64,000 nt of DNA, from positions 1 to 64,000 of the forward strand of contig CALAJH010000033.1 of NCBI GenBank assembly GCA_937922655.1, read 5' to 3'. This stretch comes from an uncultured Bacteroidia bacterium. GTDB taxonomy: Bacteria; Bacteroidota; Bacteroidia; J057; CALAJH01. The notes beneath the pieces were generated by a model that was not told the DNA's origin, did not search any database, and saw nothing but the letters and a program-made list of their open reading frames with translations. This document shows, piece by piece, positions 1 to 64,000 of the stretch. A program made the translations under genes and the position numbers. Position 1 is the first letter of the stretch; every line of letters begins with the position of its first letter.

Positions 1-187
1 GCCTCGTTACGCAAACAGGCCCAACAAAGTTTTGGAAAACAACGACACGGTCGGCCGGTTTCGGCCCGAAGCTCCACAAAATTACCACCCGACTTTTTAA
101 CAACACATCTTTCCATAAAACACCGTACCCAATTCAAATTGTGGATATTTTTTAAGGCAACACGGGTTGAACCCTGCGTTTTAAAGT

Positions 188-195
188 TAGTTTTG
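188..195 (+). promoter_or_regulatory. Bacteroidota-type -7 promoter element
   Basis: TAGTTTTG fits the TAnnTTTG consensus and ends 34 bases before the ATG of the DUF262 gene. The rest of positions 1-229 shows no gene. Confidence 0.5.
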
Positions 196-229
196 CAAAA
201 CAATTTTTACGAAGACACCCGGCCGCAAA

Positions 230-2374
230 ATGAATATGAACATCAAAGCTGATTTTCTTTCGCTTTCCAACGTATTGCGAAAAACCAATTATAATTACGT
301 CGTTCCCTTGTTTCAACGCCGATACAGCTGGACACAGGATCAATACTCGATCCTGTGGAACGACGCCAAAAAAGCGGTGAACGAAAACAGAATCCACTTT
401 ACGGGCGCAATCGTTCTGCAACACCGCGAAAAAGACCCGACCGCCGCCCTGTATCGGGAAATCGTCATCGACGGCCAGCAACGTTTGACGACGTTCACCT
501 TGCTGTTGGCCGCCATGCGAAACAGAATCAAGGAAATCGAACCGGAGTCCGAACTTTTACCCATCATCGAAGAACTCATCGCCTGCCCCAATTACAAAAA
601 ATTCGGCGACGTTGTCGAAGGCATTGACGAGGTTCGCGACGGCTACTTTCGCATTCACCCCTCCGACATAGACCGAAAGGATTATTACCACGTCATTTTG
701 GGAAACGTCGAAAAAGCCCAAAAAAGCTCCAACATTTACCAAGCCTACCGTTATTTTTACGAACAGTTCAAAAACATGAACTTGGAAAAAATTAAAATTT
801 TTTACTCCAAATTCATAGAAAACATAGGTTTGGTGGTCATTCAACTGCAAAACGCCGATAATCCCTACGAAGTCTTTTCCAGTCTGAACCAAACGGGTTT
901 GCGTTTGACAGCCGCCGATTTGATTCGCAATCACATCTTCGAACAGATTCCCGAAAGCGAGCAGAGAAAATTTTACGCCGAGTTCTACTCCCCCTTTGAA
1001 TTGAATTTTGAGGAATTAAGAACAAGAATCGAACAAAACGCTCTAAAAAAAACCAAAAAGGTCGTTAAATCCCCCGCCATCGTCACCAAATACGACCCCG
1101 ACACACCAACCAAATTTTTATACCATCTTTGGGCCGCACGCGAAGGAAGGGTGTTTCCCGTGCGAACCTTGGTGCAGGAAGTAACCGAAAATATTCGCGG
1201 GGAAGAGAACGTCAAAAAATTCCTTGAAAAAATCAAGACGTACTCGCTGTTTTACCGAAGCTTTGTCCTTCCCGAATTCGAAGAGGATGAACGCGTCCGA
1301 CAAGCGCTCGAAGACCTCTCCCGAACGGGCGAGACCACGTTTCACCCCCTGTTTCTCGAACTTTTCAACGCCCGCCACGAAGGAAGAATCGACGGCTCCA
1401 TGCTCGCCGAATTGATACGCGTCGTTGAAAATTTTGTCGTGCGCCGAAAACTTTTTGGCAAAAAAGTCGAGGGCCTCAACAAAGAATTTCCGCGGGTCTT
1501 TCAAAAATTGAAAGGCGACTTAACCCCCAAAAAATTGACCTACGCCATCGCCGAAACCTTCACCGTAGCCTTTCCGACGAACGACGAAATCAAACGTGCC
1601 GCCGTCGACGCCGAGTTTTACGGAAAAGGGAAAAACGACGTTACCCGATTGCTGCTCATTCAGCTCGACCGCGCCTACAACCACGACAAAGGCGTGCATT
1701 ACGACGACGCGGAAATCGAACACATCCTCCCGCAAAGCTGGAAAAATTGGCGCTCTTATTTCTCCGATTCCGAAGTCAAAAAATTGGAAAATTTCCCGTC
1801 CATCGTCAATCAACTGGGCAATTTCACGTTAATCAATTCCGATTACAACAAAGAAGTATCCAACCGTCCTTTTTTCGAGAAGAAAAAAGAATACCTCAAA
1901 AGTCCTTACGTGCTTACCCGGGAAGTGGCTAAAATGGCGGATTTTTTCCCGTCGGCGATTGAAGCCCGCACGGCCGAATTGCTTGACCGAATACTCAACG
2001 ACGTCTATCCCGATTTGGTTTTGAAGTACGGTTTGGAACGCGGCAGACAAAAAAACAACCGTGCAAAAAACAGCAGGCCCGTAAGTTTGACGATAAACGG
2101 GCAAAACGTGCCGTTGGATCCTTGTACATGGAAAAAAGTATTGTTGGGTGTAATGGATTATTTTATCGAGAACCACCCCGAGGCTTATGCGATGTTTAAA
2201 GCGACGTATCCTCACGAATTTAGAGTTACCCACCCCGAATTTTATTCCAAGCTGCCGAACGGCGACGATTTCCGTACTAACAAAAGCGCTAAGTCAATAA
2301 AAGAAGTCATCGCACGCTTGCTGGACGTCGCCCGTTTGCCGCAAAATTACGTCGTCGTTGAAGGCGACTACTGA
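230..2374 (+). CDS. DUF262/DUF1524 protein, GmrSD-like (probable type IV restriction or related nuclease)
   Basis: The 714-residue protein starts with a DUF262 domain. PLFQRRYSW lies near residue 25 and the ParB/Srx-like motif VIDGQQRLTT near residue 82. The C-terminal half carries a DUF1524 HNH-type nuclease region, with AEIEHILPQSW followed by LGNFTLI. This single-chain order is that of GmrSD-type enzymes, which in characterised members hydrolyse a nucleotide and cut DNA with modified cytosines. The nuclease role here is inferred from the family. No modification genes, toxin partner or other defence genes are adjacent. The start ATG follows a TAGTTTTG promoter element. A methionine two codons downstream is an equally possible start. 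Confidence 0.85.
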   Translation: MNMNIKADFLSLSNVLRKTNYNYVVPLFQRRYSWTQDQYSILWNDAKKAVNENRIHFTGAIVLQHREKDPTAALYREIVIDGQQRLTTFTLLLAAMRNRIKEIEPESELLPIIEELIACPNYKKFGDVVEGIDEVRDGYFRIHPSDIDRKDYYHVILGNVEKAQKSSNIYQAYRYFYEQFKNMNLEKIKIFYSKFIENIGLVVIQLQNADNPYEVFSSLNQTGLRLTAADLIRNHIFEQIPESEQRKFYAEFYSPFELNFEELRTRIEQNALKKTKKVVKSPAIVTKYDPDTPTKFLYHLWAAREGRVFPVRTLVQEVTENIRGEENVKKFLEKIKTYSLFYRSFVLPEFEEDERVRQALEDLSRTGETTFHPLFLELFNARHEGRIDGSMLAELIRVVENFVVRRKLFGKKVEGLNKEFPRVFQKLKGDLTPKKLTYAIAETFTVAFPTNDEIKRAAVDAEFYGKGKNDVTRLLLIQLDRAYNHDKGVHYDDAEIEHILPQSWKNWRSYFSDSEVKKLENFPSIVNQLGNFTLINSDYNKEVSNRPFFEKKKEYLKSPYVLTREVAKMADFFPSAIEARTAELLDRILNDVYPDLVLKYGLERGRQKNNRAKNSRPVSLTINGQNVPLDPCTWKKVLLGVMDYFIENHPEAYAMFKATYPHEFRVTHPEFYSKLPNGDDFRTNKSAKSIKEVIARLLDVARLPQNYVVVEGDY

Positions 2375-2468
2375 TAAGTTTCGCGAAAAATTGGCGGGCG
2401 TTTCGCTGAACGGACGGCGACAAAGGGTTCAAGAATTGTTTGAACCCGGCGGCGAATGTTTTTGTTTG

Positions 2469-2476
2469 TAATTTTG
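2469..2476 (+). promoter_or_regulatory. -7 promoter element of the RND pump
   Basis: Perfect TAATTTTG, 20 bases before the ATG at 2497. It lies inside the upstream in-frame extension to a TTG at 2440 and so argues against that earlier start. Confidence 0.65.
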
Positions 2477-2496
2477 CACGAACAAACAAACATGTC

Positions 2497-5400
2497 ATGA
2501 CGCTGACCGAGATATCGATTAAGCGGCCGTCGCTCATTATCGTGATTTTCACGGTGCTTATCGGCGCGGGCCTTTTTGCCTACAACCAATTGGGCTACGA
2601 ACTTTTGCCCAAGTTTAGGATACCGATATTGTCCATTACGACGATATACCCCGGGGCGGCGGCGGGCGAAGTCGAAGATAAAGTTACCAAAGAAATCGAG
2701 GACGCGGTGGCCTCGTTGGAAAATTTGAGCGCCATTCGTTCGATTTCCCAAGAAGGCGCCTCGCTGGTAATTCTGGAACTTCGCCAAAGCGCCGACCCCG
2801 ACCTCGCCCTTCAAGAAGCCCAGCGCAAAATCAACGCCATGGTCGGACAATTGCCCGACGACGCCGAAACGCCGGTCGTCGGCAAATTCGACTTCACCGA
2901 ACTGCCCATCCTTAACTTCGGCGTTACCGCCGCCCTGCCCCAACAAGAACTTTATCAACTGCTCAAAGACCGCATCAAACCCCGACTGACGCGCGTCGAA
3001 GGCGTGGCGCAGGTTTTCCTTTCCGGCGGCCAACAACGCGAAATACGCGTCAACCTCGACCCCGGACGCATGCGCACCTTAGGCGTCGGCATCGACCAAG
3101 TAACCCAAGCCGTCCGCTTCGGAAACATGGACTTCCCCGCCGGAAAAATCGAATCCGACGCCGTCCAATACAACCTGCGCGTCTCGGGAAAATATCATTC
3201 CATCGAAGAACTCAAAAATCTGACCGTTGGCATGACCCGCTACGGCGCCCAAATCAAACTCAAAGACGTGGCCGACGTCGTCGACGGAACCAAACAAATC
3301 GAAACCCTCAACCGCACCGACGGCAACTACTCGATTGGTTTGGCGATAATGAAACAGTCCGACGCCAACGCCGTCAAGGTTGCCGAAGGCGTTAAAAAAG
3401 AAATCGCCAAAATAAGCGAGGAGTACGCTCGCGAAAAACTTGCCTTCAATATGGCCGTGGACACCACCTATTTCACTAGGCAAGCCGCCGACGCGGTCAA
3501 AACCGACCTCGCCATCGCCGTCATCATGGTGGCGGCGGTCATGTTGTTGTTTTTGCACTCGCTTCGCAACGCCTTTATCGTCATGTTGGCCATTCCCTCG
3601 TCGATAATTTCGACGTTCATTGGCATGTATCTTTTGGGCTTTACGCTCAACCTCATGACGCTTTTGGCTATGTCGTTGGTCGTCGGCATCCTCGTCGACG
3701 ACTCGATAGTCGTCTTGGAAAACATCTACCGACACCTCGAAATGGGCAAACACCCGCGAAAAGCGGCGCTCGACGGCCGCAACGAAATCGGTTTCACGGC
3801 CATCTCCATTACCTTGGTGGACGTGGTGGTGTTTTTCCCGCTTTCGATGGTCGGCGGCATCGTCGGCAACATCATGCGCGAATTTTCGTTGGTCGTCGTC
3901 ATTTCGACGCTTTTGAGCCTCTTCGTTTCGTTTACGATAACGCCGATGTTGGCCGCGCGTTTCAGTAAGTTGCACGACATGAACAAACCCGGCGTACTCA
4001 ACGCCTTCAACCGCGCCTTCGAGGGCATGTTCGATTCGGTCAAGGACGCTTACGCGGCGTTGCTGGCGTGGTGCCTCAAAGGTTGGCGCAAAGCGCTGAC
4101 CCTTGTCGTGATTGGAATTATGTTTTTTGGGTCGTTCGGATTGGTGGCCGGCGGCTTTATCGGCGCGGAATTTATGCAGGCGGGCGACCGCGGACAATTC
4201 GTCGTTTCCATCGAAACCGAACCGACTTCCACCATCGCCTTCACCAACGAGGTAACCGTCAAAGTCGAGCAAATGCTCAAAAAATATCCCGAAGTCGAAA
4301 AAGTTTTTACCAACGTCGGCACGTCCACCAATATGATGTTCGCCACGGCTTCGCCCAATATGGCCGAAGTCAACGTTCAATTGGTTCCCGTCAAAGACCG
4401 TAAAATTTCCACCGACGAATTTGCGGAAAAAATCAAGGAGGAGGTCATGACCATTCCGGGCGTGAAGGTGAAATCCAAACCCGTCGGTATCATGGGAACC
4501 ACCGAGGATACGCCGATACAAATCGTACTTTCGGGTATGGACTACAAACTTGTTGAAAAAGCGGCCGAAATCGTGCGGAAAGCCGCCGAAGCCACGCCCG
4601 GCGCCATCAACGTCGAACTTTCCACCCAAGTGGCCAAACCCGAATTGAAAATCGAGTTCGACCGCGACCGTATGGCCACTTACGGTTTGTCCATCGCCCA
4701 AGTGGGCATGACTTTGCGCAACGCCCTTGCCGGCGACACCAAAGCCAAGTTCCGCGAAGCCAACAGCGAATACGACATCCGCGTTGCGATGGACGAATTC
4801 GACCGCTCCAAAATTTCGGATATTGAAAAACTGACGTTCGTCAGCCCGCGCGGAATGTTGGTCGAACTCAAACAGTTTGCGACCATCACGCAATCGGCGG
4901 GTCCCGTCAAGCTCGAGCGTAAAAATCGTTTGTCGTCCATCACCGTTTACTCGGGCGTATTGGGGCGTCCGATAGGCACGGTGGGCGAAGAAATCAAAGC
5001 AAAAATGAAAGAGTTCGGCAATCAAGCGGGTTTTACCACCGCCAACGGCCTGCCCGAAGGCGTGCGCGTCGACTACGACGGCATGCTGAAAAACCAAGAC
5101 GACGCCGCCGAAAGTATGGGTATCGCCCTTGTCGCCGCGTTTTTGCTGGTTTATTTGGTGATGGTCGCCCTTTACGACTCTTTCGTCTATCCGTTCGTCG
5201 TGATGTTTTCCATCCCCGTGGCGATGATAGGGGCGCTTTTGGCCATGGCCCTGACGCTCAATTCCATCAACGTCTTTTCGATGTTGGGCATCATCATGCT
5301 GTTGGGGTTGGTGGCCAAGAATGCGATATTGTTGGTGGACTTCACCAACCAACTCAAAGCCGAAGGACTGAGCCGGCGCGATGCGCTCATCGAAGCGGGG

Positions 5401-5691
5401 CGCGAACGCTTACGGCCCATCGTCATGACGACCGTGGCCATGGTCGTCGGCATGATTCCCATTGCCATTGCCAAAGGCGCCGGCGCCGAATGGAAAAACG
5501 GTCTGGCGTGGGCGCTCATCGGCGGACTGACCAGTTCCATGTTTTTGACCCTCGTCCTCGTCCCCGTCATGTACGAACTCATCGACAGAGTCAAAGACTT
5601 CTTCACGGGTTCCAAACAGCCGGTTGAAAACCAAACGTCCGACGCCCAAGAAACCATCGAAACCCCGATACTCGAACCGGTTTTGAATTAA
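2497..5691 (+). CDS. RND family efflux transporter, inner-membrane pump subunit (AcrB/MexB-like)
   Basis: This is a 1064-residue HAE1-type resistance-nodulation-division permease, the proton-driven inner-membrane part of a tripartite exporter. The N-terminus TEISIKRPSLIIVIF begins TM1. The TM4 signature GILVDDSIVVLENIYRHLE holds the paired aspartates of the proton relay. The second half repeats the fold, including GLVAKNAILLVDFTNQL. The ATG at 2497 was preferred to an in-frame TTG at 2440 because a consensus promoter lies between them. No membrane-fusion protein or TolC-like gene flanks it, so partners must be encoded elsewhere. The substrate cannot be inferred. Confidence 0.93.
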   Translation: MTLTEISIKRPSLIIVIFTVLIGAGLFAYNQLGYELLPKFRIPILSITTIYPGAAAGEVEDKVTKEIEDAVASLENLSAIRSISQEGASLVILELRQSADPDLALQEAQRKINAMVGQLPDDAETPVVGKFDFTELPILNFGVTAALPQQELYQLLKDRIKPRLTRVEGVAQVFLSGGQQREIRVNLDPGRMRTLGVGIDQVTQAVRFGNMDFPAGKIESDAVQYNLRVSGKYHSIEELKNLTVGMTRYGAQIKLKDVADVVDGTKQIETLNRTDGNYSIGLAIMKQSDANAVKVAEGVKKEIAKISEEYAREKLAFNMAVDTTYFTRQAADAVKTDLAIAVIMVAAVMLLFLHSLRNAFIVMLAIPSSIISTFIGMYLLGFTLNLMTLLAMSLVVGILVDDSIVVLENIYRHLEMGKHPRKAALDGRNEIGFTAISITLVDVVVFFPLSMVGGIVGNIMREFSLVVVISTLLSLFVSFTITPMLAARFSKLHDMNKPGVLNAFNRAFEGMFDSVKDAYAALLAWCLKGWRKALTLVVIGIMFFGSFGLVAGGFIGAEFMQAGDRGQFVVSIETEPTSTIAFTNEVTVKVEQMLKKYPEVEKVFTNVGTSTNMMFATASPNMAEVNVQLVPVKDRKISTDEFAEKIKEEVMTIPGVKVKSKPVGIMGTTEDTPIQIVLSGMDYKLVEKAAEIVRKAAEATPGAINVELSTQVAKPELKIEFDRDRMATYGLSIAQVGMTLRNALAGDTKAKFREANSEYDIRVAMDEFDRSKISDIEKLTFVSPRGMLVELKQFATITQSAGPVKLERKNRLSSITVYSGVLGRPIGTVGEEIKAKMKEFGNQAGFTTANGLPEGVRVDYDGMLKNQDDAAESMGIALVAAFLLVYLVMVALYDSFVYPFVVMFSIPVAMIGALLAMALTLNSINVFSMLGIIMLLGLVAKNAILLVDFTNQLKAEGLSRRDALIEAGRERLRPIVMTTVAMVVGMIPIAIAKGAGAEWKNGLAWALIGGLTSSMFLTLVLVPVMYELIDRVKDFFTGSKQPVENQTSDAQETIETPILEPVLN

Positions 5692-5819
5692 CAATCGCAT
5701 TCGCGCATCCGCGCGGCATCCGTTGAACGCATGGAAATAACGGAAGCGCCGTTGCCGTAAAGACCGTGGGTTTCAAGCCATCGCTTCCATTGGCCGGCTC
5801 CCAACCAAACCTAACACAA

Positions 5820-5865
5820 CGCATCCCGGGGTACGGAAACCGTCGGCTTCCCATCCCGGGATGCG
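5820..5865. repeat. 11-bp perfect inverted repeat
   Basis: CGCATCCCGGG (5820-5830) and its complement CCCGGGATGCG (5855-5865) are separated by 24 bases. It may form a hairpin after the RND gene. There is no T-run, so a terminator role is uncertain. Confidence 0.6.
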
Positions 5866-6012
5866 TCGCTTCGTAGTCCCAAACCCGCCCCAACAACCGA
5901 ATAGGTCGTTGCCTTGCAAACAAGTTCTTGCCGTGGCCGTCGTTTGGCGTGGGGAAATGTTATGCACAAAAAATATTTGTTTCCACTTTTTTTTCGTAAA
6001 CTTGCCTAATAT

Positions 6013-6050
6013 ATAAAATTTAATTTTTGAGGTCATAAAATTTAATTTTT
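6013..6050 (+). repeat. 16-bp direct repeat abutting the protease start codon
   Basis: ATAAAATTTAATTTTT occurs at 6013-6028 and 6035-6050, offset by 22 bases (about two helical turns). The second copy touches the ATG at 6051. It could be an operator or an AT-rich translation enhancer in the 5' leader. Confidence 0.7.
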
Positions 6051-9000
6051 ATGAAACATTTTTATGCTTTTCTGTTTTGGTTCGTTGTAATTTTTCCATC
6101 TTTCCGGGCTTTTTCGCAGACGATAGTGCGTTGCGCGACGATGGAAAACGATTCGTTGTTGCGGGCGAAACATCCGAAGCTCGGGACGTTGGACGAATTT
6201 GAGGCGTGGTTGCAGGAACGGATACGTGAAACGCGGCTCAACCGCGACGGCGGTCAAATTTTTACGATTCCCGTAGTGGTTCACGTCATTCACAACGGGG
6301 AGACCGTCGGCACGGGAACGAACATTTCGGACGCACAAATTTTGTCGCAAATCGAGGTCTTGAACCAAGATTATCGGAAAATGTACGGCACGCGCGGTTA
6401 CAACGTCCATGCCGACGGTTCGGATACACGCATCGAGTTTTGTATGGCACGCCGCCGCCCGGACGGCACGGCCACCACGGGCATCAACCGCATCGACCGC
6501 AACGTCATGGGTTGGACGGCGCCGCCCTACACCCAAGCCTATATGGACGGCACCATCAAGCCCGCCACCATCTGGGACCCCAACCGCTACCTGAATATGT
6601 GGGTCGCCAATTTGGGTGGGGGATTGTTGGGCTACGCGCAGTTTCCCGAACGCTCGAGTCTGCGAGGCATGGCGGCGGCAACAAGTTGTCCGGCCACGCC
6701 CGCGGCAAGCACCGACGGTTTGGTCATGCTTTATTCCGCTTTCGGCACCACCGACCCCAATCCGGCGTTTACCTTGGGTTTTCCCTACGACAAGGGCCGA
6801 ACCACCACCCACGAAATCGGCCATTGGGTCGGACTGCGCCACATCTGGGGCGACGGCAACTGCTCCGTCGACGACTTCTGCCACGACACCCCTACGGCCG
6901 GCGCCGCCAATTACGGTTGCCCCACCATCAATTCCTGCACCGACCCCGCCCCCGACCGACCGGACATGGTCCAAAATTACATGGACTATACCGACGACGC
7001 CTGCATGAATATCTTCACCCACGACCAAACCGTGCGTATGCGTACGGTCATGCTCAACTCCCCACGGAGACGAAGCCTCGTTACCTCCAACGCCTGCGTC
7101 CCCCCTACCACCAACGACGCCGCCGTCATCGCCGTAACCCATCCCGTCGGCGATTATTGCAACGCCACGATAACCCCCGTCGTCACGATTCGCAACAACG
7201 GCGGCAACAACCTCGCGTCCGTTACCGTGCGTTGGCAGGCCGACGGCGGGCCGATAAACTCTTTTGCTTGGACGGGCACGCTTACACCGTCGGCAACGCT
7301 CACTTTGACGCTGTCCCCGATGACCGTATCGTTGGGCGAGCATTCGTTTAAGGCATGGACAACGCTGCCCAACGGCCTGCCCGACCCCGAACCCCAACGC
7401 GACACCGCCTATTCGACTTTCGCTTACTCGCTCGGCATTGCCCCGCCCTTTTTCGAGGATTTTGAGTCCAACGTTTTTCCACCCAAATTTTGGCGGCGGG
7501 TAAACGTTTCCGACGACTGTTACACTTGGGCCGAAGTGCCGAACATCGTCGGCATTGCGGGTACGCGCACCACCGCCGCCTTCGTTTACCATTACAACTA
7601 CAACGGAACGAGCCAAACCGACGAACTTATTTCTCCCGTCATCGATTTGACCGGAGTTTCGGCCGCGACGCTGAATTTCGACCTCGCCCATCGTCGATAC
7701 GACGCTTCGACCAACGAACGCCTTAGAATATTGGTTTCGACGGATTGCGGCGCGACGTGGCCTTCGGTCGTTTACAACAAATGCGACGCCTGCGCCGCGC
7801 CCAACAACCTTCCCACCCTTGCCGCGGGTACCGCCGACTTTTTTCCAACGGCCAACACCCAATGGCGCACGGAAAGCGTCAATTTGGCCGCGTTTATTGG
7901 TCAACGCGTCCGTTTGAAATTTGAAACGACCAACTCCTACGGCAACAACACGTTTATCGACAACATACGCATTCCCGCGACGGGGCCGAAAATATCGTTC
8001 GTAAACACGGCAACGACGACGGCCGAAAGCTCCGCCGACGGAACGAGCGGTTGCCGCGGGTACGTGGACGTAACGATACCGTTGCAAATCAGCGCCGCGC
8101 CCACGGGTGCGGCCACCGTAACCTTTTCCTCCGCGGGAAGCGCCCACAACGGCGCCGACTTCCAAATCCTCACCCCTACCGTCGTTTTTCCCAACGCCGC
8201 CACGGGCAATCAAAATCTAATCGTGCGCGTCTTTGACGACGCCGCCGTCGAAAACAATGAAACCGTCGTTGTGTCGTTTTCCGTTTCGGGGGCGACCAAC
8301 GCGTCCGCAAGCTCCACCAACATCGTCCACACGATAACCATCGGCGACAACGACGCCGAACCCTCGCCGGCAACGGTATTTTTGTTGAACCAAAACTTCA
8401 ACACCCTACCCAACTTTTTCCCCGACGGGTGGAGTTATCGCAACGTCGTTTCGACGAACAACCAATGGATTGTCGGACCGAACGGCGGAAGCGGCATTAC
8501 CGGACACAGCGCCTACGTTACCAACAACCCCTCCACCCGTCCTTTGGCTTATACCAACAGCCAAAACACCGACATTTTCTTGTATTCTCCGCTCATCGAC
8601 GCACGCAAATATTCGAATTTGATGCTTTCATTTAAATATAAATGCAACGGTGAAGCGGGCAACGACCGAGGTTTCGTCTATTATTCATACGATTTGGTCA
8701 ATTTCGTACAAATACTGGGTCCTTACAACGGTACAAGCGCGGCAACCACGGTGAACTTTTCCTTGCCGGCGGCGCTGAACGGCAAAGAATTTTATTTGGC
8801 TTGGCGTTTTGTGAGCAACAACAACTCGGTTGGTTCCAATCCGCCGTTTTTGGTGGACGACGTAACGGTAACGGCGCCGGCCACGCCGATAGAAAACACG
8901 CTTTCGTCGGTACAACGCTACCTCGGCCCGCGTTCGACGGTCTATTTTGTCAATGCCGCCGGCAGACTCATGGCCAAAATCGTCAACGACACCGACCACG

Positions 9001-9887
9001 ACTACGGTTGCACGACCGTTGAAATCGACCGAACGGGAACGTCGGCGGTGGCGTTCCAAAACCCTGCCGCCTCGGGTCACATCACCTCTAAAACGATACT
9101 TGTTACGCCGACGAACAACAAACCCGACGGCGAATACACCGCGACGCTATATTATTTGTCCGGCGAAGCAACGGGATGGGAATCGGCGACAAGCAACCTC
9201 TGGAACGACGCAACGATTGTGAAATCGGGCGGGGCGATAAAAAACGTTACGCCCGCCACTCCCGACGCCAACGGCCCAACGAATTATTACGGCACGTCGC
9301 CGGCGACGGGAACCTATGGTACGGGTCAAACCGTGACCGCAACGTTCAACACGGGTTTTTCGGGCATGGGCGTGGGTAAGCCGGGTCCCGGCGGCCCTAT
9401 CATGGACCCGCCGCTGTTCTTGGACGGTTTCATGCTTTCCGGACGCATGGAAAACGAAACCGCCGTCCTGACTTGGCCCGAAACCTGCGTCGATTGCAAG
9501 TACGTTTTGGAAAAATGTGTGGTCGGCAAATTTTTTTCGCCCGAAATTTTGCCCTCGCAAAACGGATTTTATCGCGAACCCTTGTTGGGAACGGCTTATT
9601 ATCGGGTCAAACGGCGCAATTGGGACCAAACCGACTATTCCAACGTCGTCGAACTTTCGAGCGAGCGTTTTGCATTGTATCCGAACCCGGTGGTCGAAAG
9701 CGTACGGGTCGTGGGGGCAAAGACCGTCGTTGTGTACGATGTTTTGGGCCGGGAAATATATAGAATGGAAAACGCGGAGGAAGCGCATGAAATCCGCACG
9801 GAGCATTGGCCCGACGGCGCCTATACGGCGGTATGTGCGACGGGCGGACGGGTGGAGCGAAAAACGTTTGTCAAAAAGTCGGAATAA
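6051..9887 (+). CDS. Secreted M43-family metalloprotease with adhesion domains and T9SS sorting domain
   Basis: A signal peptide (residues 1-22) precedes a pappalysin/cytophagalysin-type catalytic domain. Its zinc motif HEIGHWVGLRH places His254, Glu255, His258 and His264, and a Met-turn region follows at QNYMDYTDD. Downstream are a CARDB-like region (about 345-450), a choice-of-anchor/MAM-like domain (about 465-640), a Calx-beta domain (about 655-780), a second choice-of-anchor domain (about 790-935) and a T9SS type-A C-terminal domain (LYPNPVVESV through FVKK). The protein is predicted to be exported across the outer membrane by T9SS and attached to the surface or released, where it degrades proteins. 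It is 1278 residues long and stands alone, followed by a bidirectional terminator. Confidence 0.93.
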   Translation: MKHFYAFLFWFVVIFPSFRAFSQTIVRCATMENDSLLRAKHPKLGTLDEFEAWLQERIRETRLNRDGGQIFTIPVVVHVIHNGETVGTGTNISDAQILSQIEVLNQDYRKMYGTRGYNVHADGSDTRIEFCMARRRPDGTATTGINRIDRNVMGWTAPPYTQAYMDGTIKPATIWDPNRYLNMWVANLGGGLLGYAQFPERSSLRGMAAATSCPATPAASTDGLVMLYSAFGTTDPNPAFTLGFPYDKGRTTTHEIGHWVGLRHIWGDGNCSVDDFCHDTPTAGAANYGCPTINSCTDPAPDRPDMVQNYMDYTDDACMNIFTHDQTVRMRTVMLNSPRRRSLVTSNACVPPTTNDAAVIAVTHPVGDYCNATITPVVTIRNNGGNNLASVTVRWQADGGPINSFAWTGTLTPSATLTLTLSPMTVSLGEHSFKAWTTLPNGLPDPEPQRDTAYSTFAYSLGIAPPFFEDFESNVFPPKFWRRVNVSDDCYTWAEVPNIVGIAGTRTTAAFVYHYNYNGTSQTDELISPVIDLTGVSAATLNFDLAHRRYDASTNERLRILVSTDCGATWPSVVYNKCDACAAPNNLPTLAAGTADFFPTANTQWRTESVNLAAFIGQRVRLKFETTNSYGNNTFIDNIRIPATGPKISFVNTATTTAESSADGTSGCRGYVDVTIPLQISAAPTGAATVTFSSAGSAHNGADFQILTPTVVFPNAATGNQNLIVRVFDDAAVENNETVVVSFSVSGATNASASSTNIVHTITIGDNDAEPSPATVFLLNQNFNTLPNFFPDGWSYRNVVSTNNQWIVGPNGGSGITGHSAYVTNNPSTRPLAYTNSQNTDIFLYSPLIDARKYSNLMLSFKYKCNGEAGNDRGFVYYSYDLVNFVQILGPYNGTSAATTVNFSLPAALNGKEFYLAWRFVSNNNSVGSNPPFLVDDVTVTAPATPIENTLSSVQRYLGPRSTVYFVNAAGRLMAKIVNDTDHDYGCTTVEIDRTGTSAVAFQNPAASGHITSKTILVTPTNNKPDGEYTATLYYLSGEATGWESATSNLWNDATIVKSGGAIKNVTPATPDANGPTNYYGTSPATGTYGTGQTVTATFNTGFSGMGVGKPGPGGPIMDPPLFLDGFMLSGRMENETAVLTWPETCVDCKYVLEKCVVGKFFSPEILPSQNGFYREPLLGTAYYRVKRRNWDQTDYSNVVELSSERFALYPNPVVESVRVVGAKTVVVYDVLGREIYRMENAEEAHEIRTEHWPDGAYTAVCATGGRVERKTFVKKSE

Positions 9888-9927
9888 AAGATGGGGGGAC
9901 GACCTCAACGCCCGTCCCCCTATCTTT
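9887..9927. terminator. Bidirectional intrinsic terminator
   Basis: A 15-bp stem (9887-9901 with 9913-9927, one G-U pair) of the form AAAGATGGGGGGACG has an 11-base loop and A/T flanks on both sides. It lies between the convergent protease and Crp/Fnr genes and can serve both. Confidence 0.85.
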
Positions 9928-9941
9928 ATGTTTTATATGTT

Positions 9942-10658
9942 TTACATTCCGGCGACGCGTCGAAGTTCTTTTCGGTCGAGAATGTGGGTTTGTTTGCCGA
10001 CGGTTTCGACGAGTCCTTCGTTTTTGAATTCGGTCAAAAGGCGAATAACGGTTTCGGTGGAAGTGCCGGCGATGTTGGCGAGGTCTTCTCGCGGCAAATT
10101 GATGGGAATAATCCATCGGTCGCCGAAGGGTTGAATGGGTTGGTGTTTTTCTCCGGTTTCGAGGAGTAGGAGCAGCGTTTCCGCCAAGCGTTCGCGCACG
10201 GATTTTTGCGCCATTTGCAAAAGCCTGTCGCGCATGATGCCTAGGTCTTGACACAAGGCTTTGAGCAGAGTTTGGGAAAAGGCGGGATTTTGGTCGAGCA
10301 GGGATTGAAATTCGTCACGGGTAATGATGCAGGCCTCGCCTTCTTCAAGGGCTTCGGCGGTGGCGGAATAGGGTTCGTCGGCGATGAGCGCCCTGTAACC
10401 CAAAATATCTCCGGGAAAAACCAAGCGAATAATTTGTTCTTTGCCCGTGGAACCGGTTTTGTAAAGTTTGAGCGTGCCTTTGCCAACACAAAACAGACCG
10501 TTGGGGCGATTGCCTTCAAAAAAAAGAATTTGGCCTTTTTTAAAACGATTGGAATGGCGCGGCCCCATTTCGGAAAGGCTTTGCCGGCTACACTGCCCCA
10601 AATGGGAATGCTCGAGCATCGAACATGCCGAACAGTCTTTCTTTGATTTCGGGTTCAT
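9942..10658 (-). CDS. Crp/Fnr family transcriptional regulator
   Basis: The 238-residue protein has an N-terminal cyclic-nucleotide-binding beta-barrel (about residues 25-145, with GQILFFEGN and GDILGYRAL), a long dimer helix and a C-terminal winged helix. The recognition helix region is REDLANIAGTSTETVIRLL. A short N-terminal cysteine group (Cys9, Cys12, Cys23) resembles the start of FNR-type oxygen sensors but lacks a clear full four-cysteine set. Sensing by an Fe-S cluster is therefore possible but unproven. The barrel lacks the Arg/Ser cAMP-binding signature of Crp. No target is evident from its neighbours. Confidence 0.9.
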   Translation of the reverse strand: MNPKSKKDCSACSMLEHSHLGQCSRQSLSEMGPRHSNRFKKGQILFFEGNRPNGLFCVGKGTLKLYKTGSTGKEQIIRLVFPGDILGYRALIADEPYSATAEALEEGEACIITRDEFQSLLDQNPAFSQTLLKALCQDLGIMRDRLLQMAQKSVRERLAETLLLLLETGEKHQPIQPFGDRWIIPINLPREDLANIAGTSTETVIRLLTEFKNEGLVETVGKQTHILDRKELRRVAGM

Positions 10659-10742
10659 AACGTAAAAAATGCGGTAAAACTATGCGTCGAAGGATTCCGA
10701 CTATTCGACCCCTAATTTAAGAACGTTTTTTCAATCATACAA

Positions 10743-10964
10743 GTGAAAATACGGCAACGAAAAAACGACGACGCGTACACGGTACAGGTGCAAACAGATT
10801 GGAAGGCGAATCGATTGGCCCAAACAAAGGCGGTTCCGTTTGCATGCTTGGGAAACGGACGATTTGTCGCCGGCTTGACGGCTCTCAATGAAATATTGAC
10901 GCAACGTAAAAGCGGAATTCGTAAACGGCCGACACTTGAAATCCATTGTTGTAAACGCTTTTGA
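10743..10964 (+). CDS. Possible small protein, unrecognised
   Basis: A 73-codon frame (MKIRQRKNDDAYTV start) occupies the roughly 300-base gap between the Crp/Fnr and Rpn-like genes. It has no recognised domain, its third-position bias is weaker than in neighbouring genes, and a similar-length frame exists on the other strand. It may not be expressed. Confidence 0.2.
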   Translation: MKIRQRKNDDAYTVQVQTDWKANRLAQTKAVPFACLGNGRFVAGLTALNEILTQRKSGIRKRPTLEIHCCKRF

Positions 10965-10965
10965 A

Positions 10966-11940
10966 TTACAAACAGCTGATTTCCTCGGCCGTCAATCCCG
11001 TGGCCGCGGCAATAACGGACAGGGAAACGCCTTGCCTTAAAAGGTTTTTCGCAATCGCAACGCGCTCCTCCATTTTTCCGATGTTGCGTCCATCGAATTC
11101 ACCTTTTCGGTAGCCGTCCGATTGCCCTTGTTGATAACCGTCCGATTGCCCTTGTTGATAACCATCCAATTGCCCTTGTTGATAACCATCCGATTGCCCT
11201 TGTTCGTAACCCGCCTCGATGAGGTCGCCAAAGATGAAGCGCAATTCTTCTTGACGACTGTAACCGGTGGCCGTGCGCTCAAGTTCTTGTTTGAGTTCCA
11301 TGTTGAAAGTTTTATGGTCTTTTCTTAATTTTCCAAAGGCGAAACAAGCCTCAATCCATAAAGCCCGTTCTTCAAGCGTGGTTAAGGCGTTGAGTATTTC
11401 TACGATTCCTTGAATCAAAAGGTTGCGCGGCGCGACGACGCTTAACACGGCAAAAACCGCCGCCTCAGGAATACCCTCTTCCAAAAGTTCCAAGCCGTCC
11501 ACTTTGGTCATGTCAATGGCAACAAGACGCATGTCGTCGGGAAAGCCCGCAATGCGGTCTATAAAATCGTCGGGCAAGGCCGTCAAAAAAATAAACGCCT
11601 GCACGAAATACATCACGTCCGCAAATCGGTCGCCGTCGATAATCAGACCTTTGTAACCGACGGCCCTACGCACTTCGTCGCCTTTGGCGCGGGTTTGCGC
11701 GTCCAAATGGAACAGACCCGCAACGGGTCTCCCCCTCAAAACCACCCCCAAAAGCTCAAACAGTGCGTCGCAAACGCGATGTTTTTTTCCGAAAAGGTCT
11801 ATCAATTCCTGACTAAGCTCCCTTCCAACGACCGCCTCCACCCCCGTATTGAGGTAAAGGTAAAACCACGACGCCAAAGCGACCAAACAACGTTTCGAGG
11901 TCTTGTCGTAGTATTGGTTTTGAATGTCTTGCGGATTCAT
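10966..11940 (-). CDS. Rpn/YhgA-like PD-(D/E)XK nuclease-family protein with internal 8-residue repeats
   Basis: The 324-residue protein has the layout of Rpn-type (recombination-promoting nuclease/transposase-like) proteins. An N-terminal alpha/beta nuclease-like domain is followed by an all-helical middle. A charged repeat tract (about residues 244-276, units like GYQQGQSD) precedes a C-terminal helix-turn-helix-like segment (LLRQGVSLSVIAAATGLTAEEI). At the position where family members carry ExQ it has HLDAQ, so the catalytic glutamate may be replaced by aspartate. The repeat tract is encoded by four 24-bp tandem units, which can expand or contract in frame. A second family member lies at 58387-59235. 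A promoter element sits 18 bases upstream of the ATG. Confidence 0.7.
   Translation of the reverse strand: MNPQDIQNQYYDKTSKRCLVALASWFYLYLNTGVEAVVGRELSQELIDLFGKKHRVCDALFELLGVVLRGRPVAGLFHLDAQTRAKGDEVRRAVGYKGLIIDGDRFADVMYFVQAFIFLTALPDDFIDRIAGFPDDMRLVAIDMTKVDGLELLEEGIPEAAVFAVLSVVAPRNLLIQGIVEILNALTTLEERALWIEACFAFGKLRKDHKTFNMELKQELERTATGYSRQEELRFIFGDLIEAGYEQGQSDGYQQGQLDGYQQGQSDGYQQGQSDGYRKGEFDGRNIGKMEERVAIAKNLLRQGVSLSVIAAATGLTAEEISCL
11113..11208 (-). repeat. Four tandem 24-bp repeats inside the Rpn-like gene
   Basis: The units are 11113-11136, 11137-11160, 11161-11184 and 11185-11208, each a near-copy of ACCGTCCGATTGCCCTTG plus six bases, differing by a few substitutions. Each encodes eight residues. 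Confidence 0.95.
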
Positions 11941-11958
11941 TCATCGAAAATAAAACTG

Positions 11959-11966
11959 CAAAGATA
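11959..11966 (-). promoter_or_regulatory. -7 promoter element of the Rpn-like gene
   Basis: TATCTTTG on the minus strand, ending 18 bases before the ATG at 11940. Confidence 0.6.
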
Positions 11967-12039
11967 AAATTCATGCCTGAAAACACGTCCCATCGTCCGC
12001 GATACGCCTTGCATGCCCAATTTGAAAACGTTTGGTTGG

Positions 12040-13002
12040 TCAAGGTTTGTTCGGCGAGGCCATGGCGGCGATAAACCCCGTTCCATAACCGAACATCTGG
12101 CATAAGGCCGCAAACGGCGCCGTAAAGCCAACGGCCCAACTGCGGTACTTTCGACCCGCGCCAACCCCTACGGCCGCAAGATACAACGTCCACACCGTCG
12201 TCATCGCCGCCCCCCAAACAGGGAACGGCGCGGAAACGAACGGCAGCGAAAGCGTAAACAAGGTAAACGCCGCCGGAAAAAAATGGGTCGGTTTAAGCGT
12301 GCCGGGATGCCGACGAGCCACGTCCACGCGTCCTTTGGCAAATTGGGACAGCTGGCGAAAAAAACTTCGGGGGTCGGTGCGCCGTTTATGGTAGACGTAA
12401 GCGTCGTTGACGAGTCCGACCTTGAAGCCCGCGGCGTAAAGGCGCAAACTTAGGTCGATATCTTCGCCGAAACGAAGCGAGCGTTCAAAACCGCCGGTTT
12501 TTTCGGCGGCGACCCGGCTTAGGCCCATGTTGTAGGAACGAGGCTGGTATTGGCCGACGCGCCGTTTGCCGCCGCGTATTCCACCCGTCGTCAAAAAGGC
12601 CGTCATCGTATAACTCGTCGCCTTTTGAAAGGTCGAAAACCCGGGCAGCGCGCGTTCGGGACCGCCGTATGCGTCGTATTTTTCCCGCTCCAACGCCGCC
12701 CGAACCACCGAAAAATATTCTTGCGGAACAATGCAGTCCGAATCGAAAAAAACGAAATAATCGCCGCTCGCGTGAACCATACCCGTGTTTCGCGCCGAAG
12801 CCGGGCCGCCGTTCGCTTGTACGACGTAGCGAATGTCCAACTCCGAGGCGTGTTTTTCGACCACGGCCCGTGCATCGCGTTTCGAGCCGTCCTCTACGAC
12901 CACGACCTCGAAACCCTTGTCGCTTTGCAACGCAAGGCTTGCCAAGAGTTCGTCCAATTCTTCGGGCCGATTGTACACCGGCACTATCACGGAAAATTTC
13001 AA
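12040..13002 (-). CDS. Family 2 glycosyltransferase
   Basis: The 320-residue protein has an N-terminal GT-A fold: FSVIVPVYNRPEEL, the nucleotide-binding VVVVEDGS, GGPASARNTG and the metal-binding DxD (FFDSDC, near residue 93). SLRFGEDIDLSLRL near residue 190 is the acceptor/catalytic ED motif. Hydrophobic C-terminal segments (about 240-310) suggest membrane association. It probably transfers a sugar to a cell-surface polysaccharide or lipid. Acceptor and sugar cannot be told. It lies 71 bases downstream of ileS on the same strand. Confidence 0.9.
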   Translation of the reverse strand: MKFSVIVPVYNRPEELDELLASLALQSDKGFEVVVVEDGSKRDARAVVEKHASELDIRYVVQANGGPASARNTGMVHASGDYFVFFDSDCIVPQEYFSVVRAALEREKYDAYGGPERALPGFSTFQKATSYTMTAFLTTGGIRGGKRRVGQYQPRSYNMGLSRVAAEKTGGFERSLRFGEDIDLSLRLYAAGFKVGLVNDAYVYHKRRTDPRSFFRQLSQFAKGRVDVARRHPGTLKPTHFFPAAFTLFTLSLPFVSAPFPVWGAAMTTVWTLYLAAVGVGAGRKYRSWAVGFTAPFAALCQMFGYGTGFIAAMASPNKP

Positions 13003-13073
13003 TGTTGCCGCAATTAAAAGGGCAAAATTTATTTATGGAAACAACGATGTTGGCGCATCTGGATTTACGCCCC

Positions 13074-16000
13074 TCACACCCTTTCAACGTACAACTTCCC
13101 AACCGCTTCGTCGATTTCGATTTCGGCGCCCTCGGTAACGGTTCCGAGTTCCAACGACACGGCCAAAACCTCCGAGGCAATAAAGTCCTTGTGGGCCTTG
13201 ACGGCGATGTTCCAAGCCTCGTTTTCACTCAAAACGACCCGAATTCTGTCGGTTACGTCGAAATCCAAATCCTTTCTGCGGTTTTGGATGCGATTGACGA
13301 GTTCGCGGGCCGTGCCTTCGAGCCGCAACGCTTCGGTAACGGCAATGTCGAGGGCGACGGTCGTTTTTCCGTCGCCGGCCACGTCCAATCCCGGCACTTC
13401 GAGCGTCGTCAGTTCGATTTCTTCGCCGACGAGCGTTACCGGACCATCGGCAAGGGCAAGCGTTATTTGTCCGTCGCGCTCGAATGCGGCCACCTCGTCG
13501 GAACTCAAATTTTCCAGCGCCGATTGGACGGCCTTCATTTTCGGCCCCAATTTTTTACCCAAAAGTTTGAAGTTCGGTTTGGCTTTTTTGACCAAAAAAT
13601 GAGGCGGAATGATTTCCACGCTTTTGACGTTCAACTCCGACATTATCAATTCTTTTTCGGCCAATATCGCGTTCGCTTCCGTTTCATCGAGGGCGACGAG
13701 CATCGCTTTTTGTAACGGGATGCGTACCTTAATGTTGTGTTTGCGGCGGATACTTCGGCCCAACGAACATGCCGCCTGCGCTTTTTCCATGCGGAAATCG
13801 AGTTCGGCGTCGATGTACCGGGCTTCGGGACGGGGAAATTTCGACAAATGCACCGAATCGGCGGGAAGCAATGTTTTCGACGTTTGAGCGCGGTCGCGTA
13901 TCGGACCCGTCAGGCAACGATAAATTTTTTCCGACGAAAACGGCGCAATCGGACTCATCAATCGCACGACCGCCGTTAAACATTCGTAAAGCGTTTCGTA
14001 CGCCGCTTTTTTGTCCTCGTTCATTTCGCCTTTCCAAAAGCGACGACGGTTGAGGCGTACGTACCAATTTGAAAGTTCTTCGACGACGAAATGTTGAACG
14101 GCCCGCGCGGCCCGGGTCGGTTCGTAGTTTTCGTATTCGCGTTCGACGTGCGTAATCAAGGACTGTAAGCGCGAAACAATCCATCGGTCCATGCCGGGCC
14201 GGTTTTCCACGGGCGTAACGTTCGTTTCGTCGACAACGAACCCGTCGATGTTGGCGTAAAGGGCGAAAAAGCCGTACGTGTTGTAGAGGGTAACGAAAAA
14301 TTTACGGTAGGTTTCGACAAGGCCGTCGATGTTGAAACGCAGGTTTTCCCACGGCGAAACGTTTTCGAGCATGTACCAACGCAGTACGTCCGCCCCCCAT
14401 TCTTCCATGACGGCAAAAGGTTCGACGGCGTTGCCAAGGCGTTTGCTCATTTTGCGGCCGTCTTTGTCCAAGACAAGGCCGTTGGCGATGACGTTTTTGT
14501 AGGCCGGCTTATCTTCCAACAACACGGCGATGGCGTGCAAAGTATAAAACCAACCGCGCGTTTGGTCGACACCCTCGGCGATAAAATCCGCCGGAAACGA
14601 CTCTTGAAACGCCTTTTGGTTTTCAAACGGGTAATGGTGTTGGGCGAAGGGCATCGCTCCCGAATCGAACCATACGTCAATCAAGTCGGGTTGGCGGAGC
14701 ATGACCCCGCATTCGGGGTCGTAAAGTTTGACCCCGTCGATGTAGGGTCTGTGCAGGTCAAAGTCGCCCGAGCGCAGTCCTTCGGGGGTAAAGGGTTGGT
14801 CGGCAACGCCGTTTTGTATTGCGTATTCGATTTCTTTGGCCAATTCTTCGACCGAACCGATGCATTTGAACTTGTTGCCCGCCTCGTTGGCCCATATCGG
14901 CAAAGGAATGCCCCAATATCGGCTGCGTGAAAGGTTCCAATCGTTGACGTTTTCCAGCCAGTTGCCGAAGCGTCCCGTGCCCGTCGATTCGGGTTTCCAA
15001 TTTATCGTTTTGTTGATTTCGGCCATACGCTCGCGATAGGCGGACGTTTTGACGAACCAACTGTCCAAGGGATAGTACAACACGGGTTTGTCGGTGCGCC
15101 AACAGTGCGGGTAATTGTGTTCGTATTTTTCGACCTTGAAGGCTTTGTTTTCTTGTTTGAGTTTGACGGCGATGTCGATATCGACGGGGACGTAATCGGG
15201 GTCGTCGGTGTAATTTTTGACGTAACGGCCCGCGAAATCGGTAATTTCCGGTACAAACTTTCCTTCCTTGTCGACGATGGGCAGGGTTTCGGATTCTTTG
15301 GCGCAATAGGCGTCGGCGGGATTTTCGAGCTTTCGGGTCACGACGACGGCGGAAATGTTGTTTTTGGCGGCGACGCGAAAGTCGTCCGAACCGAAGGTGG
15401 GGGCGATGTGGACGATGCCCGTACCGTCTTCGGTGGAAACGAAATCGCCCGCAATGACCCGAAAAGCGTCGCCCTCGGGTTGAATGTAGGGCAAGAGCTG
15501 TTCGTAGCGTTGTCCGACGAGTTCGGCGCCTTTGACGGTTTTGAGAACGCGAAAAGGAATTTTTTTGTCGCCGGCTTTGAAAGCGTCGAAATCCAAGGCG
15601 GCGTTTTCGGCGGGAAAGTATTTGTGGAGCAGGGCTTGGGCGAGAACGACCGTGCCGCGCAGATGCGTGTAAGGGTTGTAGGTTTCGACGAAAACGTAGT
15701 CGATGTTTTCGCCGACGGCAAGGGCGGCGTTGGCGGGCAAGGTCCAAGGGGTGGTCGTCCACGCCAAAAAATACGTGTTTTCAAAACCCGTCGCCTTGAA
15801 CTGCGCCACGACGCTCGTGTCCTTAACCTCTTTGTAGCAGCCCGGCAAATTCAGTTCGTGGGAGCTGAGACCCGTGCCGGCGGCCGGAGAATACGGTTGT
15901 ATCGTATACCCTTTATACAAAAGTCCTTTGTCGAAAAGGCGTTTGAGCAGATGCCACACCGATTCGATGTAGTCGTTTTCAAACGTGACGTAGGGGTTTT

Positions 16001-16436
16001 CGAGGTCGAGCCAATAACCCATGCGGGTCGTGAGCCGGTCCCATACGTCCTTGAAGCGCATGACCGCCTCGCGACACTTTCGGTTGTATTCTTCGACGGA
16101 AATCGTAACGCCGACGTCTTTTTTGGTGATGCCCAGTTCTTTTTCGACTTGGAGTTCGACGGGCAGGCCGTGGGTGTCCCATCCCGCCTTTCTCGCGACC
16201 CGATAGCCTTGAAGCGTTTTGTAACGACAAAAAACGTCTTTAAGCGTCCGGGAAAGAACGTGGTGGATTCCGGGAAGACCGTTGGCCGACGGCGGCCCTT
16301 CGTAGAAGGTAAAAGCAGGGGCGTCGGGCCGTTCGTTTATCGAGCGCTCGAATATTTTTTCGCGTTCCCAAAATTCGATAATTTCCTTTTCGATTTCGGG
16401 AATATGGGGCGTTTTGATTTCGGGATAAAGTTCCAT
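13074..16436 (-). CDS. ileS: Isoleucyl-tRNA synthetase, IleRS2 type with swapped HIGH motif
   Basis: The 1120-residue class I synthetase charges tRNA-Ile. The Rossmann domain begins at residue 40 (FYEGPPSANG). The CP1 editing domain includes TTPWTLPANAALAV, the KMSKS loop is DGRKMSKRLGNAVEP, and a long anticodon-binding C-terminal region follows. Its length and KMSKR form fit the eukaryote-like IleRS2 clade, which is intrinsically mupirocin tolerant. The normal HxGH signature is instead Gly56-Ile57-His58-His59, with first and third residues exchanged. This GxHH form has been reported in some IleRS2 enzymes as giving mupirocin hyper-resistance. A promoter element lies 37 bases upstream of the ATG. 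Confidence 0.96.
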   Translation of the reverse strand: MELYPEIKTPHIPEIEKEIIEFWEREKIFERSINERPDAPAFTFYEGPPSANGLPGIHHVLSRTLKDVFCRYKTLQGYRVARKAGWDTHGLPVELQVEKELGITKKDVGVTISVEEYNRKCREAVMRFKDVWDRLTTRMGYWLDLENPYVTFENDYIESVWHLLKRLFDKGLLYKGYTIQPYSPAAGTGLSSHELNLPGCYKEVKDTSVVAQFKATGFENTYFLAWTTTPWTLPANAALAVGENIDYVFVETYNPYTHLRGTVVLAQALLHKYFPAENAALDFDAFKAGDKKIPFRVLKTVKGAELVGQRYEQLLPYIQPEGDAFRVIAGDFVSTEDGTGIVHIAPTFGSDDFRVAAKNNISAVVVTRKLENPADAYCAKESETLPIVDKEGKFVPEITDFAGRYVKNYTDDPDYVPVDIDIAVKLKQENKAFKVEKYEHNYPHCWRTDKPVLYYPLDSWFVKTSAYRERMAEINKTINWKPESTGTGRFGNWLENVNDWNLSRSRYWGIPLPIWANEAGNKFKCIGSVEELAKEIEYAIQNGVADQPFTPEGLRSGDFDLHRPYIDGVKLYDPECGVMLRQPDLIDVWFDSGAMPFAQHHYPFENQKAFQESFPADFIAEGVDQTRGWFYTLHAIAVLLEDKPAYKNVIANGLVLDKDGRKMSKRLGNAVEPFAVMEEWGADVLRWYMLENVSPWENLRFNIDGLVETYRKFFVTLYNTYGFFALYANIDGFVVDETNVTPVENRPGMDRWIVSRLQSLITHVEREYENYEPTRAARAVQHFVVEELSNWYVRLNRRRFWKGEMNEDKKAAYETLYECLTAVVRLMSPIAPFSSEKIYRCLTGPIRDRAQTSKTLLPADSVHLSKFPRPEARYIDAELDFRMEKAQAACSLGRSIRRKHNIKVRIPLQKAMLVALDETEANAILAEKELIMSELNVKSVEIIPPHFLVKKAKPNFKLLGKKLGPKMKAVQSALENLSSDEVAAFERDGQITLALADGPVTLVGEEIELTTLEVPGLDVAGDGKTTVALDIAVTEALRLEGTARELVNRIQNRRKDLDFDVTDRIRVVLSENEAWNIAVKAHKDFIASEVLAVSLELGTVTEGAEIEIDEAVGKLYVERV

Positions 16437-16473
16437 GACGGAATAAGCGCCTGTGGCGCCGAATTTTCGCCCG

Positions 16474-16481
16474 CAAAATTA
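16474..16481 (-). promoter_or_regulatory. -7 promoter element of ileS
   Basis: Perfect TAATTTTG on the minus strand, followed by GC, 37 bases before the ileS ATG. Confidence 0.65.
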
Positions 16482-16681
16482 CCAATTTCGACCCGTAACG
16501 ACCGCATGGACCCAAGATTTGAAACGCACCCGTTTGGTTTCTCGACGCGCTTGTCGGTTTCGGCGGCGTGGTCGCTTGTCGGCGCCCCCGCCCAAAAATT
16601 AAACCGGAAAGCTTGTCGCAGCCTCGTTCAATATTCGATTTCCGTTTCCATGAGCGCGGAACGCGCATCGGGGCATAGGGC

Positions 16682-16903
16682 TTACGGATTTTTTTTCGGC
16701 GGCAAATCAAAGGCCTCGGCTTTGTGTTCGAAACGGTCCCGGTGGGAACCGTCGCAAAACGGTTTGTTGTTCGACAAGCCGCAACGACAAAGCGACACCG
16801 CCGTTCGTCCTCCCAAACCGTAAGTCTTGCCCGCAGCGTCCACCACCTCGAACTCCCCCTCCACTTTCAACGAACCGTTGTTGTTGACCGTAATTTTTAC
16901 CAT
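16682..16903 (-). CDS. CDGSH iron-sulfur domain protein
   Basis: The 73-residue protein carries the complete mitoNEET-type motif CRCGLSNNKPFCDGSH (residues 39-54), three Cys and one His that ligate a redox-active, pH-labile [2Fe-2S] cluster. The N-terminal part forms the beta-strand cap (MVKITVNNNGSLKVEGEFEV). The start at 16903 gives a normal bacterial CDGSH length. A longer upstream in-frame extension has no coding character and runs into the opposite-strand bamD gene. The function of bacterial CDGSH proteins is poorly defined; Fe-S or redox handling is likely. Confidence 0.92.
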   Translation of the reverse strand: MVKITVNNNGSLKVEGEFEVVDAAGKTYGLGGRTAVSLCRCGLSNNKPFCDGSHRDRFEHKAEAFDLPPKKNP

Positions 16904-17169
16904 AACGATTGCATAACGCGCCCAACGTTCAAAAAGTGCTGTTGTGAATTTTTTATGAACGGCGTTTTTTGCGGACGGTACGTTTCTTTTTGGAAAACAC
17001 GAAACCGGAAAAAAATCGACATTGCGTAAAGCGTCGAATCCAATCCGTTGTACGTCGTATTTCGTCGGGGCGGGGTTTGCGGAGATATTTTGGCCGAAGG
17101 TCTTGCGGGGTCGGCCGTGAAAACGGGGCGCCGGCAAAGCGAAGGTACGCGTTTTCGGGAAATTAGCGC

Positions 17170-17177
17170 TAAATTTG
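17170..17177 (+). promoter_or_regulatory. -7 promoter element of bamD
   Basis: TAAATTTG, 38 bases before the bamD ATG. Confidence 0.6.
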
Positions 17178-17188
17178 CCGTAGAAATA

Positions 17189-17207
17189 GGCGGCGCGGCG
17201 CGCCGCC
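17189..17207 (+). promoter_or_regulatory. GC-rich hairpin in the bamD 5' leader
   Basis: GGCGGCGCG and its complement CGCGCCGCC face each other around a single base, ending 8 bases before the bamD ATG. The inner pairs must open to form a loop, leaving a 7-8 bp very stable stem over the ribosome-loading region. Confidence 0.6.
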
Positions 17208-17215
17208 GTCGTCGA

Positions 17216-18028
17216 ATGATAATACGTATTCTTGGGGTCGCAAGCGTGACGCTGGCCCTCGCCGCCTGCGACCCTTGCAAAAAGCTGGCCAAAAGCAAGT
17301 CCGTTGCCGACAAGGACTCCGCCGCCTATTGTTATTTCCACAAAAAACAATACGAATCGGCGGGCATACTGTTCGAAGAACTTATGGGGTTGTATCGTGG
17401 AACGGAAAAACTCGAAAAAACCATGTTCCATTACGCCAAAAGCAAGTTCAAAAACGCCGAATTCATCACCTCGGCTTATTATTTTCAGGAATTTGTTTTG
17501 CAATATCCTTTGGGAAAATACACCGAGGAGGCCACGTATTTGATTGCCATGAGTCATTACGGCATGTCCAACGTCCATTACCTCGACCAATCGGACACCT
17601 ACAAGGCCATTGAATTCATGCAACTTTATCTTCAGCGTTATCCCGGCGGCAAATACTCTTCCGAAGCGGAAAAATACATCGAGGAAATGCGCTTAAAGCT
17701 GGCCTACAAAGCCTTCCGCCTCGCCGATTTATATTACCGTATGGAAAACTATAAATCGGCGGTGGTTGCGTTCAAAAACGTTTTGGCCGACCATCCGCAA
17801 AGTCCGTACCGCGAGGAAGCGGCCTTTAAGTTGTTTAAATCTTGTTACCTTTACGCCAAACAAAGCGTCAAAGAAAAACAACTCGAACGTTACCAATCGG
17901 CCGAAACGTACTATTTGCGTTACCTCGACCGTTATCCCGAAGGCAAATTCCGTCGCGAGGCCGAAACGCTTTACGCCGACATGCGCGACCGAATGGGCAA
18001 ACTCGTCGCCGCCAACACCGAACGTTAA
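17216..18028 (+). CDS. bamD: Outer membrane protein assembly factor BamD
   Basis: The 270-residue lipoprotein has a signal sequence ending in LALAAC, with the lipidated Cys at residue 18, followed by about five TPR-like helical hairpins (for example YSSEAEKYIEEMRLKLAYKA and FPLGKYTEEATYL-like units). It belongs to the BAM complex, which folds beta-barrels into the outer membrane, and is anchored in the inner leaflet of that membrane. The ATG at 17216 was chosen because it begins the lipoprotein signal. The longer upstream frame contains the promoter. It is followed after 12 bases by a T9SS surface protein. Confidence 0.92.
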   Translation: MIIRILGVASVTLALAACDPCKKLAKSKSVADKDSAAYCYFHKKQYESAGILFEELMGLYRGTEKLEKTMFHYAKSKFKNAEFITSAYYFQEFVLQYPLGKYTEEATYLIAMSHYGMSNVHYLDQSDTYKAIEFMQLYLQRYPGGKYSSEAEKYIEEMRLKLAYKAFRLADLYYRMENYKSAVVAFKNVLADHPQSPYREEAAFKLFKSCYLYAKQSVKEKQLERYQSAETYYLRYLDRYPEGKFRREAETLYADMRDRMGKLVAANTER

Positions 18029-18040
18029 ACCCTATAAAGC

Positions 18041-20131
18041 ATGCGGGCATGGACGACAATCGTTTTTTTGACGACGTGGGCGGCGGGCAACGAAATTTGC
18101 GCCCAAGTCATCAACGAAATCAACGTCCATCCCGCCGGCGGCGTGGAGCGAAATTCGATGTTTGTCGCCCCGCCCTGCTCGCCCGAAATGACCGCCGCCG
18201 AATGGATTGAAATTTACAATCCCAGTCCCTGCAACGCGCTCGATATTTCGTGTTACATCTTGGGCTCGAACATGGGCGCGCCCGAAAACGTCCGGCTTTG
18301 CAGCGACTTCAACGGCGAAGCCGTCAACGGCGACAACGAAGGCTTTTTCGTTTTCCCGCCCGGAACCGTCGTTCCCCCCATGGGATTTGTCACCGTCGGC
18401 GGCGGGGCCGCTCTCGACTTTTATCCTTACGATTATCGCGGTACGTATTATTGCGGCGGGCCGCGATGGTATCTCAACAGCCGTACGGGTTGGCTGGGGC
18501 TTTTCGACCCCCAAGGCGCCGTCGTCGACGCCGTCTTTTGGGGCGAATTCGGTGAAAACGAAATTTTTTCCGCCGTACAACTCGGCAGTCGGGGACGGGT
18601 GGAATGCGCCTGCCCCGGCGGCCCCAACTTTCTGCCTTCCGCACGCGAACTTTATCCCCAAAACATTCGCTTTATCGGGCTGACCGTTCCCACCCCCGAT
18701 TTTTACTCCGACCTCGACTTGGGCAAGTTCTATCGCGAACCCGACGGCGGTTGTTGGCGCATCGTTCATCGAGGTACGCCCGGCGCCTGCAACACCCGAT
18801 GTTGGGACGGCGCCTTTGCAAACATCGCGTCGAAAGGCGGTTATTTTTGCGAATCGACGACCGTCGTCGCCGGCGACGTGCACCCCTGCTCGTCCAACGA
18901 GGCGACTTATACTTGGAGCGTCGACGGCCTTGCGGTGCAATCGGGTCCGAATTTTTCTTTCGACGGCGTCGAGGGCGACGTCGTCTCCCTTGTTTTGACC
19001 GTCACCCTTGCCGACGGTTGTACCGACTCCGACACCGCAACGCTTTATCGTTACAAATCCAAACCCGAAATACAACCCAAAAATCTTGTCGTTTGCCCGG
19101 GAGATACGGCGTTTTTCACCGTAACGGGCCTTGTGGAAGAGGGGGCGACGTGGGAATGGAGCGCGTCGGGCGTGAACGTCTGGCGTGCCGGCGTTTCGAC
19201 CCTCGGCGTAGCCGGCGCCGATTCGGGCAACTACCGCCTTGATTTGCGTTTTCGTTTTGCCGACGGTTGCGTCAGCGACGGCGAAACGGCCCGTATTTGG
19301 GTGCAAGCCGCCCCTCCCGCCGCCATTCTCAATTACTTTCCCGAAACTTGTGCCGGCGAAAAAATCATGCTTCGCGCCGAAACCGTGGCCGGCGCCCGCA
19401 TTCAATGGGACTTCGACGGCGGAACGGCCACGGATTCGCTTGGTTACGGCGGTATCGCCGTCTTTTGGAATTCGCCCGGAGAAAAACGCGTGCGCATCGC
19501 CGTTTCACACCCCGATTTTCCGTGCGTTTCCCAACGCACCGAAACCCAAGTCGTCGTCAGGCCCGTTCCCGAGACTCCCTCGGCAAGGCTCGTGCCGAGT
19601 TCCGAATCGGGATGCGGATACGTTGTCGTCGCCGTGGCGCCCGCGCCCGACGGAATAAAACACGTCGTCGATTTCGGCGGCGCCGGCATCCTCACCGATT
19701 CTTCACAAACCGACGAAATACGGTATCTTGTTTTGGCGGGCGCCGCGCCGCCGCCCTATCGAATCACTTTTTTCGCCGAAAACGGATACGCATGCGTTTC
19801 CGACACGGTGGAACTGACGGCGGATTTCGACCCCGAGATTTCCGAAAAAATTTTACGATACGTCCCGCCCAACGTCTTTACCCCCAACGGCGACCCGGTC
19901 AATCCCGTGTATTTTTTGCCCGGCCTGCAAAGCGCTTGCGCCGAATACACCATGGAGATATTCGATCGCTGGGGTATGCGCGTGGCAACAATCGACGAAA
20001 AGAACCAAACATGGAACGGGGAGGTCAACGGACGACCCGCACCGGAATCCGTTTTCGTGTACGTATTGAAAATCAAACTTTACGACGGACGAAGCGCCCA
20101 AAAAACGGGAACGATAACTTTATTGAGATGA
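18041..20131 (+). CDS. Surface protein with lamin-tail domain, PKD-like repeats and T9SS type-B C-terminal domain
   Basis: The 696-residue protein has a signal peptide (cleavage near CAQ, residue 22) and then a lamin-tail domain ([19 protein letters not shown]). Several Cys-rich PKD/Ig-like beta-sandwiches follow, ending in a gliding-motility-associated type-B sorting domain ([35 protein letters not shown]). It is predicted to be exported by T9SS and displayed on the cell. The family is often implicated in adhesion or gliding, and no enzyme domain is seen. It lies 12 bases after bamD, and its stop overlaps the thiolase start (ATGA). Confidence 0.9.
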
Positions 20132-21309
20132 ACAACACGGTTTATATTATTGACGGATGCCGTACGCCGATAGGGACGTACGGCGGGTCGTTGAGCGGCG
20201 TTCGGCCCGACGACTTGGCGGCGAGGGCGATAAAAGCGTTGCTCGAACGCAACCCCGGCGTGCGAGGCGAAGACATCGAAGAAGTGTATTTGGGCGCGGC
20301 CAACCAGTCGGGCGAGGACAACCGCAACGTGGCAAGGATGGCGGCGTTGTTGGCGGGTTTGCCCGTCGAGGTTTCGGGCGTGACGGTAAACCGTCTTTGC
20401 GCCTCGGGTTTGGAGGCGGTGGTGTGCGCCTATCGGGCGATAAACTCGGGCGAGGGCGAGGTGTATATCGCGGGGGGCGTCGAAAGCATGAGCCGCGCTC
20501 CTTACGTGATGGCCAAACCCACCCAAGCGTTCAGCCGAAGCCCCGAAATTTACGACACCACCCTCGGATGGCGCTTCACCAACCCCTTGCTCGCCGCCGC
20601 CCATCCCCCCTACTCCATGGGCGAAACGGCCGAAAACGTCGCCGAAAAATACGGCATTAGCCGCCAAGAACAGGACGAATTTGCGCTCGAATCCCAACGC
20701 CGATATTCCCATGAAAAACTGGCGCGGGAAATCGTGCCGGTTTCCGTACCGCAAAAAAAAGGCCCCGCGCTCGTCGTCGAACGCGACGAACATCCCCGTC
20801 CCGACACGACGCTCGAAAAACTCGCCGCCCTCAAACCCGCCTTCAAAAAAGACGGTACGGTGACGGCGGGCAATGCCTCGGGGGTAAACGACGGGGCGGC
20901 GGCCCTGCTTTTGGCCTCGGAATCGGCCGTCAAACGCCTGAACCTAAAACCGATGGCCCGAATCATGGGCGCGGCGGCGGCGGGCGTCGACCCCGCCTAC
21001 ATGGGTATCGGACCCGTGCCCGCAACGCAAAAACTAATTCGCCGCCTCGGCGTCAAGCCCGAACTCGTCGAACTCAACGAAGCTTTTGCCGCCCAGTCTT
21101 TGGCCTGCATCCGGCTTCTGGAACTCGACCCCGCAACGGTGAACGTCAACGGCGGCGCCATCGCCATCGGTCATCCCTTGGGTTGTTCGGGCGCAAGGCT
21201 TTTGGCCACGCTCGTGCACGAAATGCACGTACGCCAAGTACGCTACGGCATGGCGAGTTTGTGCGTCGGCGTCGGACAAGGTTTGAGCCTCATGGTCGAA
21301 CGCGTATAA
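20128..21309 (+). CDS. Acetyl-CoA acyltransferase (thiolase, PaaJ/PcaF-type)
   Basis: The 393-residue thiolase splits a 3-oxoacyl-CoA with CoA. The nucleophile is Cys91 ([10 protein letters not shown]), and the catalytic pair is His349 ([14 protein letters not shown]) with Cys379 (SLCVGVGQG). The whole sequence is close to beta-ketoadipyl-CoA/oxepin-pathway thiolases, sharing [19 protein letters not shown] and [10 protein letters not shown]. Degradation of aromatic or dicarboxylic acyl-CoA is therefore possible, but no other pathway gene is adjacent. General beta-oxidation is the alternative. The start overlaps the preceding stop as ATGA, indicating translational coupling. An upstream in-frame extension inside the preceding gene is spurious. 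Confidence 0.93.
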
Positions 21310-21359
21310 ATTTCGACCTCGTATGAAACCGACGTTCGCCGATACGGGTTTTAAAAACA

Positions 21360-21893
21360 ATGACGGGACAACCATTTTATCGTACGGGCGAACCGAAGGC
21401 GCTCGTTGCGCCGATAGAAAAATTGGTCGATTGGGCGCAAAGCAACTCGCTTTGGCCGTTGGGCTTTGGTTTGGCGTGCTGCGCGATAGAAATGATGGCG
21501 GCCAACGCCGGTCATTACGACCTTGAGCGTTTCGGGGTTTTTCCGCGCAATTCCCCGCGTCAGGCCGACGTAATGATTGTCGCGGGAACGGTGGTTTTCA
21601 AGATGGCCGAACGCATCAAGCGTTTGTACGAGCAGATGGCCGAGCCGCGCTACGTCATTTCGATGGGTTCTTGCGCCAACTGCGGCGGCCCTTATTGGCA
21701 ACACGGCTATCACGTCGTCAAGGGGGTGGACCAAGTCGTTCCCGTGGACGTATACGTACCGGGCTGTCCGCCGCGACCCGAAGCCCTCATCGACGCCATT
21801 CTTAAACTCCAAGAAAAAATTCGCGCCGGCATTCCCCCCGGCGAACGTCCGATTTCCATTTTCGACCCCGGCGCAAAAGCAAACGCCCGCTAG
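21360..21893 (+). CDS. nuoB: NADH-quinone oxidoreductase subunit B (solitary)
   Basis: The 177-residue NuoB holds the N2 [4Fe-4S] cluster that passes electrons to quinone in respiratory complex I. All ligands are present: Cys40-Cys41 (GLACCAIE), Cys105 (GSCANCGG) and Cys136 ([10 protein letters not shown]). The quinone-site neighbourhood [10 protein letters not shown] is intact. No other nuo gene is in the window, whereas nuoB normally sits between nuoA and nuoC/D. It is separated by 50 bases from the thiolase gene and followed by a strong hairpin. It may be the working copy of a scattered complex I or a second copy. Confidence 0.94.
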
Positions 21894-21928
21894 CGTATTG
21901 TTTCAATCCGCGCCGACCTTTCGTCGTT

Positions 21929-21949
21929 GTCGGTTCGACGCGAACCGAC
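21929..21949 (+). terminator. Hairpin after nuoB, probable terminator
   Basis: A perfect 9-bp stem GTCGGTTCG/CGAACCGAC with a 3-base loop is followed by CCTGCTTTT. The T-run is weak. Confidence 0.6.
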
Positions 21950-21981
21950 CCTGCTTTTGCGTGTAACTTGGACAATTTATC

Positions 21982-21989
21982 TAATTTTG
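21982..21989 (+). promoter_or_regulatory. -7 promoter element, nearly leaderless
   Basis: Perfect TAATTTTG with only 8 bases before the ATG at 21998, so transcription should start at or just before the start codon. Confidence 0.65.
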
Positions 21990-21997
21990 CGTTAGGC

Positions 21998-22978
21998 ATG
22001 AACACGTTTCCCATACCCGTGGTTGACCCGCGCGACGGCGGCCCTCTTCGTTTGACGGGCGAAGGCTTTGTCGCTCAAGACGGCGAGGTTTATCCTTTTG
22101 TTGGCGGCGCTTATCGCATGCTTTTGCCGCATGAGCGCAAGGGCAATTACACCGAAAATTTTGGCAAACAATGGAACACCTTTGCTCGGACGCAAGTGGA
22201 CGAACACAGCGGGGTGGATTTGTCCAAGCGTCGTTTTTTTGCCCAAACGGATTGGGGCGACTTGGCGGGGCAAACGGTGTTGGAGGTGGGAAGCGGCGCG
22301 GGACGGTTTACCGAAGTGGTACTCAAACACACCAAAGCCGAACTTTACAGCGTGGACTATTCCGCGGCCGTCGAAGCCAACTATGCCAACAACGGGCCTC
22401 ACCCTCGGCTTCGACTCTTTCAAGCCGGGGTTTACGCATTGCCTTTCCCCCCGCAATCCTTTGACAACGTCTTTTGCTTCGGAGTTTTGCAACACACGCC
22501 CGATGTAAAAAAATCCGTGGAATGTTTGGCGGCCATGGTCAAACCGGGGGGACGGCTCGCCGTCGATTTCTACCCGATAAAGGGTTGGTGGTCCAAAATT
22601 CACGCCAAATACCTGCTTCGCCCTTGGACCAAAAACATGAACCACGACAAGCTTTTACGACTCATCCGCCGAAACGTACCGTGGATGCTTGCAGTGGCGG
22701 ATTTTTCGTATAAAATCGGCTTGGGAAAAATCGTCAATCGCTTTCTGCCTTTGTGCGACGTTAAAGTCTGTCTTCCTAAGGGTTTGTCGCCCGAACAACG
22801 GCTCGAATGGGCGGTTTTGGATACTTTTGATATGTTTTCCCCCGCTTACGACCAACCCCAACGCATCCCAACCGTCGAAAAATGGTTCAAAGAACTGGGT
22901 TTTATCGACGTTTTCGCCGGATACGTGAAATACGACGGCGGCGTTTCGGCAGTCGTCAGGGGAAGGAAAAGCAAATAG
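21998..22978 (+). CDS. SAM-dependent class I methyltransferase
   Basis: In the 326-residue protein, an N-terminal Trm112-like beta segment (about 1-45) lacks zinc cysteines. It is followed by a Rossmann methyltransferase domain with motif I VLEVGSGAGRFTEVV (about 95-110), motif II YSVDYS and motif IV FDNVFCFGVLQH. The C-terminal 130 residues are family-specific. The substrate is unknown; similar proteins occur in surface-polysaccharide or lipid regions. The ATG at 21998 was preferred to an in-frame TTG at 21968 because the promoter -7 element lies between them. Confidence 0.85.
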   Translation: MNTFPIPVVDPRDGGPLRLTGEGFVAQDGEVYPFVGGAYRMLLPHERKGNYTENFGKQWNTFARTQVDEHSGVDLSKRRFFAQTDWGDLAGQTVLEVGSGAGRFTEVVLKHTKAELYSVDYSAAVEANYANNGPHPRLRLFQAGVYALPFPPQSFDNVFCFGVLQHTPDVKKSVECLAAMVKPGGRLAVDFYPIKGWWSKIHAKYLLRPWTKNMNHDKLLRLIRRNVPWMLAVADFSYKIGLGKIVNRFLPLCDVKVCLPKGLSPEQRLEWAVLDTFDMFSPAYDQPQRIPTVEKWFKELGFIDVFAGYVKYDGGVSAVVRGRKSK

Positions 22979-23194
22979 CGACGACGAGGCCTCGAAACGC
23001 ATTTTTTTATAAATTCGTACTATTGCCGAAATATACGTATTTTTTTGAAAATATTTTGTTAATTTTTTCGGCGGAAGTTTGAAAAAAAGTAAAAAAAACA
23101 ACTTCGTTCGTCGAAATAATTTTGGAGGCGAAGATTTTTTGTTAATTTTGAAATCTCATTTTACGCCTTTTAAAATTCAAAGGCGGCCGGAAAG
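22979..23194 (+). other. AT-rich intergenic region with tandem promoter elements
   Basis: No gene is seen. Two TAATTTTG elements (23117-23124 and 23143-23150) point to the next gene. Confidence 0.5.
23117..23150 (+). promoter_or_regulatory. Two tandem -7 elements
   Basis: TAATTTTG at 23117-23124 and 23143-23150, the latter 44 bases before the ATG at 23195. Confidence 0.5.
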
Positions 23195-23863
23195 ATGGAG
23201 GGATTGACGGTAATACATTGGAGCGCGTTTGGTTTATGCTTTGGCATAGCCCCTGCGTTGTACGGCCTTTCGGTGTTACTCAAAGGCCAGCATTCGGACG
23301 TATTGGTGGCGTGGCGCCGCCAACAGTTGGACGTGGTGCTGACCATCCTTGCCTTTATCGTCAACCTCAATCTGTTTATCGTCGGTTTTTTCTTTCTGGC
23401 TTCGTGTTACGGGGACTTTGAGGTATGGCGGGTAAATCGTTTTTCGCGCGAACAGCTCGAATGGCTGGCCCTCGACTGCGTTTTGGCCATGGCCGGGGTT
23501 ACGCAGCTGTTTTTTGCCGCCCAAAATTACGCCTTGCAGTTCATCACGACGGACGGCATTGTAACGGCTCCTTTCGCGTTCTGGGTACGTCCCGAAAAGC
23601 GCATTATTCATTGGCATCGGATTAAAGATTATTATTACCCCAAAGACTGTCCCGATTATCCCGTGGTCCAAATTTTCCTTACCGTACAAGACCTCGACGG
23701 ACGTTATCGCCGTCGGACGCTCAAAACGCCGATGTACGTATTAAAAGATTTGGAAATGGCGTTAAACGCGGGCATGGAAAAAAAGCTGACCTACCGGCAC
23801 GATCGCGTTAGATGGATGAAACGGGAAAAAGGCACGCATACCGAGGATATCGGCAAAGGCTAA
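23195..23863 (+). CDS. Membrane protein of unknown function
   Basis: I do not recognise the family. The 222-residue protein has hydrophobic segments at about residues 7-28, 46-70 and 90-112. A soluble C-terminal half begins near FWVRPEKRIIHWHRIKDYYY and resembles the PH-like/DUF5673-type domains that follow membrane helices in small bacterial proteins. That resemblance is only an impression. Its stop overlaps by four bases the stop of the convergent gene at 23860-24765. Two consensus promoters precede it. Confidence 0.7.
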   Translation: MEGLTVIHWSAFGLCFGIAPALYGLSVLLKGQHSDVLVAWRRQQLDVVLTILAFIVNLNLFIVGFFFLASCYGDFEVWRVNRFSREQLEWLALDCVLAMAGVTQLFFAAQNYALQFITTDGIVTAPFAFWVRPEKRIIHWHRIKDYYYPKDCPDYPVVQIFLTVQDLDGRYRRRTLKTPMYVLKDLEMALNAGMEKKLTYRHDRVRWMKREKGTHTEDIGKG

Positions 23864-24765
23864 TTGCCCGCGTCTTCCATGAATATTTCTTCGCGAACTT
23901 GATTGCCGACGCGCACCAAATGCACGGAGCGCAAACGGCGGGCATATACGTCGTAGACGATGGTTCTTTCGTCACGCAGTCCCAGTTTTTTTCCGAATTT
24001 ATTTAACGTTTCCACGGAAACCGACCCTTCTATTCCGGTTTTTTGACGCACCCAACCGATGAAGCGTTCGTCGAGAACGTCGGGGAGAAGGGTGGTCGTT
24101 ACGCGCACGAGTCCCGAGTCGGGTTCATAACCGGAAACAACGATTCTGCCGGCGGCGGGAACGCCGTTGAGCGTGGCGGCAAATTCGACGGTGTCTTGAA
24201 GATAAACTTCGCCTACGAAACCCGAGAAATAGATTTCCGGGAGGGTGGCGAGCATGGCGCGCACGCCGGCTTCGTTTTTCATGCGGCTTTCAATGGCGGC
24301 GAGCGCTTTTTTTTGTACTTCGCCGACGGCGTGTTTGCGCATACGGGAAAGTAGGCGTTTTTTGAGGGATTTGTAATTGACGAGCGCGATAATTTTTCCT
24401 TCGGGGTCGGTTTTGAAAACGAAATCGAGGGGTTGATTGAGGGTTTCGAGCATGGGGTCGCCGGCGGGGTTGGGGGGAATGGGCAGAGTGTCGAAATAAA
24501 TTTGCGCCGCTCCTTGCCGCCAACGAAGGACGTAACCGCCCGTGCCGGCTTTGAGCACCGTCATTTGGGCCGGGGTGAGGGTAAAAATGCGGTCTCCCGC
24601 CGCCACGGGCCGGCCTCCGGAGTCGTAACGCACGGTTTGCACGGCCATTTCGATGACCCGGGTTTCGCCTTTTTTCCATTGCGGGCCGACGAACACCGTT
24701 TCGAGGTTTTGACCCCGCAGCGCCGTGCCGCAAAGCGTCAGGAAAACAAGAACTTTTGCATCCAT
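23860..24765 (-). CDS. Exported protein of unknown function
   Basis: The 301-residue protein starts with a signal peptide (MDAKVLVFLTLCGTALRGQ). I do not recognise a domain. It looks like a periplasmic beta-rich protein with a central helical part (about 135-185, many Lys/Arg/Ala) and a tail rich in Arg and Val. The ATG at 24765 sits 28 bases inside the end of the beta-glucosidase gene, so the two are overlapping and probably co-transcribed. Extension further upstream would run through the glucosidase in another frame and is spurious. Confidence 0.75.
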   Translation of the reverse strand: MDAKVLVFLTLCGTALRGQNLETVFVGPQWKKGETRVIEMAVQTVRYDSGGRPVAAGDRIFTLTPAQMTVLKAGTGGYVLRWRQGAAQIYFDTLPIPPNPAGDPMLETLNQPLDFVFKTDPEGKIIALVNYKSLKKRLLSRMRKHAVGEVQKKALAAIESRMKNEAGVRAMLATLPEIYFSGFVGEVYLQDTVEFAATLNGVPAAGRIVVSGYEPDSGLVRVTTTLLPDVLDERFIGWVRQKTGIEGSVSVETLNKFGKKLGLRDERTIVYDVYARRLRSVHLVRVGNQVREEIFMEDAGN

Positions 24766-26096
24766 AATCCCGAATCCTTGACGGTACGCTTTTGCGTTGG
24801 GTAGTCCACGTAAACCAAACCGAAGCGCGGACGAAAACCCTCGTGCCACTCGAAATTGTCCATAAAACTCCAGACGAAATAACCTTCGACGGGAACGCCC
24901 TCGTTTTTGGCCCGAAGCACCTGTTCGATGTAAGCCTGCAAAAAAGCGATGCGCTTGGGGTCGTGGACGCGCCCGTCGGCCTCGACCTTGTCGGCAAAAG
25001 CGGCGCCGTTTTCCGTAACGTAAATTTTTTTGACGGCCTCGTAACCCGAAAGTCTTTTGAGTATTCGATAAATGCCTTCGGGGTATACTTCCCAACCCAT
25101 TTCGGTCGTTTCTTGCACGCCGCGCTTTTTAGGTTCGACGAGCGTTCCCCACACCAGCGGTTGAAACCACGAGCGTTTGACCACGTCGCGTGAATAGTTC
25201 TGCATACCGACGAAGTCGAAATTGGCGACGACGGCCGTTTCATCACCGGGTTTGAAAAACGTTTCGATGCGTTTGAGTGCAGGAAAGGCGTCGAAAGGGT
25301 AGCCTTTGCCCATGGCGGGGTCGAAGTAAAGCCGATTGATGACGGCGTCGAAGCGGGCGGCGGCAGCGGCGTCTTGCGGGCGCATCGGCTGTACGTCGGA
25401 AAAATACCATGTCGAACCGATGTCGGCGTCGGGGAGGTTGGCTTTGGCAATGCGTCCGCCCGAGGCCTGCGCCAAAACCACGTGATGGCTCGCGGCCAAA
25501 AAATCCATCAAGCCCTTTTTGGAAAAAAAGTTCGACCAACGGGGAATGGCGTTGCGTCCCGGGGCGTGCAGTCCCAAGGCGTAACCCAAGACCACGAACG
25601 ACGTCGGCTCGTTGAATATCATCCACCTGCGAACGTCTTTGAACGTGCGCGTGCAAAAATCCACGTACTCTTCAAAGCGTTTGACGGTGTCGCGGTGGGT
25701 CCAACCGCCGCGATCTTCCAAGCGTTGAGGCAAGTCCCAGTGGTAGAGCGTTACCCACGGCTCGACGCCTTGGGCAAAGGCCTCGTCGATAACCGACTTG
25801 TAATAATCGACCCCGGCGGGATTGGGTTTGTTGCCCGGAAAAACGCGCGGCCACGAAAGCGAAAAACGCGTGGCGTTGAAGCCCAACTCGGACATCAACT
25901 CCAAATCCTCGGCATAACGCCGATAGAAATCACAAGCGACGTCGCCGGTTTCGCCGGTAAGAATTTTTCCCGGCGTATGGGCGAATCGGTCCCAAATGCT
26001 TTCTTCCTTGCCGTCGGCATCCCACGCGCCTTCGATTTGATATGCCGCCGTCGCCGTTCCCCAGACAAAATCGGGGCCGAAATCTTGTCGTGTCAT
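24738..26096 (-). CDS. GH1 beta-glucosidase
   Basis: The 452-residue TIM-barrel glycosidase hydrolyses beta-1,4-linked glucosides such as cellobiose by the retaining mechanism. The acid/base is Glu163 (FNEP) and the nucleophile Glu362 (YVTENGAAF). The N-terminal signature FVWGTATAAYQIEGA (residues 10-24) and FRPRFGLVYVDY near the C-terminus are typical. There is no signal peptide, so it acts in the cytoplasm on imported sugars. The ATG at 26096 was preferred to a TTG nine bases upstream, since that TTG is part of the promoter -7 element. Confidence 0.96.
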   Translation of the reverse strand: MTRQDFGPDFVWGTATAAYQIEGAWDADGKEESIWDRFAHTPGKILTGETGDVACDFYRRYAEDLELMSELGFNATRFSLSWPRVFPGNKPNPAGVDYYKSVIDEAFAQGVEPWVTLYHWDLPQRLEDRGGWTHRDTVKRFEEYVDFCTRTFKDVRRWMIFNEPTSFVVLGYALGLHAPGRNAIPRWSNFFSKKGLMDFLAASHHVVLAQASGGRIAKANLPDADIGSTWYFSDVQPMRPQDAAAAARFDAVINRLYFDPAMGKGYPFDAFPALKRIETFFKPGDETAVVANFDFVGMQNYSRDVVKRSWFQPLVWGTLVEPKKRGVQETTEMGWEVYPEGIYRILKRLSGYEAVKKIYVTENGAAFADKVEADGRVHDPKRIAFLQAYIEQVLRAKNEGVPVEGYFVWSFMDNFEWHEGFRPRFGLVYVDYPTQKRTVKDSGLWMQKFLFS

Positions 26097-26102
26097 CGCG
26101 GG

Positions 26103-26110
26103 CAAATTTA
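26103..26110 (-). promoter_or_regulatory. -7 promoter element of the beta-glucosidase, leaderless
   Basis: TAAATTTG on the minus strand, ending 6 bases before the ATG at 26096. Confidence 0.65.
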
Positions 26111-26514
26111 CGCTTTTTTACCTATTTTATACCTTCGCTTTTCATGCACAAGCTTAACGACGTCGTAGTCCGTCGCAACTTTTTCAATTCGGATGTAGTT
26201 AAGGACGGAAGTGGCGCCGGCGCCCCGCCGCACGTTGTTTGCCCCCCTTGGTCGCGCCGCAACCAAATATAAAAAAACGCCGCTTTTCGAGAAAACGCTC
26301 TGCAAAATACAAAATTAAGGCAAGCAACGACAATGGAAAAGAAGGCAACAACGCCCAAAACCCGGAATCGTTTTCTTCCGTCGTCGCAGGAATGCATTGA
26401 TATGGGCGGGGCAAAAAATCGTGGGTGGGACGTTCAACCCGTACAGGTTTGCTTATCCCTCGTCTCCGGGTACCGGCGAATTTCGTAATTTTGAACGTGC
26501 TAAAAGCGGAGGCA
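26111..26514 (+). other. Divergent intergenic region
   Basis: No gene is seen in about 400 bases between the divergent glucosidase and transglutaminase-like genes. A TAATTTTG promoter element lies at 26486-26493. Confidence 0.5.
26486..26493 (+). promoter_or_regulatory. -7 promoter element
   Basis: Perfect TAATTTTG, 21 bases before the ATG at 26515. Confidence 0.65.
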
Positions 26515-27450
26515 ATGGGAAAATGGATGACGATTGGCGGAGTGGGTTGGGCGGCGTTGACGTGGTTCTGCGTCGTGGGTTTACCCCGGGTTTGGGGAGT
26601 GGACGCCGACATGCCGCAAGCGCGACTTTTCGCTCAACGCAGTCAAAACCCGCGTTATACCAATGCGTGGGCCGAACAAAAAGTTGGCGTCGAAATCGTC
26701 AAAGGCCGGCCGCATTATTTGTTCGACTATCTTTTTCGGGACGCGGACAACCGGCCAAGACGCGGGCGCTGGTATCACGAGAAACGTTTTTTGGACAGCC
26801 TAACGGCGGCTTACGGCGTTCCGCCCAATATGTACGAGGCCTACTACCCCAAAGCCGAGGTCTTGGCGCGACGCAAAAAGCTCATGGACGCGGGCCTTTT
26901 CACGATGCGGGGGGAAATTTTGGGGCCGGACTACAAACGCATCGTCGAAGTACACAAAATCGTGGGCAAGGGGCCGTATTTGGTCATGCAAAAGCACCTC
27001 AAAGCCCGGGCCGTCGAATACGAAGACCACGACCCCGCCAAACCCTATTTCGCACGGCCCGACGAAGAATTGCTTTGGGCCTTGCGTTTCTGCCAAGACA
27101 TCCCTTATCAAATTCCCCCCCTCGTTCACGAAGGCCGTTACACCAACGAACTTTGGCCCCCGTCCGCGCTATTGACCGAAAAATACGGCGATTGCGATTC
27201 AAAATCCCTGCTTTGTGCCGCAATACTGGCTCACAACCCCCGTCATCACGTCGTCGCCGTCGAAGTCCCCGGACATATGCTCATTGGGGTCAAAGGCGTA
27301 CCCAACCCCTACCAGCTTTCCGTTCGTTACCGCAACGAAAGATACATCCTTTGCGAACCCGTAGGCATAGCCCGCCTCGACCCCGGAGCCCCTTCCGATT
27401 GGACCCGAAACTCTTCGACCGTCACGGGCGTTTATCCACTTACTTTTTGA
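26515..27450 (+). CDS. Exported transglutaminase-like cysteine-protease-fold protein
   Basis: The 311-residue protein begins with a hydrophobic segment (MGKWMTIGGVGWAALTWFCV) that acts as signal peptide or anchor. The C-terminal third has the transglutaminase-like core. The nucleophile is in YGDCDSKSLLCAAIL (GDCDxKxxL signature), a His is in VPGHMLIGV and an acidic residue in ILCEPVG, giving a Cys-His-Asp/Glu triad. Such bacterial proteins are peptidases or amide-bond enzymes; the target is unknown. The ATG at 26515 follows a GGAGG-like site (GCGGAGGCA), unusual here, and a consensus promoter. The longer frame from 26425 would include the promoter. Confidence 0.75.
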   Translation: MGKWMTIGGVGWAALTWFCVVGLPRVWGVDADMPQARLFAQRSQNPRYTNAWAEQKVGVEIVKGRPHYLFDYLFRDADNRPRRGRWYHEKRFLDSLTAAYGVPPNMYEAYYPKAEVLARRKKLMDAGLFTMRGEILGPDYKRIVEVHKIVGKGPYLVMQKHLKARAVEYEDHDPAKPYFARPDEELLWALRFCQDIPYQIPPLVHEGRYTNELWPPSALLTEKYGDCDSKSLLCAAILAHNPRHHVVAVEVPGHMLIGVKGVPNPYQLSVRYRNERYILCEPVGIARLDPGAPSDWTRNSSTVTGVYPLTF

Positions 27451-27594
27451 GTTTTTATTCGACGTTCAACAAACATCGACGGATTCGCACGCATTGATTG
27501 TTTTATTCAAAATTTTTTATAAGGCGCTGACAATAAAAATGGGTCGAACGATGCAAGCAAATAAAGCGCGGCCGGGCAATGGTTTTACCCGTAT

Positions 27595-28257
27595 ATGGAA
27601 ATACTCTACGAAGACAGCCAAATTTTGGCGGTGAACAAGCCGGCGGGAACGCCCGCCCAACCCGACCCTTCGGGCGACGCGTCCGTTTTAGACCTCGCCA
27701 AAGCCTACATCAAAGAAAAATACGCCAAACCGGGGAACGTATTTTTGGCGTTGGTGCACCGTTTGGACAGGCCCGTCGGTGGCGTGATGCTTTTCGGCCG
27801 CACCTCCAAAGCGGCTCGGCGGCTCGGCGAACAGTTCCAACAACGCCGAATCCAAAAAACGTACTGGGCCGTCGTTCGTGGGCAAAGCTCGGAGGGCCGA
27901 CTGCTTCATTATCTTCGTCCCCATCCCAAACTCGAAAACACCGTCAAAATATTCGCCCACCCCGCCAAAGACGCCAAAGAATGCTTGCTCGAATACCGCA
28001 CCCTCGCCGTTCGGCAAGGATTGTCGTGGGTGGAGGTGCGGCCCCTCACGGGCCGAAAACATCAAATCCGCGCCCAACTTGCGTTTGTTAAGTTGCCCAT
28101 CGTCGGCGACGTCAAATACGGCGGAGATACGGCTCTCGACAACCGGGACGTCGCGCTCTTCGCCCGTTCAATCACCGTTGTACACCCCACGCTCCGAACA
28201 ACGCTGCAAATCGTCGCCCGTCCCCCCGACCGCTACCCGTGGAATTTTTTCCTTTAA
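27595..28257 (+). CDS. RluA-family RNA pseudouridine synthase
   Basis: The 220-residue enzyme isomerises uridine to pseudouridine in rRNA or tRNA. The catalytic aspartate is Asp58 in VHRLDRPVGGVMLF, and RIQKTYWAVVRG and GRKHQIRAQLAF are the other family motifs. It lacks an S4 domain, like the short RluA/YqcB group, so the exact target is uncertain. Its stop overlaps the stop of the convergent rnc gene by four bases, leaving no room for a terminator between them. Confidence 0.93.
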   Translation: MEILYEDSQILAVNKPAGTPAQPDPSGDASVLDLAKAYIKEKYAKPGNVFLALVHRLDRPVGGVMLFGRTSKAARRLGEQFQQRRIQKTYWAVVRGQSSEGRLLHYLRPHPKLENTVKIFAHPAKDAKECLLEYRTLAVRQGLSWVEVRPLTGRKHQIRAQLAFVKLPIVGDVKYGGDTALDNRDVALFARSITVVHPTLRTTLQIVARPPDRYPWNFFL

Positions 28258-29018
28258 GCCTGTTTTTTCGGTATCTCCGTAACCCAACCCTCTTCTTTAA
28301 GCCTGTTGAACGCAACCTCCGACGCTTTTTGCTCCGCCACTTTTTTACGCACGTCCGAACCGTAACCGTAGGCTTCGTTCCCGATAACGCACGCTATGGT
28401 AAAGTAACGTACGCCGCGCTCGTCCTTTTCGCGAACCACCTCGTAGCTAACGGGTTTGTGGATTTGCTTTTGCACCAACTCCAAAACCTGACTCTTGAAA
28501 TTGAGGTTTTGTTCTTCGAGCGTATCGACGTTGAGGTCGGCGACGATGCGCTTGACGACGAATTCTTGCGTGCGTTTCCAACCCATGTCCAGATACATCG
28601 CGCCAATGAAAGCCTCGAGCGCGTTGCCCGACATATTCCTACGAAATCCCCCGCTTTTGTGGTTGTACTCAATCCAATGGTCGATGCCGAGCTTGCTTCC
28701 GATTTCGTTGAGCGAATTGCGACTAACGATTTTGGAGCGCATTTCCGTCAAAAACCCCTCGTCTTTGAGCGGATATTTTTGGAAAAGGTAGCTGGCCACG
28801 ATGGCGTTGAGAACGCCGTCGCCCAAGTATTCGAGACGTTCGTTGCATTCGCCGGCGCTGAACCGGGGGTTGGCCACCAACGAACTGTGGCGAAAGGCCA
28901 AACGGTAAACATCGGGCTGACGCGGATACGCACCCGTCGTCTTGCGAATGTAAGACATTAAAAGCCGGTCTTCTCGCCGCCCAAAATAGCGATGGTAAAA
29001 ATACATCAAACGACGCAT
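28254..29018 (-). CDS. rnc: Ribonuclease III
   Basis: The 254-residue dsRNA endonuclease is used in rRNA processing and mRNA turnover. The catalytic signature NERLEYLGDGVL is at residues 59-70, the second acidic site is in GNALEAFIGAMYLD, and a dsRNA-binding domain with a YEVV...GYGSDVRKKVAEQKA-type pattern is at the C-terminus. The ATG at 29018 was chosen over a TTG four codons upstream. In many Bacteroidota rnc directly follows acpP-fabF; here those genes are 11 kb away. Confidence 0.94.
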   Translation of the reverse strand: MRRLMYFYHRYFGRREDRLLMSYIRKTTGAYPRQPDVYRLAFRHSSLVANPRFSAGECNERLEYLGDGVLNAIVASYLFQKYPLKDEGFLTEMRSKIVSRNSLNEIGSKLGIDHWIEYNHKSGGFRRNMSGNALEAFIGAMYLDMGWKRTQEFVVKRIVADLNVDTLEEQNLNFKSQVLELVQKQIHKPVSYEVVREKDERGVRYFTIACVIGNEAYGYGSDVRKKVAEQKASEVAFNRLKEEGWVTEIPKKQA

Positions 29019-29204
29019 TGACAAAGCCAACGATAAGGAGTAAAGTCAAAGGCGCGGAGCATATCTCCCCTACCCCTAAACCGGGGATAGAGTCCGGGGC
29101 TTAACGACCGTAATATCTTCATACTTTGTTAATCGAATAAGTTTGAAGCGTGTCGGTGCGGGTTTAAGGCTCCGAATTCGGTTTTGACGCGAGCTACCCG
29201 CATC

Positions 29205-29212
29205 TAATTTTG
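29205..29212 (+). promoter_or_regulatory. Perfect -7 element pointing antisense into the DUF4340 gene
   Basis: TAATTTTG on the plus strand in the 270-base gap upstream of rnc, with no plausible plus-strand gene downstream. It is either a chance match or an antisense RNA promoter. The rest of 29019-29288 shows no gene. Confidence 0.3.
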
Positions 29213-29288
29213 TTCGCTTGTTCTAATTTTACGCCAAGAAACAAAACTTTTGACAAAAGTCCAAAATCGACCGACGTTTGACGAAAAA

Positions 29289-30260
29289 TTAACGTCCTTT
29301 CCTGACGAAAAAATCCTTACGCGCCAAAAATTTATCGAACACGTAGCGTTGAACGATAAAAAATTCCGGTTTTCCTTCCACGTACGCGAAAAACGACGAA
29401 CCTTGATTGGGACGGTGGTAAAGGTAGAGCGTAAGGGTTTGTACGTCGTCTCCGAGACGATAACGGACGAAAAATTTGCGGTCGGTCGTTTTTTTGCGCA
29501 CGGAATCGGCGATATGAGGGGCGGTTTGGGAGAGTTCGTCTTGGGCGAAAATTTTGCCGAAGGCCCGAAGGTAATGCTTGACGGCGGCGGTATCGGTGGG
29601 GGTTCCGTCGGCCAAACGCCAACCTTTTTCCGTTTTAAGCAAATGAAAGGCCGAATCGGCGACGGGATGCTCGTTTTTGATTTCGACCACGGCGTGGGGC
29701 GGGATGTGGAAAACGACTTTTTCGCGCCAGACGTGATAATTGGCCGGATATTGGGGCCTAAGGTAACCGTGGTGTCCGGGGCTTTCGACGATGTAGGGGT
29801 TGGCCGCGCCGTCGAGCAGGGCGTAAGTACCGCCGCCGTCGGGCGTTGCGCCTCCAATGTCGTAGATTTTCTTTTTGCCCGAGCTCGTTTTAATTTCCAC
29901 ATGCACACGGGCGGTTTTTAGGTCGTTGAACGCCGTTTTACGTGCCGGCTCCGCAACCGGTTCCCGGGCTTGTATGCGGTAAAGCGTCGTCAAAAAAGAA
30001 TTTACCTTCGCGTCCAAGGCTTTGTACGTCGTATCGCCGCGTTGAACGTACCATCCCGACGATCTCCTGACCAAGACGCAGTTTTCGGTTTCTTGGTCGC
30101 GAAAAAAGTCGGTGAGCCGGACGTATTCGATGTTTGCGGTGTCTTTGACGGCGAAGTCGGTTTCGGCGTCGTCGAGCGTGGTTCGTCCTTTGCGAAGAAG
30201 AAAATATGCGGCAATGGCGACGCCGAGGGCGGTGAGCAAAAGGAGGTTGGTACGGTTCAT
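29289..30260 (-). CDS. DUF4340 domain-containing membrane-anchored protein
   Basis: The 323-residue protein has an N-terminal membrane helix (LLLLTALGVAIAAYFLL, residues 5-21) and an extracytoplasmic DUF4340 region of repeated beta-alpha units (GWYVQRGDTTYKALDAKV, GYLRPQYPANY, KGWRLADGTPTDTAAV). The family is common in Bacteroidota, often near GldG-like ABC exporters, and its function is not established. The start overlaps the stop of the upstream methyltransferase (four bases), so both are translated from one message. Confidence 0.85.
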   Translation of the reverse strand: MNRTNLLLLTALGVAIAAYFLLRKGRTTLDDAETDFAVKDTANIEYVRLTDFFRDQETENCVLVRRSSGWYVQRGDTTYKALDAKVNSFLTTLYRIQAREPVAEPARKTAFNDLKTARVHVEIKTSSGKKKIYDIGGATPDGGGTYALLDGAANPYIVESPGHHGYLRPQYPANYHVWREKVVFHIPPHAVVEIKNEHPVADSAFHLLKTEKGWRLADGTPTDTAAVKHYLRAFGKIFAQDELSQTAPHIADSVRKKTTDRKFFVRYRLGDDVQTLTLYLYHRPNQGSSFFAYVEGKPEFFIVQRYVFDKFLARKDFFVRKGR

Positions 30261-31141
30261 GGCTTTTTTTGAAAAGTTCCTTTGAGCGAATCACCGAGGC
30301 GGAAAAGATTGAGTACGGCGTTGGCGGCGGATTTGGCCCAACGAAAGGCGGTGCGGCTTTCGATTTGTAAACGCAGGGCTTCGTCGGGACCGCCGGCGCA
30401 TGTTTTTTGCGGAGCCGGGGCGTTTGGAGCGGCGACCGGCCTGAGCACGCGGCGTACCGTTCCGGGGCTGAAACCCGTTGTTTCGATTTTCAGCGTCCGA
30501 AATCCGGCTTTTTCAAACACCCGTTTCAACGTCCGGGGCGTGTAATAGGACAAATGTTCGGGATATTCGATAAACGGCGTTCTTGGTCCGAGTATGCGTC
30601 GGGTCAGGCCCGCAAAATTGGGCGTGGTTACGAAAACCAAGCCGCCCGGGCGCAATAACCGGTGCATTTGCGTCAAATCCTCGAGCGGATTGAGGATGTG
30701 TTCTATGACTTCAATCCACAATACGACGTCGAATGCGTTGTCGGAAAACTTGGCGTCGGCAAGGACGCCCAGCCGAACGTCAAGGCCTTTGTCGCGACAG
30801 GTTTGCACGGCTTCGGGGGTGAACTCGGTGCCGCAGGCGTTCCAGCCGCGGGTTTTGGCCACCTCCAAAAAATGCCCCATGCCGCAACCGACGTCCAACA
30901 CCGCTCCTGTTTTTCGATGTTTTTCCCACTGCTCAAGCCATTCGCCGTAGCGTGCCAGCGTCAGCGCCGACACGGGCAACGTACGGTCGTAACCCGCGTA
31001 ATGACGCAAAAGTTCGTCCGGCGTTGGGCGCCGACGACAAAAGACCATGCCGCAATCCCGACAACGACACAAATAGTTGTCTTGGTAGCGCCCTTTGAGG
31101 TCGCGCAAGCGCGACGAACCACAGACGATGCATTCGGTCAT
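30257..31141 (-). CDS. Zinc-ribbon class I SAM methyltransferase
   Basis: In the 294-residue protein an N-terminal zinc ribbon (Cys4, Cys7, Cys27, Cys30) precedes a Rossmann domain with motif I AVLDVGCGMGHFLEVA, FDVVLWIEVIEHI and LRPGGLVFVTTPN. The architecture matches methyltransferases acting on surface-polysaccharide sugars or lipid-linked intermediates; the substrate is unknown. The promoter element CAAAGTTC (31149-31156, GAACTTTG on the coding strand, one mismatch) lies 7 bases before the ATG. Confidence 0.85.
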   Translation of the reverse strand: MTECIVCGSSRLRDLKGRYQDNYLCRCRDCGMVFCRRRPTPDELLRHYAGYDRTLPVSALTLARYGEWLEQWEKHRKTGAVLDVGCGMGHFLEVAKTRGWNACGTEFTPEAVQTCRDKGLDVRLGVLADAKFSDNAFDVVLWIEVIEHILNPLEDLTQMHRLLRPGGLVFVTTPNFAGLTRRILGPRTPFIEYPEHLSYYTPRTLKRVFEKAGFRTLKIETTGFSPGTVRRVLRPVAAPNAPAPQKTCAGGPDEALRLQIESRTAFRWAKSAANAVLNLFRLGDSLKGTFQKKP

Positions 31142-31190
31142 GGAAGTACAAAGTTCGGAAATTTGGCCCGATATCGGCGCGGGTAGCGGT

Positions 31191-31226
31191 AAAAAAAAGA
31201 AAAGCCGTCGGCTTTTGGCCGGCGGC
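31191..31226 (-). terminator. Intrinsic terminator of gcvH
   Basis: A 9-bp stem (31204-31212 with 31218-31226, one G-U pair, 5-base loop) is followed on the minus strand by a 13-base T-rich run (31191-31203). Confidence 0.9.
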
Positions 31227-31249
31227 GTATAACGTTTGGCATTAAGGAA

Positions 31250-31627
31250 TTAAACGTTGAGCGTGGCCTTGTATTCGTCCGCCGAAAGCAGGCCGGACAC
31301 GCCGGCGGTCGGTCGAATTTTTACAATCCACCCTTTGCCGTAAGGATCTTGATTGATGACTTCGGGGGCCGAGGCCAAGTCGGGGTTGAGTTCGAGGATT
31401 TCGGCGGCGACGGGCAGGTAAAGGTCGGAAACGGTTTTTACGGCCTCGATGGTGCCGAAAACCGCTCCGGCGTCAAGCGTTTTGCCCACCGAAGATACGT
31501 CCACGAAAACGATGTCTCCCAGCTCGCTTTGAGCAAAATCGGTGATGCCGACCAAAGCGGCGCCGTCGCCGCCGTCTTTCAACCATTCGTGGTCTTTGGT
31601 ATAGAGATAATCCGGGGGAAAGTTCAT
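31250..31627 (-). CDS. gcvH: Glycine cleavage system H protein
   Basis: The 125-residue lipoyl carrier shuttles the aminomethyl group between the P, T and L proteins of glycine decarboxylase. The lipoylated lysine is Lys64 in [11 protein letters not shown], and the flanking [18 protein letters not shown] and [13 protein letters not shown] are typical. The start at 31627 lies two bases after the stop of the OmpA/TPR lipoprotein, so they form an operon. An in-frame extension within that gene is spurious. The other glycine-cleavage genes are not in the window. Confidence 0.96.
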
Positions 31628-31629
31628 TG

Positions 31630-33450
31630 TTATTGTTTGACGGCGGCTTTGAAATCGTCGTTTTGGTTGTAGCGTCGGAATTCGAGGTCTTTGAGGGCTT
31701 TTTTTCCGAGGTCGGATTTGAGTCTTGCCGCTTCTTTGACGTTGGGCAAAATGACCGAGGGGTCTTCGGTACGGGCGCCGAGGATGGCGAGCAAATAGTA
31801 ATTGAGGGCGTAGTCGGCTTGGGATTTGATGGAGGCGTCGAGGTCGGCTTTGGCGCTTCCGAGGTCGTTGAGCAGAAGTTTGGCAAGGGCGGCGTTGTAG
31901 CGTCCGCATTTGATGTTGCCCGCGGCGTCGAACATTTCGGCGGCACGGTTGTATTCGGCACGTTTGAGGTAGACGATGCCGGAATTGAAGGCGGCTTCGG
32001 GCATTTGCTTGGCGGCGTAGGCGGCTTGGAGGGTGGAAAGGGCCTCGTCGTATTTGCCTTGACGAATCATCAACGCACCCGTGTTGCTCATCACTATTGC
32101 TTCGCCGTCTTTTTTGGCTTTGGCCGTGGCCAAAAGTTTGTCGGCCTCTTCGTATTTGCCGTCCAAAAGCATAAACGCGCCCAAGTCGTTGTATCCCCGG
32201 TGGTCGTCGGGATAAACCTTTGTGAAGGCTTCAACGGCTTTTTTGCGGTCGTCGTCTTTGGTGTAAACGCTTTTGATGGTGTAAAGCAGTTCTTCGGGGC
32301 GGGTGTAGTATTTGCGGGCGGAGTCGGCGGTGATTTTGCCCGAAATAACGTTTTCGGTAAAGGCTTTAAGTTCTTCGTCGGAGTGGGCGGAGGTGGCGCC
32401 TTCGAGTTTGATGGTCGCCCGACGAAGGGGAGCCAAAATATTTTCGACCTGCACCGCGCCGCCAACGAGGGCCATCACTTTGCGTTCTTTGACATCCTCT
32501 TCCAACCCGCTCGAAATAATGGCAATAATTTGGCGCTTGACGTCTTCGGAATAGTTGGTTTTGTCCAAGTTGTTTTTGAAGCCTTCCCAGTCCTCGGTGG
32601 TGGTCCGAATTTCAAAAAACGCCGAATCAAGGTAGGATTTGTAACCTTTGTCTCGGAGTTGTTGGGTCAGCCAAGCACGCACTTGTTTCGAGCGTTCGAC
32701 GGAAAGAAACCGGTTGCGTCTGACTTTGCCTTCGGGCGAGGCGAAACCTTCGATATAAATTTTGGAGGCGGAGTATTGTTTGGCCAAGAACTCGCCAATG
32801 GCTTTGATTTCCGCGTTTTCAAAGTCCGAGGGCTGAATTTCGAAAACGTTTTGGGGAAATTGAAACTTGGCGGTAAGGGTGATGGGCTTGCGGGTTTCGT
32901 ATTCGACGCCCGCATAGTAAAAGGCGACTTGGTCTTCGCCCGGGCCGGCGCCGCAGTAAAGACGGGAGGTGGTGATACAGCAGGGACCAAGAGTGGTTGA
33001 GGGGAGGTCTTTGTGTTTCTTGCCTTTGTCGTAGCCGTTGACGGAAATCAGTTTCGTGCCGTCCATTGCGTCCTGATAAGCGATTTTTGGAGAAACCGAC
33101 GTACGCGCGCCTTCTTTTTTCCAATTCGGAAACTTGCTTCCCGAAATGACCACGCCCGTAATGGGAAAGGTTTTATTGTTTACGCTGTCGCGAAGTTGAA
33201 GTTTTCCTTCGTAAATGCCCTTTTTGCCGAGCTTTGACTTGGGTTCAATGGAAGCGCGGGCCGTGAACGCCACAGAGTCGGCATGGACTTCAAGCGGGTT
33301 GGGAGTTACCGCTACTTGGGCGCCTTGAAAACTTTTGCACCCGCCCAACAGCGCGACGGCCATCAAGCCGTAAAAGGCCCCGACGACAATACCGGTATCG
33401 GCGGTACGCTTGCTTTGCAACCCCCGCCCGTTGTGTGATTTTTTTATCAT
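31630..33450 (-). CDS. OmpA-like/TPR outer-membrane lipoprotein
   Basis: The 606-residue protein has an unusually long charged n-region before a lipoprotein signal (VALLGGC, Cys38). After a beta-rich region comes an OmpA-type peptidoglycan-binding segment ([11 protein letters not shown] then [13 protein letters not shown]), followed by TPR repeats (about 430-560, for example [19 protein letters not shown]). It probably links the outer membrane to peptidoglycan and holds partner proteins. The ATG at 33450 was chosen because it starts the signal region; 22 earlier codons also lie in frame. It is co-transcribed with gcvH. Its promoter is probably the TATCTTTG at 33667-33674, leaving a leader of about 200 bases. 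Confidence 0.8.
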
Positions 33451-33666
33451 ATTACGTACCTTGCGAACCAAGCTTCGTTTTCGTTGTGAAAAATAAGAGC
33501 GTGTTTTTTTTTCCACAGCCCTCCGGTGATTCTAATTTTTTATGCTTTCGCACCTTTTCAAACTGCCCGTAACGCTTAAAATCGGGCTTTTTCCGCCCTT
33601 TTTCAACGTCTTGCGAACCGTTGTGCAAAAAAAACAATTCGGATTGAATTGCCCAAATTACCGGCG

Positions 33667-33674
33667 CAAAGATA
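33667..33674 (-). promoter_or_regulatory. -7 promoter element of the lipoprotein-gcvH operon
   Basis: TATCTTTG on the minus strand, 216 bases before the chosen ATG. The leader contains a small hairpin CAATTC/GAATTG at 33641-33657. Confidence 0.5.
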
Positions 33675-33687
33675 GAAAGTTTTTTGT

Positions 33688-34383
33688 TTAGGGCAGCATA
33701 AAACCCGGTTCCAGCGCCACGACGCCGACGGGGTTGTCCGGCGGATTGAACGTGTGGTCGCAGTGGTAACCGTAAATCGGCGCCCGTTCCAAAAAGGGAA
33801 TCAAGTTTTTGTAATACGTGTGGGTTTCGACGGGAAAGAGCGACATCTCGTGAAAAACCCGTGAGGGGCGTATTCCTTCTTTTTCCATAAAACTCCAAAA
33901 ATATTGATAATCCGCCAAATCCCCCGAAAGCGCCACCCATTCGTCGGCGTCGTGAAAAAAATACGCGAACGACGTCATGTTCGGAACGTGACGCCCCGTG
34001 GTGTTCAACGATTCCACGCCCGGAAGTTCGCTTATCGGCAAAAACTCCGCAAACCTCTCCGGATTTTGCATTGAAAAAGTTAAAAAATTTTTTAGCTCGT
34101 CGGCAAAGGCTTCATTCGGTACGTAAACTTTTTTCGGCTTCGGCCGAAGAACGTAATAATGATAAAACAAAAGCGTGGAAAGACTGCCGACGTGGTCGTC
34201 GTGCAAATGCGTGATGAGCAGACCCTCTATTTCGGCAATCAATTCCCGGCGCATAAGCTCGGGAAAAACCGTATGGCCGCAATCGATAAGCAGTTTTTTC
34301 CCCCGAACCTCGGCAATGGCCGACGAATTGCCTTGGCGATAATTAAACGCCCCGCCCGTACCGATGAATTTGAGGTCTATCAT
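33688..34383 (-). CDS. Metallo-beta-lactamase-fold hydrolase (RNase Z/phosphodiesterase-like)
   Basis: The 231-residue protein has the binuclear-zinc motif HLHDDH (His59, His61, Asp63, His64) and further ligands around GRHVPNMTS, LSGDLADYQY and YGYHCDHTF. The sequence resembles RNase Z or cyclic phosphodiesterases more than true beta-lactamases; the substrate is uncertain. The ATG at 34383 begins MIDLKFIGTGGAF, the normal start of the fold. The upstream in-frame extension runs through a promoter element and is not coding. Confidence 0.85.
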   Translation of the reverse strand: MIDLKFIGTGGAFNYRQGNSSAIAEVRGKKLLIDCGHTVFPELMRRELIAEIEGLLITHLHDDHVGSLSTLLFYHYYVLRPKPKKVYVPNEAFADELKNFLTFSMQNPERFAEFLPISELPGVESLNTTGRHVPNMTSFAYFFHDADEWVALSGDLADYQYFWSFMEKEGIRPSRVFHEMSLFPVETHTYYKNLIPFLERAPIYGYHCDHTFNPPDNPVGVVALEPGFMLP

Positions 34384-34406
34384 CCCAGCTGACGGTTTTT
34401 CATGCG

Positions 34407-34414
34407 CAAATTTA
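34407..34414 (-). promoter_or_regulatory. -7 promoter element of the MBL-fold gene
   Basis: TAAATTTG on the minus strand, 23 bases before the ATG at 34383. Confidence 0.6.
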
Positions 34415-34597
34415 CCATTATTTTTCAACGGCGTAAGTATTTTGCGCCCATGGTGGCGCCGATTCCGATATTTTGTGAATAATTCGTGTTTTTTTTCGTC
34501 CGTTTTCCCGTTACCCGCCGTACAAAATCCATGCTTTCCAAAAAAAGACGTTACGGCCTCGTTCATGGAAGAGCGCGACGACGTGCGGGATAATTTT

Positions 34598-34605
34598 TAT
34601 TTTTG
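34598..34605 (+). promoter_or_regulatory. -7 promoter element, leaderless
   Basis: TATTTTTG with 5 bases before the ATG at 34611. Confidence 0.6.
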
Positions 34606-34610
34606 CACTA

Positions 34611-35246
34611 ATGCGCAAAAGATTTTTGGCAATAATGACGGCGGCGCTGACCGCGCTCGCGACGGCGGGATGCGAAGAAACGACCCTTTCCGCCGTCGTG
34701 CTTTTCCCCTCCACGCCCGTTACCGACGCCGACGGCAAAACGCTCTTGGACGTTTTGCCCGCAGGCGCCAAAGTTGAGTTTTTAGGCGAATATTCCCCGG
34801 GGATTCAAGTCCGTTTGAACGACGGGCGTACAGGATATATCGCAAGAAACAAAGTCGAAGTCGGCGCTTGGCCCGTCGCCGTGCTTGCGGTCGTTGAGTT
34901 GCAAAAAGGCGAAAAAATTTATCCCCCCGCCGTCTTGGCCGTCGTTGCCGAGCATGGCGACGCGGTCGAATTTGCCTACGGCGGTTCCGACGGACGAATA
35001 CGCTACGGACAAACGCGCGAACTTTCCCATCTTTCCGCCGTCCGAAACGACATCCGCCTGACGGGAGCCATGCTCGAAGCCCAAAACATGCAGGAACCCC
35101 GACGCACCGCCGCCCTCAAAAAACTATTGACCGAGGCCGGCGATTCGGAACTGGCGTCGATAATCGAAAGAGCCGTTTCGGGGGAAAAAGCGCCGATACG
35201 GTATGTTTTTCCGGAGCCGTTTTTGGCCGACGACGACAGCCTATGA
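34611..35246 (+). CDS. Lipoprotein with SH3-like domain
   Basis: The 211-residue protein has a lipoprotein signal (ALATAGC, Cys21) and a bacterial SH3-like fold around residues 45-85 (LPAGAKVEFLGEYSPGIQVR, GRTGYIARNKVEV). A second small beta-domain and a helical tail follow. SH3-like domains of this kind often bind cell-wall peptides, so envelope localisation is likely; the role is unknown. Its end overlaps the convergent gene at 35241 by six bases. Confidence 0.75.
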   Translation: MRKRFLAIMTAALTALATAGCEETTLSAVVLFPSTPVTDADGKTLLDVLPAGAKVEFLGEYSPGIQVRLNDGRTGYIARNKVEVGAWPVAVLAVVELQKGEKIYPPAVLAVVAEHGDAVEFAYGGSDGRIRYGQTRELSHLSAVRNDIRLTGAMLEAQNMQEPRRTAALKKLLTEAGDSELASIIERAVSGEKAPIRYVFPEPFLADDDSL

Positions 35247-35720
35247 ACCCGCTTCGACGACGACGGCACGCGCCTGAGAAGTATAGCGCCCGTCGGGAAA
35301 AAGAGCAAGATATTTTTTTGCCATGGCCAAAGCCTCGGGACGTTCACGGTACTCGAGACAAGCGTCCCAAACGACGTTTTCCGTTTCCAAAGGGTCGGCG
35401 CCGTGTACTTTGGCTGCCAAACAAAAGTCCATCGCTTTGTCGGGATGACCTTGATACAAATACGCACGCGCAATTTGCATTTCGCAAAAGTGCCGGCGAT
35501 GCTTGTGGCGTTCGGCCAAGCGTTGATAAGCAAAAACACAACCTTCGTAGTCGCCGGCGGCCAAGAGTTTAAGCGCCGCCTTAAACTGTTTTTCTTCGCA
35601 TCCAAATTCGGTGGATTCGATAAACTCCTTGCGAAGCCTGCTTTTCGACTCCCACGGCTCTTCTGCCTCCGTTTCCACGGAGCTTTTGCCCGTTCCGCGA
35701 ATCCAATTGATGACGTTCAT
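35241..35720 (-). CDS. TPR-like helical protein of unknown function
   Basis: The 159-residue protein is soluble and helical, with TPR-like pairs (AALKLLAAGDYEGCVFAYQR, AYLYQGHPDKAMDFCLAA, EALAMAKKYLALFPDGRYTS). No catalytic domain is seen. Such small TPR proteins usually serve as interaction platforms. It has its own promoter element 42 bases upstream, TATATTTG. Confidence 0.7.
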   Translation of the reverse strand: MNVINWIRGTGKSSVETEAEEPWESKSRLRKEFIESTEFGCEEKQFKAALKLLAAGDYEGCVFAYQRLAERHKHRRHFCEMQIARAYLYQGHPDKAMDFCLAAKVHGADPLETENVVWDACLEYRERPEALAMAKKYLALFPDGRYTSQARAVVVEAGS

Positions 35721-35762
35721 TCGATAAAATCAGGCGCGTGCGCACAACGTGCGTTCACGCCG

Positions 35763-35770
35763 CAAATATA
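35763..35770 (-). promoter_or_regulatory. -7 promoter element
   Basis: TATATTTG on the minus strand, 42 bases before the ATG at 35720. Positions 35771-36058 upstream are AT-rich and show no gene. Confidence 0.6.
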
Positions 35771-36058
35771 AACAAAGTTGTTAATCAAGGCGTTCTTTGT
35801 ACGTGCGCGTATCGGTCAAAGAATTGCGTTTTCGCTCCCATCAAAACCCGCGTCCGTCCTTATTTTCCTCAAATTCGTCGAAAAAACTTCCCTCCTTTGA
35901 AAATTTTTTCAACAACTTCCCGTATTTATTGAGTTGGGAAACGATTGAGAAAAAAACTACAAGCCCCGTTTTTTTTTCCACCAACCTTTTTGAGCCAACA
36001 ATAAAAAATGTGGATTTTTAAAATCGGCGATAATCGCGAATCCCTTTGGGTTCGGGGG

Positions 36059-37195
36059 TCAAACAAACAGAGAGGCGGCGACGGCGTCGGCGAAAGCTTT
36101 GCCCGCACGACTAAGGCGCAAACAATCGTCGACGACCTCCGTCAGCCCCGGCGTCAAACCTTCAAGCGAAAGCGAACGCCGAAAACGACGCACGTATTCG
36201 GACAAGGATATGCCTTCGGCGGTGCGCAGCCGGGTCATGACGTATTCGTTGTGTAGGTCGGCGTCGGAAAGGGTTTCCTCGAAACCGACGGCAAGGGTGC
36301 CGTTTTCGATGGCGACAAGGTAGTCGTCGAGGCGGGCGACGTTGGCGCAACGGTAACGTTCGCCGTCGTAAGAATGGGCCGACGGCCCGAAACCCCAATA
36401 CCTTTCCCCCCGCCAATAAGCCGAATTGTGCACCGCCCGAAATCCGGCCTGCGCAAAGTTGGACGTTTCGTAATGTTCGTAACCGTACTTGGCCGCCGCA
36501 TCCATAAGTATATCGAACTGACGAACGAATTTTTCGTCGTCGGGCGGGAGGATTTTGCCGCGTTCGACTTCTTTGCCCAAGCGGGTGCGGGGTTCGACGG
36601 TCAAGGCGTAGGCGGAAAAGTGCGGCGGTTTGGGCGCCAAGAGTGTGTCAAGCGTTCGCCGCCATGCGTCGTCGTCCAAACCGGGCGTGGCGTAAATGAG
36701 GTCGAAGGTGTAGTTGTCGAAAACGCGGGCGACGGCCTCCAACGCTTGCCGGGCCTGCGTGCCGGCATGAAAACGATGCATGAAGCGAAGTTCGTCGTCG
36801 TAAAGACTTTGCACGCCCAAACTCACACGGTTGATTCCCGCCGCCTTCCACGCCTCGGGACAATCGACGTCTTCGGGGTTGGCTTCGAGGGTGATTTCCG
36901 CGCCGGGAAAAAAATCAAAATTTTTTTGGGCGGCGGCAACCAAACGGTGAATGTCGTCGACGGCCAAACGGCTGGGCGTCCCCCCACCAAAATACAGCGA
37001 GGCCGCCCGTCCGCCCGAACGCATGCCCATTTCCCGTACCGCCGCCGCCGTAAACCGTGCCTTGTGCCTTTGCGACGTAACAAAATAAAAATCGCAGTAC
37101 GAGCACGCCCGCCGACAAAACGGAACGTGAACGTACAAATACCAAGGCCTCTCGTCCGCGTGCATTCGGACGCCGTCGCTTTCGCTCATCGCCAT
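36059..37195 (-). CDS. hemW: HemW-like radical SAM protein
   Basis: The 378-residue protein has the HemN/HemW-type cluster motif CRRACSYCDF (Cys27, Cys31, Cys34), GGGTPS and the HemW C-terminal domain (GFGPSAHSYDG, EYVMTRLRTAEGISL). It lacks the extra N-terminal part of true HemN oxidases. HemW family members insert heme into proteins rather than making coproporphyrinogen oxidase product. It stands alone. Confidence 0.92.
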   Translation of the reverse strand: MAMSESDGVRMHADERPWYLYVHVPFCRRACSYCDFYFVTSQRHKARFTAAAVREMGMRSGGRAASLYFGGGTPSRLAVDDIHRLVAAAQKNFDFFPGAEITLEANPEDVDCPEAWKAAGINRVSLGVQSLYDDELRFMHRFHAGTQARQALEAVARVFDNYTFDLIYATPGLDDDAWRRTLDTLLAPKPPHFSAYALTVEPRTRLGKEVERGKILPPDDEKFVRQFDILMDAAAKYGYEHYETSNFAQAGFRAVHNSAYWRGERYWGFGPSAHSYDGERYRCANVARLDDYLVAIENGTLAVGFEETLSDADLHNEYVMTRLRTAEGISLSEYVRRFRRSLSLEGLTPGLTEVVDDCLRLSRAGKAFADAVAASLFV

Positions 37196-37607
37196 GAAAC
37201 ATCAATATCAAAAAAAATCCCCAACCTTGCTTAAAAATGCCAAGAAATAATCTTTATCCTTGCGCCGTATGTTGTACGCTACAACGACGGTATTGCACAT
37301 CTAAAACGACCGGGTTGTTGTTTTCGCCGTCGGAAAAGACCGAAACACCGAAACTTTCCAAGCCGGTGAATCAAATGCCGATGTATTTGAGAGAAAATTT
37401 TTATACTATTTGTAGTTGCCCATCACGAAACGAGCGTTTTAGCGGCACGCCGGACAACAAAATATCGCGCTTGGTCGGACGAAGTTGTTCGCTTGAACAG
37501 TGCTTTGACGCCCGGATTGGTTTCGAGGGCTTTGTTGTTTACACCCGTTTTCGCGCCGGTAAAATTAAGTCGGCGACAATGCGCGGCGACGCTTAACGCA
37601 CGTCTTG
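37196..37607. other. 412-base intergenic region, no gene recognised
   Basis: A 119-codon plus-strand frame exists (37237-37596) but has no recognisable domain, no clear promoter and a cysteine-rich composition unlike neighbours, so it is not called. Confidence 0.4.
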
Positions 37608-38972
37608 TCATGTGCCGACGGCGGGCAAAACAAGGGTAAAACGCATACCGACGCCGTCGGAATTTCGCGTGGCAAGGACGTTGCCGCCGTGAATAACGGC
37701 GATTTGTTTGACGAGCGCCAAGCCCAATCCCGTACCTTGTATGCCCGTGGTGTTGCCCGCGCGATAAAACGGGTCGAATATACAGGGCAGGTCGGTTTCG
37801 GGAACGCCGATGCCCTTGTCTTTGACGTCGAAATGAACGTTGGGTCCAACTTCGCGTACGGACAAGGTCACGGGTTTTCCCATACCGTATTTGCAGGCGT
37901 TGGCGAGCAGATTGTTGAGCGCGATTTCGAGCAGGCCCTCTTTAACCTTGATGCGGGTTTTGGGGGATACGTCGATTTTTACGGAGATGTTTTCGGCGTC
38001 TTCCCACGTCCAATGAACGCGGCACTTTTCGATAAGCTCTTCGACGGTTTCGGCTTCGATGTTGTAATTGGCGGCCTCGGCCTCGATTTGCGCCAATCGC
38101 AAGAGTCCGTTGGCCAGTTCGGTCATGCGGTAGGCGTCGGCAAGCGTGTCGCGAAGGGTCTGTTCGTAGACTTCGGCGCTTCGGGGACGCGAAAGCTTAA
38201 CTTCAAGATTGGAAATCATGGCCGTCAACGGGGTGCGAAGCTCGTGCGAGGCCATTTGTACGAAACGCCGTCGCTGTTTGTAGCCGATTTCCAATTCCTG
38301 CAAAACGTCGTTGAAGGCCATGGCCAACTCGTCGATTTCGTCTTTGTAGCGCCCGACGGGAAGCCGCACGCCGATATTGTCGGCGTTGATTTGCCGAACG
38401 GTTTTGACGATTCGGCCGATGGGTGCCAAGGCCTGACGCGCAAAAAACCATCCCAACGCCAACATCACCACAATCGAAGCGCCCATGCCAATGAAATAAT
38501 ACTCGCGCAGTTTTTTGAGTTTGGAAAGGCCGTATTTGTCGTGGGCGGAAACCATGACCGCGTATTTTTTTGCCCCGACCCGATACGCCAATCCGTACTG
38601 TTGGCGGTCTTGGGCCATATGTTCCATGCCGCCGAGAAGCAGGGTTTGGCGTACGATGGTTGTGTCAAACGCCGGCGAAACGCTGCTGTCCGAGGTATAA
38701 ATCACCCGCATCGAATCGTTGTAGATTTCAAAAATTTCGTCCGTGAGCCGATTTCTTTGAAAACTTTTGTGCAACTCCTCGGTACGCCGCAAGGCATTGA
38801 CGCTCGGCTCAAAATAGATTTTTGCGGTGGTCAGCGCCCGGTCGCCCAAACGTTGATAAAATTCGTCCTCGGTGTAATCTTCAAAATTGACGTAAAGCTC
38901 GTAGCCGATGAAATTGAAAAGCAACCCCATAAGCAAGGCGTAAATCAACGTCAAACGGTACTGAATCTTCAT
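37608..38972 (-). CDS. Membrane sensor histidine kinase (orphan)
   Basis: The 454-residue protein has TM1 (7-29), a periplasmic sensor of about 130 residues, TM2 (162-183) and a HAMP domain. The HisKA phospho-site His243 is in MASHELRTPLT. The HATPase region has N-box NNLLANACKYG, DKGIGVPE and GTGLGLALVKQI. It should autophosphorylate on His243 and pass the phosphate to a response regulator. No regulator gene adjoins it, although this class usually has one. The signal is unknown. It has its own promoter element at 39016-39023. Confidence 0.94.
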   Translation of the reverse strand: MKIQYRLTLIYALLMGLLFNFIGYELYVNFEDYTEDEFYQRLGDRALTTAKIYFEPSVNALRRTEELHKSFQRNRLTDEIFEIYNDSMRVIYTSDSSVSPAFDTTIVRQTLLLGGMEHMAQDRQQYGLAYRVGAKKYAVMVSAHDKYGLSKLKKLREYYFIGMGASIVVMLALGWFFARQALAPIGRIVKTVRQINADNIGVRLPVGRYKDEIDELAMAFNDVLQELEIGYKQRRRFVQMASHELRTPLTAMISNLEVKLSRPRSAEVYEQTLRDTLADAYRMTELANGLLRLAQIEAEAANYNIEAETVEELIEKCRVHWTWEDAENISVKIDVSPKTRIKVKEGLLEIALNNLLANACKYGMGKPVTLSVREVGPNVHFDVKDKGIGVPETDLPCIFDPFYRAGNTTGIQGTGLGLALVKQIAVIHGGNVLATRNSDGVGMRFTLVLPAVGT

Positions 38973-39015
38973 AATTCGTTTTTGGGCGCGTTGGGCTTCG
39001 ACGCGGTTCTTCGAA

Positions 39016-39023
39016 CAAAGATA
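39016..39023 (-). promoter_or_regulatory. -7 promoter element of the histidine kinase
   Basis: TATCTTTG on the minus strand, 43 bases before the ATG, with a TTTG about 21 bases further upstream in the -33 position. Confidence 0.6.
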
Positions 39024-39149
39024 GTCAACAATTCAAAGAACGTTCAAAAAGAGGGTTCGGAGGCCGCAAAAGTAACCGCATCCTAAGCCTTGGGAGGGGG
39101 GCTTGGTTAACGCCTAAGAGGTTGGTTGGACAAATGTTGGCAAGCGATT

Positions 39150-39659
39150 TTACCAAAACCGATTCATCGAACGGATTTTGGCCTCGTCTTTGGCGATGTT
39201 TCTACGGGCGGTGAGAATGAAAATCACGGCGGCCACGGGCAAAAACAACGCCCAGCCCATGCGGTAACTCACGGAAAGATTTTCTTTGGGAATGAACAGA
39301 GACACCGAGGCGTAGGCGGCAATCGGAATGACGAGCGCCGCCGCCGTCAATATCGTCGCCAAACGCATTTGAAACCGACGTTTTTTATACGATGCCAACA
39401 TCAACAAACATCCTGCGCCGGCGGCCAAAGTCAAGCCCGTGGCAAGGTTGGCCGCAAGACGAACGAAAAAATCGTTGGTTGCGGCACGCAAATCGTTGCC
39501 GTCGGGCATAACGTCGAGTGTGGCAAAAGGCAAGTCGCCCGTAACGGTCAAAATAAAGAACGGACCTTTGAGCATAAGTGCGAAAATGGCGGCGGCCGCC
39601 ATCAACATCCATGTTTGCGAACGCAAAAATTCGGGGTCTTCGTAAAATTTTACGCTCAT
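39150..39659 (-). CDS. Four-helix membrane protein, DUF4293-like
   Basis: The 169-residue protein has about four membrane helices (residues 17-37, 65-88, 99-120, 132-150). The order, the YEDPEFLRSQTW start and the end DEAKIRSMNRFW resemble the Bacteroidota family DUF4293, whose function is unknown. Its ATG overlaps the fabF stop (39656-39659, ATGA), so the two are coupled. Confidence 0.65.
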   Translation of the reverse strand: MSVKFYEDPEFLRSQTWMLMAAAAIFALMLKGPFFILTVTGDLPFATLDVMPDGNDLRAATNDFFVRLAANLATGLTLAAGAGCLLMLASYKKRRFQMRLATILTAAALVIPIAAYASVSLFIPKENLSVSYRMGWALFLPVAAVIFILTARRNIAKDEAKIRSMNRFW

Positions 39660-40897
39660 TCCTCGAAGCGCTTGAAAATCACGGTGGCGTTGTGCCCGCC
39701 AAAGCCAAAGGTGTTGCTCAGCGCGTAACGAACGGGCATAACGGCGGCTTGATTAAAGGTGTAGTCAAGGTCGCATTCGGGGTCGTCGGTGAAGTGGTTG
39801 ATGGTCGGGGGAACGAAACCGTCGTGAACGGCGATGACCGCGGCGACGGCTTCCACGGCTCCTGCGGCCCCCAACAAATGCCCCGTCATGGACTTGGTCG
39901 AACTGATTTTAACTTTGTAAGCATGCTCGCCAAAGACGTTTTTGATGGCTTTGGTTTCGGCGACGTCGCCAAGCGGGGTTGAGGTGCCGTGGACGTTGAT
40001 GTAATCAATGTCTTGGGGACGAATGCCGGCGAATTCGATGGCGCGTTTCATGACGGCAATGGCGCCGCGTCCTTCGGGTTCCGGAGCCGTCAAATGATGA
40101 GCGTCGGCGCTCATGCCCACTCCGACGAGTTCGGCGTAAATTTTGGCGCCGCGCCTCATGGCATGGGATAAGGTTTCCAACATCAAAACGGCGCTTCCTT
40201 CCCCGAGAACGAAGCCGTCGCGGTCTTGGTCGAAGGGGCGGGAAGCGGTGGCGGGGTCGTCGTTGCGTTCGGAAAGCGCACGCATGGCGCCAAAACCGCC
40301 GATGCCCGCCTCCGTAACCGCGGCCTCGCTTCCCCCCGACAGCATCACGTCCGCCAAACCCGAACGCAAAAGCAAAAATGCGTCAATGAGACAGTTGGTG
40401 GCCGTGGCACAAGCGGAAATACAAGAATAGTTCGGACCGCGCAGACCGTATTTCATGGAAATGTGACCGGGCGCGATGTCGATAATCATCTTGGGAATGA
40501 AAAAAGGGTTGAAGCGCGGCGTTCCGTCGCCGCGTGCAAAGGCGCTCATCTCTTCGGTAAAGGTGTTCAAACCGCCGATGCCCGAACCCAACACCACCCC
40601 GCAACGGTCTTTGTCCGTTTTTTCAAAGTCAATGCCCGCATCGGCCACCGCCTCGTCCGCCGCGATAAGGGCGTAATGACAGAAAGGGTCCATTCTCCGG
40701 GCTTCTTTTTTAGGGATGTGTGCCTCGACGTCCAAACCCTTGACCTCGCACGCAAATCGCGTTCGAAACTTCGAAGCGTCGAAATGAGTAATCGGCCCCG
40801 CTCCGCTGACGCCTCCTCTCAATCCGTCCCGATAAGCGGACAAACCGTTGCCTATCGGCGTAAGACATCCCATGCCCGTAACGACGACGCGCTCCAT
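39656..40897 (-). CDS. fabF: 3-oxoacyl-[acyl-carrier-protein] synthase II
   Basis: The 413-residue condensing enzyme elongates acyl-ACP with malonyl-ACP in fatty acid synthesis. The triad is at the canonical positions: Cys163 (SACATATN), His303 (NVHGTSTPLGD) and His340 (KSMTGHLLGAAG). It forms an operon with acpP upstream and a DUF4293-like gene downstream. The ATG at 40897 starts MERVVVTGMGC, the normal N-terminus; eleven in-frame upstream codons were rejected. Confidence 0.97.
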   Translation of the reverse strand: MERVVVTGMGCLTPIGNGLSAYRDGLRGGVSGAGPITHFDASKFRTRFACEVKGLDVEAHIPKKEARRMDPFCHYALIAADEAVADAGIDFEKTDKDRCGVVLGSGIGGLNTFTEEMSAFARGDGTPRFNPFFIPKMIIDIAPGHISMKYGLRGPNYSCISACATATNCLIDAFLLLRSGLADVMLSGGSEAAVTEAGIGGFGAMRALSERNDDPATASRPFDQDRDGFVLGEGSAVLMLETLSHAMRRGAKIYAELVGVGMSADAHHLTAPEPEGRGAIAVMKRAIEFAGIRPQDIDYINVHGTSTPLGDVAETKAIKNVFGEHAYKVKISSTKSMTGHLLGAAGAVEAVAAVIAVHDGFVPPTINHFTDDPECDLDYTFNQAAVMPVRYALSNTFGFGGHNATVIFKRFEE

Positions 40898-40977
40898 ATC
40901 CTCGAATGTTATGCGTTTTTCTGCGCGCAAACCGGGCGAAACGCATGCGCCCGCCCGGCTGCGCGTCGGTTTTGTGT

Positions 40978-41214
40978 TTATTTTTTCACCACCGATTCGA
41001 GGTAGGAAATGGCGTCGCCGACGGTGGCGATTTTTTCCGACACTTCCTCGGGTATCGTGATGTCGAACGCTTTTTCGAATTCCATGACCAGTTCGACGGT
41101 ATCGAGCGAATCGGCGCCGAGGTCGTTGGTGATGCTGGCTTCGGGCGTTACCTCTTTGATGTCCACGCCGAGTTTATCGACGATGATGCTTTTTACTTTT
41201 TCGGCAATATCCAT
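40978..41214 (-). CDS. acpP: Acyl carrier protein
   Basis: The 78-residue acidic four-helix carrier has its phosphopantetheine on Ser36 in [13 protein letters not shown]. It carries growing fatty acyl chains to FabF, encoded 80 bases downstream on the same strand. Confidence 0.98.
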
Positions 41215-41365
41215 TGCTAATGATTCTTGGGTAATGATTACGGTTTGTATCGGTGCGTAAAATTAAGGCAAATTCTTTATATGCAATAATGGGCGGGAAA
41301 ATTTTTCGTTTCTCGTGCAAAAATTGGTCCGCATACCGTATTCGGTCTAAACGGCACGGCGGCGC

Positions 41366-42019
41366 CTAAACGGAGGCGAAAGAGAATATCGGCCGAAACA
41401 GCGGCGAAGGTTCCACTCCGTCCCGAACGATGTGGCCCACTTTCAAGCCTACGGCTTGGGCGGCGATGAGTTCGTCGGGCACGTCGGACAAAAACATGAC
41501 CTTGTCCGCCGGAAGTTGCAAGACTTGCAGGATGCGGCGGTAGGAATCGGTTTGTTTTTTGTGTCCGACGTCGGTGTCGAAAAAATGAGAAAACTTGTCG
41601 GACAAATCGCCGAATTCGGTATAACGATAAAAGAGTTTCTGGGCAAAAACCGAACCCGAGGAGTAGACGCCGATGCGTTTGCCGGCGGCCCGCCAACGGT
41701 CGAACGCCGGCGGAACGTCGGGGTAAATCGGGGTAACGAAGGCTCCCTGCTCGTAGCCCAAGGCCCAAATCATTCCTTGCAATTTTTTTAAGGGCGGCGC
41801 TTTGACGTCCTCGTCCGTCCAACGGTGAAGGATTTCCACAACGACGTTCAACGGGGCGCCGGCATGCACTTCATTGATGCATTCGGCCACTTCGGCTTCG
41901 GTGCGGTGATTGGCCAAAAAGTCGTACATCCGCTCTTTGGCGTAAGGAAAAAGTACTTTTTTTACGAAATCAATAGGCGCGGTCGTACCTTCGATGTCCG
42001 TTAGAATGTAATCAAACAT
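41366..42019 (-). CDS. mtnC: Acireductone synthase (enolase-phosphatase E1)
   Basis: The 217-residue HAD-family enzyme converts 2,3-diketo-5-methylthiopentyl-1-phosphate to acireductone in methionine salvage. Motif I is DIEGTT (Asp8, Glu10), motif II is VYSSGSVFAQKL and motif III is in FLSDVPDELIAA. It overlaps mtnD by eight bases. The ATG at 42019 is the natural start MFDYILTDIEG. Confidence 0.95.
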   Translation of the reverse strand: MFDYILTDIEGTTAPIDFVKKVLFPYAKERMYDFLANHRTEAEVAECINEVHAGAPLNVVVEILHRWTDEDVKAPPLKKLQGMIWALGYEQGAFVTPIYPDVPPAFDRWRAAGKRIGVYSSGSVFAQKLFYRYTEFGDLSDKFSHFFDTDVGHKKQTDSYRRILQVLQLPADKVMFLSDVPDELIAAQAVGLKVGHIVRDGVEPSPLFRPIFSFASV

Positions 42020-42533
42020 GAGCCGGCAAGGGGAGTGAACGATAATGGCGGGCGATGTTCTCTTGAGTATAATGCGGCGTCCACCCCGAGGGGTCGATAA
42101 ACAAACGAACAACGGTAAATTTCGGCGGCTCGTCCATCTCAAACCAATGACGCGAACCGGCGGGAACGGAAATGAAATCGCCGGGTTCGCATTTGACGCA
42201 AAACACGGGGTCTTCGAGGTTGAACCAAAAATATCCGCATCCCGAAACGAAATACCTCACCTCGTCCTCGGTGTGGGTGTGTTCGGCCTTAAATTTGTCT
42301 TTTATTTGTTGTAAATTGGGCGTATCCGGCGCAACGGCGACGACGTCGGCCACGGTATAACCGTTGCTTTCCATAATGGGCCGTAAAAACGGTTCCAAGA
42401 GGTTCAACACGTCTTGGGAATCGGCAACGGGCGCGGGGTAGTGTTCGCACACAATACCCCGCAAATGAAGAAATTGTTTTATATCGTGAAATTCGCGGAG
42501 AACGGTTCTCCGCGAAGGGATATGCAGTTCCAT
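42012..42533 (-). CDS. mtnD: Acireductone dioxygenase
   Basis: The 173-residue cupin oxidises acireductone to the methionine precursor (iron form) or an off-pathway product (nickel form). Metal ligands are His85, His87 and Glu91 (EHTHTEDEV) and His129 (SRHWF). It precedes and overlaps mtnC, giving two consecutive steps of the 5'-methylthioadenosine salvage route. MtnA, MtnB and MtnK are not nearby. It lies 38 bases after the Sia-type signalling cluster on the same strand. Confidence 0.96.
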   Translation of the reverse strand: MELHIPSRRTVLREFHDIKQFLHLRGIVCEHYPAPVADSQDVLNLLEPFLRPIMESNGYTVADVVAVAPDTPNLQQIKDKFKAEHTHTEDEVRYFVSGCGYFWFNLEDPVFCVKCEPGDFISVPAGSRHWFEMDEPPKFTVVRLFIDPSGWTPHYTQENIARHYRSLPLPAHV

Positions 42534-42571
42534 GTGTTGGGTCGGCCCGAAAGTTGGGGGGCGTAAGGAGA

Positions 42572-43228
42572 CTATTCGTTGGACTGGGAACCGAACTCGT
42601 TGTCGGAAGAAGCGGGAGTCTCCTCCGAAGGCTGTTTTTCTTCGTTTTTGGCGGTTTTGGTCTTGGCTTTTTTGGGCTTGGGCTCCTCGGCGGAGGCATC
42701 GTTTTTTGCCTCGGTAGGAGGAGGGGGCGTTTGGGTGGCGGCGGGTGTGGACTCGGGCGCGGGCACGGGTGTGGAAGAAGTCGCCGGTTCGCCCGTTGTT
42801 GTGGGCATCGGCGGCTCCTTGATATACTTTTCGTAAGCCAAAAGCCCAATGAGCGACATGATAATGACGATGAGTGTCATCATTATCAGCTGAACGCGCA
42901 TTTTCGAAGATTCAACGCTCGTCTTGTCTTTGTAAAGCTCTTTGTTCTTTTTAACGACGGTGTCCTTTTCCTGTATGGTTTTGTTCAGGTCCCGGGACAG
43001 CTGGGCGTTGAGCTTTTCGTTTTCCTCGTTGAGCTTCTGCAACTTTTGTTGCTGGCGGTCGGAGGTTTTGGTAAGGAATCTAAGCTCCTCGATAAGGCGC
43101 TCAAATTCGTCGGTGAGCTTAAGAAAATCGCCACGCAGCTTTTCAACGTCGCTGCCGGTGTTGGCGTTTTCCCGTGCCTGCCTCAAAATCTCGTATTCCA
43201 ACGAGAAAGCTTCTTCCTTTTTGCTCAT
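42572..43228 (-). CDS. Coiled-coil single-pass membrane protein, last gene of the Sia-type cluster
   Basis: The 218-residue protein has a cytoplasmic N-terminal helix/coiled coil (about 25-105, with FLTKTSDRQQQKLQKLNEEN), one membrane helix (about 112-131) and a disordered Pro/Thr/Ala- then Lys/Glu-rich tail (about 137-218). From memory, the SDRQQ-type helix resembles linkers that precede catalytic output domains in some bacterial signalling proteins; here no catalytic domain follows. It begins 10 bases after a SiaC-like gene, so it is likely co-transcribed and may be the effector or membrane anchor of the pathway. No function is established. Confidence 0.8.
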   Translation of the reverse strand: MSKKEEAFSLEYEILRQARENANTGSDVEKLRGDFLKLTDEFERLIEELRFLTKTSDRQQQKLQKLNEENEKLNAQLSRDLNKTIQEKDTVVKKNKELYKDKTSVESSKMRVQLIMMTLIVIIMSLIGLLAYEKYIKEPPMPTTTGEPATSSTPVPAPESTPAATQTPPPPTEAKNDASAEEPKPKKAKTKTAKNEEKQPSEETPASSDNEFGSQSNE

Positions 43229-43238
43229 ATGAATAAAG

Positions 43239-43613
43239 TTAGACCGAAACCAAGTCAAAAGGCACTTCCAAGAGCGCCTTGTAATCTTCGCCCGTTTCTT
43301 CCATGTCCTCGTCCTCGGCGTCGTAACACCAAGTGATGACTACGTCGTTGCCTGTTTTAAAGAGTTTTTCCAGCTTGCGGAACAAATCCAGCAGGCATTT
43401 GGAAGAACTGGTGTTGAAGTATTCGAGTTGAAACTTAAAATTTGTGCTGGGATTGGGGTTTTTAGAGTACTCGTCCACCCAATCCAAAATTTTACGGTAA
43501 AACCCCACGCTGTCTTCGGGAATCGAACGTCCCGAAATTTCAAAGACGTTGATATCGGCATTGAGAATTACCTTGGGGGTCTTGGGGGTAGGCTCTAAGA
43601 TGAAATTTTTCAT
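43239..43613 (-). CDS. SiaC-family regulatory phosphoprotein (DUF1987), copy 2
   Basis: The 124-residue protein belongs to the family of Pseudomonas SiaC, whose phosphorylation on Thr68 by SiaB and dephosphorylation by SiaA decides whether it activates its output enzyme. The conserved phospho-site segment LEYFNTSSSK places Thr at residue 68, and GRSIPEDSVGFY is present. It is 25 bases downstream of its SiaB-like partner and is a paralogue of the protein at 44208-44591. Confidence 0.93.
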   Translation of the reverse strand: MKNFILEPTPKTPKVILNADINVFEISGRSIPEDSVGFYRKILDWVDEYSKNPNPSTNFKFQLEYFNTSSSKCLLDLFRKLEKLFKTGNDVVITWCYDAEDEDMEETGEDYKALLEVPFDLVSV

Positions 43614-43637
43614 TTTCGGCTTTGGTTAGATACGAGG

Positions 43638-44186
43638 TTAAACGCGGGCAATTTTGGCCTCCAAGCTGAAAAACGAATACTTTTCATTGACCGGGTGAAA
43701 GTCGTAGCCCAACTTCTGCCCGGACTTTCGCGCGATGTCTATCATACCCAGACCGGCGGTGCCTTTTTCCGAAAGCTCGCCCTCGTTGAGAATGGACTGG
43801 TACAACTGTTTAAGCTCCTCTTTGTCGGAGTTGTTGACCTTCTCCAATCGTTGGCGTATGAACTCGATGCGGCTGTTGTATATGTGGTTGCCGGTAATGA
43901 CGTAGTAGTCCTTTTCTTCCTTGCCAATCATCAGGAGCGCGGTACGGTCGTTGATTTCGCCTTCGAGGTTCGAGACTTGGAGCGAATCCAAGTGGTGGTA
44001 AACGTTCTGCAGGCATTCGACCATCACGTTGAAAACTTTTTTCTTGACGCGCTTGTCCTCACCGTCGCCGTCCAACTTATTTTCCATCATATGCAGAATC
44101 GAGGAGACCAAGTCGGCCGTAACCTCGCCCTGATAGACGAAAATAATATTGTTCAGCTGCATATTTTTGTAATAACTGTACGTCAT
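43638..44186 (-). CDS. SiaB-family protein kinase, copy 2
   Basis: The 182-residue GHKL-type small kinase has the N-box FNVMVECLQNVYHH (Glu57, Asn61) and the glycine box KGTAGLGMIDIARKSG (about 141-156). In Pseudomonas SiaB phosphorylates SiaC and so opposes the PP2C phosphatase. A second methionine at codon 9 could be the start. It lies between two SiaC-like genes, 22 bases after the previous one. Confidence 0.92.
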   Translation of the reverse strand: MTYSYYKNMQLNNIIFVYQGEVTADLVSSILHMMENKLDGDGEDKRVKKKVFNVMVECLQNVYHHLDSLQVSNLEGEINDRTALLMIGKEEKDYYVITGNHIYNSRIEFIRQRLEKVNNSDKEELKQLYQSILNEGELSEKGTAGLGMIDIARKSGQKLGYDFHPVNEKYSFFSLEAKIARV

Positions 44187-44207
44187 GGCTGGTTCGTGCT
44201 AATTGTG

Positions 44208-44591
44208 TTAATAAACCTTCATCATCAACTCCAACGGTACGGAAAGCAGGGCTTTGTAATCCTCTCCCGTTTCCTGCATATCTTCGTCGTCTTCGTCGTA
44301 ATACCAAATGATTTTGAGGTCGTTGCCGTCTTGGTAAATTTTTTCGAGCTTTTTCAAAAGCTCAAGAATATTTTTCGACGAACTGGTGTTGAAATACTCC
44401 AACTCGAATTTTACTTCCGTTTTGGGGTTGGGGTTTTTGCCGTATTGGTCTATCCAATCCAAGATTTTTTTGTAAAAGCCAACGGAGTCCTCGGGGATGG
44501 AACGTCCGCTCAACTCGAAGTGGTTGTTCTTCGGGTCGAGATAAACCTTCGGCGTTTTATGCGTCGGCTCGATTTTTAAAGGTTCAAGCAT
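44208..44591 (-). CDS. SiaC-family regulatory phosphoprotein (DUF1987), copy 1
   Basis: The 127-residue protein is a close paralogue of the protein at 43239-43613 (same GRSIPEDSVGFYKKILDW and LEYFNTSSSK blocks). The predicted phospho-threonine is Thr69. The N-terminus and the C-terminal tail differ most between the copies, which could set partner choice. Confidence 0.93.
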   Translation of the reverse strand: MLEPLKIEPTHKTPKVYLDPKNNHFELSGRSIPEDSVGFYKKILDWIDQYGKNPNPKTEVKFELEYFNTSSSKNILELLKKLEKIYQDGNDLKIIWYYDEDDEDMQETGEDYKALLSVPLELMMKVY

Positions 44592-44661
44592 TGTTTGTTG
44601 ATGAGGGTTTTATGCTCTTTCCTGACGGAATGTGAATAATTTTTTGCGAAAAATAGTTCCC

Positions 44662-45249
44662 TTAAAGACTAAGATAGTTGATTTGAGATTCAAGCGTGAA
44701 AAACGAATAATGCTCGTTTTCATACTTAAATTGGTAAATCAAACGGTTTCTGGACTTGCGGGCCAAATCAATGATTCCCAGACGAGTCAATCCCGAGGTG
44801 ACGGGTTCGCCTTGGGAAAGCAGTTCTTGGTACAAGGCTTTAAGTTGGACGGCGTCCAAACCGTTGATTTTGTCAATGAACTTTTTGAGCTCGGGAATGG
44901 AATCGGTCGGAATGTAACTGCCCGTAGTGACAATGTACAACCCCGCCACCCGCTTGATGAGCAACAGCGCCGAAGGGTCGTAGCCCAAATCGGTCTTTAA
45001 TTCGTCAAGATAGACGTTGGTTAGGCACTCGACCATGACGTTGAAGACTTTTTTTGACATCTTGCGGCTTTGCTTTTCCTCTTCCATACGCTCCTCCATA
45101 ATGCCCAGCACACTCGTCACCAAATCCGACGTTACCAATCCGCGATAAGAAAATATGACGTTGTTGTCGTACATATCCTTGTATATCGGATAAGTGTTGT
45201 GCAGAGGCGTGCCGCTTTGGCCGGTAGATATTTTTTCCGCAAGTTTCAT
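44662..45249 (-). CDS. SiaB-family protein kinase, copy 1
   Basis: The 195-residue small GHKL-type kinase has the N-box FNVMVECLTNVYLD (Glu74, Asn78). In the glycine box it reads GLTRLGIIDLARKSRN, so one glycine of the GTAGLG seen in the other copy is replaced by Arg. This may alter ATP binding or activity. The ATG at 45249 was chosen; a TTG two codons upstream is unlikely. It has its own promoter element at 45293-45300, so the B-C-B-C block can be transcribed apart from the phosphatase. Confidence 0.9.
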   Translation of the reverse strand: MKLAEKISTGQSGTPLHNTYPIYKDMYDNNVIFSYRGLVTSDLVTSVLGIMEERMEEEKQSRKMSKKVFNVMVECLTNVYLDELKTDLGYDPSALLLIKRVAGLYIVTTGSYIPTDSIPELKKFIDKINGLDAVQLKALYQELLSQGEPVTSGLTRLGIIDLARKSRNRLIYQFKYENEHYSFFTLESQINYLSL

Positions 45250-45292
45250 CCTCAATCCGTCCTATGATTTCGTCCCGTGGCTAAATCGTCCG

Positions 45293-45300
45293 CAAAAATA
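45293..45300 (-). promoter_or_regulatory. -7 promoter element inside the Sia-type cluster
   Basis: TATTTTTG on the minus strand, 43 bases before the SiaB copy 1 ATG, with a TTTG about 21 bases upstream. Confidence 0.6.
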
Positions 45301-45357
45301 GCAACTTATCGGCAAATTAGTCAAAAACATTTTGCACATTTTAAATATTTTTACGGC

Positions 45358-48300
45358 TTACAAACGAAGCCCTAAAACCAAAACGTCGTCGGTCTGACCG
45401 GTTTCTCGTGTTTTCCATTCTTCGTGCGTACGTTCAAACAGCGTCCGTTGCTCTGCCAACCGGCGGTGATGATTACGCAATATTACCTCTTTAAAGCGCT
45501 TGGCCGTGAACTTTTTACGGTCTTTGCCGCCAAATTGGTCGATGTACCCGTCGGTAAAGAGGTAAATCACGTCGCCGACGTCGTATTTGACGACGTGTTC
45601 TTGATAGATGCGGCTTTCGCCTTCGACGTACGAGCCGGCGATGCCGTAGCGTTCGCCTTTGACTTCCACAAGGTCGTAGTTGTGCCAAAACCAAAGCGGG
45701 CGGTGGGCGCCCGCAAAGCGAACGATTTTTTTGTCGCGCTCGAAACGGCAAAGCGCCACGTCCATGCCGTCGCGCGTCGCGCTGCCGGCCTCGTTTTGGC
45801 GAAGCGCCTCCTTCATGCGTTCGTGAAGGTAATATAATATCGTCGACGGCTCGAGAACCTCCTCCTCGCGAACGATGCGATTGAGCAAATTGTAACCTAT
45901 CAACGACATGAACGCCCCCGGAACCCCGTGGCCCGTGCAATCGCACACCGCCACGTAAAAGTACTTGTCTTTTGCGGTGAACCAATAAAAATCGCCGCTG
46001 ACGATGTCGCGCGGCTTGTAAAGCACAAAAGAATCGGAAAAATGTTCGTTGAGCAGGTCGGGCGCCGGCAATATCGCGTCTTGAATCCGGCGCGCATATA
46101 AAATGCTTTCGGTAATGTCCTGATTTTTTTCTTCCAAAAGCCGCCCTTTTTCGATGAGTTCGCGCGTTTGGGTTTCGAGCGCGGCGTTTTGCGCCAGAAT
46201 CTTCGCCTCCGCCAGCTTCACCTCCGTCATGTCCCGCAATATCGTCAGCACCGAATACACCCGTCCCGACGCGTCGATTTCCGGTATCGTTTCCATTTGC
46301 ATGGTACGGTCGCCGATAATCGAGGGCATAATCATTTCCGAACGCCGGCGCTGTTTGTACAAAACGGCATGATTGAGCGCGTCCTCCCAAAACTTGATTT
46401 CCGCCTGAGACAATCCAACGTCGCGTATCGTCAGCTGGGTAAAAAATTCGGGTTTGTGCCCCCAATACTTTTCCACCACCGGGTTGAGAAAAAGATACCT
46501 GCCGTCGGGCGCGTACCGGATGATAAGGTCGGGAAGATTTTGGGTTAAGGACTGAAGTTGCGTCATTTGCGCCGAATCCATTTCGGCTTTGACCCGGTCG
46601 GTGATTTCGCGGGTGTTGGCGACCACGCCCGCAATCGTCGGGTCTTGAACCAAATTTCTTGCCTCGGTCTCCAAAACGACCACCATCCCGTCCTTACGGT
46701 AATATTTGTATTGTATGGCCTGTGTAGACCCCGGCGTGGTCAACGCCTTTTGAAAAAACGCCCGAACCTTGGCCGAATCCTCTTGATGGACGTAACGAAA
46801 AAAATTGTTCAATTCGGCGGCGGTATAACCGATGATACGCTCGGTGTTCGGACTGTGGAAGCGCACCGAACCGTTGGACTCGAAAATGGAAATGATTTCG
46901 GCGGCGTTTTCGAGAAGGGTAAGAAAACGGCGTTCTCCGGCGGCCAGTGCCTCGTTTGAGCGCCGAATTTCGGCGATGCGCGCCTCAAGCGTAGCGTTGG
47001 CCGCGCTCAACTCTTCGCGCGTACGCATCAACTCGGCCGTGCGGCGCTCGAGTTCTTCGGTGCGTTTTTTAAGTTCGGCGCTCAAACGCTCGGCCTCTTC
47101 CAACGCCGCCGCCGAACGTTTTTGGTTGCGCAGGTTGTCCAAGACCGTTGCCGCCTTTTCCGATGCACGGCGGATAAAATCCAGTTCGTCGTCCCGAAAC
47201 CGGCTGAACGACGCCAGTTCTATCACTCCTTGCAGCGCGTTGCCCGCCACCATCGGCAGTACCAACACACTCGAAGGCGTAATTTCCCCCACCCCCGGAA
47301 TGAATATCACGTAGCTGTCCGGCACCTGCTTCAAGTGGATGGGCTGAAGCTCCAAGGCCGCCTGACCCACCACCCCTTCGCCGATACGCACCCGCTTGTC
47401 GAACGACGTTACCATTTTGTTGTAAGCGTAGCTGCTGACGAGCGTCAAAAACGGGTCGGTCGGCGTCGAGTCGTCCAAAAGAAATATCGCCCCGGAGTTG
47501 CACTTCAAGTATTTGACCAAGGGGATGATGAAGGCGTCGCAGAGTTCGCGGTAATCCTTTGCGTGCCTTCGAAGCGCCTCTTCGATAAGTTGCATTCCTT
47601 CGTCGGCCCGTTGGCGAACGCGTTCCAGTTCGGCATTGCGCACGACCCTGCGGCGGATTTGCGACAACGCCATCGATACGGGGTTGGTTTCGGCGAAATG
47701 ATAAGATTCCAGCGCCGATTCACGATTTTCGGCAATGAGCGCGGCAAATTCGACGACCTCTTTGTGATTGGCGGCGACGGTCTCCAAATACGAACGCACC
47801 CGGTTGAACTCGGCAATCGAATCGGGGAGGTCGAAGTTCATGGAGTCGCCGGTGGCCAAGCCTTCGCTCGCTTTTTCCAAATAAAGGAGCGGGCGCAAAA
47901 GAAAAGCGTCCACCGCCAGCCCCAACCCCAAAAACGTCGCGCCCACGAACAGCAACATTCCCACCGTGAGCCCAAAATGTCGGCGGCGCAGGGCGGATTT
48001 TTCTTGGTACAAGGCGACGAGGCGCCGGCGAAGATGACGCACGCCGGGTTCAAGACGGTTTTCAAAGGCTTGGACGGCCTTGTGATAGCCCGCAAAAGCG
48101 GATTCGCGGGCCGGACCTTCCTCGCTGCGTTCGGTCAATGCCTTTAACCGATGCACGGCGACGGCCAGTTCTTGACGGTACGCCGCCGCCCACGAGGGTT
48201 CGGCCGGTACGGCGTCGGCCAAAGCCAAGCCTTTGCGCATCAACGAGTCGGCGTTAAACGGCCGCGCTTCGCGGCAAGCCGCATAACCCGCGTACAAGCC

Positions 48301-48483
48301 CGAAACCACTTCCGCCGAACGCGTCAACGTTTGTCGCACCCGCGCCTCCTCGCCCCCCACCCGAACCACCGCCTCGTCGTGCCAATAGCGCATGGCCAAA
48401 AGCGCCAACGCGTACAGCGTCATCAACGGCACGTACACCGCCAGCAACAACCGCCCGATTCGATGATTCCACAACCGTTTCAT
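45358..48483 (-). CDS. Multidomain membrane sensor PP2C phosphatase (SiaA-like, SpoIIE family)
   Basis: The 1041-residue protein has TM1 (about 11-31), a helical periplasmic sensor, TM2 (about 172-195), HAMP, a helical segment and a GAF domain (about 310-450). A coiled coil (460-525), two PAS domains (about 530-640 and 655-770), a second coiled coil and a SpoIIE/PP2C domain (about 815-1041) follow. Phosphatase metal-site motifs are intact: VSGDFYWF, DCTGHGVPGAFMS, YLFTDGYIDQFGG and TDDVLVL. By analogy with SiaA it should dephosphorylate SiaC proteins encoded just downstream. It carries three more sensory domains than Pseudomonas SiaA. A promoter element lies 10 bases before the ATG. Confidence 0.94.
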   Translation of the reverse strand: MKRLWNHRIGRLLLAVYVPLMTLYALALLAMRYWHDEAVVRVGGEEARVRQTLTRSAEVVSGLYAGYAACREARPFNADSLMRKGLALADAVPAEPSWAAAYRQELAVAVHRLKALTERSEEGPARESAFAGYHKAVQAFENRLEPGVRHLRRRLVALYQEKSALRRRHFGLTVGMLLFVGATFLGLGLAVDAFLLRPLLYLEKASEGLATGDSMNFDLPDSIAEFNRVRSYLETVAANHKEVVEFAALIAENRESALESYHFAETNPVSMALSQIRRRVVRNAELERVRQRADEGMQLIEEALRRHAKDYRELCDAFIIPLVKYLKCNSGAIFLLDDSTPTDPFLTLVSSYAYNKMVTSFDKRVRIGEGVVGQAALELQPIHLKQVPDSYVIFIPGVGEITPSSVLVLPMVAGNALQGVIELASFSRFRDDELDFIRRASEKAATVLDNLRNQKRSAAALEEAERLSAELKKRTEELERRTAELMRTREELSAANATLEARIAEIRRSNEALAAGERRFLTLLENAAEIISIFESNGSVRFHSPNTERIIGYTAAELNNFFRYVHQEDSAKVRAFFQKALTTPGSTQAIQYKYYRKDGMVVVLETEARNLVQDPTIAGVVANTREITDRVKAEMDSAQMTQLQSLTQNLPDLIIRYAPDGRYLFLNPVVEKYWGHKPEFFTQLTIRDVGLSQAEIKFWEDALNHAVLYKQRRRSEMIMPSIIGDRTMQMETIPEIDASGRVYSVLTILRDMTEVKLAEAKILAQNAALETQTRELIEKGRLLEEKNQDITESILYARRIQDAILPAPDLLNEHFSDSFVLYKPRDIVSGDFYWFTAKDKYFYVAVCDCTGHGVPGAFMSLIGYNLLNRIVREEEVLEPSTILYYLHERMKEALRQNEAGSATRDGMDVALCRFERDKKIVRFAGAHRPLWFWHNYDLVEVKGERYGIAGSYVEGESRIYQEHVVKYDVGDVIYLFTDGYIDQFGGKDRKKFTAKRFKEVILRNHHRRLAEQRTLFERTHEEWKTRETGQTDDVLVLGLRL

Positions 48484-48493
48484 CTTTCGACGA

Positions 48494-48501
48494 CAAAATT
48501 A
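48494..48501 (-). promoter_or_regulatory. -7 promoter element of the sensor phosphatase, nearly leaderless
   Basis: Perfect TAATTTTG on the minus strand, 10 bases before the ATG at 48483. It overlaps the stop codon of the upstream formyltransferase-like gene. Confidence 0.65.
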
Positions 48502-49185
48502 ATCAAAATTGCGGCGGGAAAAGTATTCGTTTAGGTAGGCTTGGGTGGCGAGGGGCAAACGCATTTCCAGAAGATGGGGCATTCGTCGGCGCACCGGCCC
48601 CTCGGCCGCCAATATTGTTTTTTCACCAAGGGCCGAATAATCCTCGTCGGCCCGAGACAACATTTCAATTTCTTTCTCGTACTGACGCCGGGCGATGGAA
48701 TGAAAATCGTCGTAGGGAAAAAGTTCGACGAGCTCCCTGCATACAAGAATACCCGAATCGGGTTCGTCGGAAATGACGTGGGTCGTTACGCCGATGGGGC
48801 GTCGTTCGACGACGGCCCATTTCAGGGCGTCGAGGCCGCGAACGCCGGGCAAATACGCCGGATGGGTGTTGAACACAACGCCCGCCGCAACGACCTTGGG
48901 CGGCAATATGCCCGCGCCGGCAATCACCGCCGCGCCGCCCGAAATTACGGCCGCCAAACCCTCGGGCGTGGTTTCGACGTAGGCGTAACCCAAACGTCGG
49001 GCAAGCTCGCGCGGAAAAACGGGCATCGCCTCTTGCGGACGGTGCGGAACGAGCGGTTTGAAACCCCCGGGGCGTTCCTCCCACGGCAAGGCCGCCACCG
49101 TCAATCCCTCTCGACCCATCGCCTTCATGCGCAAAAGCAAATCCTGCGTTTTACGATGCGGCGCGGCGTACGTTATCACCGTCAT
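48499..49185 (-). CDS. Formyltransferase-like enzyme (GART/Fmt fold)
   Basis: The 228-residue protein has the formyl-transferase signature NTHPAYLPGVRGLDALKWAV and GVTTHVISDEPDSG, which contains the catalytic Asn/His and Asp of GART and Fmt. The N-terminal third does not closely match PurN, and no Fmt C-terminal domain is present. The acceptor is therefore uncertain; sugar-amine N-formylation is one option. It is 38 bases after the zinc-ribbon gene. Confidence 0.75.
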   Translation of the reverse strand: MTVITYAAPHRKTQDLLLRMKAMGREGLTVAALPWEERPGGFKPLVPHRPQEAMPVFPRELARRLGYAYVETTPEGLAAVISGGAAVIAGAGILPPKVVAAGVVFNTHPAYLPGVRGLDALKWAVVERRPIGVTTHVISDEPDSGILVCRELVELFPYDDFHSIARRQYEKEIEMLSRADEDYSALGEKTILAAEGPVRRRMPHLLEMRLPLATQAYLNEYFSRRNFD

Positions 49186-49223
49186 GCCTCCAAACCCAAA
49201 GTCAATGCGCTTTCCCGCATCCG

Positions 49224-50309
49224 CTAAGGTTTTTTGAAAACCATATACGCCACGACAACGACGACAATCACGACCAACACCGTCAAAGCAACCTTTATCC
49301 ATGAAATCGGTTTTTCGCCGCCGATTTTTCCGGTTTGGCCGTTAACCAAAACTTGAAACGTTTTTTCGCCGTATTTGTAGGCGGCAATCCAAACGGGCAA
49401 AAGTATGTGTTTAAACGTAATGTCGTATTTGCGGGTATTGACGTTGAGGTCGCGATAAGTGTCTCCGGGAATCATTTTGGCGCAGGCGTCGCGTATGGCC
49501 TCGTCCATGATTTTTTCGGCACGGCTAAAACCCGTTTCCGGGTCTACGGCGTAAGCCTCGGAGCGCCAACCCAAAAGGTACTTCGGCTCGAAATTGACGA
49601 GTTCTTTGAGGGTGAAAGGCTCGATTTTGCGGGCGTTTTCGATTTTGACGCCCGTCGAAGCGGGTATCAAAACGTCGTCGAAAAAATCGTGGTACTGCCC
49701 CGAAACGGGTACCCAACGCACCCGCCGCTCCTGACGCTTTTGTTTTTGGCCTTGCGCATCCGTGTATTCGACCTCGACGTAATAATAATAACCGGCGTCG
49801 GCCGTCCAATGCGAATGGGTTTTGGCGTCAAAGGTCCAATACGGTACGTAAACGCCGTCGAGTTTGGAAAGCTTGGCGATTTTGGAGAGGTCGGAGGGCA
49901 AAAACCATCCTTGCCCCAACCAATCGCCAAAGGCTTGTTGGGCTTGGCGCTTGTCCACTTTAAAGGGGACGAGGCCGGTGGGTTGAATAAGGTTTTGGGC
50001 ATAAGTGTCGGGCTTGACGATGGGCGTGCCGCAAAAACTACATTCTATCGAGGAAACCGAGGCGTCGGTCATCGTCGTCGCCCCGCAACCCTTGCACTTG
50101 AAGTCGTGGGTTTCGACGCCCATGCCTTTGGGAGCGGAACCGGTTTTGAGCGCCTCGCGAAAATCACGTTCGACGACTTGGTCGCTTCCCACTTTAAGGA
50201 CTTCGGTTGCACCGCAACTGTCACAAGTAAGCGCGTTGGGTTTGTCGGGGCGATAGTTCATTTCCCCCCCACAGCTTTTGCAGCGCGCCCGTATCAATCT
50301 GTCCGACAT
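49224..50309 (-). CDS. Multi-zinc-ribbon membrane-anchored protein
   Basis: In the 361-residue protein the first 100 residues hold four CxxC pairs (CKSCGG, CDSCGA, CKGCGA, CSFCGT), that is two zinc ribbons. The large middle part with SGQYHDFFDDVLIPAS and NVNTRKYDITFKHILLPVW is found in uncharacterised bacterial proteins annotated as TFIIB-type zinc-finger or DNA-helicase-related. A single C-terminal membrane helix (about 336-357) anchors it. The function is unknown. A near-consensus promoter (TATTATTG, 50333-50340) lies upstream. Confidence 0.75.
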   Translation of the reverse strand: MSDRLIRARCKSCGGEMNYRPDKPNALTCDSCGATEVLKVGSDQVVERDFREALKTGSAPKGMGVETHDFKCKGCGATTMTDASVSSIECSFCGTPIVKPDTYAQNLIQPTGLVPFKVDKRQAQQAFGDWLGQGWFLPSDLSKIAKLSKLDGVYVPYWTFDAKTHSHWTADAGYYYYVEVEYTDAQGQKQKRQERRVRWVPVSGQYHDFFDDVLIPASTGVKIENARKIEPFTLKELVNFEPKYLLGWRSEAYAVDPETGFSRAEKIMDEAIRDACAKMIPGDTYRDLNVNTRKYDITFKHILLPVWIAAYKYGEKTFQVLVNGQTGKIGGEKPISWIKVALTVLVVIVVVVVAYMVFKKP

Positions 50310-50509
50310 CGCTTATTCATCCAATTTTGCCGCAATAATACTATTTTTAACCGAAGCTCGGTTCACAAACGCTTAAAATTCGTTTTTAAGATAAAAAATG
50401 TTTTGTGGTAAATTTTGTGCGGCGGTCGTGTTTCGGCGTTTATGCACGAAGTCCGACTAAATGCAATAAATGCCGTGATTGTTTCGGCAAAAATAACGTT
50501 ATTGCGCTT

Positions 50510-52495
50510 ATGGCATTGGGTTGGATGTTGATTTGCGCAACGGTTTTTGCGCAAAAGTTTTCTTCGGCGTCGGAGGCGACGGATTTGTACGGATACGCGC
50601 CGAACGGGCGGCCGTTGTATCGGATGACCGTCGGCGCCGCCGACGCCAAAACTTCGGCCGCCGACGTCGCGCGTTTGACATTTGGCCTCTCGGGCGAGGG
50701 TATCGAGGTTGGGGTTTGGGACGCGGGCGCGGTGCGTGCCGGCCACCAAGAATTTACGGGGCGTGTTTTCGTCATGGATTCGTCGGAGGAACATTCGCAC
50801 GCGACGGCCGTGGCCGGTTTTGTGGCGGCGGCGGGCCTACGGCCCGAGGCCCAAGGCATCGCTTACCGCGCCCGCGTACTCTCTTACGATTGGAATCACG
50901 ACGGCGACGAAATGCGGCGCGAGGCCGCCGCCGGACTTCTTGTTTCCAACCACTCTTACGTCCCCATCACCGGATGGTTTTACGACCGCAACGACGAACG
51001 CTGGGAATGGTACGGGGATATCACGCTTTCACAAACCGAAGACGCAGGTTTCGGCGCCTATACCGCATGGTCGGCCGCATGGGATTCCATCGCCTACGAA
51101 AATCCGACGTATACCGTCGTGGCGGCGGCGGGCAACGACCGTTCCAACGTCGGCCCCGGAGAAGGCGAAAAGTTTTATGTTTACGACCCCGAAGTCAACG
51201 ACTGGGCCGAGGGACGCTTTACGCCGCCCGGGCGCGACGGCGGCGCCGACGGCTTCGATTGTTTGCCCGCCTCGGGCACGGCGCTCAACGTCCTGACCGT
51301 CGGCGCCGTTTTTGGTTTGCCCGACGGCTGGCAAGGCCCCGAATCCGTACGCATCTCCAATTTTTCCGTTTTCGGACCCACGGACGACGGACGCCTCAAA
51401 CCCGACCTTGTCGCACAAGGCGTCGCGGGTTATACCGTCGGCCCGAACACCGATTACGATTACAACGTCAATTTTTCGGGTACGTCGATGGCCGCGCCCG
51501 TCGTCGCCGGCGGACTGGCGCTTGTCCAAGAATACGCTCGAAAACATCGCGGCGGCGCTTTGTTTTCCGACGAACTTAAAGCTTTGGCCGTTCATGCGGC
51601 GGACGAAGCCGGCGAACATCCCGGCCCCGATTATCGCTTCGGTTGGGGACTTTTCAACGTCGAAAAAATGGTGCGGATTTTGGCCGATTCGACGGGCCGC
51701 GCCGGAACCATGCGCAAGACCCTTGCCCAACGACAAAAAATTCATTTTGCCGTCTATTTGGACGAAGGACAAAGTTTGAAGGCCACCGCCGCATGGCTCA
51801 ACCCGCCCCCGCAAGTCCGTCCCCTTGCCCTCGACGACCCTACGCCCCGCCTCGTTCACGACCTCGACCTTTACATCGCCGGTCCCGACGACGAACGTTT
51901 TTTTCCATGGCTACTCGACCCCGAAAATCCCGCACGCGCCGCCGTCCGTGCCCCCAACCCTCGCGACAACGTCGAACAAGTCCTAATCGAATCCGCACCG
52001 CGGTCGGGTTATTACGTCGTAACCGTCGAGGCGCCCGAACGTTTGCCTTTCGGCCCGCAAAACGTCGCGTTGGTTTGGCAGGCTTCGGGCGCGGCGTCAT
52101 GTCCGACCGTCGAAATTTTTCAATCCGATTACTCGACGCTTTGCCGCCAAGGACGATGTACGATTTTTTCGTCCTCGGGAACGTACGCCGTCGAAACGTA
52201 CGCGGGCTGTCCGGATTTGCCATTGACGATGAGCATGCCCGCCGCGCCCGAGTTGAAAGCATGGCCCGTTCCCGCCGCCGACGTTTTGAACGTCGAAGCG
52301 TTTTGGAACCGGAGCGTCTCCGAGGCGGCGTTGGAATTGGTCGACGTTGCCGGAAAAACGCTGGTTTCGGTCGCGTTGACCGCCGACCCCGGTCCGAAGT
52401 ACGTTTCCCTATCCGTAGCGGACGTTCCCGACGGCGTATATTTCCTTCGCGTCAAAAATACGGGTTTATACAAAAAGGCGGTCGTGGCGCGTTAA
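50510..52495 (+). CDS. Subtilisin-like S8 serine protease with T9SS sorting domain
   Basis: The 661-residue protein has a short signal peptide (cleavage near VFAQ, residue 15) and a subtilase domain. The triad is Asp71 (VGVWDAG), His97 (HATAVAG) and Ser326 (FSGTSMAAP), and the oxyanion Asn209 is in AAAGND. A jelly-roll P-like domain (about 420-540) and a T9SS type-A C-terminal domain (LKAWPVPAADVLNVEA to KKAVVAR) follow. It is predicted to be exported to the cell surface or medium. The chosen ATG gives a signal without positive charge; the frame is open to a GTG at 50405, so the true start may be earlier. It lies 19 bases before the PorE-like gene. Confidence 0.92.
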   Translation: MALGWMLICATVFAQKFSSASEATDLYGYAPNGRPLYRMTVGAADAKTSAADVARLTFGLSGEGIEVGVWDAGAVRAGHQEFTGRVFVMDSSEEHSHATAVAGFVAAAGLRPEAQGIAYRARVLSYDWNHDGDEMRREAAAGLLVSNHSYVPITGWFYDRNDERWEWYGDITLSQTEDAGFGAYTAWSAAWDSIAYENPTYTVVAAAGNDRSNVGPGEGEKFYVYDPEVNDWAEGRFTPPGRDGGADGFDCLPASGTALNVLTVGAVFGLPDGWQGPESVRISNFSVFGPTDDGRLKPDLVAQGVAGYTVGPNTDYDYNVNFSGTSMAAPVVAGGLALVQEYARKHRGGALFSDELKALAVHAADEAGEHPGPDYRFGWGLFNVEKMVRILADSTGRAGTMRKTLAQRQKIHFAVYLDEGQSLKATAAWLNPPPQVRPLALDDPTPRLVHDLDLYIAGPDDERFFPWLLDPENPARAAVRAPNPRDNVEQVLIESAPRSGYYVVTVEAPERLPFGPQNVALVWQASGAASCPTVEIFQSDYSTLCRQGRCTIFSSSGTYAVETYAGCPDLPLTMSMPAAPELKAWPVPAADVLNVEAFWNRSVSEAALELVDVAGKTLVSVALTADPGPKYVSLSVADVPDGVYFLRVKNTGLYKKAVVAR

Positions 52496-52502
52496 AAAAC
52501 CG

Positions 52503-52510
52503 TAATTTTG
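52503..52510 (+). promoter_or_regulatory. -7 promoter element, leaderless
   Basis: Perfect TAATTTTG with 4 bases before the ATG at 52515. Confidence 0.65.
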
Positions 52511-52514
52511 TTTT

Positions 52515-54527
52515 ATGAACGCATTAACGGCAAAGCTTTTCGGGGCGGCGGCAATAACGATGTTATTATTGCGGACGACGACGTGCGCACAGGATTTGTC
52601 GAAAGCCAAACCGTCGGACTTCGGCATTAAGTCTAAGAAAGCGTTGGACGAATACCGGGCGGGTATGGAGCAGATGCGTTTTCGGGATTACGCAACGGCA
52701 TTGACGCGTTTTCGGGCGGCGTTGGCCGAGGAGCCGGATTTTGTCCACGCCCATTTCCACGCCGGGGCCTGCGTTTATTTGTCGAATTTGTCGCGTACGG
52801 CGACGGGGGGTACGTTTTTCAAGGGTTCGCTCCAAGAAGCCGTTCCGCATTTGGAAAAAGCGTTGGCGGCCAAGCCCGAGGAATTCGTCGCCGGCCGTTT
52901 TTATTTGGCCCAAGCCTACTTGCAGGCGGAAAAATATACGCAGGCCGCCCAAGAATTTGAAAAGTTTTTGTCCTCCAAACCCAAAAACAAGTCCGAAGCC
53001 GAAACGGCAGAAAAAAATCTGCGTTTTTGTCGTTTTGCGGCCGAGGCCGTCAAAAAACCCCGTCAATTTCGGCCCGTGAATTTGGGCGAAAACGTCAACG
53101 GCCCGGGCGTCGACGTTTACCCGTCGCTCACCGCCGACGGCGCCAAACTTTTTTTTACCTCGCGTCGCGAGGGCAACGTCGGCGGTTACGACCGTATCGC
53201 CGGCGACTTTACCGACGACATATATTATTGCGTCAAACAAAGCGACGGAAGTTGGTCGGCCGCCCAAAACATGGGCGAGGGCTTGAACACCAAAATGAGC
53301 GAGGGCGCGGCCCGCTTCAGCCAAGACGGCAAACAGGTGTTTTTTGTCATGTGCGAGGCTCCGGGCGGCCACGGTTCGTGCGACGTTTACGCCGCCGAAA
53401 TTTTCGGCGAATCGTGGGCCAAGCCCGTGAATTTGGGAAAAAACGTCAATTCGCCGTATTGGGAGTCGTGTCCGTCGCCGTCCTACGACGGTAAAACGCT
53501 GTATTTTGTTTCCAATCGGGACGGCGGCTTGGGAGGTTACGACATTTGGGAGTCGAAATGGGAAAACGGAGCGTGGTCGCCGGCGCGCAATCTTGGTCCA
53601 CCCGTCAATACCCCGGGCGACGAACTCTATCCGTTTTTGCACGCCGACGACCAAACGTTTTATTTTTCGTCGGATTATCACACGGGTTTTGGGGGATTGG
53701 ACTTTTTTCGTTGCGTTCGTCGTACGGACGGCACGTTTTCCGCGCCCGAAAATTTGGGTTATCCCATCAACGGCCCCGAGGACGAGCACGGCCTTTTTGT
53801 GGACGTTTCGGGAACGAAGGCTTACTTTTTTGGCCGGCGCAAAGACACGAAAGGCAAAGAGGACGTTTACGAATTCGATTTGGATGCGGCGGTGCGACCG
53901 CGCCGCACGCCTTACGTCAAAGGCACGGTCAAGGATGCCGTCACGGGCAATGCCGTAACCGCCGCCGTCGCCGTTCAAGACCTTGCCACGGGCGACACCG
54001 TCCGCAACATTCGTTCCCATGGCGGCGAATTCGTTTTGTCTTTGCCGACGGGCAAAAAATACGCCGCGTTCGTCGAGGCCGAAGGATATCTGTTCTCGGG
54101 AACGCCGTTTTTTTTGGACGAAGCCGAATCCCCACCGTTTTACGAAGTCGAAATAAAACTCAGTCCGGTGAAAAAAGGCGCGGCGCTGACCTTGCGCAAC
54201 GTTTTTTTTCAAACGGGTTCGGCAACGTTGAGCGCCGAATCGGCGCCCGAATTGGACAAGGTTGTGCGTTTGATGAGCGCCAACCCCAAAGTGAAAATCG
54301 AGCTCGGGGGCCATACGGACAACGTCGGCGGCGCCGACTTCAACCTCAAATTGAGTACGGCGCGTGCCGAGGCCGTCAAAACGTATTTGATGCAAAAAGG
54401 CGTAGCCGCCGAACGCATCGTCGCCCGGGGGTACGGAGAAACCTCGCCCGTCGCGCCCAACGACACCCCCGAAGGCCGCGCCGCCAACCGCAGAACCGAA
54501 CTTAAAATTCTCGAAACGGACCGGTGA
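52515..54527 (+). CDS. porE: PorE-like T9SS-associated protein (TPR, PD40 propeller, carboxypeptidase-regulatory domain, OmpA)
   Basis: The 670-residue exported protein has the four-part architecture of PorE, a T9SS component that attaches the machinery to peptidoglycan. TPR helices (about 42-165) are followed by a six-bladed PD40/WD40-like propeller (about 175-450, repeats such as YPSLTADGAKLFFTS and CPSPSYDGKTLYFVSNRDGG). A carboxypeptidase regulatory-like fold (about 455-545) leads to an OmpA peptidoglycan-binding domain (LGGHTDNVGG, GYGETSP). The signal sequence ends near TCAQ. The protease encoded just upstream is a T9SS cargo. Paralogues with this layout exist, so the PorE label is probable rather than certain. 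Confidence 0.8.
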   Translation: MNALTAKLFGAAAITMLLLRTTTCAQDLSKAKPSDFGIKSKKALDEYRAGMEQMRFRDYATALTRFRAALAEEPDFVHAHFHAGACVYLSNLSRTATGGTFFKGSLQEAVPHLEKALAAKPEEFVAGRFYLAQAYLQAEKYTQAAQEFEKFLSSKPKNKSEAETAEKNLRFCRFAAEAVKKPRQFRPVNLGENVNGPGVDVYPSLTADGAKLFFTSRREGNVGGYDRIAGDFTDDIYYCVKQSDGSWSAAQNMGEGLNTKMSEGAARFSQDGKQVFFVMCEAPGGHGSCDVYAAEIFGESWAKPVNLGKNVNSPYWESCPSPSYDGKTLYFVSNRDGGLGGYDIWESKWENGAWSPARNLGPPVNTPGDELYPFLHADDQTFYFSSDYHTGFGGLDFFRCVRRTDGTFSAPENLGYPINGPEDEHGLFVDVSGTKAYFFGRRKDTKGKEDVYEFDLDAAVRPRRTPYVKGTVKDAVTGNAVTAAVAVQDLATGDTVRNIRSHGGEFVLSLPTGKKYAAFVEAEGYLFSGTPFFLDEAESPPFYEVEIKLSPVKKGAALTLRNVFFQTGSATLSAESAPELDKVVRLMSANPKVKIELGGHTDNVGGADFNLKLSTARAEAVKTYLMQKGVAAERIVARGYGETSPVAPNDTPEGRAANRRTELKILETDR

Positions 54528-55035
54528 CGGCAGGATAAACGTGTAACCGTCAAAAATGGTTTTCAACGGGGACAACAATCGTTGCGTTTGACGTTCGTAA
54601 ACCATTCGAAGGCTTCGAAAAAAATCGAATCGTCGTCGTTTTTTAACGTTACCCGAAACTTTTGCCGTAATTGCGAAAAAAAAACGTCATGACTTCGGGG
54701 CCGAAACTTTACGACAAGGCGCGAACATTTTTTTATTGAAAATGGACGGCTGAAGGTTTGTATGGCGACGTTTGGGGACGAGGAATCCGCCTCGACGCCA
54801 ACGAGGACGAAGGTTTGCACTGTGGGCGCAACGGGACAACGACTTGAAAATCGGCGAGCGTCTTTCAACATCTTAAAATGATTCCTTAATATTGGAGGGA
54901 ATTGCAGGCGTTTTAATCCGTGCCGACTTTTCATCATCACCCGTTGTATACTACGGTTTGGGAAGGCGCGGGGAAGTATGCGGTCTTTTGCGTCAAAAGT
55001 TTTCAAAAAAATTTGCATAAAACCGGCTTATTGAT
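54528..55035. other. 508-base intergenic region, no convincing gene
   Basis: A 151-codon minus-strand frame (54563-55018) has no recognised domain and weak third-position bias, with many TTA/ATA codons. It might be a decayed gene but is not called. Confidence 0.35.
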
Positions 55036-55043
55036 TATATTTG
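55036..55043 (+). promoter_or_regulatory. -7 promoter element
   Basis: TATATTTG, 33 bases before the ATG at 55077. Confidence 0.6.
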
Positions 55044-55076
55044 CGTTGTTCAAACGTTACGGTAAACATTACGGTT

Positions 55077-55568
55077 ATGAAAACGGTTAATCAATGGTTT
55101 GCGGAATACGGCGAAAGCCATCAAAACCCAACCAACAAACTCATCCACTGGATTTGCATACCGGCAATCATGCTGAGTCTTTTCGCCTTGTTGTGGGCGA
55201 TACCCGTGCCCGCGGGTCCATTGACGGCGACGGCGGCCGACGGCAGGGTCATACCCTTGATTAACGTCGCCACGGTGTTTGCGTTTTTGGCATTGCTGTT
55301 TTATTTGCGGCTTTCCTTGACGCTGGCCTTGGGCATGGTCGCCGAATCGGCCGCACTTCTTTACCTTACGTACCTCATCGACGCGTACGTTTCCGCGCCG
55401 TTGTGGGCGGTGGGTTTGGGCATATTCGTTGCCGCGTGGGTCGTACAGCTTTACGGCCACAAAATCGAAGGCAAAAAACCTTCGTTTTTTAAGGATTTGC
55501 AATTTCTGCTCATCGGTCCGCTTTGGATTATGGGCTTTATATACCGTAAAGCGGGCATACGTTATTAA
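55077..55568 (+). CDS. Mpo1-like (DUF962) membrane protein
   Basis: The 163-residue protein has the family signature YGESHQNPTNKLIHWICIP (residues 10-28), three to four membrane helices, and the end block GHKIEGKKPSFFKDLQFLLI. Yeast Mpo1 is an iron-dependent dioxygenase for alpha-oxidation of 2-hydroxy fatty acids, with conserved histidines in these blocks. A similar lipid role in bacteria is an inference. It is followed by an intrinsic terminator. Confidence 0.88.
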   Translation: MKTVNQWFAEYGESHQNPTNKLIHWICIPAIMLSLFALLWAIPVPAGPLTATAADGRVIPLINVATVFAFLALLFYLRLSLTLALGMVAESAALLYLTYLIDAYVSAPLWAVGLGIFVAAWVVQLYGHKIEGKKPSFFKDLQFLLIGPLWIMGFIYRKAGIRY

Positions 55569-55593
55569 TGCGCATGGGTTTTCGCAAGATTTT

Positions 55594-55619
55594 GGGGGCT
55601 TGCCGTCGGGGCGGCCCCC
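55594..55619 (+). terminator. Intrinsic terminator after the Mpo1-like gene
   Basis: A GGGGGC/GCCCCC stem with a 14-base loop is followed by GTTTTATT. Confidence 0.8.
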
Positions 55620-55668
55620 GTTTTATTCCACGCGTCAATCAAATACGGCGAACGATTTTACGGAGATA

Positions 55669-55701
55669 ATGAACTTATCGGACGCTGAAACGCTTGCATA
55701 A
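55669..55701 (+). CDS. Possible 10-residue leader ORF before ribE
   Basis: MNLSDAETLA is preceded by GGAGATA and ends 5 bases before the ribE ATG. It may be a coupling leader or chance. Confidence 0.2.
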   Translation: MNLSDAETLA

Positions 55702-55706
55702 GCGCG

Positions 55707-56285
55707 ATGTTTGGAGGAATCATCGAAACGACGGGGCGGATATTGGCCGTTGAACGCGAAGGGGAAAACAAGCGATTTCGCATCGAGGCGTTTTTTGACG
55801 AGCCTTTGTACGTCGACCAAAGTTTGGCGCACGACGGCGCGTGTTTGACCGTCGAAAAAGTGTTGGACAAAGGCGTTTACGAGGTGGTGGCGGTGGCCGA
55901 AACGCTCAAAAAAACGCGTTTGGGCGACCTTGCCCCCGGCGACGTCGTCAATTTGGAACGAGCCCTAAAAATCGGCGCCCGGCTCGACGGTCATTTTGTC
56001 TTGGGCCACATCGACGAAACGACGAGCGTTTTGGAAATTGTCGAACAATCGGGGAGTCATGAAATAACTTTTGCCTTGCCGGCGCAAGCCGTCGTCGTCC
56101 CCAAGGGTTCGATAGCCCTCAACGGCGTTTCGCTCACGATAGCCGAACTGAAAAACGACCGGTTTTCGGTGGCGGTCATCCCCTACACGTGGGAACACAC
56201 GAATTTGAGCGGTTTACGTTCGGGCGACAGGGTGAACGTCGAATACGACGTTTTGGGCAAATACATCGTACGTTACCGGTGTTAG
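55707..56285 (+). CDS. ribE: Riboflavin synthase, alpha subunit
   Basis: The 192-residue protein has two similar lumazine-binding barrels (MFGGIIETTGRIL and LDGHFVLGHIDETTSVLEI). It dismutates two molecules of 6,7-dimethyl-8-ribityllumazine to riboflavin. The usual MFTGI start reads MFGGI here. Its 3' end overlaps ruvC by seven bases. No FMN riboswitch was recognised upstream. Confidence 0.94.
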   Translation: MFGGIIETTGRILAVEREGENKRFRIEAFFDEPLYVDQSLAHDGACLTVEKVLDKGVYEVVAVAETLKKTRLGDLAPGDVVNLERALKIGARLDGHFVLGHIDETTSVLEIVEQSGSHEITFALPAQAVVVPKGSIALNGVSLTIAELKNDRFSVAVIPYTWEHTNLSGLRSGDRVNVEYDVLGKYIVRYRC

Positions 56286-56854
56286 TGTTGGGTGTGGATC
56301 CGGGAACCCGCTTGACGGGTTACGCCGTGGTCGAAGCGAAAGGGGGAAAAGTTTCGGCGTTGGCGGCGGGTTGTTTGGAGCTGTACAAGTTTGAGGAGCA
56401 TGCCGTTCGGTTGCAAAAAATATGGTCGAAGGTCGAGGGATTGATACGTGAATTTTCGCCGTCGGCGTTGGCGATTGAGGCTCCGTTTTATGGTAAAAAC
56501 CCGCAGGCGACGTTGAAGTTGGGTCGTGCGCAAGGCGTGGCAATGGCGGCGGCAATGCATTTGCAAGTGCCCGTATACGAATACGCGCCGCGTGCGGTAA
56601 AGTTGGCGATAACGGGCAATGGGGGGGCTTCGAAAGAGCAGACGGCCTGCATGGTACTGACGCATTTCGGCGAACGGAACCTTGACCCCGAAGGTCTCGG
56701 CGCCGACGCCTTCGACGCCCTCGCCGTCGCCCTTACCCATGTTTATCGGGTTTGTTCGGGCCGCAACCACGCACCCCGCCCGCGTTCAACGTCCAAAAAA
56801 TCGGGCGGCTGGCAGGCTTTCGTGCAACAAAATCCCGACCGGTTGAAAATCTAG
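56279..56854 (+). CDS. ruvC: Holliday junction resolvase RuvC
   Basis: The 191-residue RNase H-fold endonuclease resolves recombination junctions with RuvAB. Acidic catalytic residues are Asp7 (GVDPGTRLTGYA), Glu67 (AIEAPFYGKN) and Asp143/Asp146 (GADAFDALAVALTH). A GTG start at 56279 gives the normal N-terminus (M/V)LVLGVDPG and a seven-base overlap with ribE. Earlier in-frame codons lie within ribE and are rejected. Confidence 0.93.
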   Translation: MLVLGVDPGTRLTGYAVVEAKGGKVSALAAGCLELYKFEEHAVRLQKIWSKVEGLIREFSPSALAIEAPFYGKNPQATLKLGRAQGVAMAAAMHLQVPVYEYAPRAVKLAITGNGGASKEQTACMVLTHFGERNLDPEGLGADAFDALAVALTHVYRVCSGRNHAPRPRSTSKKSGGWQAFVQQNPDRLKI

Positions 56855-56925
56855 ACGCTTTCGGCACGGCAAGCGAACGAATCGCGCCAAGCCCGTATTT
56901 CTACGCGTTTATTTCAAAATTGGCG

Positions 56926-57792
56926 TCAAGAAATTCGGACGTAATTTTTGTAATGAAAAGGTCGGATTCCGAAACGGCGTTCAAGTTCGATGCGAATTCG
57001 GTCTTTGAGACTCAAACGCGGACGTTCGGGGAGGTAAACGTGGGTTCGGTTTTCGACGCGCGAGCGCATGACCGCCGGATGCTCGCCCGTAAACTTGTTA
57101 AGAGCGATATGGGGGTCGTAGACAAAGACGGAAGGAACGTTTTTTTCGACCCATTCGTCGTCGTGCCAATATTTGTTGAAGTTTTGGGCTTTGCGAAGTT
57201 GGATTTCGGGCGGCTTGACCCAGCCGTAATGGTAAATTTCCGCACCCGATTCGGCAACGCGAAGTTTGTGATAACGCCGGCCGTCGAAGCGTCGAAATCC
57301 TTGCGCATCCTTCCACGAAACGACCCCGGCGTTCGTTCGCACGATGCGCACCTCTTTGCGATACCATTTTAGCGAGGCGCCCACGTAATCGTAGTCGCCG
57401 TAAAAATGGAGATAGTCGAAAAGCAAGCCTTCGACGCGCGGGTCGTTGTACCGGGCTTTCATGGCGGCATATACTCGGTCGAGGTACTTTTCGTGCAAGA
57501 CTTCGTCGGCTTGGATGTAAAACGCCCAATCGGCCCGAACGTGGGAAAGGGCCAAGTCGGTTTGAACGGCCAAGATGCGTCCGCCCGTGCGCAGGCTGTC
57601 GTCCCAAACCGTGTCCACGATACGGATTTTGTCGTCGCCGATGGCTTCAACCGCTTGACGGGTGCCGTCGTCCGAATCGCCGACGGCGACAATCATTTCG
57701 TCGCACAACGGCAGTATCGAACGTATCGACTCCACAAACGGATAGTCGTATTTAAGACCGTTGCGGACGATGGTAAAGCCTCCGACCGTCAT
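56926..57792 (-). CDS. Family 2 glycosyltransferase (WaaE-like)
   Basis: The 288-residue protein has a GT-A fold with VGGFTIVRNGLKYDYP at the N-terminus, DEMIVAVGDSDDGTRQA, and ADWAFYIQADEVLH holding the DxD-type metal site. This resembles WaaE/KdtX-like glucosyltransferases that act on lipopolysaccharide core or similar glycans; the acceptor is unknown. The ATG at 57792 overlaps the stop of a 64-codon gene as ATGA, so translation is likely coupled. Confidence 0.88.
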   Translation of the reverse strand: MTVGGFTIVRNGLKYDYPFVESIRSILPLCDEMIVAVGDSDDGTRQAVEAIGDDKIRIVDTVWDDSLRTGGRILAVQTDLALSHVRADWAFYIQADEVLHEKYLDRVYAAMKARYNDPRVEGLLFDYLHFYGDYDYVGASLKWYRKEVRIVRTNAGVVSWKDAQGFRRFDGRRYHKLRVAESGAEIYHYGWVKPPEIQLRKAQNFNKYWHDDEWVEKNVPSVFVYDPHIALNKFTGEHPAVMRSRVENRTHVYLPERPRLSLKDRIRIELERRFGIRPFHYKNYVRIS

Positions 57793-57983
57793 TTGCCCCA
57801 AAAACAACCCCCAATCCCATGCTCGTAATCGACACGGGATTCGACGCGAACGTATATTTTATTGAGGCGTCGGCCGCAAGTCAAACCGAGGCGCGGTCCA
57901 AAGGCCAAGTTTTCGGCGGACGACGTCGCGGGGTATGCGGCGTTGCCGTCATTGAAGAGTAAAGAGTAAAATCGTCCTTTCAT
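57789..57983 (-). CDS. Small 64-residue protein, translationally coupled to the glycosyltransferase
   Basis: I do not recognise it. Support comes from a TAACTTTG promoter element 24 bases upstream, an ATG start, codon use like real genes here, and a TGA that overlaps the glycosyltransferase ATG (ATGA). The sequence (MKGRFYSLLFNDGNAAYP at the start, RVESRVDYEHGIGG near the end) has no signal peptide or membrane helix. It may be a leader gene or the remnant of a longer protein. Confidence 0.55.
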   Translation of the reverse strand: MKGRFYSLLFNDGNAAYPATSSAENLAFGPRLGLTCGRRLNKIYVRVESRVDYEHGIGGCFWGK

Positions 57984-58007
57984 GGTCGTTGTAAGGCAAT
58001 CGTTGCG

Positions 58008-58015
58008 CAAAGTTA
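58008..58015 (-). promoter_or_regulatory. -7 promoter element of the small gene-glycosyltransferase pair
   Basis: TAACTTTG on the minus strand, 24 bases before the ATG at 57983. Confidence 0.55.
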
Positions 58016-58386
58016 CGCAAAAGCGAGTTGGTTGAGGCGAGGAGGACCACCGGTATTTTTCACGACGTCCCCAAGGGCAGTCGCCGGGACAAAGTATTGA
58101 CAATTGATTGACAAATATTTTTGTGTCCGACGTTGTAAATAATCTTTTCCTCGCCCGCTCCGCAACCGCAAACAAGTTTTTTTGATTGTTGTTGAATCGA
58201 GAAGCCGTTGGGCACGAATTAAAACAAGCGAATTCTCGGCCGTATTCGGTGAAATTTTGTTCCGCAAGACGTGTTTTGTACGTTGAGTCGTAGACGCGTG
58301 TCCGATGGTATTTAATCGGGCTTCAAAAAAAGAAATTTGGAAAGAAAATACGAATAATTTTCGAAATTGCATTTTCATTTTTTGCG
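58016..58386. other. 371-base intergenic region
   Basis: No gene is seen. ATTGACAA is directly repeated at 58096-58103 and 58107-58114, one helical turn apart. A near-consensus promoter element TAATTTTC (58355-58362) precedes the next gene. Confidence 0.45.
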
Positions 58387-59235
58387 ATGCATCCGGTAGC
58401 CAAGATTTTCGACAAAGCCGTTCATCTACTCCTCAAATGGGACGGGGGGATACTGCTTTCGTTTTTTATGGGGATAAGATGGACGAACCCCGAGTGGCTC
58501 GACGGCAAAATGCCCGATTACAAGGGGTTGTTTTGCGACATTCTTGGCCGCGGCTTGAACCTCGACTCCATGCGTTACGAGTTTTTGCATTGCGAGGTTC
58601 AGCGCAACAACGACCCTGAAATTGGCGAAAGGACGTTGGCTTATGGCGGCGCGGTGGTCAAACATTATCGGGAGGTGCCGATGCACCTTGTCGTATACAT
58701 CGGTCCCGAACGCTGCACCATGCCATCGGGTTTCGAGCACGGACAGTATTCGATACGCTACGTTTTGGTTTCCGCCCGCGACAGGGACGCCGAAGAAATT
58801 TTTGCGGTAGACACGGCCGGCGCCATAATTTTTTCGTTTTTATGCAACATTCGCGACCCTGAAACGTACATAGACCGAGCTTTGAGGCGATTGTGGGAAC
58901 TCACTCCCCGTTTTTGGGAACGCCGTAAAGCATTGAATCTTCTGTGGGTCATTCTTCTTTTAAGAGACAAGTCTTTACAAAAAATGGTCAAAGAAAAAAT
59001 CAACGCCTTCTACGCCGAAGAAAATCGTCAAGCTTTGCGCGGCTCCATCGGTTGGGAATACGGCTTTGACGAAGGTATCGAAAAAGGCGTCGAAAAAGGT
59101 CGATGGGAAGAACGGCGACAAATGATTCTAAATCTCAAAGCCGATACCGGTTTCGAAGACGAACGCATTGCCCGCATCGTCGGCGTTTCGGTCGATACGG
59201 TAAGAGCCGTGCTTTATCCTACCAACGGGCATTGA
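58387..59235 (+). CDS. Rpn/YhgA-like PD-(D/E)XK nuclease-family protein
   Basis: In the 282-residue protein the nuclease-like core has YEFLHCEVQRNND (family ExQ motif, near residue 70) followed by the predicted strand MHLVVYIG. A helical region, a short charged stretch GFDEGIEKGVEKGR and a C-terminal helix-turn-helix-like segment (GFEDERIARIVGVSVDTVRAVL) follow. It is distantly like the protein at 10966-11940 but without tandem DNA repeats and with the glutamate retained. Family members have been linked to DNA cleavage, recombination and phage defence; the role here is unknown. Confidence 0.72.
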   Translation: MHPVAKIFDKAVHLLLKWDGGILLSFFMGIRWTNPEWLDGKMPDYKGLFCDILGRGLNLDSMRYEFLHCEVQRNNDPEIGERTLAYGGAVVKHYREVPMHLVVYIGPERCTMPSGFEHGQYSIRYVLVSARDRDAEEIFAVDTAGAIIFSFLCNIRDPETYIDRALRRLWELTPRFWERRKALNLLWVILLLRDKSLQKMVKEKINAFYAEENRQALRGSIGWEYGFDEGIEKGVEKGRWEERRQMILNLKADTGFEDERIARIVGVSVDTVRAVLYPTNGH

Positions 59236-59505
59236 ACACGTGAAACCGACAACCAAATGGAGTACGAAAACGGCAAACCGGCCCGACGTCTAAACTTTTC
59301 AACTTGTCAAGACGCGCCTCACTTTCCGTGTTTTTTGTAAAATCCACGGTTCTATACGCTTTTCCATGTTTGCCCGCGACGTGTCGTTGATTTCGTTTTA
59401 AGCGAACGCCGTTACCGAAACGATTGTCCGCCCGATTTTCGAACATAATTACCTTTTTCCCAAAAAATCGGGTTTGTATGGGACGAAAAAAATCGGATAT
59501 TTGTA

Positions 59506-60723
59506 ATGAAAATATCAAACGGAAAAAATATGTCGGTAACAATACACGAACCGGCGCTCGACGCGGCGACGGGATTGGATTTTGCCCAAAACGAAAATTG
59601 CCGCCAAATCGCGGACATGGTGCAAAAGTTCGGCGCGGACCACATCCGCCCGCGACTCATGGAATGGGACCAAAGCCAAGAATTTCCCATCGAGGTCATG
59701 AAAGCTTTGGGTAAACTGGGACTTTTGGGCGTGCTGGTGCCAACCGAATACGGTGGTTCGGGCTTTGGTTACGAAGAATATGTTACGGCCATCATCGAGT
59801 TGGGCAAAATCTGCGGTTCGATTGGCCTTTCAATGGCCGCACACAATTCGCTTTGTACGGGCCACATTTTGCAGTTCGGCAACGAAAGTCAAAAACGCAA
59901 GTATTTGCCGCTTTTGGCGACGGGGGAATGGATAGGGGCGTGGGGCCTGACCGAACCCAACACCGGCTCCGACTCGGGCAACATGCTTACCGTCGCCGAA
60001 CGCGACGGCGACGGCTGGCGCATCAACGGCGCCAAAAACTTTATCACCCACGGCAAATCCGGCGACGTGGCCGTGGTCATGTGCCGCACCGGCGAAAAAC
60101 GCGCCAAAAACAACGCCACCGCCTTTATCGTTGAAAAAGGTACGCCGGGCTTTTCGGCGGGGCGCAAAGAAGACAAACTCGGCATGCGGGCCAGCGAAAC
60201 AACCGAACTCATCTTCGACAACGTTTACGTTTCCGACGAACAACGCCTCGGCGAAGTCGGCGACGGTTTCAAACAAGCCATGAAAGTCTTGGACGGCGGA
60301 CGCATTTCCATCGCCGCGCTTTCCATCGGCATCGCCAAAGGCGCCTACGAGGCCTGCCTCAAATACGCCGCGGAACGCCAACAGTTCGACAAACCCATCC
60401 TCCAATTTCAAGCCGTGGCCTTCAAAATCGCCGATATGGCCGTCGAAATCCAAGCCGCCGAACTCTTAACTTATCAAGCGGCCTATCTCAAAAACCAAGG
60501 CCTGCCCGTTACCAAAATTTCCGCCATGGCCAAATACTATGCCTCCGAAGCGGCCGTGCGCATCGCCAACGAAGCCGTGCAAATATTTGGCGGCTACGGC
60601 TACATCAAAGAATTCCCGGTGGAAAAATATTACCGCGACGCCAAACTTTGCACCATCGGCGAAGGTACATCGGAAATACAACAACTCGTCATTTCCCGCG
60701 AAATTTTGAAAGAAGTCCTATAA
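59506..60723 (+). CDS. Acyl-CoA dehydrogenase
   Basis: The 405-residue FAD enzyme introduces a trans-2 double bond into acyl-CoA. FAD/substrate motifs are GAWGLTEPNTGSDSGNM and INGAKNFITHG, and the catalytic base is the Glu of CTIGEGTSEIQQLVI near the C-terminus, as in short-chain and butyryl-CoA types. No ETF or beta-oxidation partner adjoins. Codon 9 (ATG at 59530) is an alternative start. The GATATTTG just before 59506 is a one-mismatch promoter that would make a leaderless mRNA. It is followed by a strong terminator. Confidence 0.95.
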   Translation: MKISNGKNMSVTIHEPALDAATGLDFAQNENCRQIADMVQKFGADHIRPRLMEWDQSQEFPIEVMKALGKLGLLGVLVPTEYGGSGFGYEEYVTAIIELGKICGSIGLSMAAHNSLCTGHILQFGNESQKRKYLPLLATGEWIGAWGLTEPNTGSDSGNMLTVAERDGDGWRINGAKNFITHGKSGDVAVVMCRTGEKRAKNNATAFIVEKGTPGFSAGRKEDKLGMRASETTELIFDNVYVSDEQRLGEVGDGFKQAMKVLDGGRISIAALSIGIAKGAYEACLKYAAERQQFDKPILQFQAVAFKIADMAVEIQAAELLTYQAAYLKNQGLPVTKISAMAKYYASEAAVRIANEAVQIFGGYGYIKEFPVEKYYRDAKLCTIGEGTSEIQQLVISREILKEVL

Positions 60724-60745
60724 ACCCTAAGCTAAGGCGATAATA

Positions 60746-60776
60746 CGGGGCGGGCGCGGCCGAACGGCCCGCCCCG
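60746..60776 (+). terminator. Intrinsic terminator after the acyl-CoA dehydrogenase gene
   Basis: A 10-bp perfect stem CGGGGCGGGC/GCCCGCCCCG with an 11-base loop is followed by ATTCTTATTCT. Confidence 0.85.
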
Positions 60777-60831
60777 ATTCTTATTCTCGTGAATTGGTTG
60801 AATATCGCACGGGAGTTGTAAAACTTTCGTG

Positions 60832-60839
60832 TAATTTTG
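60832..60839 (+). promoter_or_regulatory. -7 promoter element of ugd, nearly leaderless
   Basis: Perfect TAATTTTG, 8 bases before the ATG at 60848. Confidence 0.65.
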
Positions 60840-60847
60840 CGCCCGAT

Positions 60848-62170
60848 ATGAATATAGCGGTCATTGGCACGGGCTACGTCGGACTGGTTACGGGCGTAGG
60901 CTTTGCCGAAACGGGCAACAAGGTCGTTTGCGTCGACAACGACCCCGAAAAATTAAACATGTTTGCCGCGGGCGAAATCCCCATCTACGAACCGGGGCTC
61001 AAACCCCTTTTCGACAGGAACGTCAAAGAAGGCCGGCTGACCTTCACCAACGACCTGAAAGCGGCCGTAAATTTTGCGCAAGTCATATTTTTGGCCCTTC
61101 CCACCCCCCCAACCGAAGACGGTTCGGCCGATTTACAGTACGTTTTGCGCGTGGCGGAGGACATTGCAAACGCCATGACCGAATATAAACTTTTGGTCAA
61201 TAAAAGTACGGTACCCGTGGGTACCGCGGACAAAGTGCGGGCGCTGGTGGCCTCAAAAACCAACGTTCCTTTCGACGTGGCCTCCAATCCCGAATTTTTA
61301 CGCGAAGGCGAAGCCGTGGCCGACTTCATGAAACCCGAACGAGTGGTCGTCGGTTGCGACGGCGAACGCGCCCGAGAACTGCTCGCCGAACTCTACAAAC
61401 CCTTCATGCGTTCGGGCAATCCCGTAATATTCATGGACGTTCGAAGCGCGGAAATCACCAAATACGCCGCCAACGCTTTTTTGGCCACGAAAATCAGTTT
61501 TATGAACGAAATTTCACGCTTGTGCGAAGCCACGGGCGCCAACGTCGACCAAGTGCGTTTGGGTATCGGCTCGGATTCCCGCATCGGCAAACGCTTTATT
61601 TTTGCGGGCGTGGGCTACGGCGGCTCGTGCTTTCCCAAAGACGTCAAAGCTTTGGCCCACACCGCCCGGGAACATCAACGTCCCATGGACATCCTCGAAG
61701 CCGTTATGCGCGTCAATGAAAGCCAAAAATCGGCGTTTATCCAAAAAATCATCGATTATTACGGCGGAAACGTAGCGGGCAAAACCTTTGCGATATGGGG
61801 ATTGGCCTTTAAACCCAACACCGACGACGTTCGCGAGGCGCCGGCGTTGGAAATCATCGCCGCTCTAACCAAAGCCGGCGCCAACGTCGCCGCCTTCGAC
61901 CCCGAAGCCATGGGGCAAGTACAAAAATACCATCCCAACCTTCCCATCCGCTACGCCGCCGACGCCTACGACGCCCTCACCGACGCCGACGCCCTCGTCG
62001 TCGTTACCGAATGGGGCGAGTTTCGCAACCCCGATTTCGACCGCATCAAACAAACCCTCAAATCCAAAACCGTTTTCGACGGACGCAACGTCTACGAACT
62101 CGACGTCATGAAAAAACACGGCTTCGACTACATTTCCATCGGAAGACCGACCGTCAAGGCCGAAAAATAA
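60848..62170 (+). CDS. ugd: UDP-glucose 6-dehydrogenase
   Basis: The 440-residue enzyme oxidises UDP-glucose twice with NAD to UDP-glucuronate for surface polysaccharides. It has the N-terminal Rossmann motif GTGYVGLVTG (residues 7-16), the catalytic Cys261 in GYGGSCFPKD and the second NAD-like domain FAIWGLAFKPNTDD. The ATG at 60848 is the natural start MNIAVIGTGYVG. An 18-codon upstream extension includes the promoter and is rejected. Confidence 0.96.
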   Translation: MNIAVIGTGYVGLVTGVGFAETGNKVVCVDNDPEKLNMFAAGEIPIYEPGLKPLFDRNVKEGRLTFTNDLKAAVNFAQVIFLALPTPPTEDGSADLQYVLRVAEDIANAMTEYKLLVNKSTVPVGTADKVRALVASKTNVPFDVASNPEFLREGEAVADFMKPERVVVGCDGERARELLAELYKPFMRSGNPVIFMDVRSAEITKYAANAFLATKISFMNEISRLCEATGANVDQVRLGIGSDSRIGKRFIFAGVGYGGSCFPKDVKALAHTAREHQRPMDILEAVMRVNESQKSAFIQKIIDYYGGNVAGKTFAIWGLAFKPNTDDVREAPALEIIAALTKAGANVAAFDPEAMGQVQKYHPNLPIRYAADAYDALTDADALVVVTEWGEFRNPDFDRIKQTLKSKTVFDGRNVYELDVMKKHGFDYISIGRPTVKAEK

Positions 62171-62191
62171 TTCCCTGCGAAAATCGGGCCC

Positions 62192-62219
62192 GCGGCAAAA
62201 AAAGCAAGGTTTTTGCCGC
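62192..62219 (+). terminator. Intrinsic terminator after ugd
   Basis: A 10-bp perfect stem GCGGCAAAAA/TTTTTGCCGC with an 8-base loop. The T-run is mostly inside the stem. Confidence 0.75.
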
Positions 62220-62227
62220 ACTTTCGT

Positions 62228-62235
62228 TATATTTG
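62228..62235 (+). promoter_or_regulatory. -7 promoter element
   Basis: TATATTTG, 20 bases before the ATG at 62256. Confidence 0.6.
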
Positions 62236-62255
62236 CCCTTCCAATTACCCAACCC

Positions 62256-62981
62256 ATGAAAACTTGGATGATTGCCGTTTTCGCGGCGCTGTCTGTTTTT
62301 TCTTGCGAACAAGTCGACGACCTAACGAAAAACACGGGTCTGACCAACGAGGAAGTTGTCGCGGGCCTCAAAGAAGCCCTCAACGTCGGTACGGATACCT
62401 CGGTCAAACGTCTCAACCGAGTCGACGCGTATTTCAAAAACGAACTCATTAAAATTCTTTTGCCGCAAGAAGCCAAAAACATCGTGGCCGAGGTGGAAGA
62501 TTTGGCGAAAAACCCGCTTTACGCCGTACCCGCACAATGGGTGCTCGACGAGGCGGCCAAACTCGAGCTCCAGCTCAATCGCGCCGCCGAAGACGCCGCC
62601 GTCAAAGCCAAACCCATCTTTTGGAACGCCATCAAAAACATTACCATCGCCGACGGCATGGCCATCCTCAACGGCGACAGCGTCGCCGCCACCCGCTACC
62701 TCCAACAAAACACCCAAAACGCGCTCGTCGACGCCTACCGTCCCCCCGTCGATTCGGTACTCGAAAAAAACGGCGCCAAGTCCACTTGGGCCGACGTCGT
62801 TTCGGGATACAACACGCTCACGGGTAAAAACGTCGAAACCGACCTGACGACCTACACGACATCCAAAGCCTTGGACGGTTTGTTTTACGTCGTCGGGCAG
62901 GAAGAGGCCCGTATTCGCAGAGACCCGATAGCCCGCGTAACCGAAATTCTCAAAAAAGTGTTCGGCTCCAAAAACAATTAA
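62256..62981 (+). CDS. DUF4197 lipoprotein
   Basis: The 241-residue protein has a lipoprotein-type signal (LSVFSC, Cys17) and an all-helical DUF4197 domain containing IADGMAILNGDSVAATRYL and RRDPIARVTEILKKVFG. The family is widespread in Bacteroidota and Proteobacteria, of unknown function and periplasmic. It is followed four bases later by another lipoprotein gene. Confidence 0.88.
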   Translation: MKTWMIAVFAALSVFSCEQVDDLTKNTGLTNEEVVAGLKEALNVGTDTSVKRLNRVDAYFKNELIKILLPQEAKNIVAEVEDLAKNPLYAVPAQWVLDEAAKLELQLNRAAEDAAVKAKPIFWNAIKNITIADGMAILNGDSVAATRYLQQNTQNALVDAYRPPVDSVLEKNGAKSTWADVVSGYNTLTGKNVETDLTTYTTSKALDGLFYVVGQEEARIRRDPIARVTEILKKVFGSKNN

Positions 62982-62985
62982 CGAT

Positions 62986-63447
62986 ATGAGCAGGCGGAGG
63001 TGGATGTTGGCGACGCTTGCGGTGTACGTCGTTACGGGTTGCAACCCCAAAAGCCGGCCCGCAAAAAACGATTTTTCGCTTTTTATCAAAAAAACGCCGT
63101 GCTACGGCACGTGCCCAACGTACGAGTTGAGCGTCGGCGCCGACGGCTCCGTCGTTTACAACGCCATCCGCTTCACCGAACAAACGGGCCTTTTTTCCAA
63201 AAAACTTTCCGCCGCCCAACTCGCGGAACTCAAAAAGACCGTGCGCGAATCGCCGTTTTTTTCTTGGGACACCCTATACGACGACCCGGGCATCTCCGAC
63301 ATACCCTCGACCATCGTCGAAATCTCGCTCGACGGCCAAAAGAAAAAAGTCGTCAATCGCCACAAAGGCCCCAAAGACTTCAAAACGTGGGTGGACAAGT
63401 GGGAAGCGGTCATTGGCAAAGACGGTTACTCAAAAAAAGAACGGTAA
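62986..63447 (+). CDS. DUF6438-like lipoprotein
   Basis: The 153-residue protein has a lipoprotein signal (VVTGC, Cys19) and the family pattern KKTPCYGTCPTYELSVGADG (residues 35-54), with two cysteines probably disulfide-bonded, ending in PKDFKTWVDKWEAVI. The function is unknown. It is probably in an operon with the DUF4197 gene. Confidence 0.8.
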   Translation: MSRRRWMLATLAVYVVTGCNPKSRPAKNDFSLFIKKTPCYGTCPTYELSVGADGSVVYNAIRFTEQTGLFSKKLSAAQLAELKKTVRESPFFSWDTLYDDPGISDIPSTIVEISLDGQKKKVVNRHKGPKDFKTWVDKWEAVIGKDGYSKKER

Positions 63448-63879
63448 GCGTCGTCGTCTCTCCGGATTCGACTATCGCGATTCCGACAACGTCGTCGTGG
63501 TTCGAAGGCGGATTTTCATCGTAACCCCGGCATAAAAACCCTTGTCAAACCCGCGTCGAGCATACGACAACCGGCGCGAAGCAAAAGCCGTTCTTTACGC
63601 GACGTTCGTCAAGAACGCGAAGCTCGGTTTCGAAGAATTTACGGGTCGGATGGGGGACGCACGGACTTCAACAATTTTTACAACATAATTTTGTGTTTCT
63701 TTTTCCGTTTTCTATGACATTGCAGCTTCCACCGGCCGAGCATCTTGCAGGGTTCATAATGCAACTCGAATGCTTTTAGCCTTGTAGATTTATCCGTTAC
63801 CCGCGGTACGTTTCTTTTTCTTCCGCCGCCGGTCTTTTGCAGATAATTTCTTATTTTAGGGGGTTAAATTCGATTGCCT
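63448..63879 (+). other. 432-base intergenic region with a promoter and possible short ORF
   Basis: TAATTTTG at 63686-63693 is a perfect promoter element. The ATG at 63714 opens a 21-codon frame ending at 63779 (MTLQLPPAEHLAGFIMQLEC start). It could be a small peptide, an RNA, or simply a long leader for the next gene. Confidence 0.35.
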
Positions 63880-64000
63880 ATGCGACTCTTTTTTACAAGC
63901 GCGGTATTTGCCGTAATGGCCGCGCTTTTTGCAAGCCGCGCCGGCGCGCAAATCAACGTCTACAACGACGGCCCCATCGCCCTCGACATTCGCGTCAAGC
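63880..64000 (+). CDS. Secreted protein, truncated by window end
   Basis: Only 40 codons are visible: a signal peptide (MRLFFTSAVFAVMAALFA then SRAGAQ) and the mature start INVYNDGPIALDIRV. TAAATTCG at 63864-63871 (one mismatch) just upstream may be its promoter. The function cannot be judged. Confidence 0.75.
   Translation, partial: MRLFFTSAVFAVMAALFASRAGAQINVYNDGPIALDIRVK

Follow-up and report, generated by a model that had tools for sequence, protein, structure and literature searches.

A type 2 isoleucyl-tRNA synthetase with a first/third-swapped HIGH motif as the sole IleRS of a Bacteroidota bacterium

The ileS gene and its HIGH motif

The window analysed here, a stretch of 64,000 nt from an uncultured Bacteroidia bacterium, carries on its reverse strand a gene for isoleucyl-tRNA synthetase (IleRS) in which the HIGH motif of class I synthetases is altered. 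The gene and the elements of its product are as follows:

13074..16436, (-) strand: ileS, isoleucyl-tRNA synthetase type 2 (IleRS2), 1120 aa, complete; TIGR00392 at 973 bits (cut-off 621), with PF00133, PF08264 and PF19302
16260..16271, (-) strand: GIHH at residues 56-59, the class I HIGH motif with its first and third residues exchanged; codons read directly, column-by-column alignment with HxGH references
14439..14453, (-) strand: KMSKR at residues 662-666, in the KMSKS loop that forms the second signature motif of class I; alignment with E. coli K602 and K605
15381..15758, (-) strand: a segment of the CP1 editing domain (residues 227-352 approximately); alignment with E. coli editing residues
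13077..13652, (-) strand: DUF5915 (PF19302) at the C-terminus, residues 929-1120, where IleRS1 has a zinc finger; Pfam E-value 1.9e-50, with E. coli IleRS1 (zf-FPG_IleRS) as control

The open reading frame runs unbroken from ATG to stop and reads ...FYEGPPSANGLPGIHHVLSRTLKDVFCRYKT... Direct reading of the codons gives GGA ATC CAC CAC at 16271-16260, one base away from positions 16259-16270, where an earlier sequence-only reading had placed the motif. In a 55-sequence alignment this GIHH falls exactly on the columns that hold HVGH, HMGH or HIGH in reference IleRSs, and its context, GPPSANGLP-GIHH-VLSRTLKD, aligns without gaps with Priestia megaterium IleRS2 and E. coli IleRS1. Because GIHH occupies the HxGH columns without a gap and the flanking NGLP and LKD are aligned as well, the exchange of the first and third residues is confirmed as real, just as that reading had proposed from the same residues and their matching surroundings. 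Chance or sequencing error is excluded, because an independent scan found the motif in nearly all sampled Bacteroidota genomes (see below) and because the best structural match of the enzyme, the P. megaterium IleRS2 chain 8c8w, carries GVHH. Gly in first place and His in third put the window enzyme in the G/AxHH class, for which Gly or Ala and His are the defining residues at these positions.

Enzyme type, copy number and surroundings

The protein matches the NCBIfam model TIGR00392 with 972.7 bits (cut-off 621.4) along profile positions 7-859 of 861, and its Pfam domains are the class I catalytic, the anticodon-binding and the C-terminal DUF5915 domains. Both its C-terminus and its phylogeny identify it as an IleRS2. 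The C-terminus is of the type 2 form that has no zinc-binding motif, with PF19302 present and PF06827 absent, whereas the E. coli IleRS1 control ends in the zinc finger zf-FPG_IleRS (PF06827). In a tree of 55 sequences, built with both motif regions removed and with ValRS as outgroup, the enzyme lies within the IleRS2 clade (support 100/100) and is nested inside the Bacteroidota clade (100/100), its nearest row being a genome of the same order. The sequence-only reading had called the enzyme an IleRS2 and had named a place in the IleRS1 clade as a refutation; the tree put it with IleRS2. The closest solved structure is that of P. megaterium IleRS2 (PDB 8c8u and 8c8v with HVGH, 8c8w with GVHH), matched at 832-841 bits over residues 14-1106.

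Outside the HIGH motif, residues required for catalysis and editing are retained: the lysines of the KMSKS loop are kept in the alignment (K662 and K665, corresponding to E. coli K602 and K605), as are the editing residues T227-T229, N236, H343 and D352 (E. coli T241-T243, N250, H333 and D342). Two residues named as mupirocin contacts in IleRS1 by Brkic et al. (PMC10485003), Asn70 and Phe586, are altered in the window enzyme to Ser62 and Leu654.

The same paper reports that GxHH abolishes the activity of IleRS1, which would fit an IleRS1 whose HIGH motif has been damaged, whether as an error, a pseudogene or an inactive enzyme. This explanation is refuted by the IleRS2 clade and domain layout, the complete reading frame, the conservation of the motif across the phylum and the fact that the enzyme is essential and present in no other copy; we give it practically no credence.

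In the window's own genome (3.58 Mb in 84 contigs, completeness 100, contamination 0.74), the family search returned one IleRS over the cut-off, with all other matches far below it. The motif PPPNVTGVLHMGH marks the next best of these as a ValRS; going by nothing more than length and score, the remaining ones look LeuRS- or MetRS-like. This search for a second ileS thus bears out the earlier suspicion that the enzyme is the only IleRS of the cell. In 60 relatives, too, a single IleRS per genome exceeds the cut-off, if genes broken up between contigs or pieces are disregarded. As the sole IleRS over the cut-off in a 100%-complete assembly, the window ileS most likely serves as a functional housekeeping enzyme.

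Could it instead be a second copy dedicated to resistance, either acquired or similar to MupA and MupB? These plasmid-borne IleRS2s are, like the window enzyme, of the IleRS type, and are associated with mupirocin resistance. Their profiles do match the window protein, at 772 and 801 bits, as they would match any IleRS2; however, these scores are far below the cut-offs of 1900 for the MupA/MupB exception models of NCBIfam, and the protein is no member of either. Unlike MupA and MupB, it is also the sole IleRS of its genome and common to its lineage, and the gene tree places it among other Bacteroidota rather than in a foreign lineage. We consider a dedicated resistance copy extremely improbable, as the genome search for a second ileS rules it out.

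Among the proteins scanned around ileS, which represent part of the open reading frames nearby, we identified a downstream glycosyltransferase and, upstream of the gene, a CDGSH-type protein and a lipoprotein resembling YfiO; the others are also of kinds ordinary for Bacteroidota, with no sign of a resistance island or mobile element and no mupirocin-type biosynthetic genes. Elsewhere in the window, an efflux transporter of the RND type (2440-5691; AcrB family, 866 bits) might add to drug tolerance on its own account but has no connection with ileS. A modification-dependent restriction endonuclease of the GmrSD type, encoded at 230-2374, unites both domains in a single protein. Sorting domains for type IX secretion (CHU_C, Por_Secre_tail) occur in the products of 18041-20131, 6051-9887 and 50405-52495, which are a protein with a lamin-tail-like domain, an M43-type metallopeptidase and a subtilase. 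No RNA families, tRNA or tmRNA were found in the window.

Distribution and ancestry of the swapped motif

A pattern scan for NGxP[G/A]xHH found a match in 295 of 296 sampled Bacteroidota genomes; each genome with one or more matches counts once, and a few extra GxHH matches are due to chance. The sole genome lacking the pattern (G345) is 88% complete. Where the motif was read in individual Bacteroidota IleRS loci, 123 of 125 had GIHH, one GLHH and one GVHH. The alternative form NGxP-HxGH was matched in 23 Bacteroidota genomes, none of these matches being at an IleRS: ten of the loci resemble glutaminyl-tRNA synthetase (RFPPEPNGYPHIGH), and the others are reading frames that match by chance. 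Checked singly, the HxGH matches of these 23 genomes revealed neither a reversion to HxGH nor a second IleRS2. Because it is near-universal in the sampled Bacteroidota, GxHH is the normal condition of the phylum rather than something special to this genome. Beyond the phylum, we found GIHH in Clostridia-type Bacillota and GxHH or ATHH in Chloroflexota.

At the second signature motif, the KMSKS loop of 97 Bacteroidota IleRSs reads KMSKR in 88, KMSKS in 8 and KMSKT in 1, and every GIHH locus read in Bacillota carries KMSKS. We therefore rejected KMSKR as an obligatory partner of GxHH. A different substitution was seen in six Bacillota IleRS1 loci (L192, L206, L215, L217, L218 and L219), in which HIGH reads HLGT, with the fourth His replaced by Thr and KMSKS kept where it was read.

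A deep IleRS2 clade of Chloroflexota (L235-L245) has both class I motifs altered, with GVHH for HIGH and [E/A/P]MHKS for KMSKS, the latter in all 11 loci that contain the loop. The HIGH-side pattern occurs in 65 of 151 genomes of that phylum, and the genomes of the GVHH/xMHKS clade list only one IleRS over the cut-off. In the 55-sequence tree this clade is sister to all other IleRS2s. The combination is more unusual than the motif of the window enzyme. Brkic et al. (PMC10485003) mention a minor IleRS2 clade whose ancestor had GXHH and which contains few Chloroflexi sequences; the main text of that paper says nothing of MHKS, though the combination may be known to its authors.

These observations bear on the origin of the swapped motif. 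It is conceivable, though in our view rather unlikely, that GxHH is ancestral in bacterial IleRS2, with the HxGH enzymes of Thermus, Priestia and others being reversions; the swapped motif would then be an old alternative form of the class I active site instead of a resistance adaptation acquired late. The earliest-branching IleRS2 clade, that of Chloroflexota, is all GVHH, and the tree needs only 3-4 state changes in a small and unevenly chosen sample. Against this, HxGH is the favoured ancestral state of the major clade in the reconstruction from 379 sequences reported in PMC10485003.

Mupirocin and the swapped motif

That GxHH IleRS2s are hyper-resistant to mupirocin, as the sequence-only reading stated, was documented in 2023 by Brkic et al. 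(PMC10485003), who exchanged the motif both ways by mutation. The IleRS2 of Deinococcus radiodurans, with its natural ALHH, has a Ki of 6.6 mM, which fell to 8.1 uM when the motif was changed to HVGH. Conversely, changing HVGH to GVHH in two IleRS2s raised the Ki about 170-430-fold, from 0.20 to 35 uM in Thermus thermophilus and from 1.08 to 460 uM in P. megaterium. According to the same paper, bound mupirocin pushes the motif back, and the third His then clashes with the drug. A Ki of about 10 mM was reported for the IleRS2 of Streptomyces griseus (PMC4861432). The swapped motif and its mechanism are thus already known, and the window finding, a trait shared with other genomes, is not novel and adds no new mechanism.

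The window enzyme resembles the G/AxHH enzymes of D. radiodurans and S. griseus, as described in PMC10485003, in being a type 2 housekeeping enzyme with the first/third exchange. It differs in its lineage, and Bacteroidota IleRS2s mostly have KMSKR in place of KMSKS. P. megaterium differs in that its wild-type IleRS2 has HVGH and coexists with an IleRS1, and that the higher Ki is found only in the GVHH mutant. In the literature searched, the measured Ki values were those of Deinococcus, Streptomyces, Thermus and Priestia, and none was found for a Bacteroidota IleRS. Direct sensitivity data for Bacteroidota were also sought, yielding a single indirect hint too weak to count: a 2026 culture study in which a model predicts that mupirocin raises the recovered diversity of Bacteroidaceae (PMC13085705).

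From these relatives we strongly infer that the window IleRS would be hyper-resistant to mupirocin, with a millimolar Ki expected by analogy with D. radiodurans and S. griseus, in which such values were measured. His58 would clash with the bound drug, placing the Ki in the high micromolar to millimolar range, and the enzyme would charge tRNA-Ile normally. Insensitivity would in this case be built into the essential enzyme, rather than conferred by an acquired resistance gene. We are thus highly confident that the window ileS encodes the sole housekeeping IleRS of this Bacteroidota bacterium, a type 2 enzyme with a phylum-inherited GxHH and a predicted built-in insensitivity to mupirocin.

Whether this trait is adaptive is a separate matter. 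GxHH may have become fixed early in Bacteroidota as a neutral or catalytic trait, with resistance in vitro as an unselected by-product of little relevance in the habitat, a view that competes with the adaptive reading only. The motif is essentially universal across the phylum whatever the family, with no second IleRS for comparison; natural GxHH enzymes carry no catalytic cost according to PMC10485003; and the genes scanned near ileS are ordinary. The authors of that paper, however, favour selection by natural antibiotics, and the present data do not separate selection from drift. We put early fixation without selection at slightly below an even chance.

Together with the published work, the phylum scan indicates that Bacteroidota as a whole, including many gut commensals, may be insensitive to mupirocin at the target level by default. 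If so, resistome annotations that list ileS of Bacteroidota among acquired resistance genes would mislead, and mupirocin would serve poorly for depriving these bacteria of Ile-tRNA in experiments.
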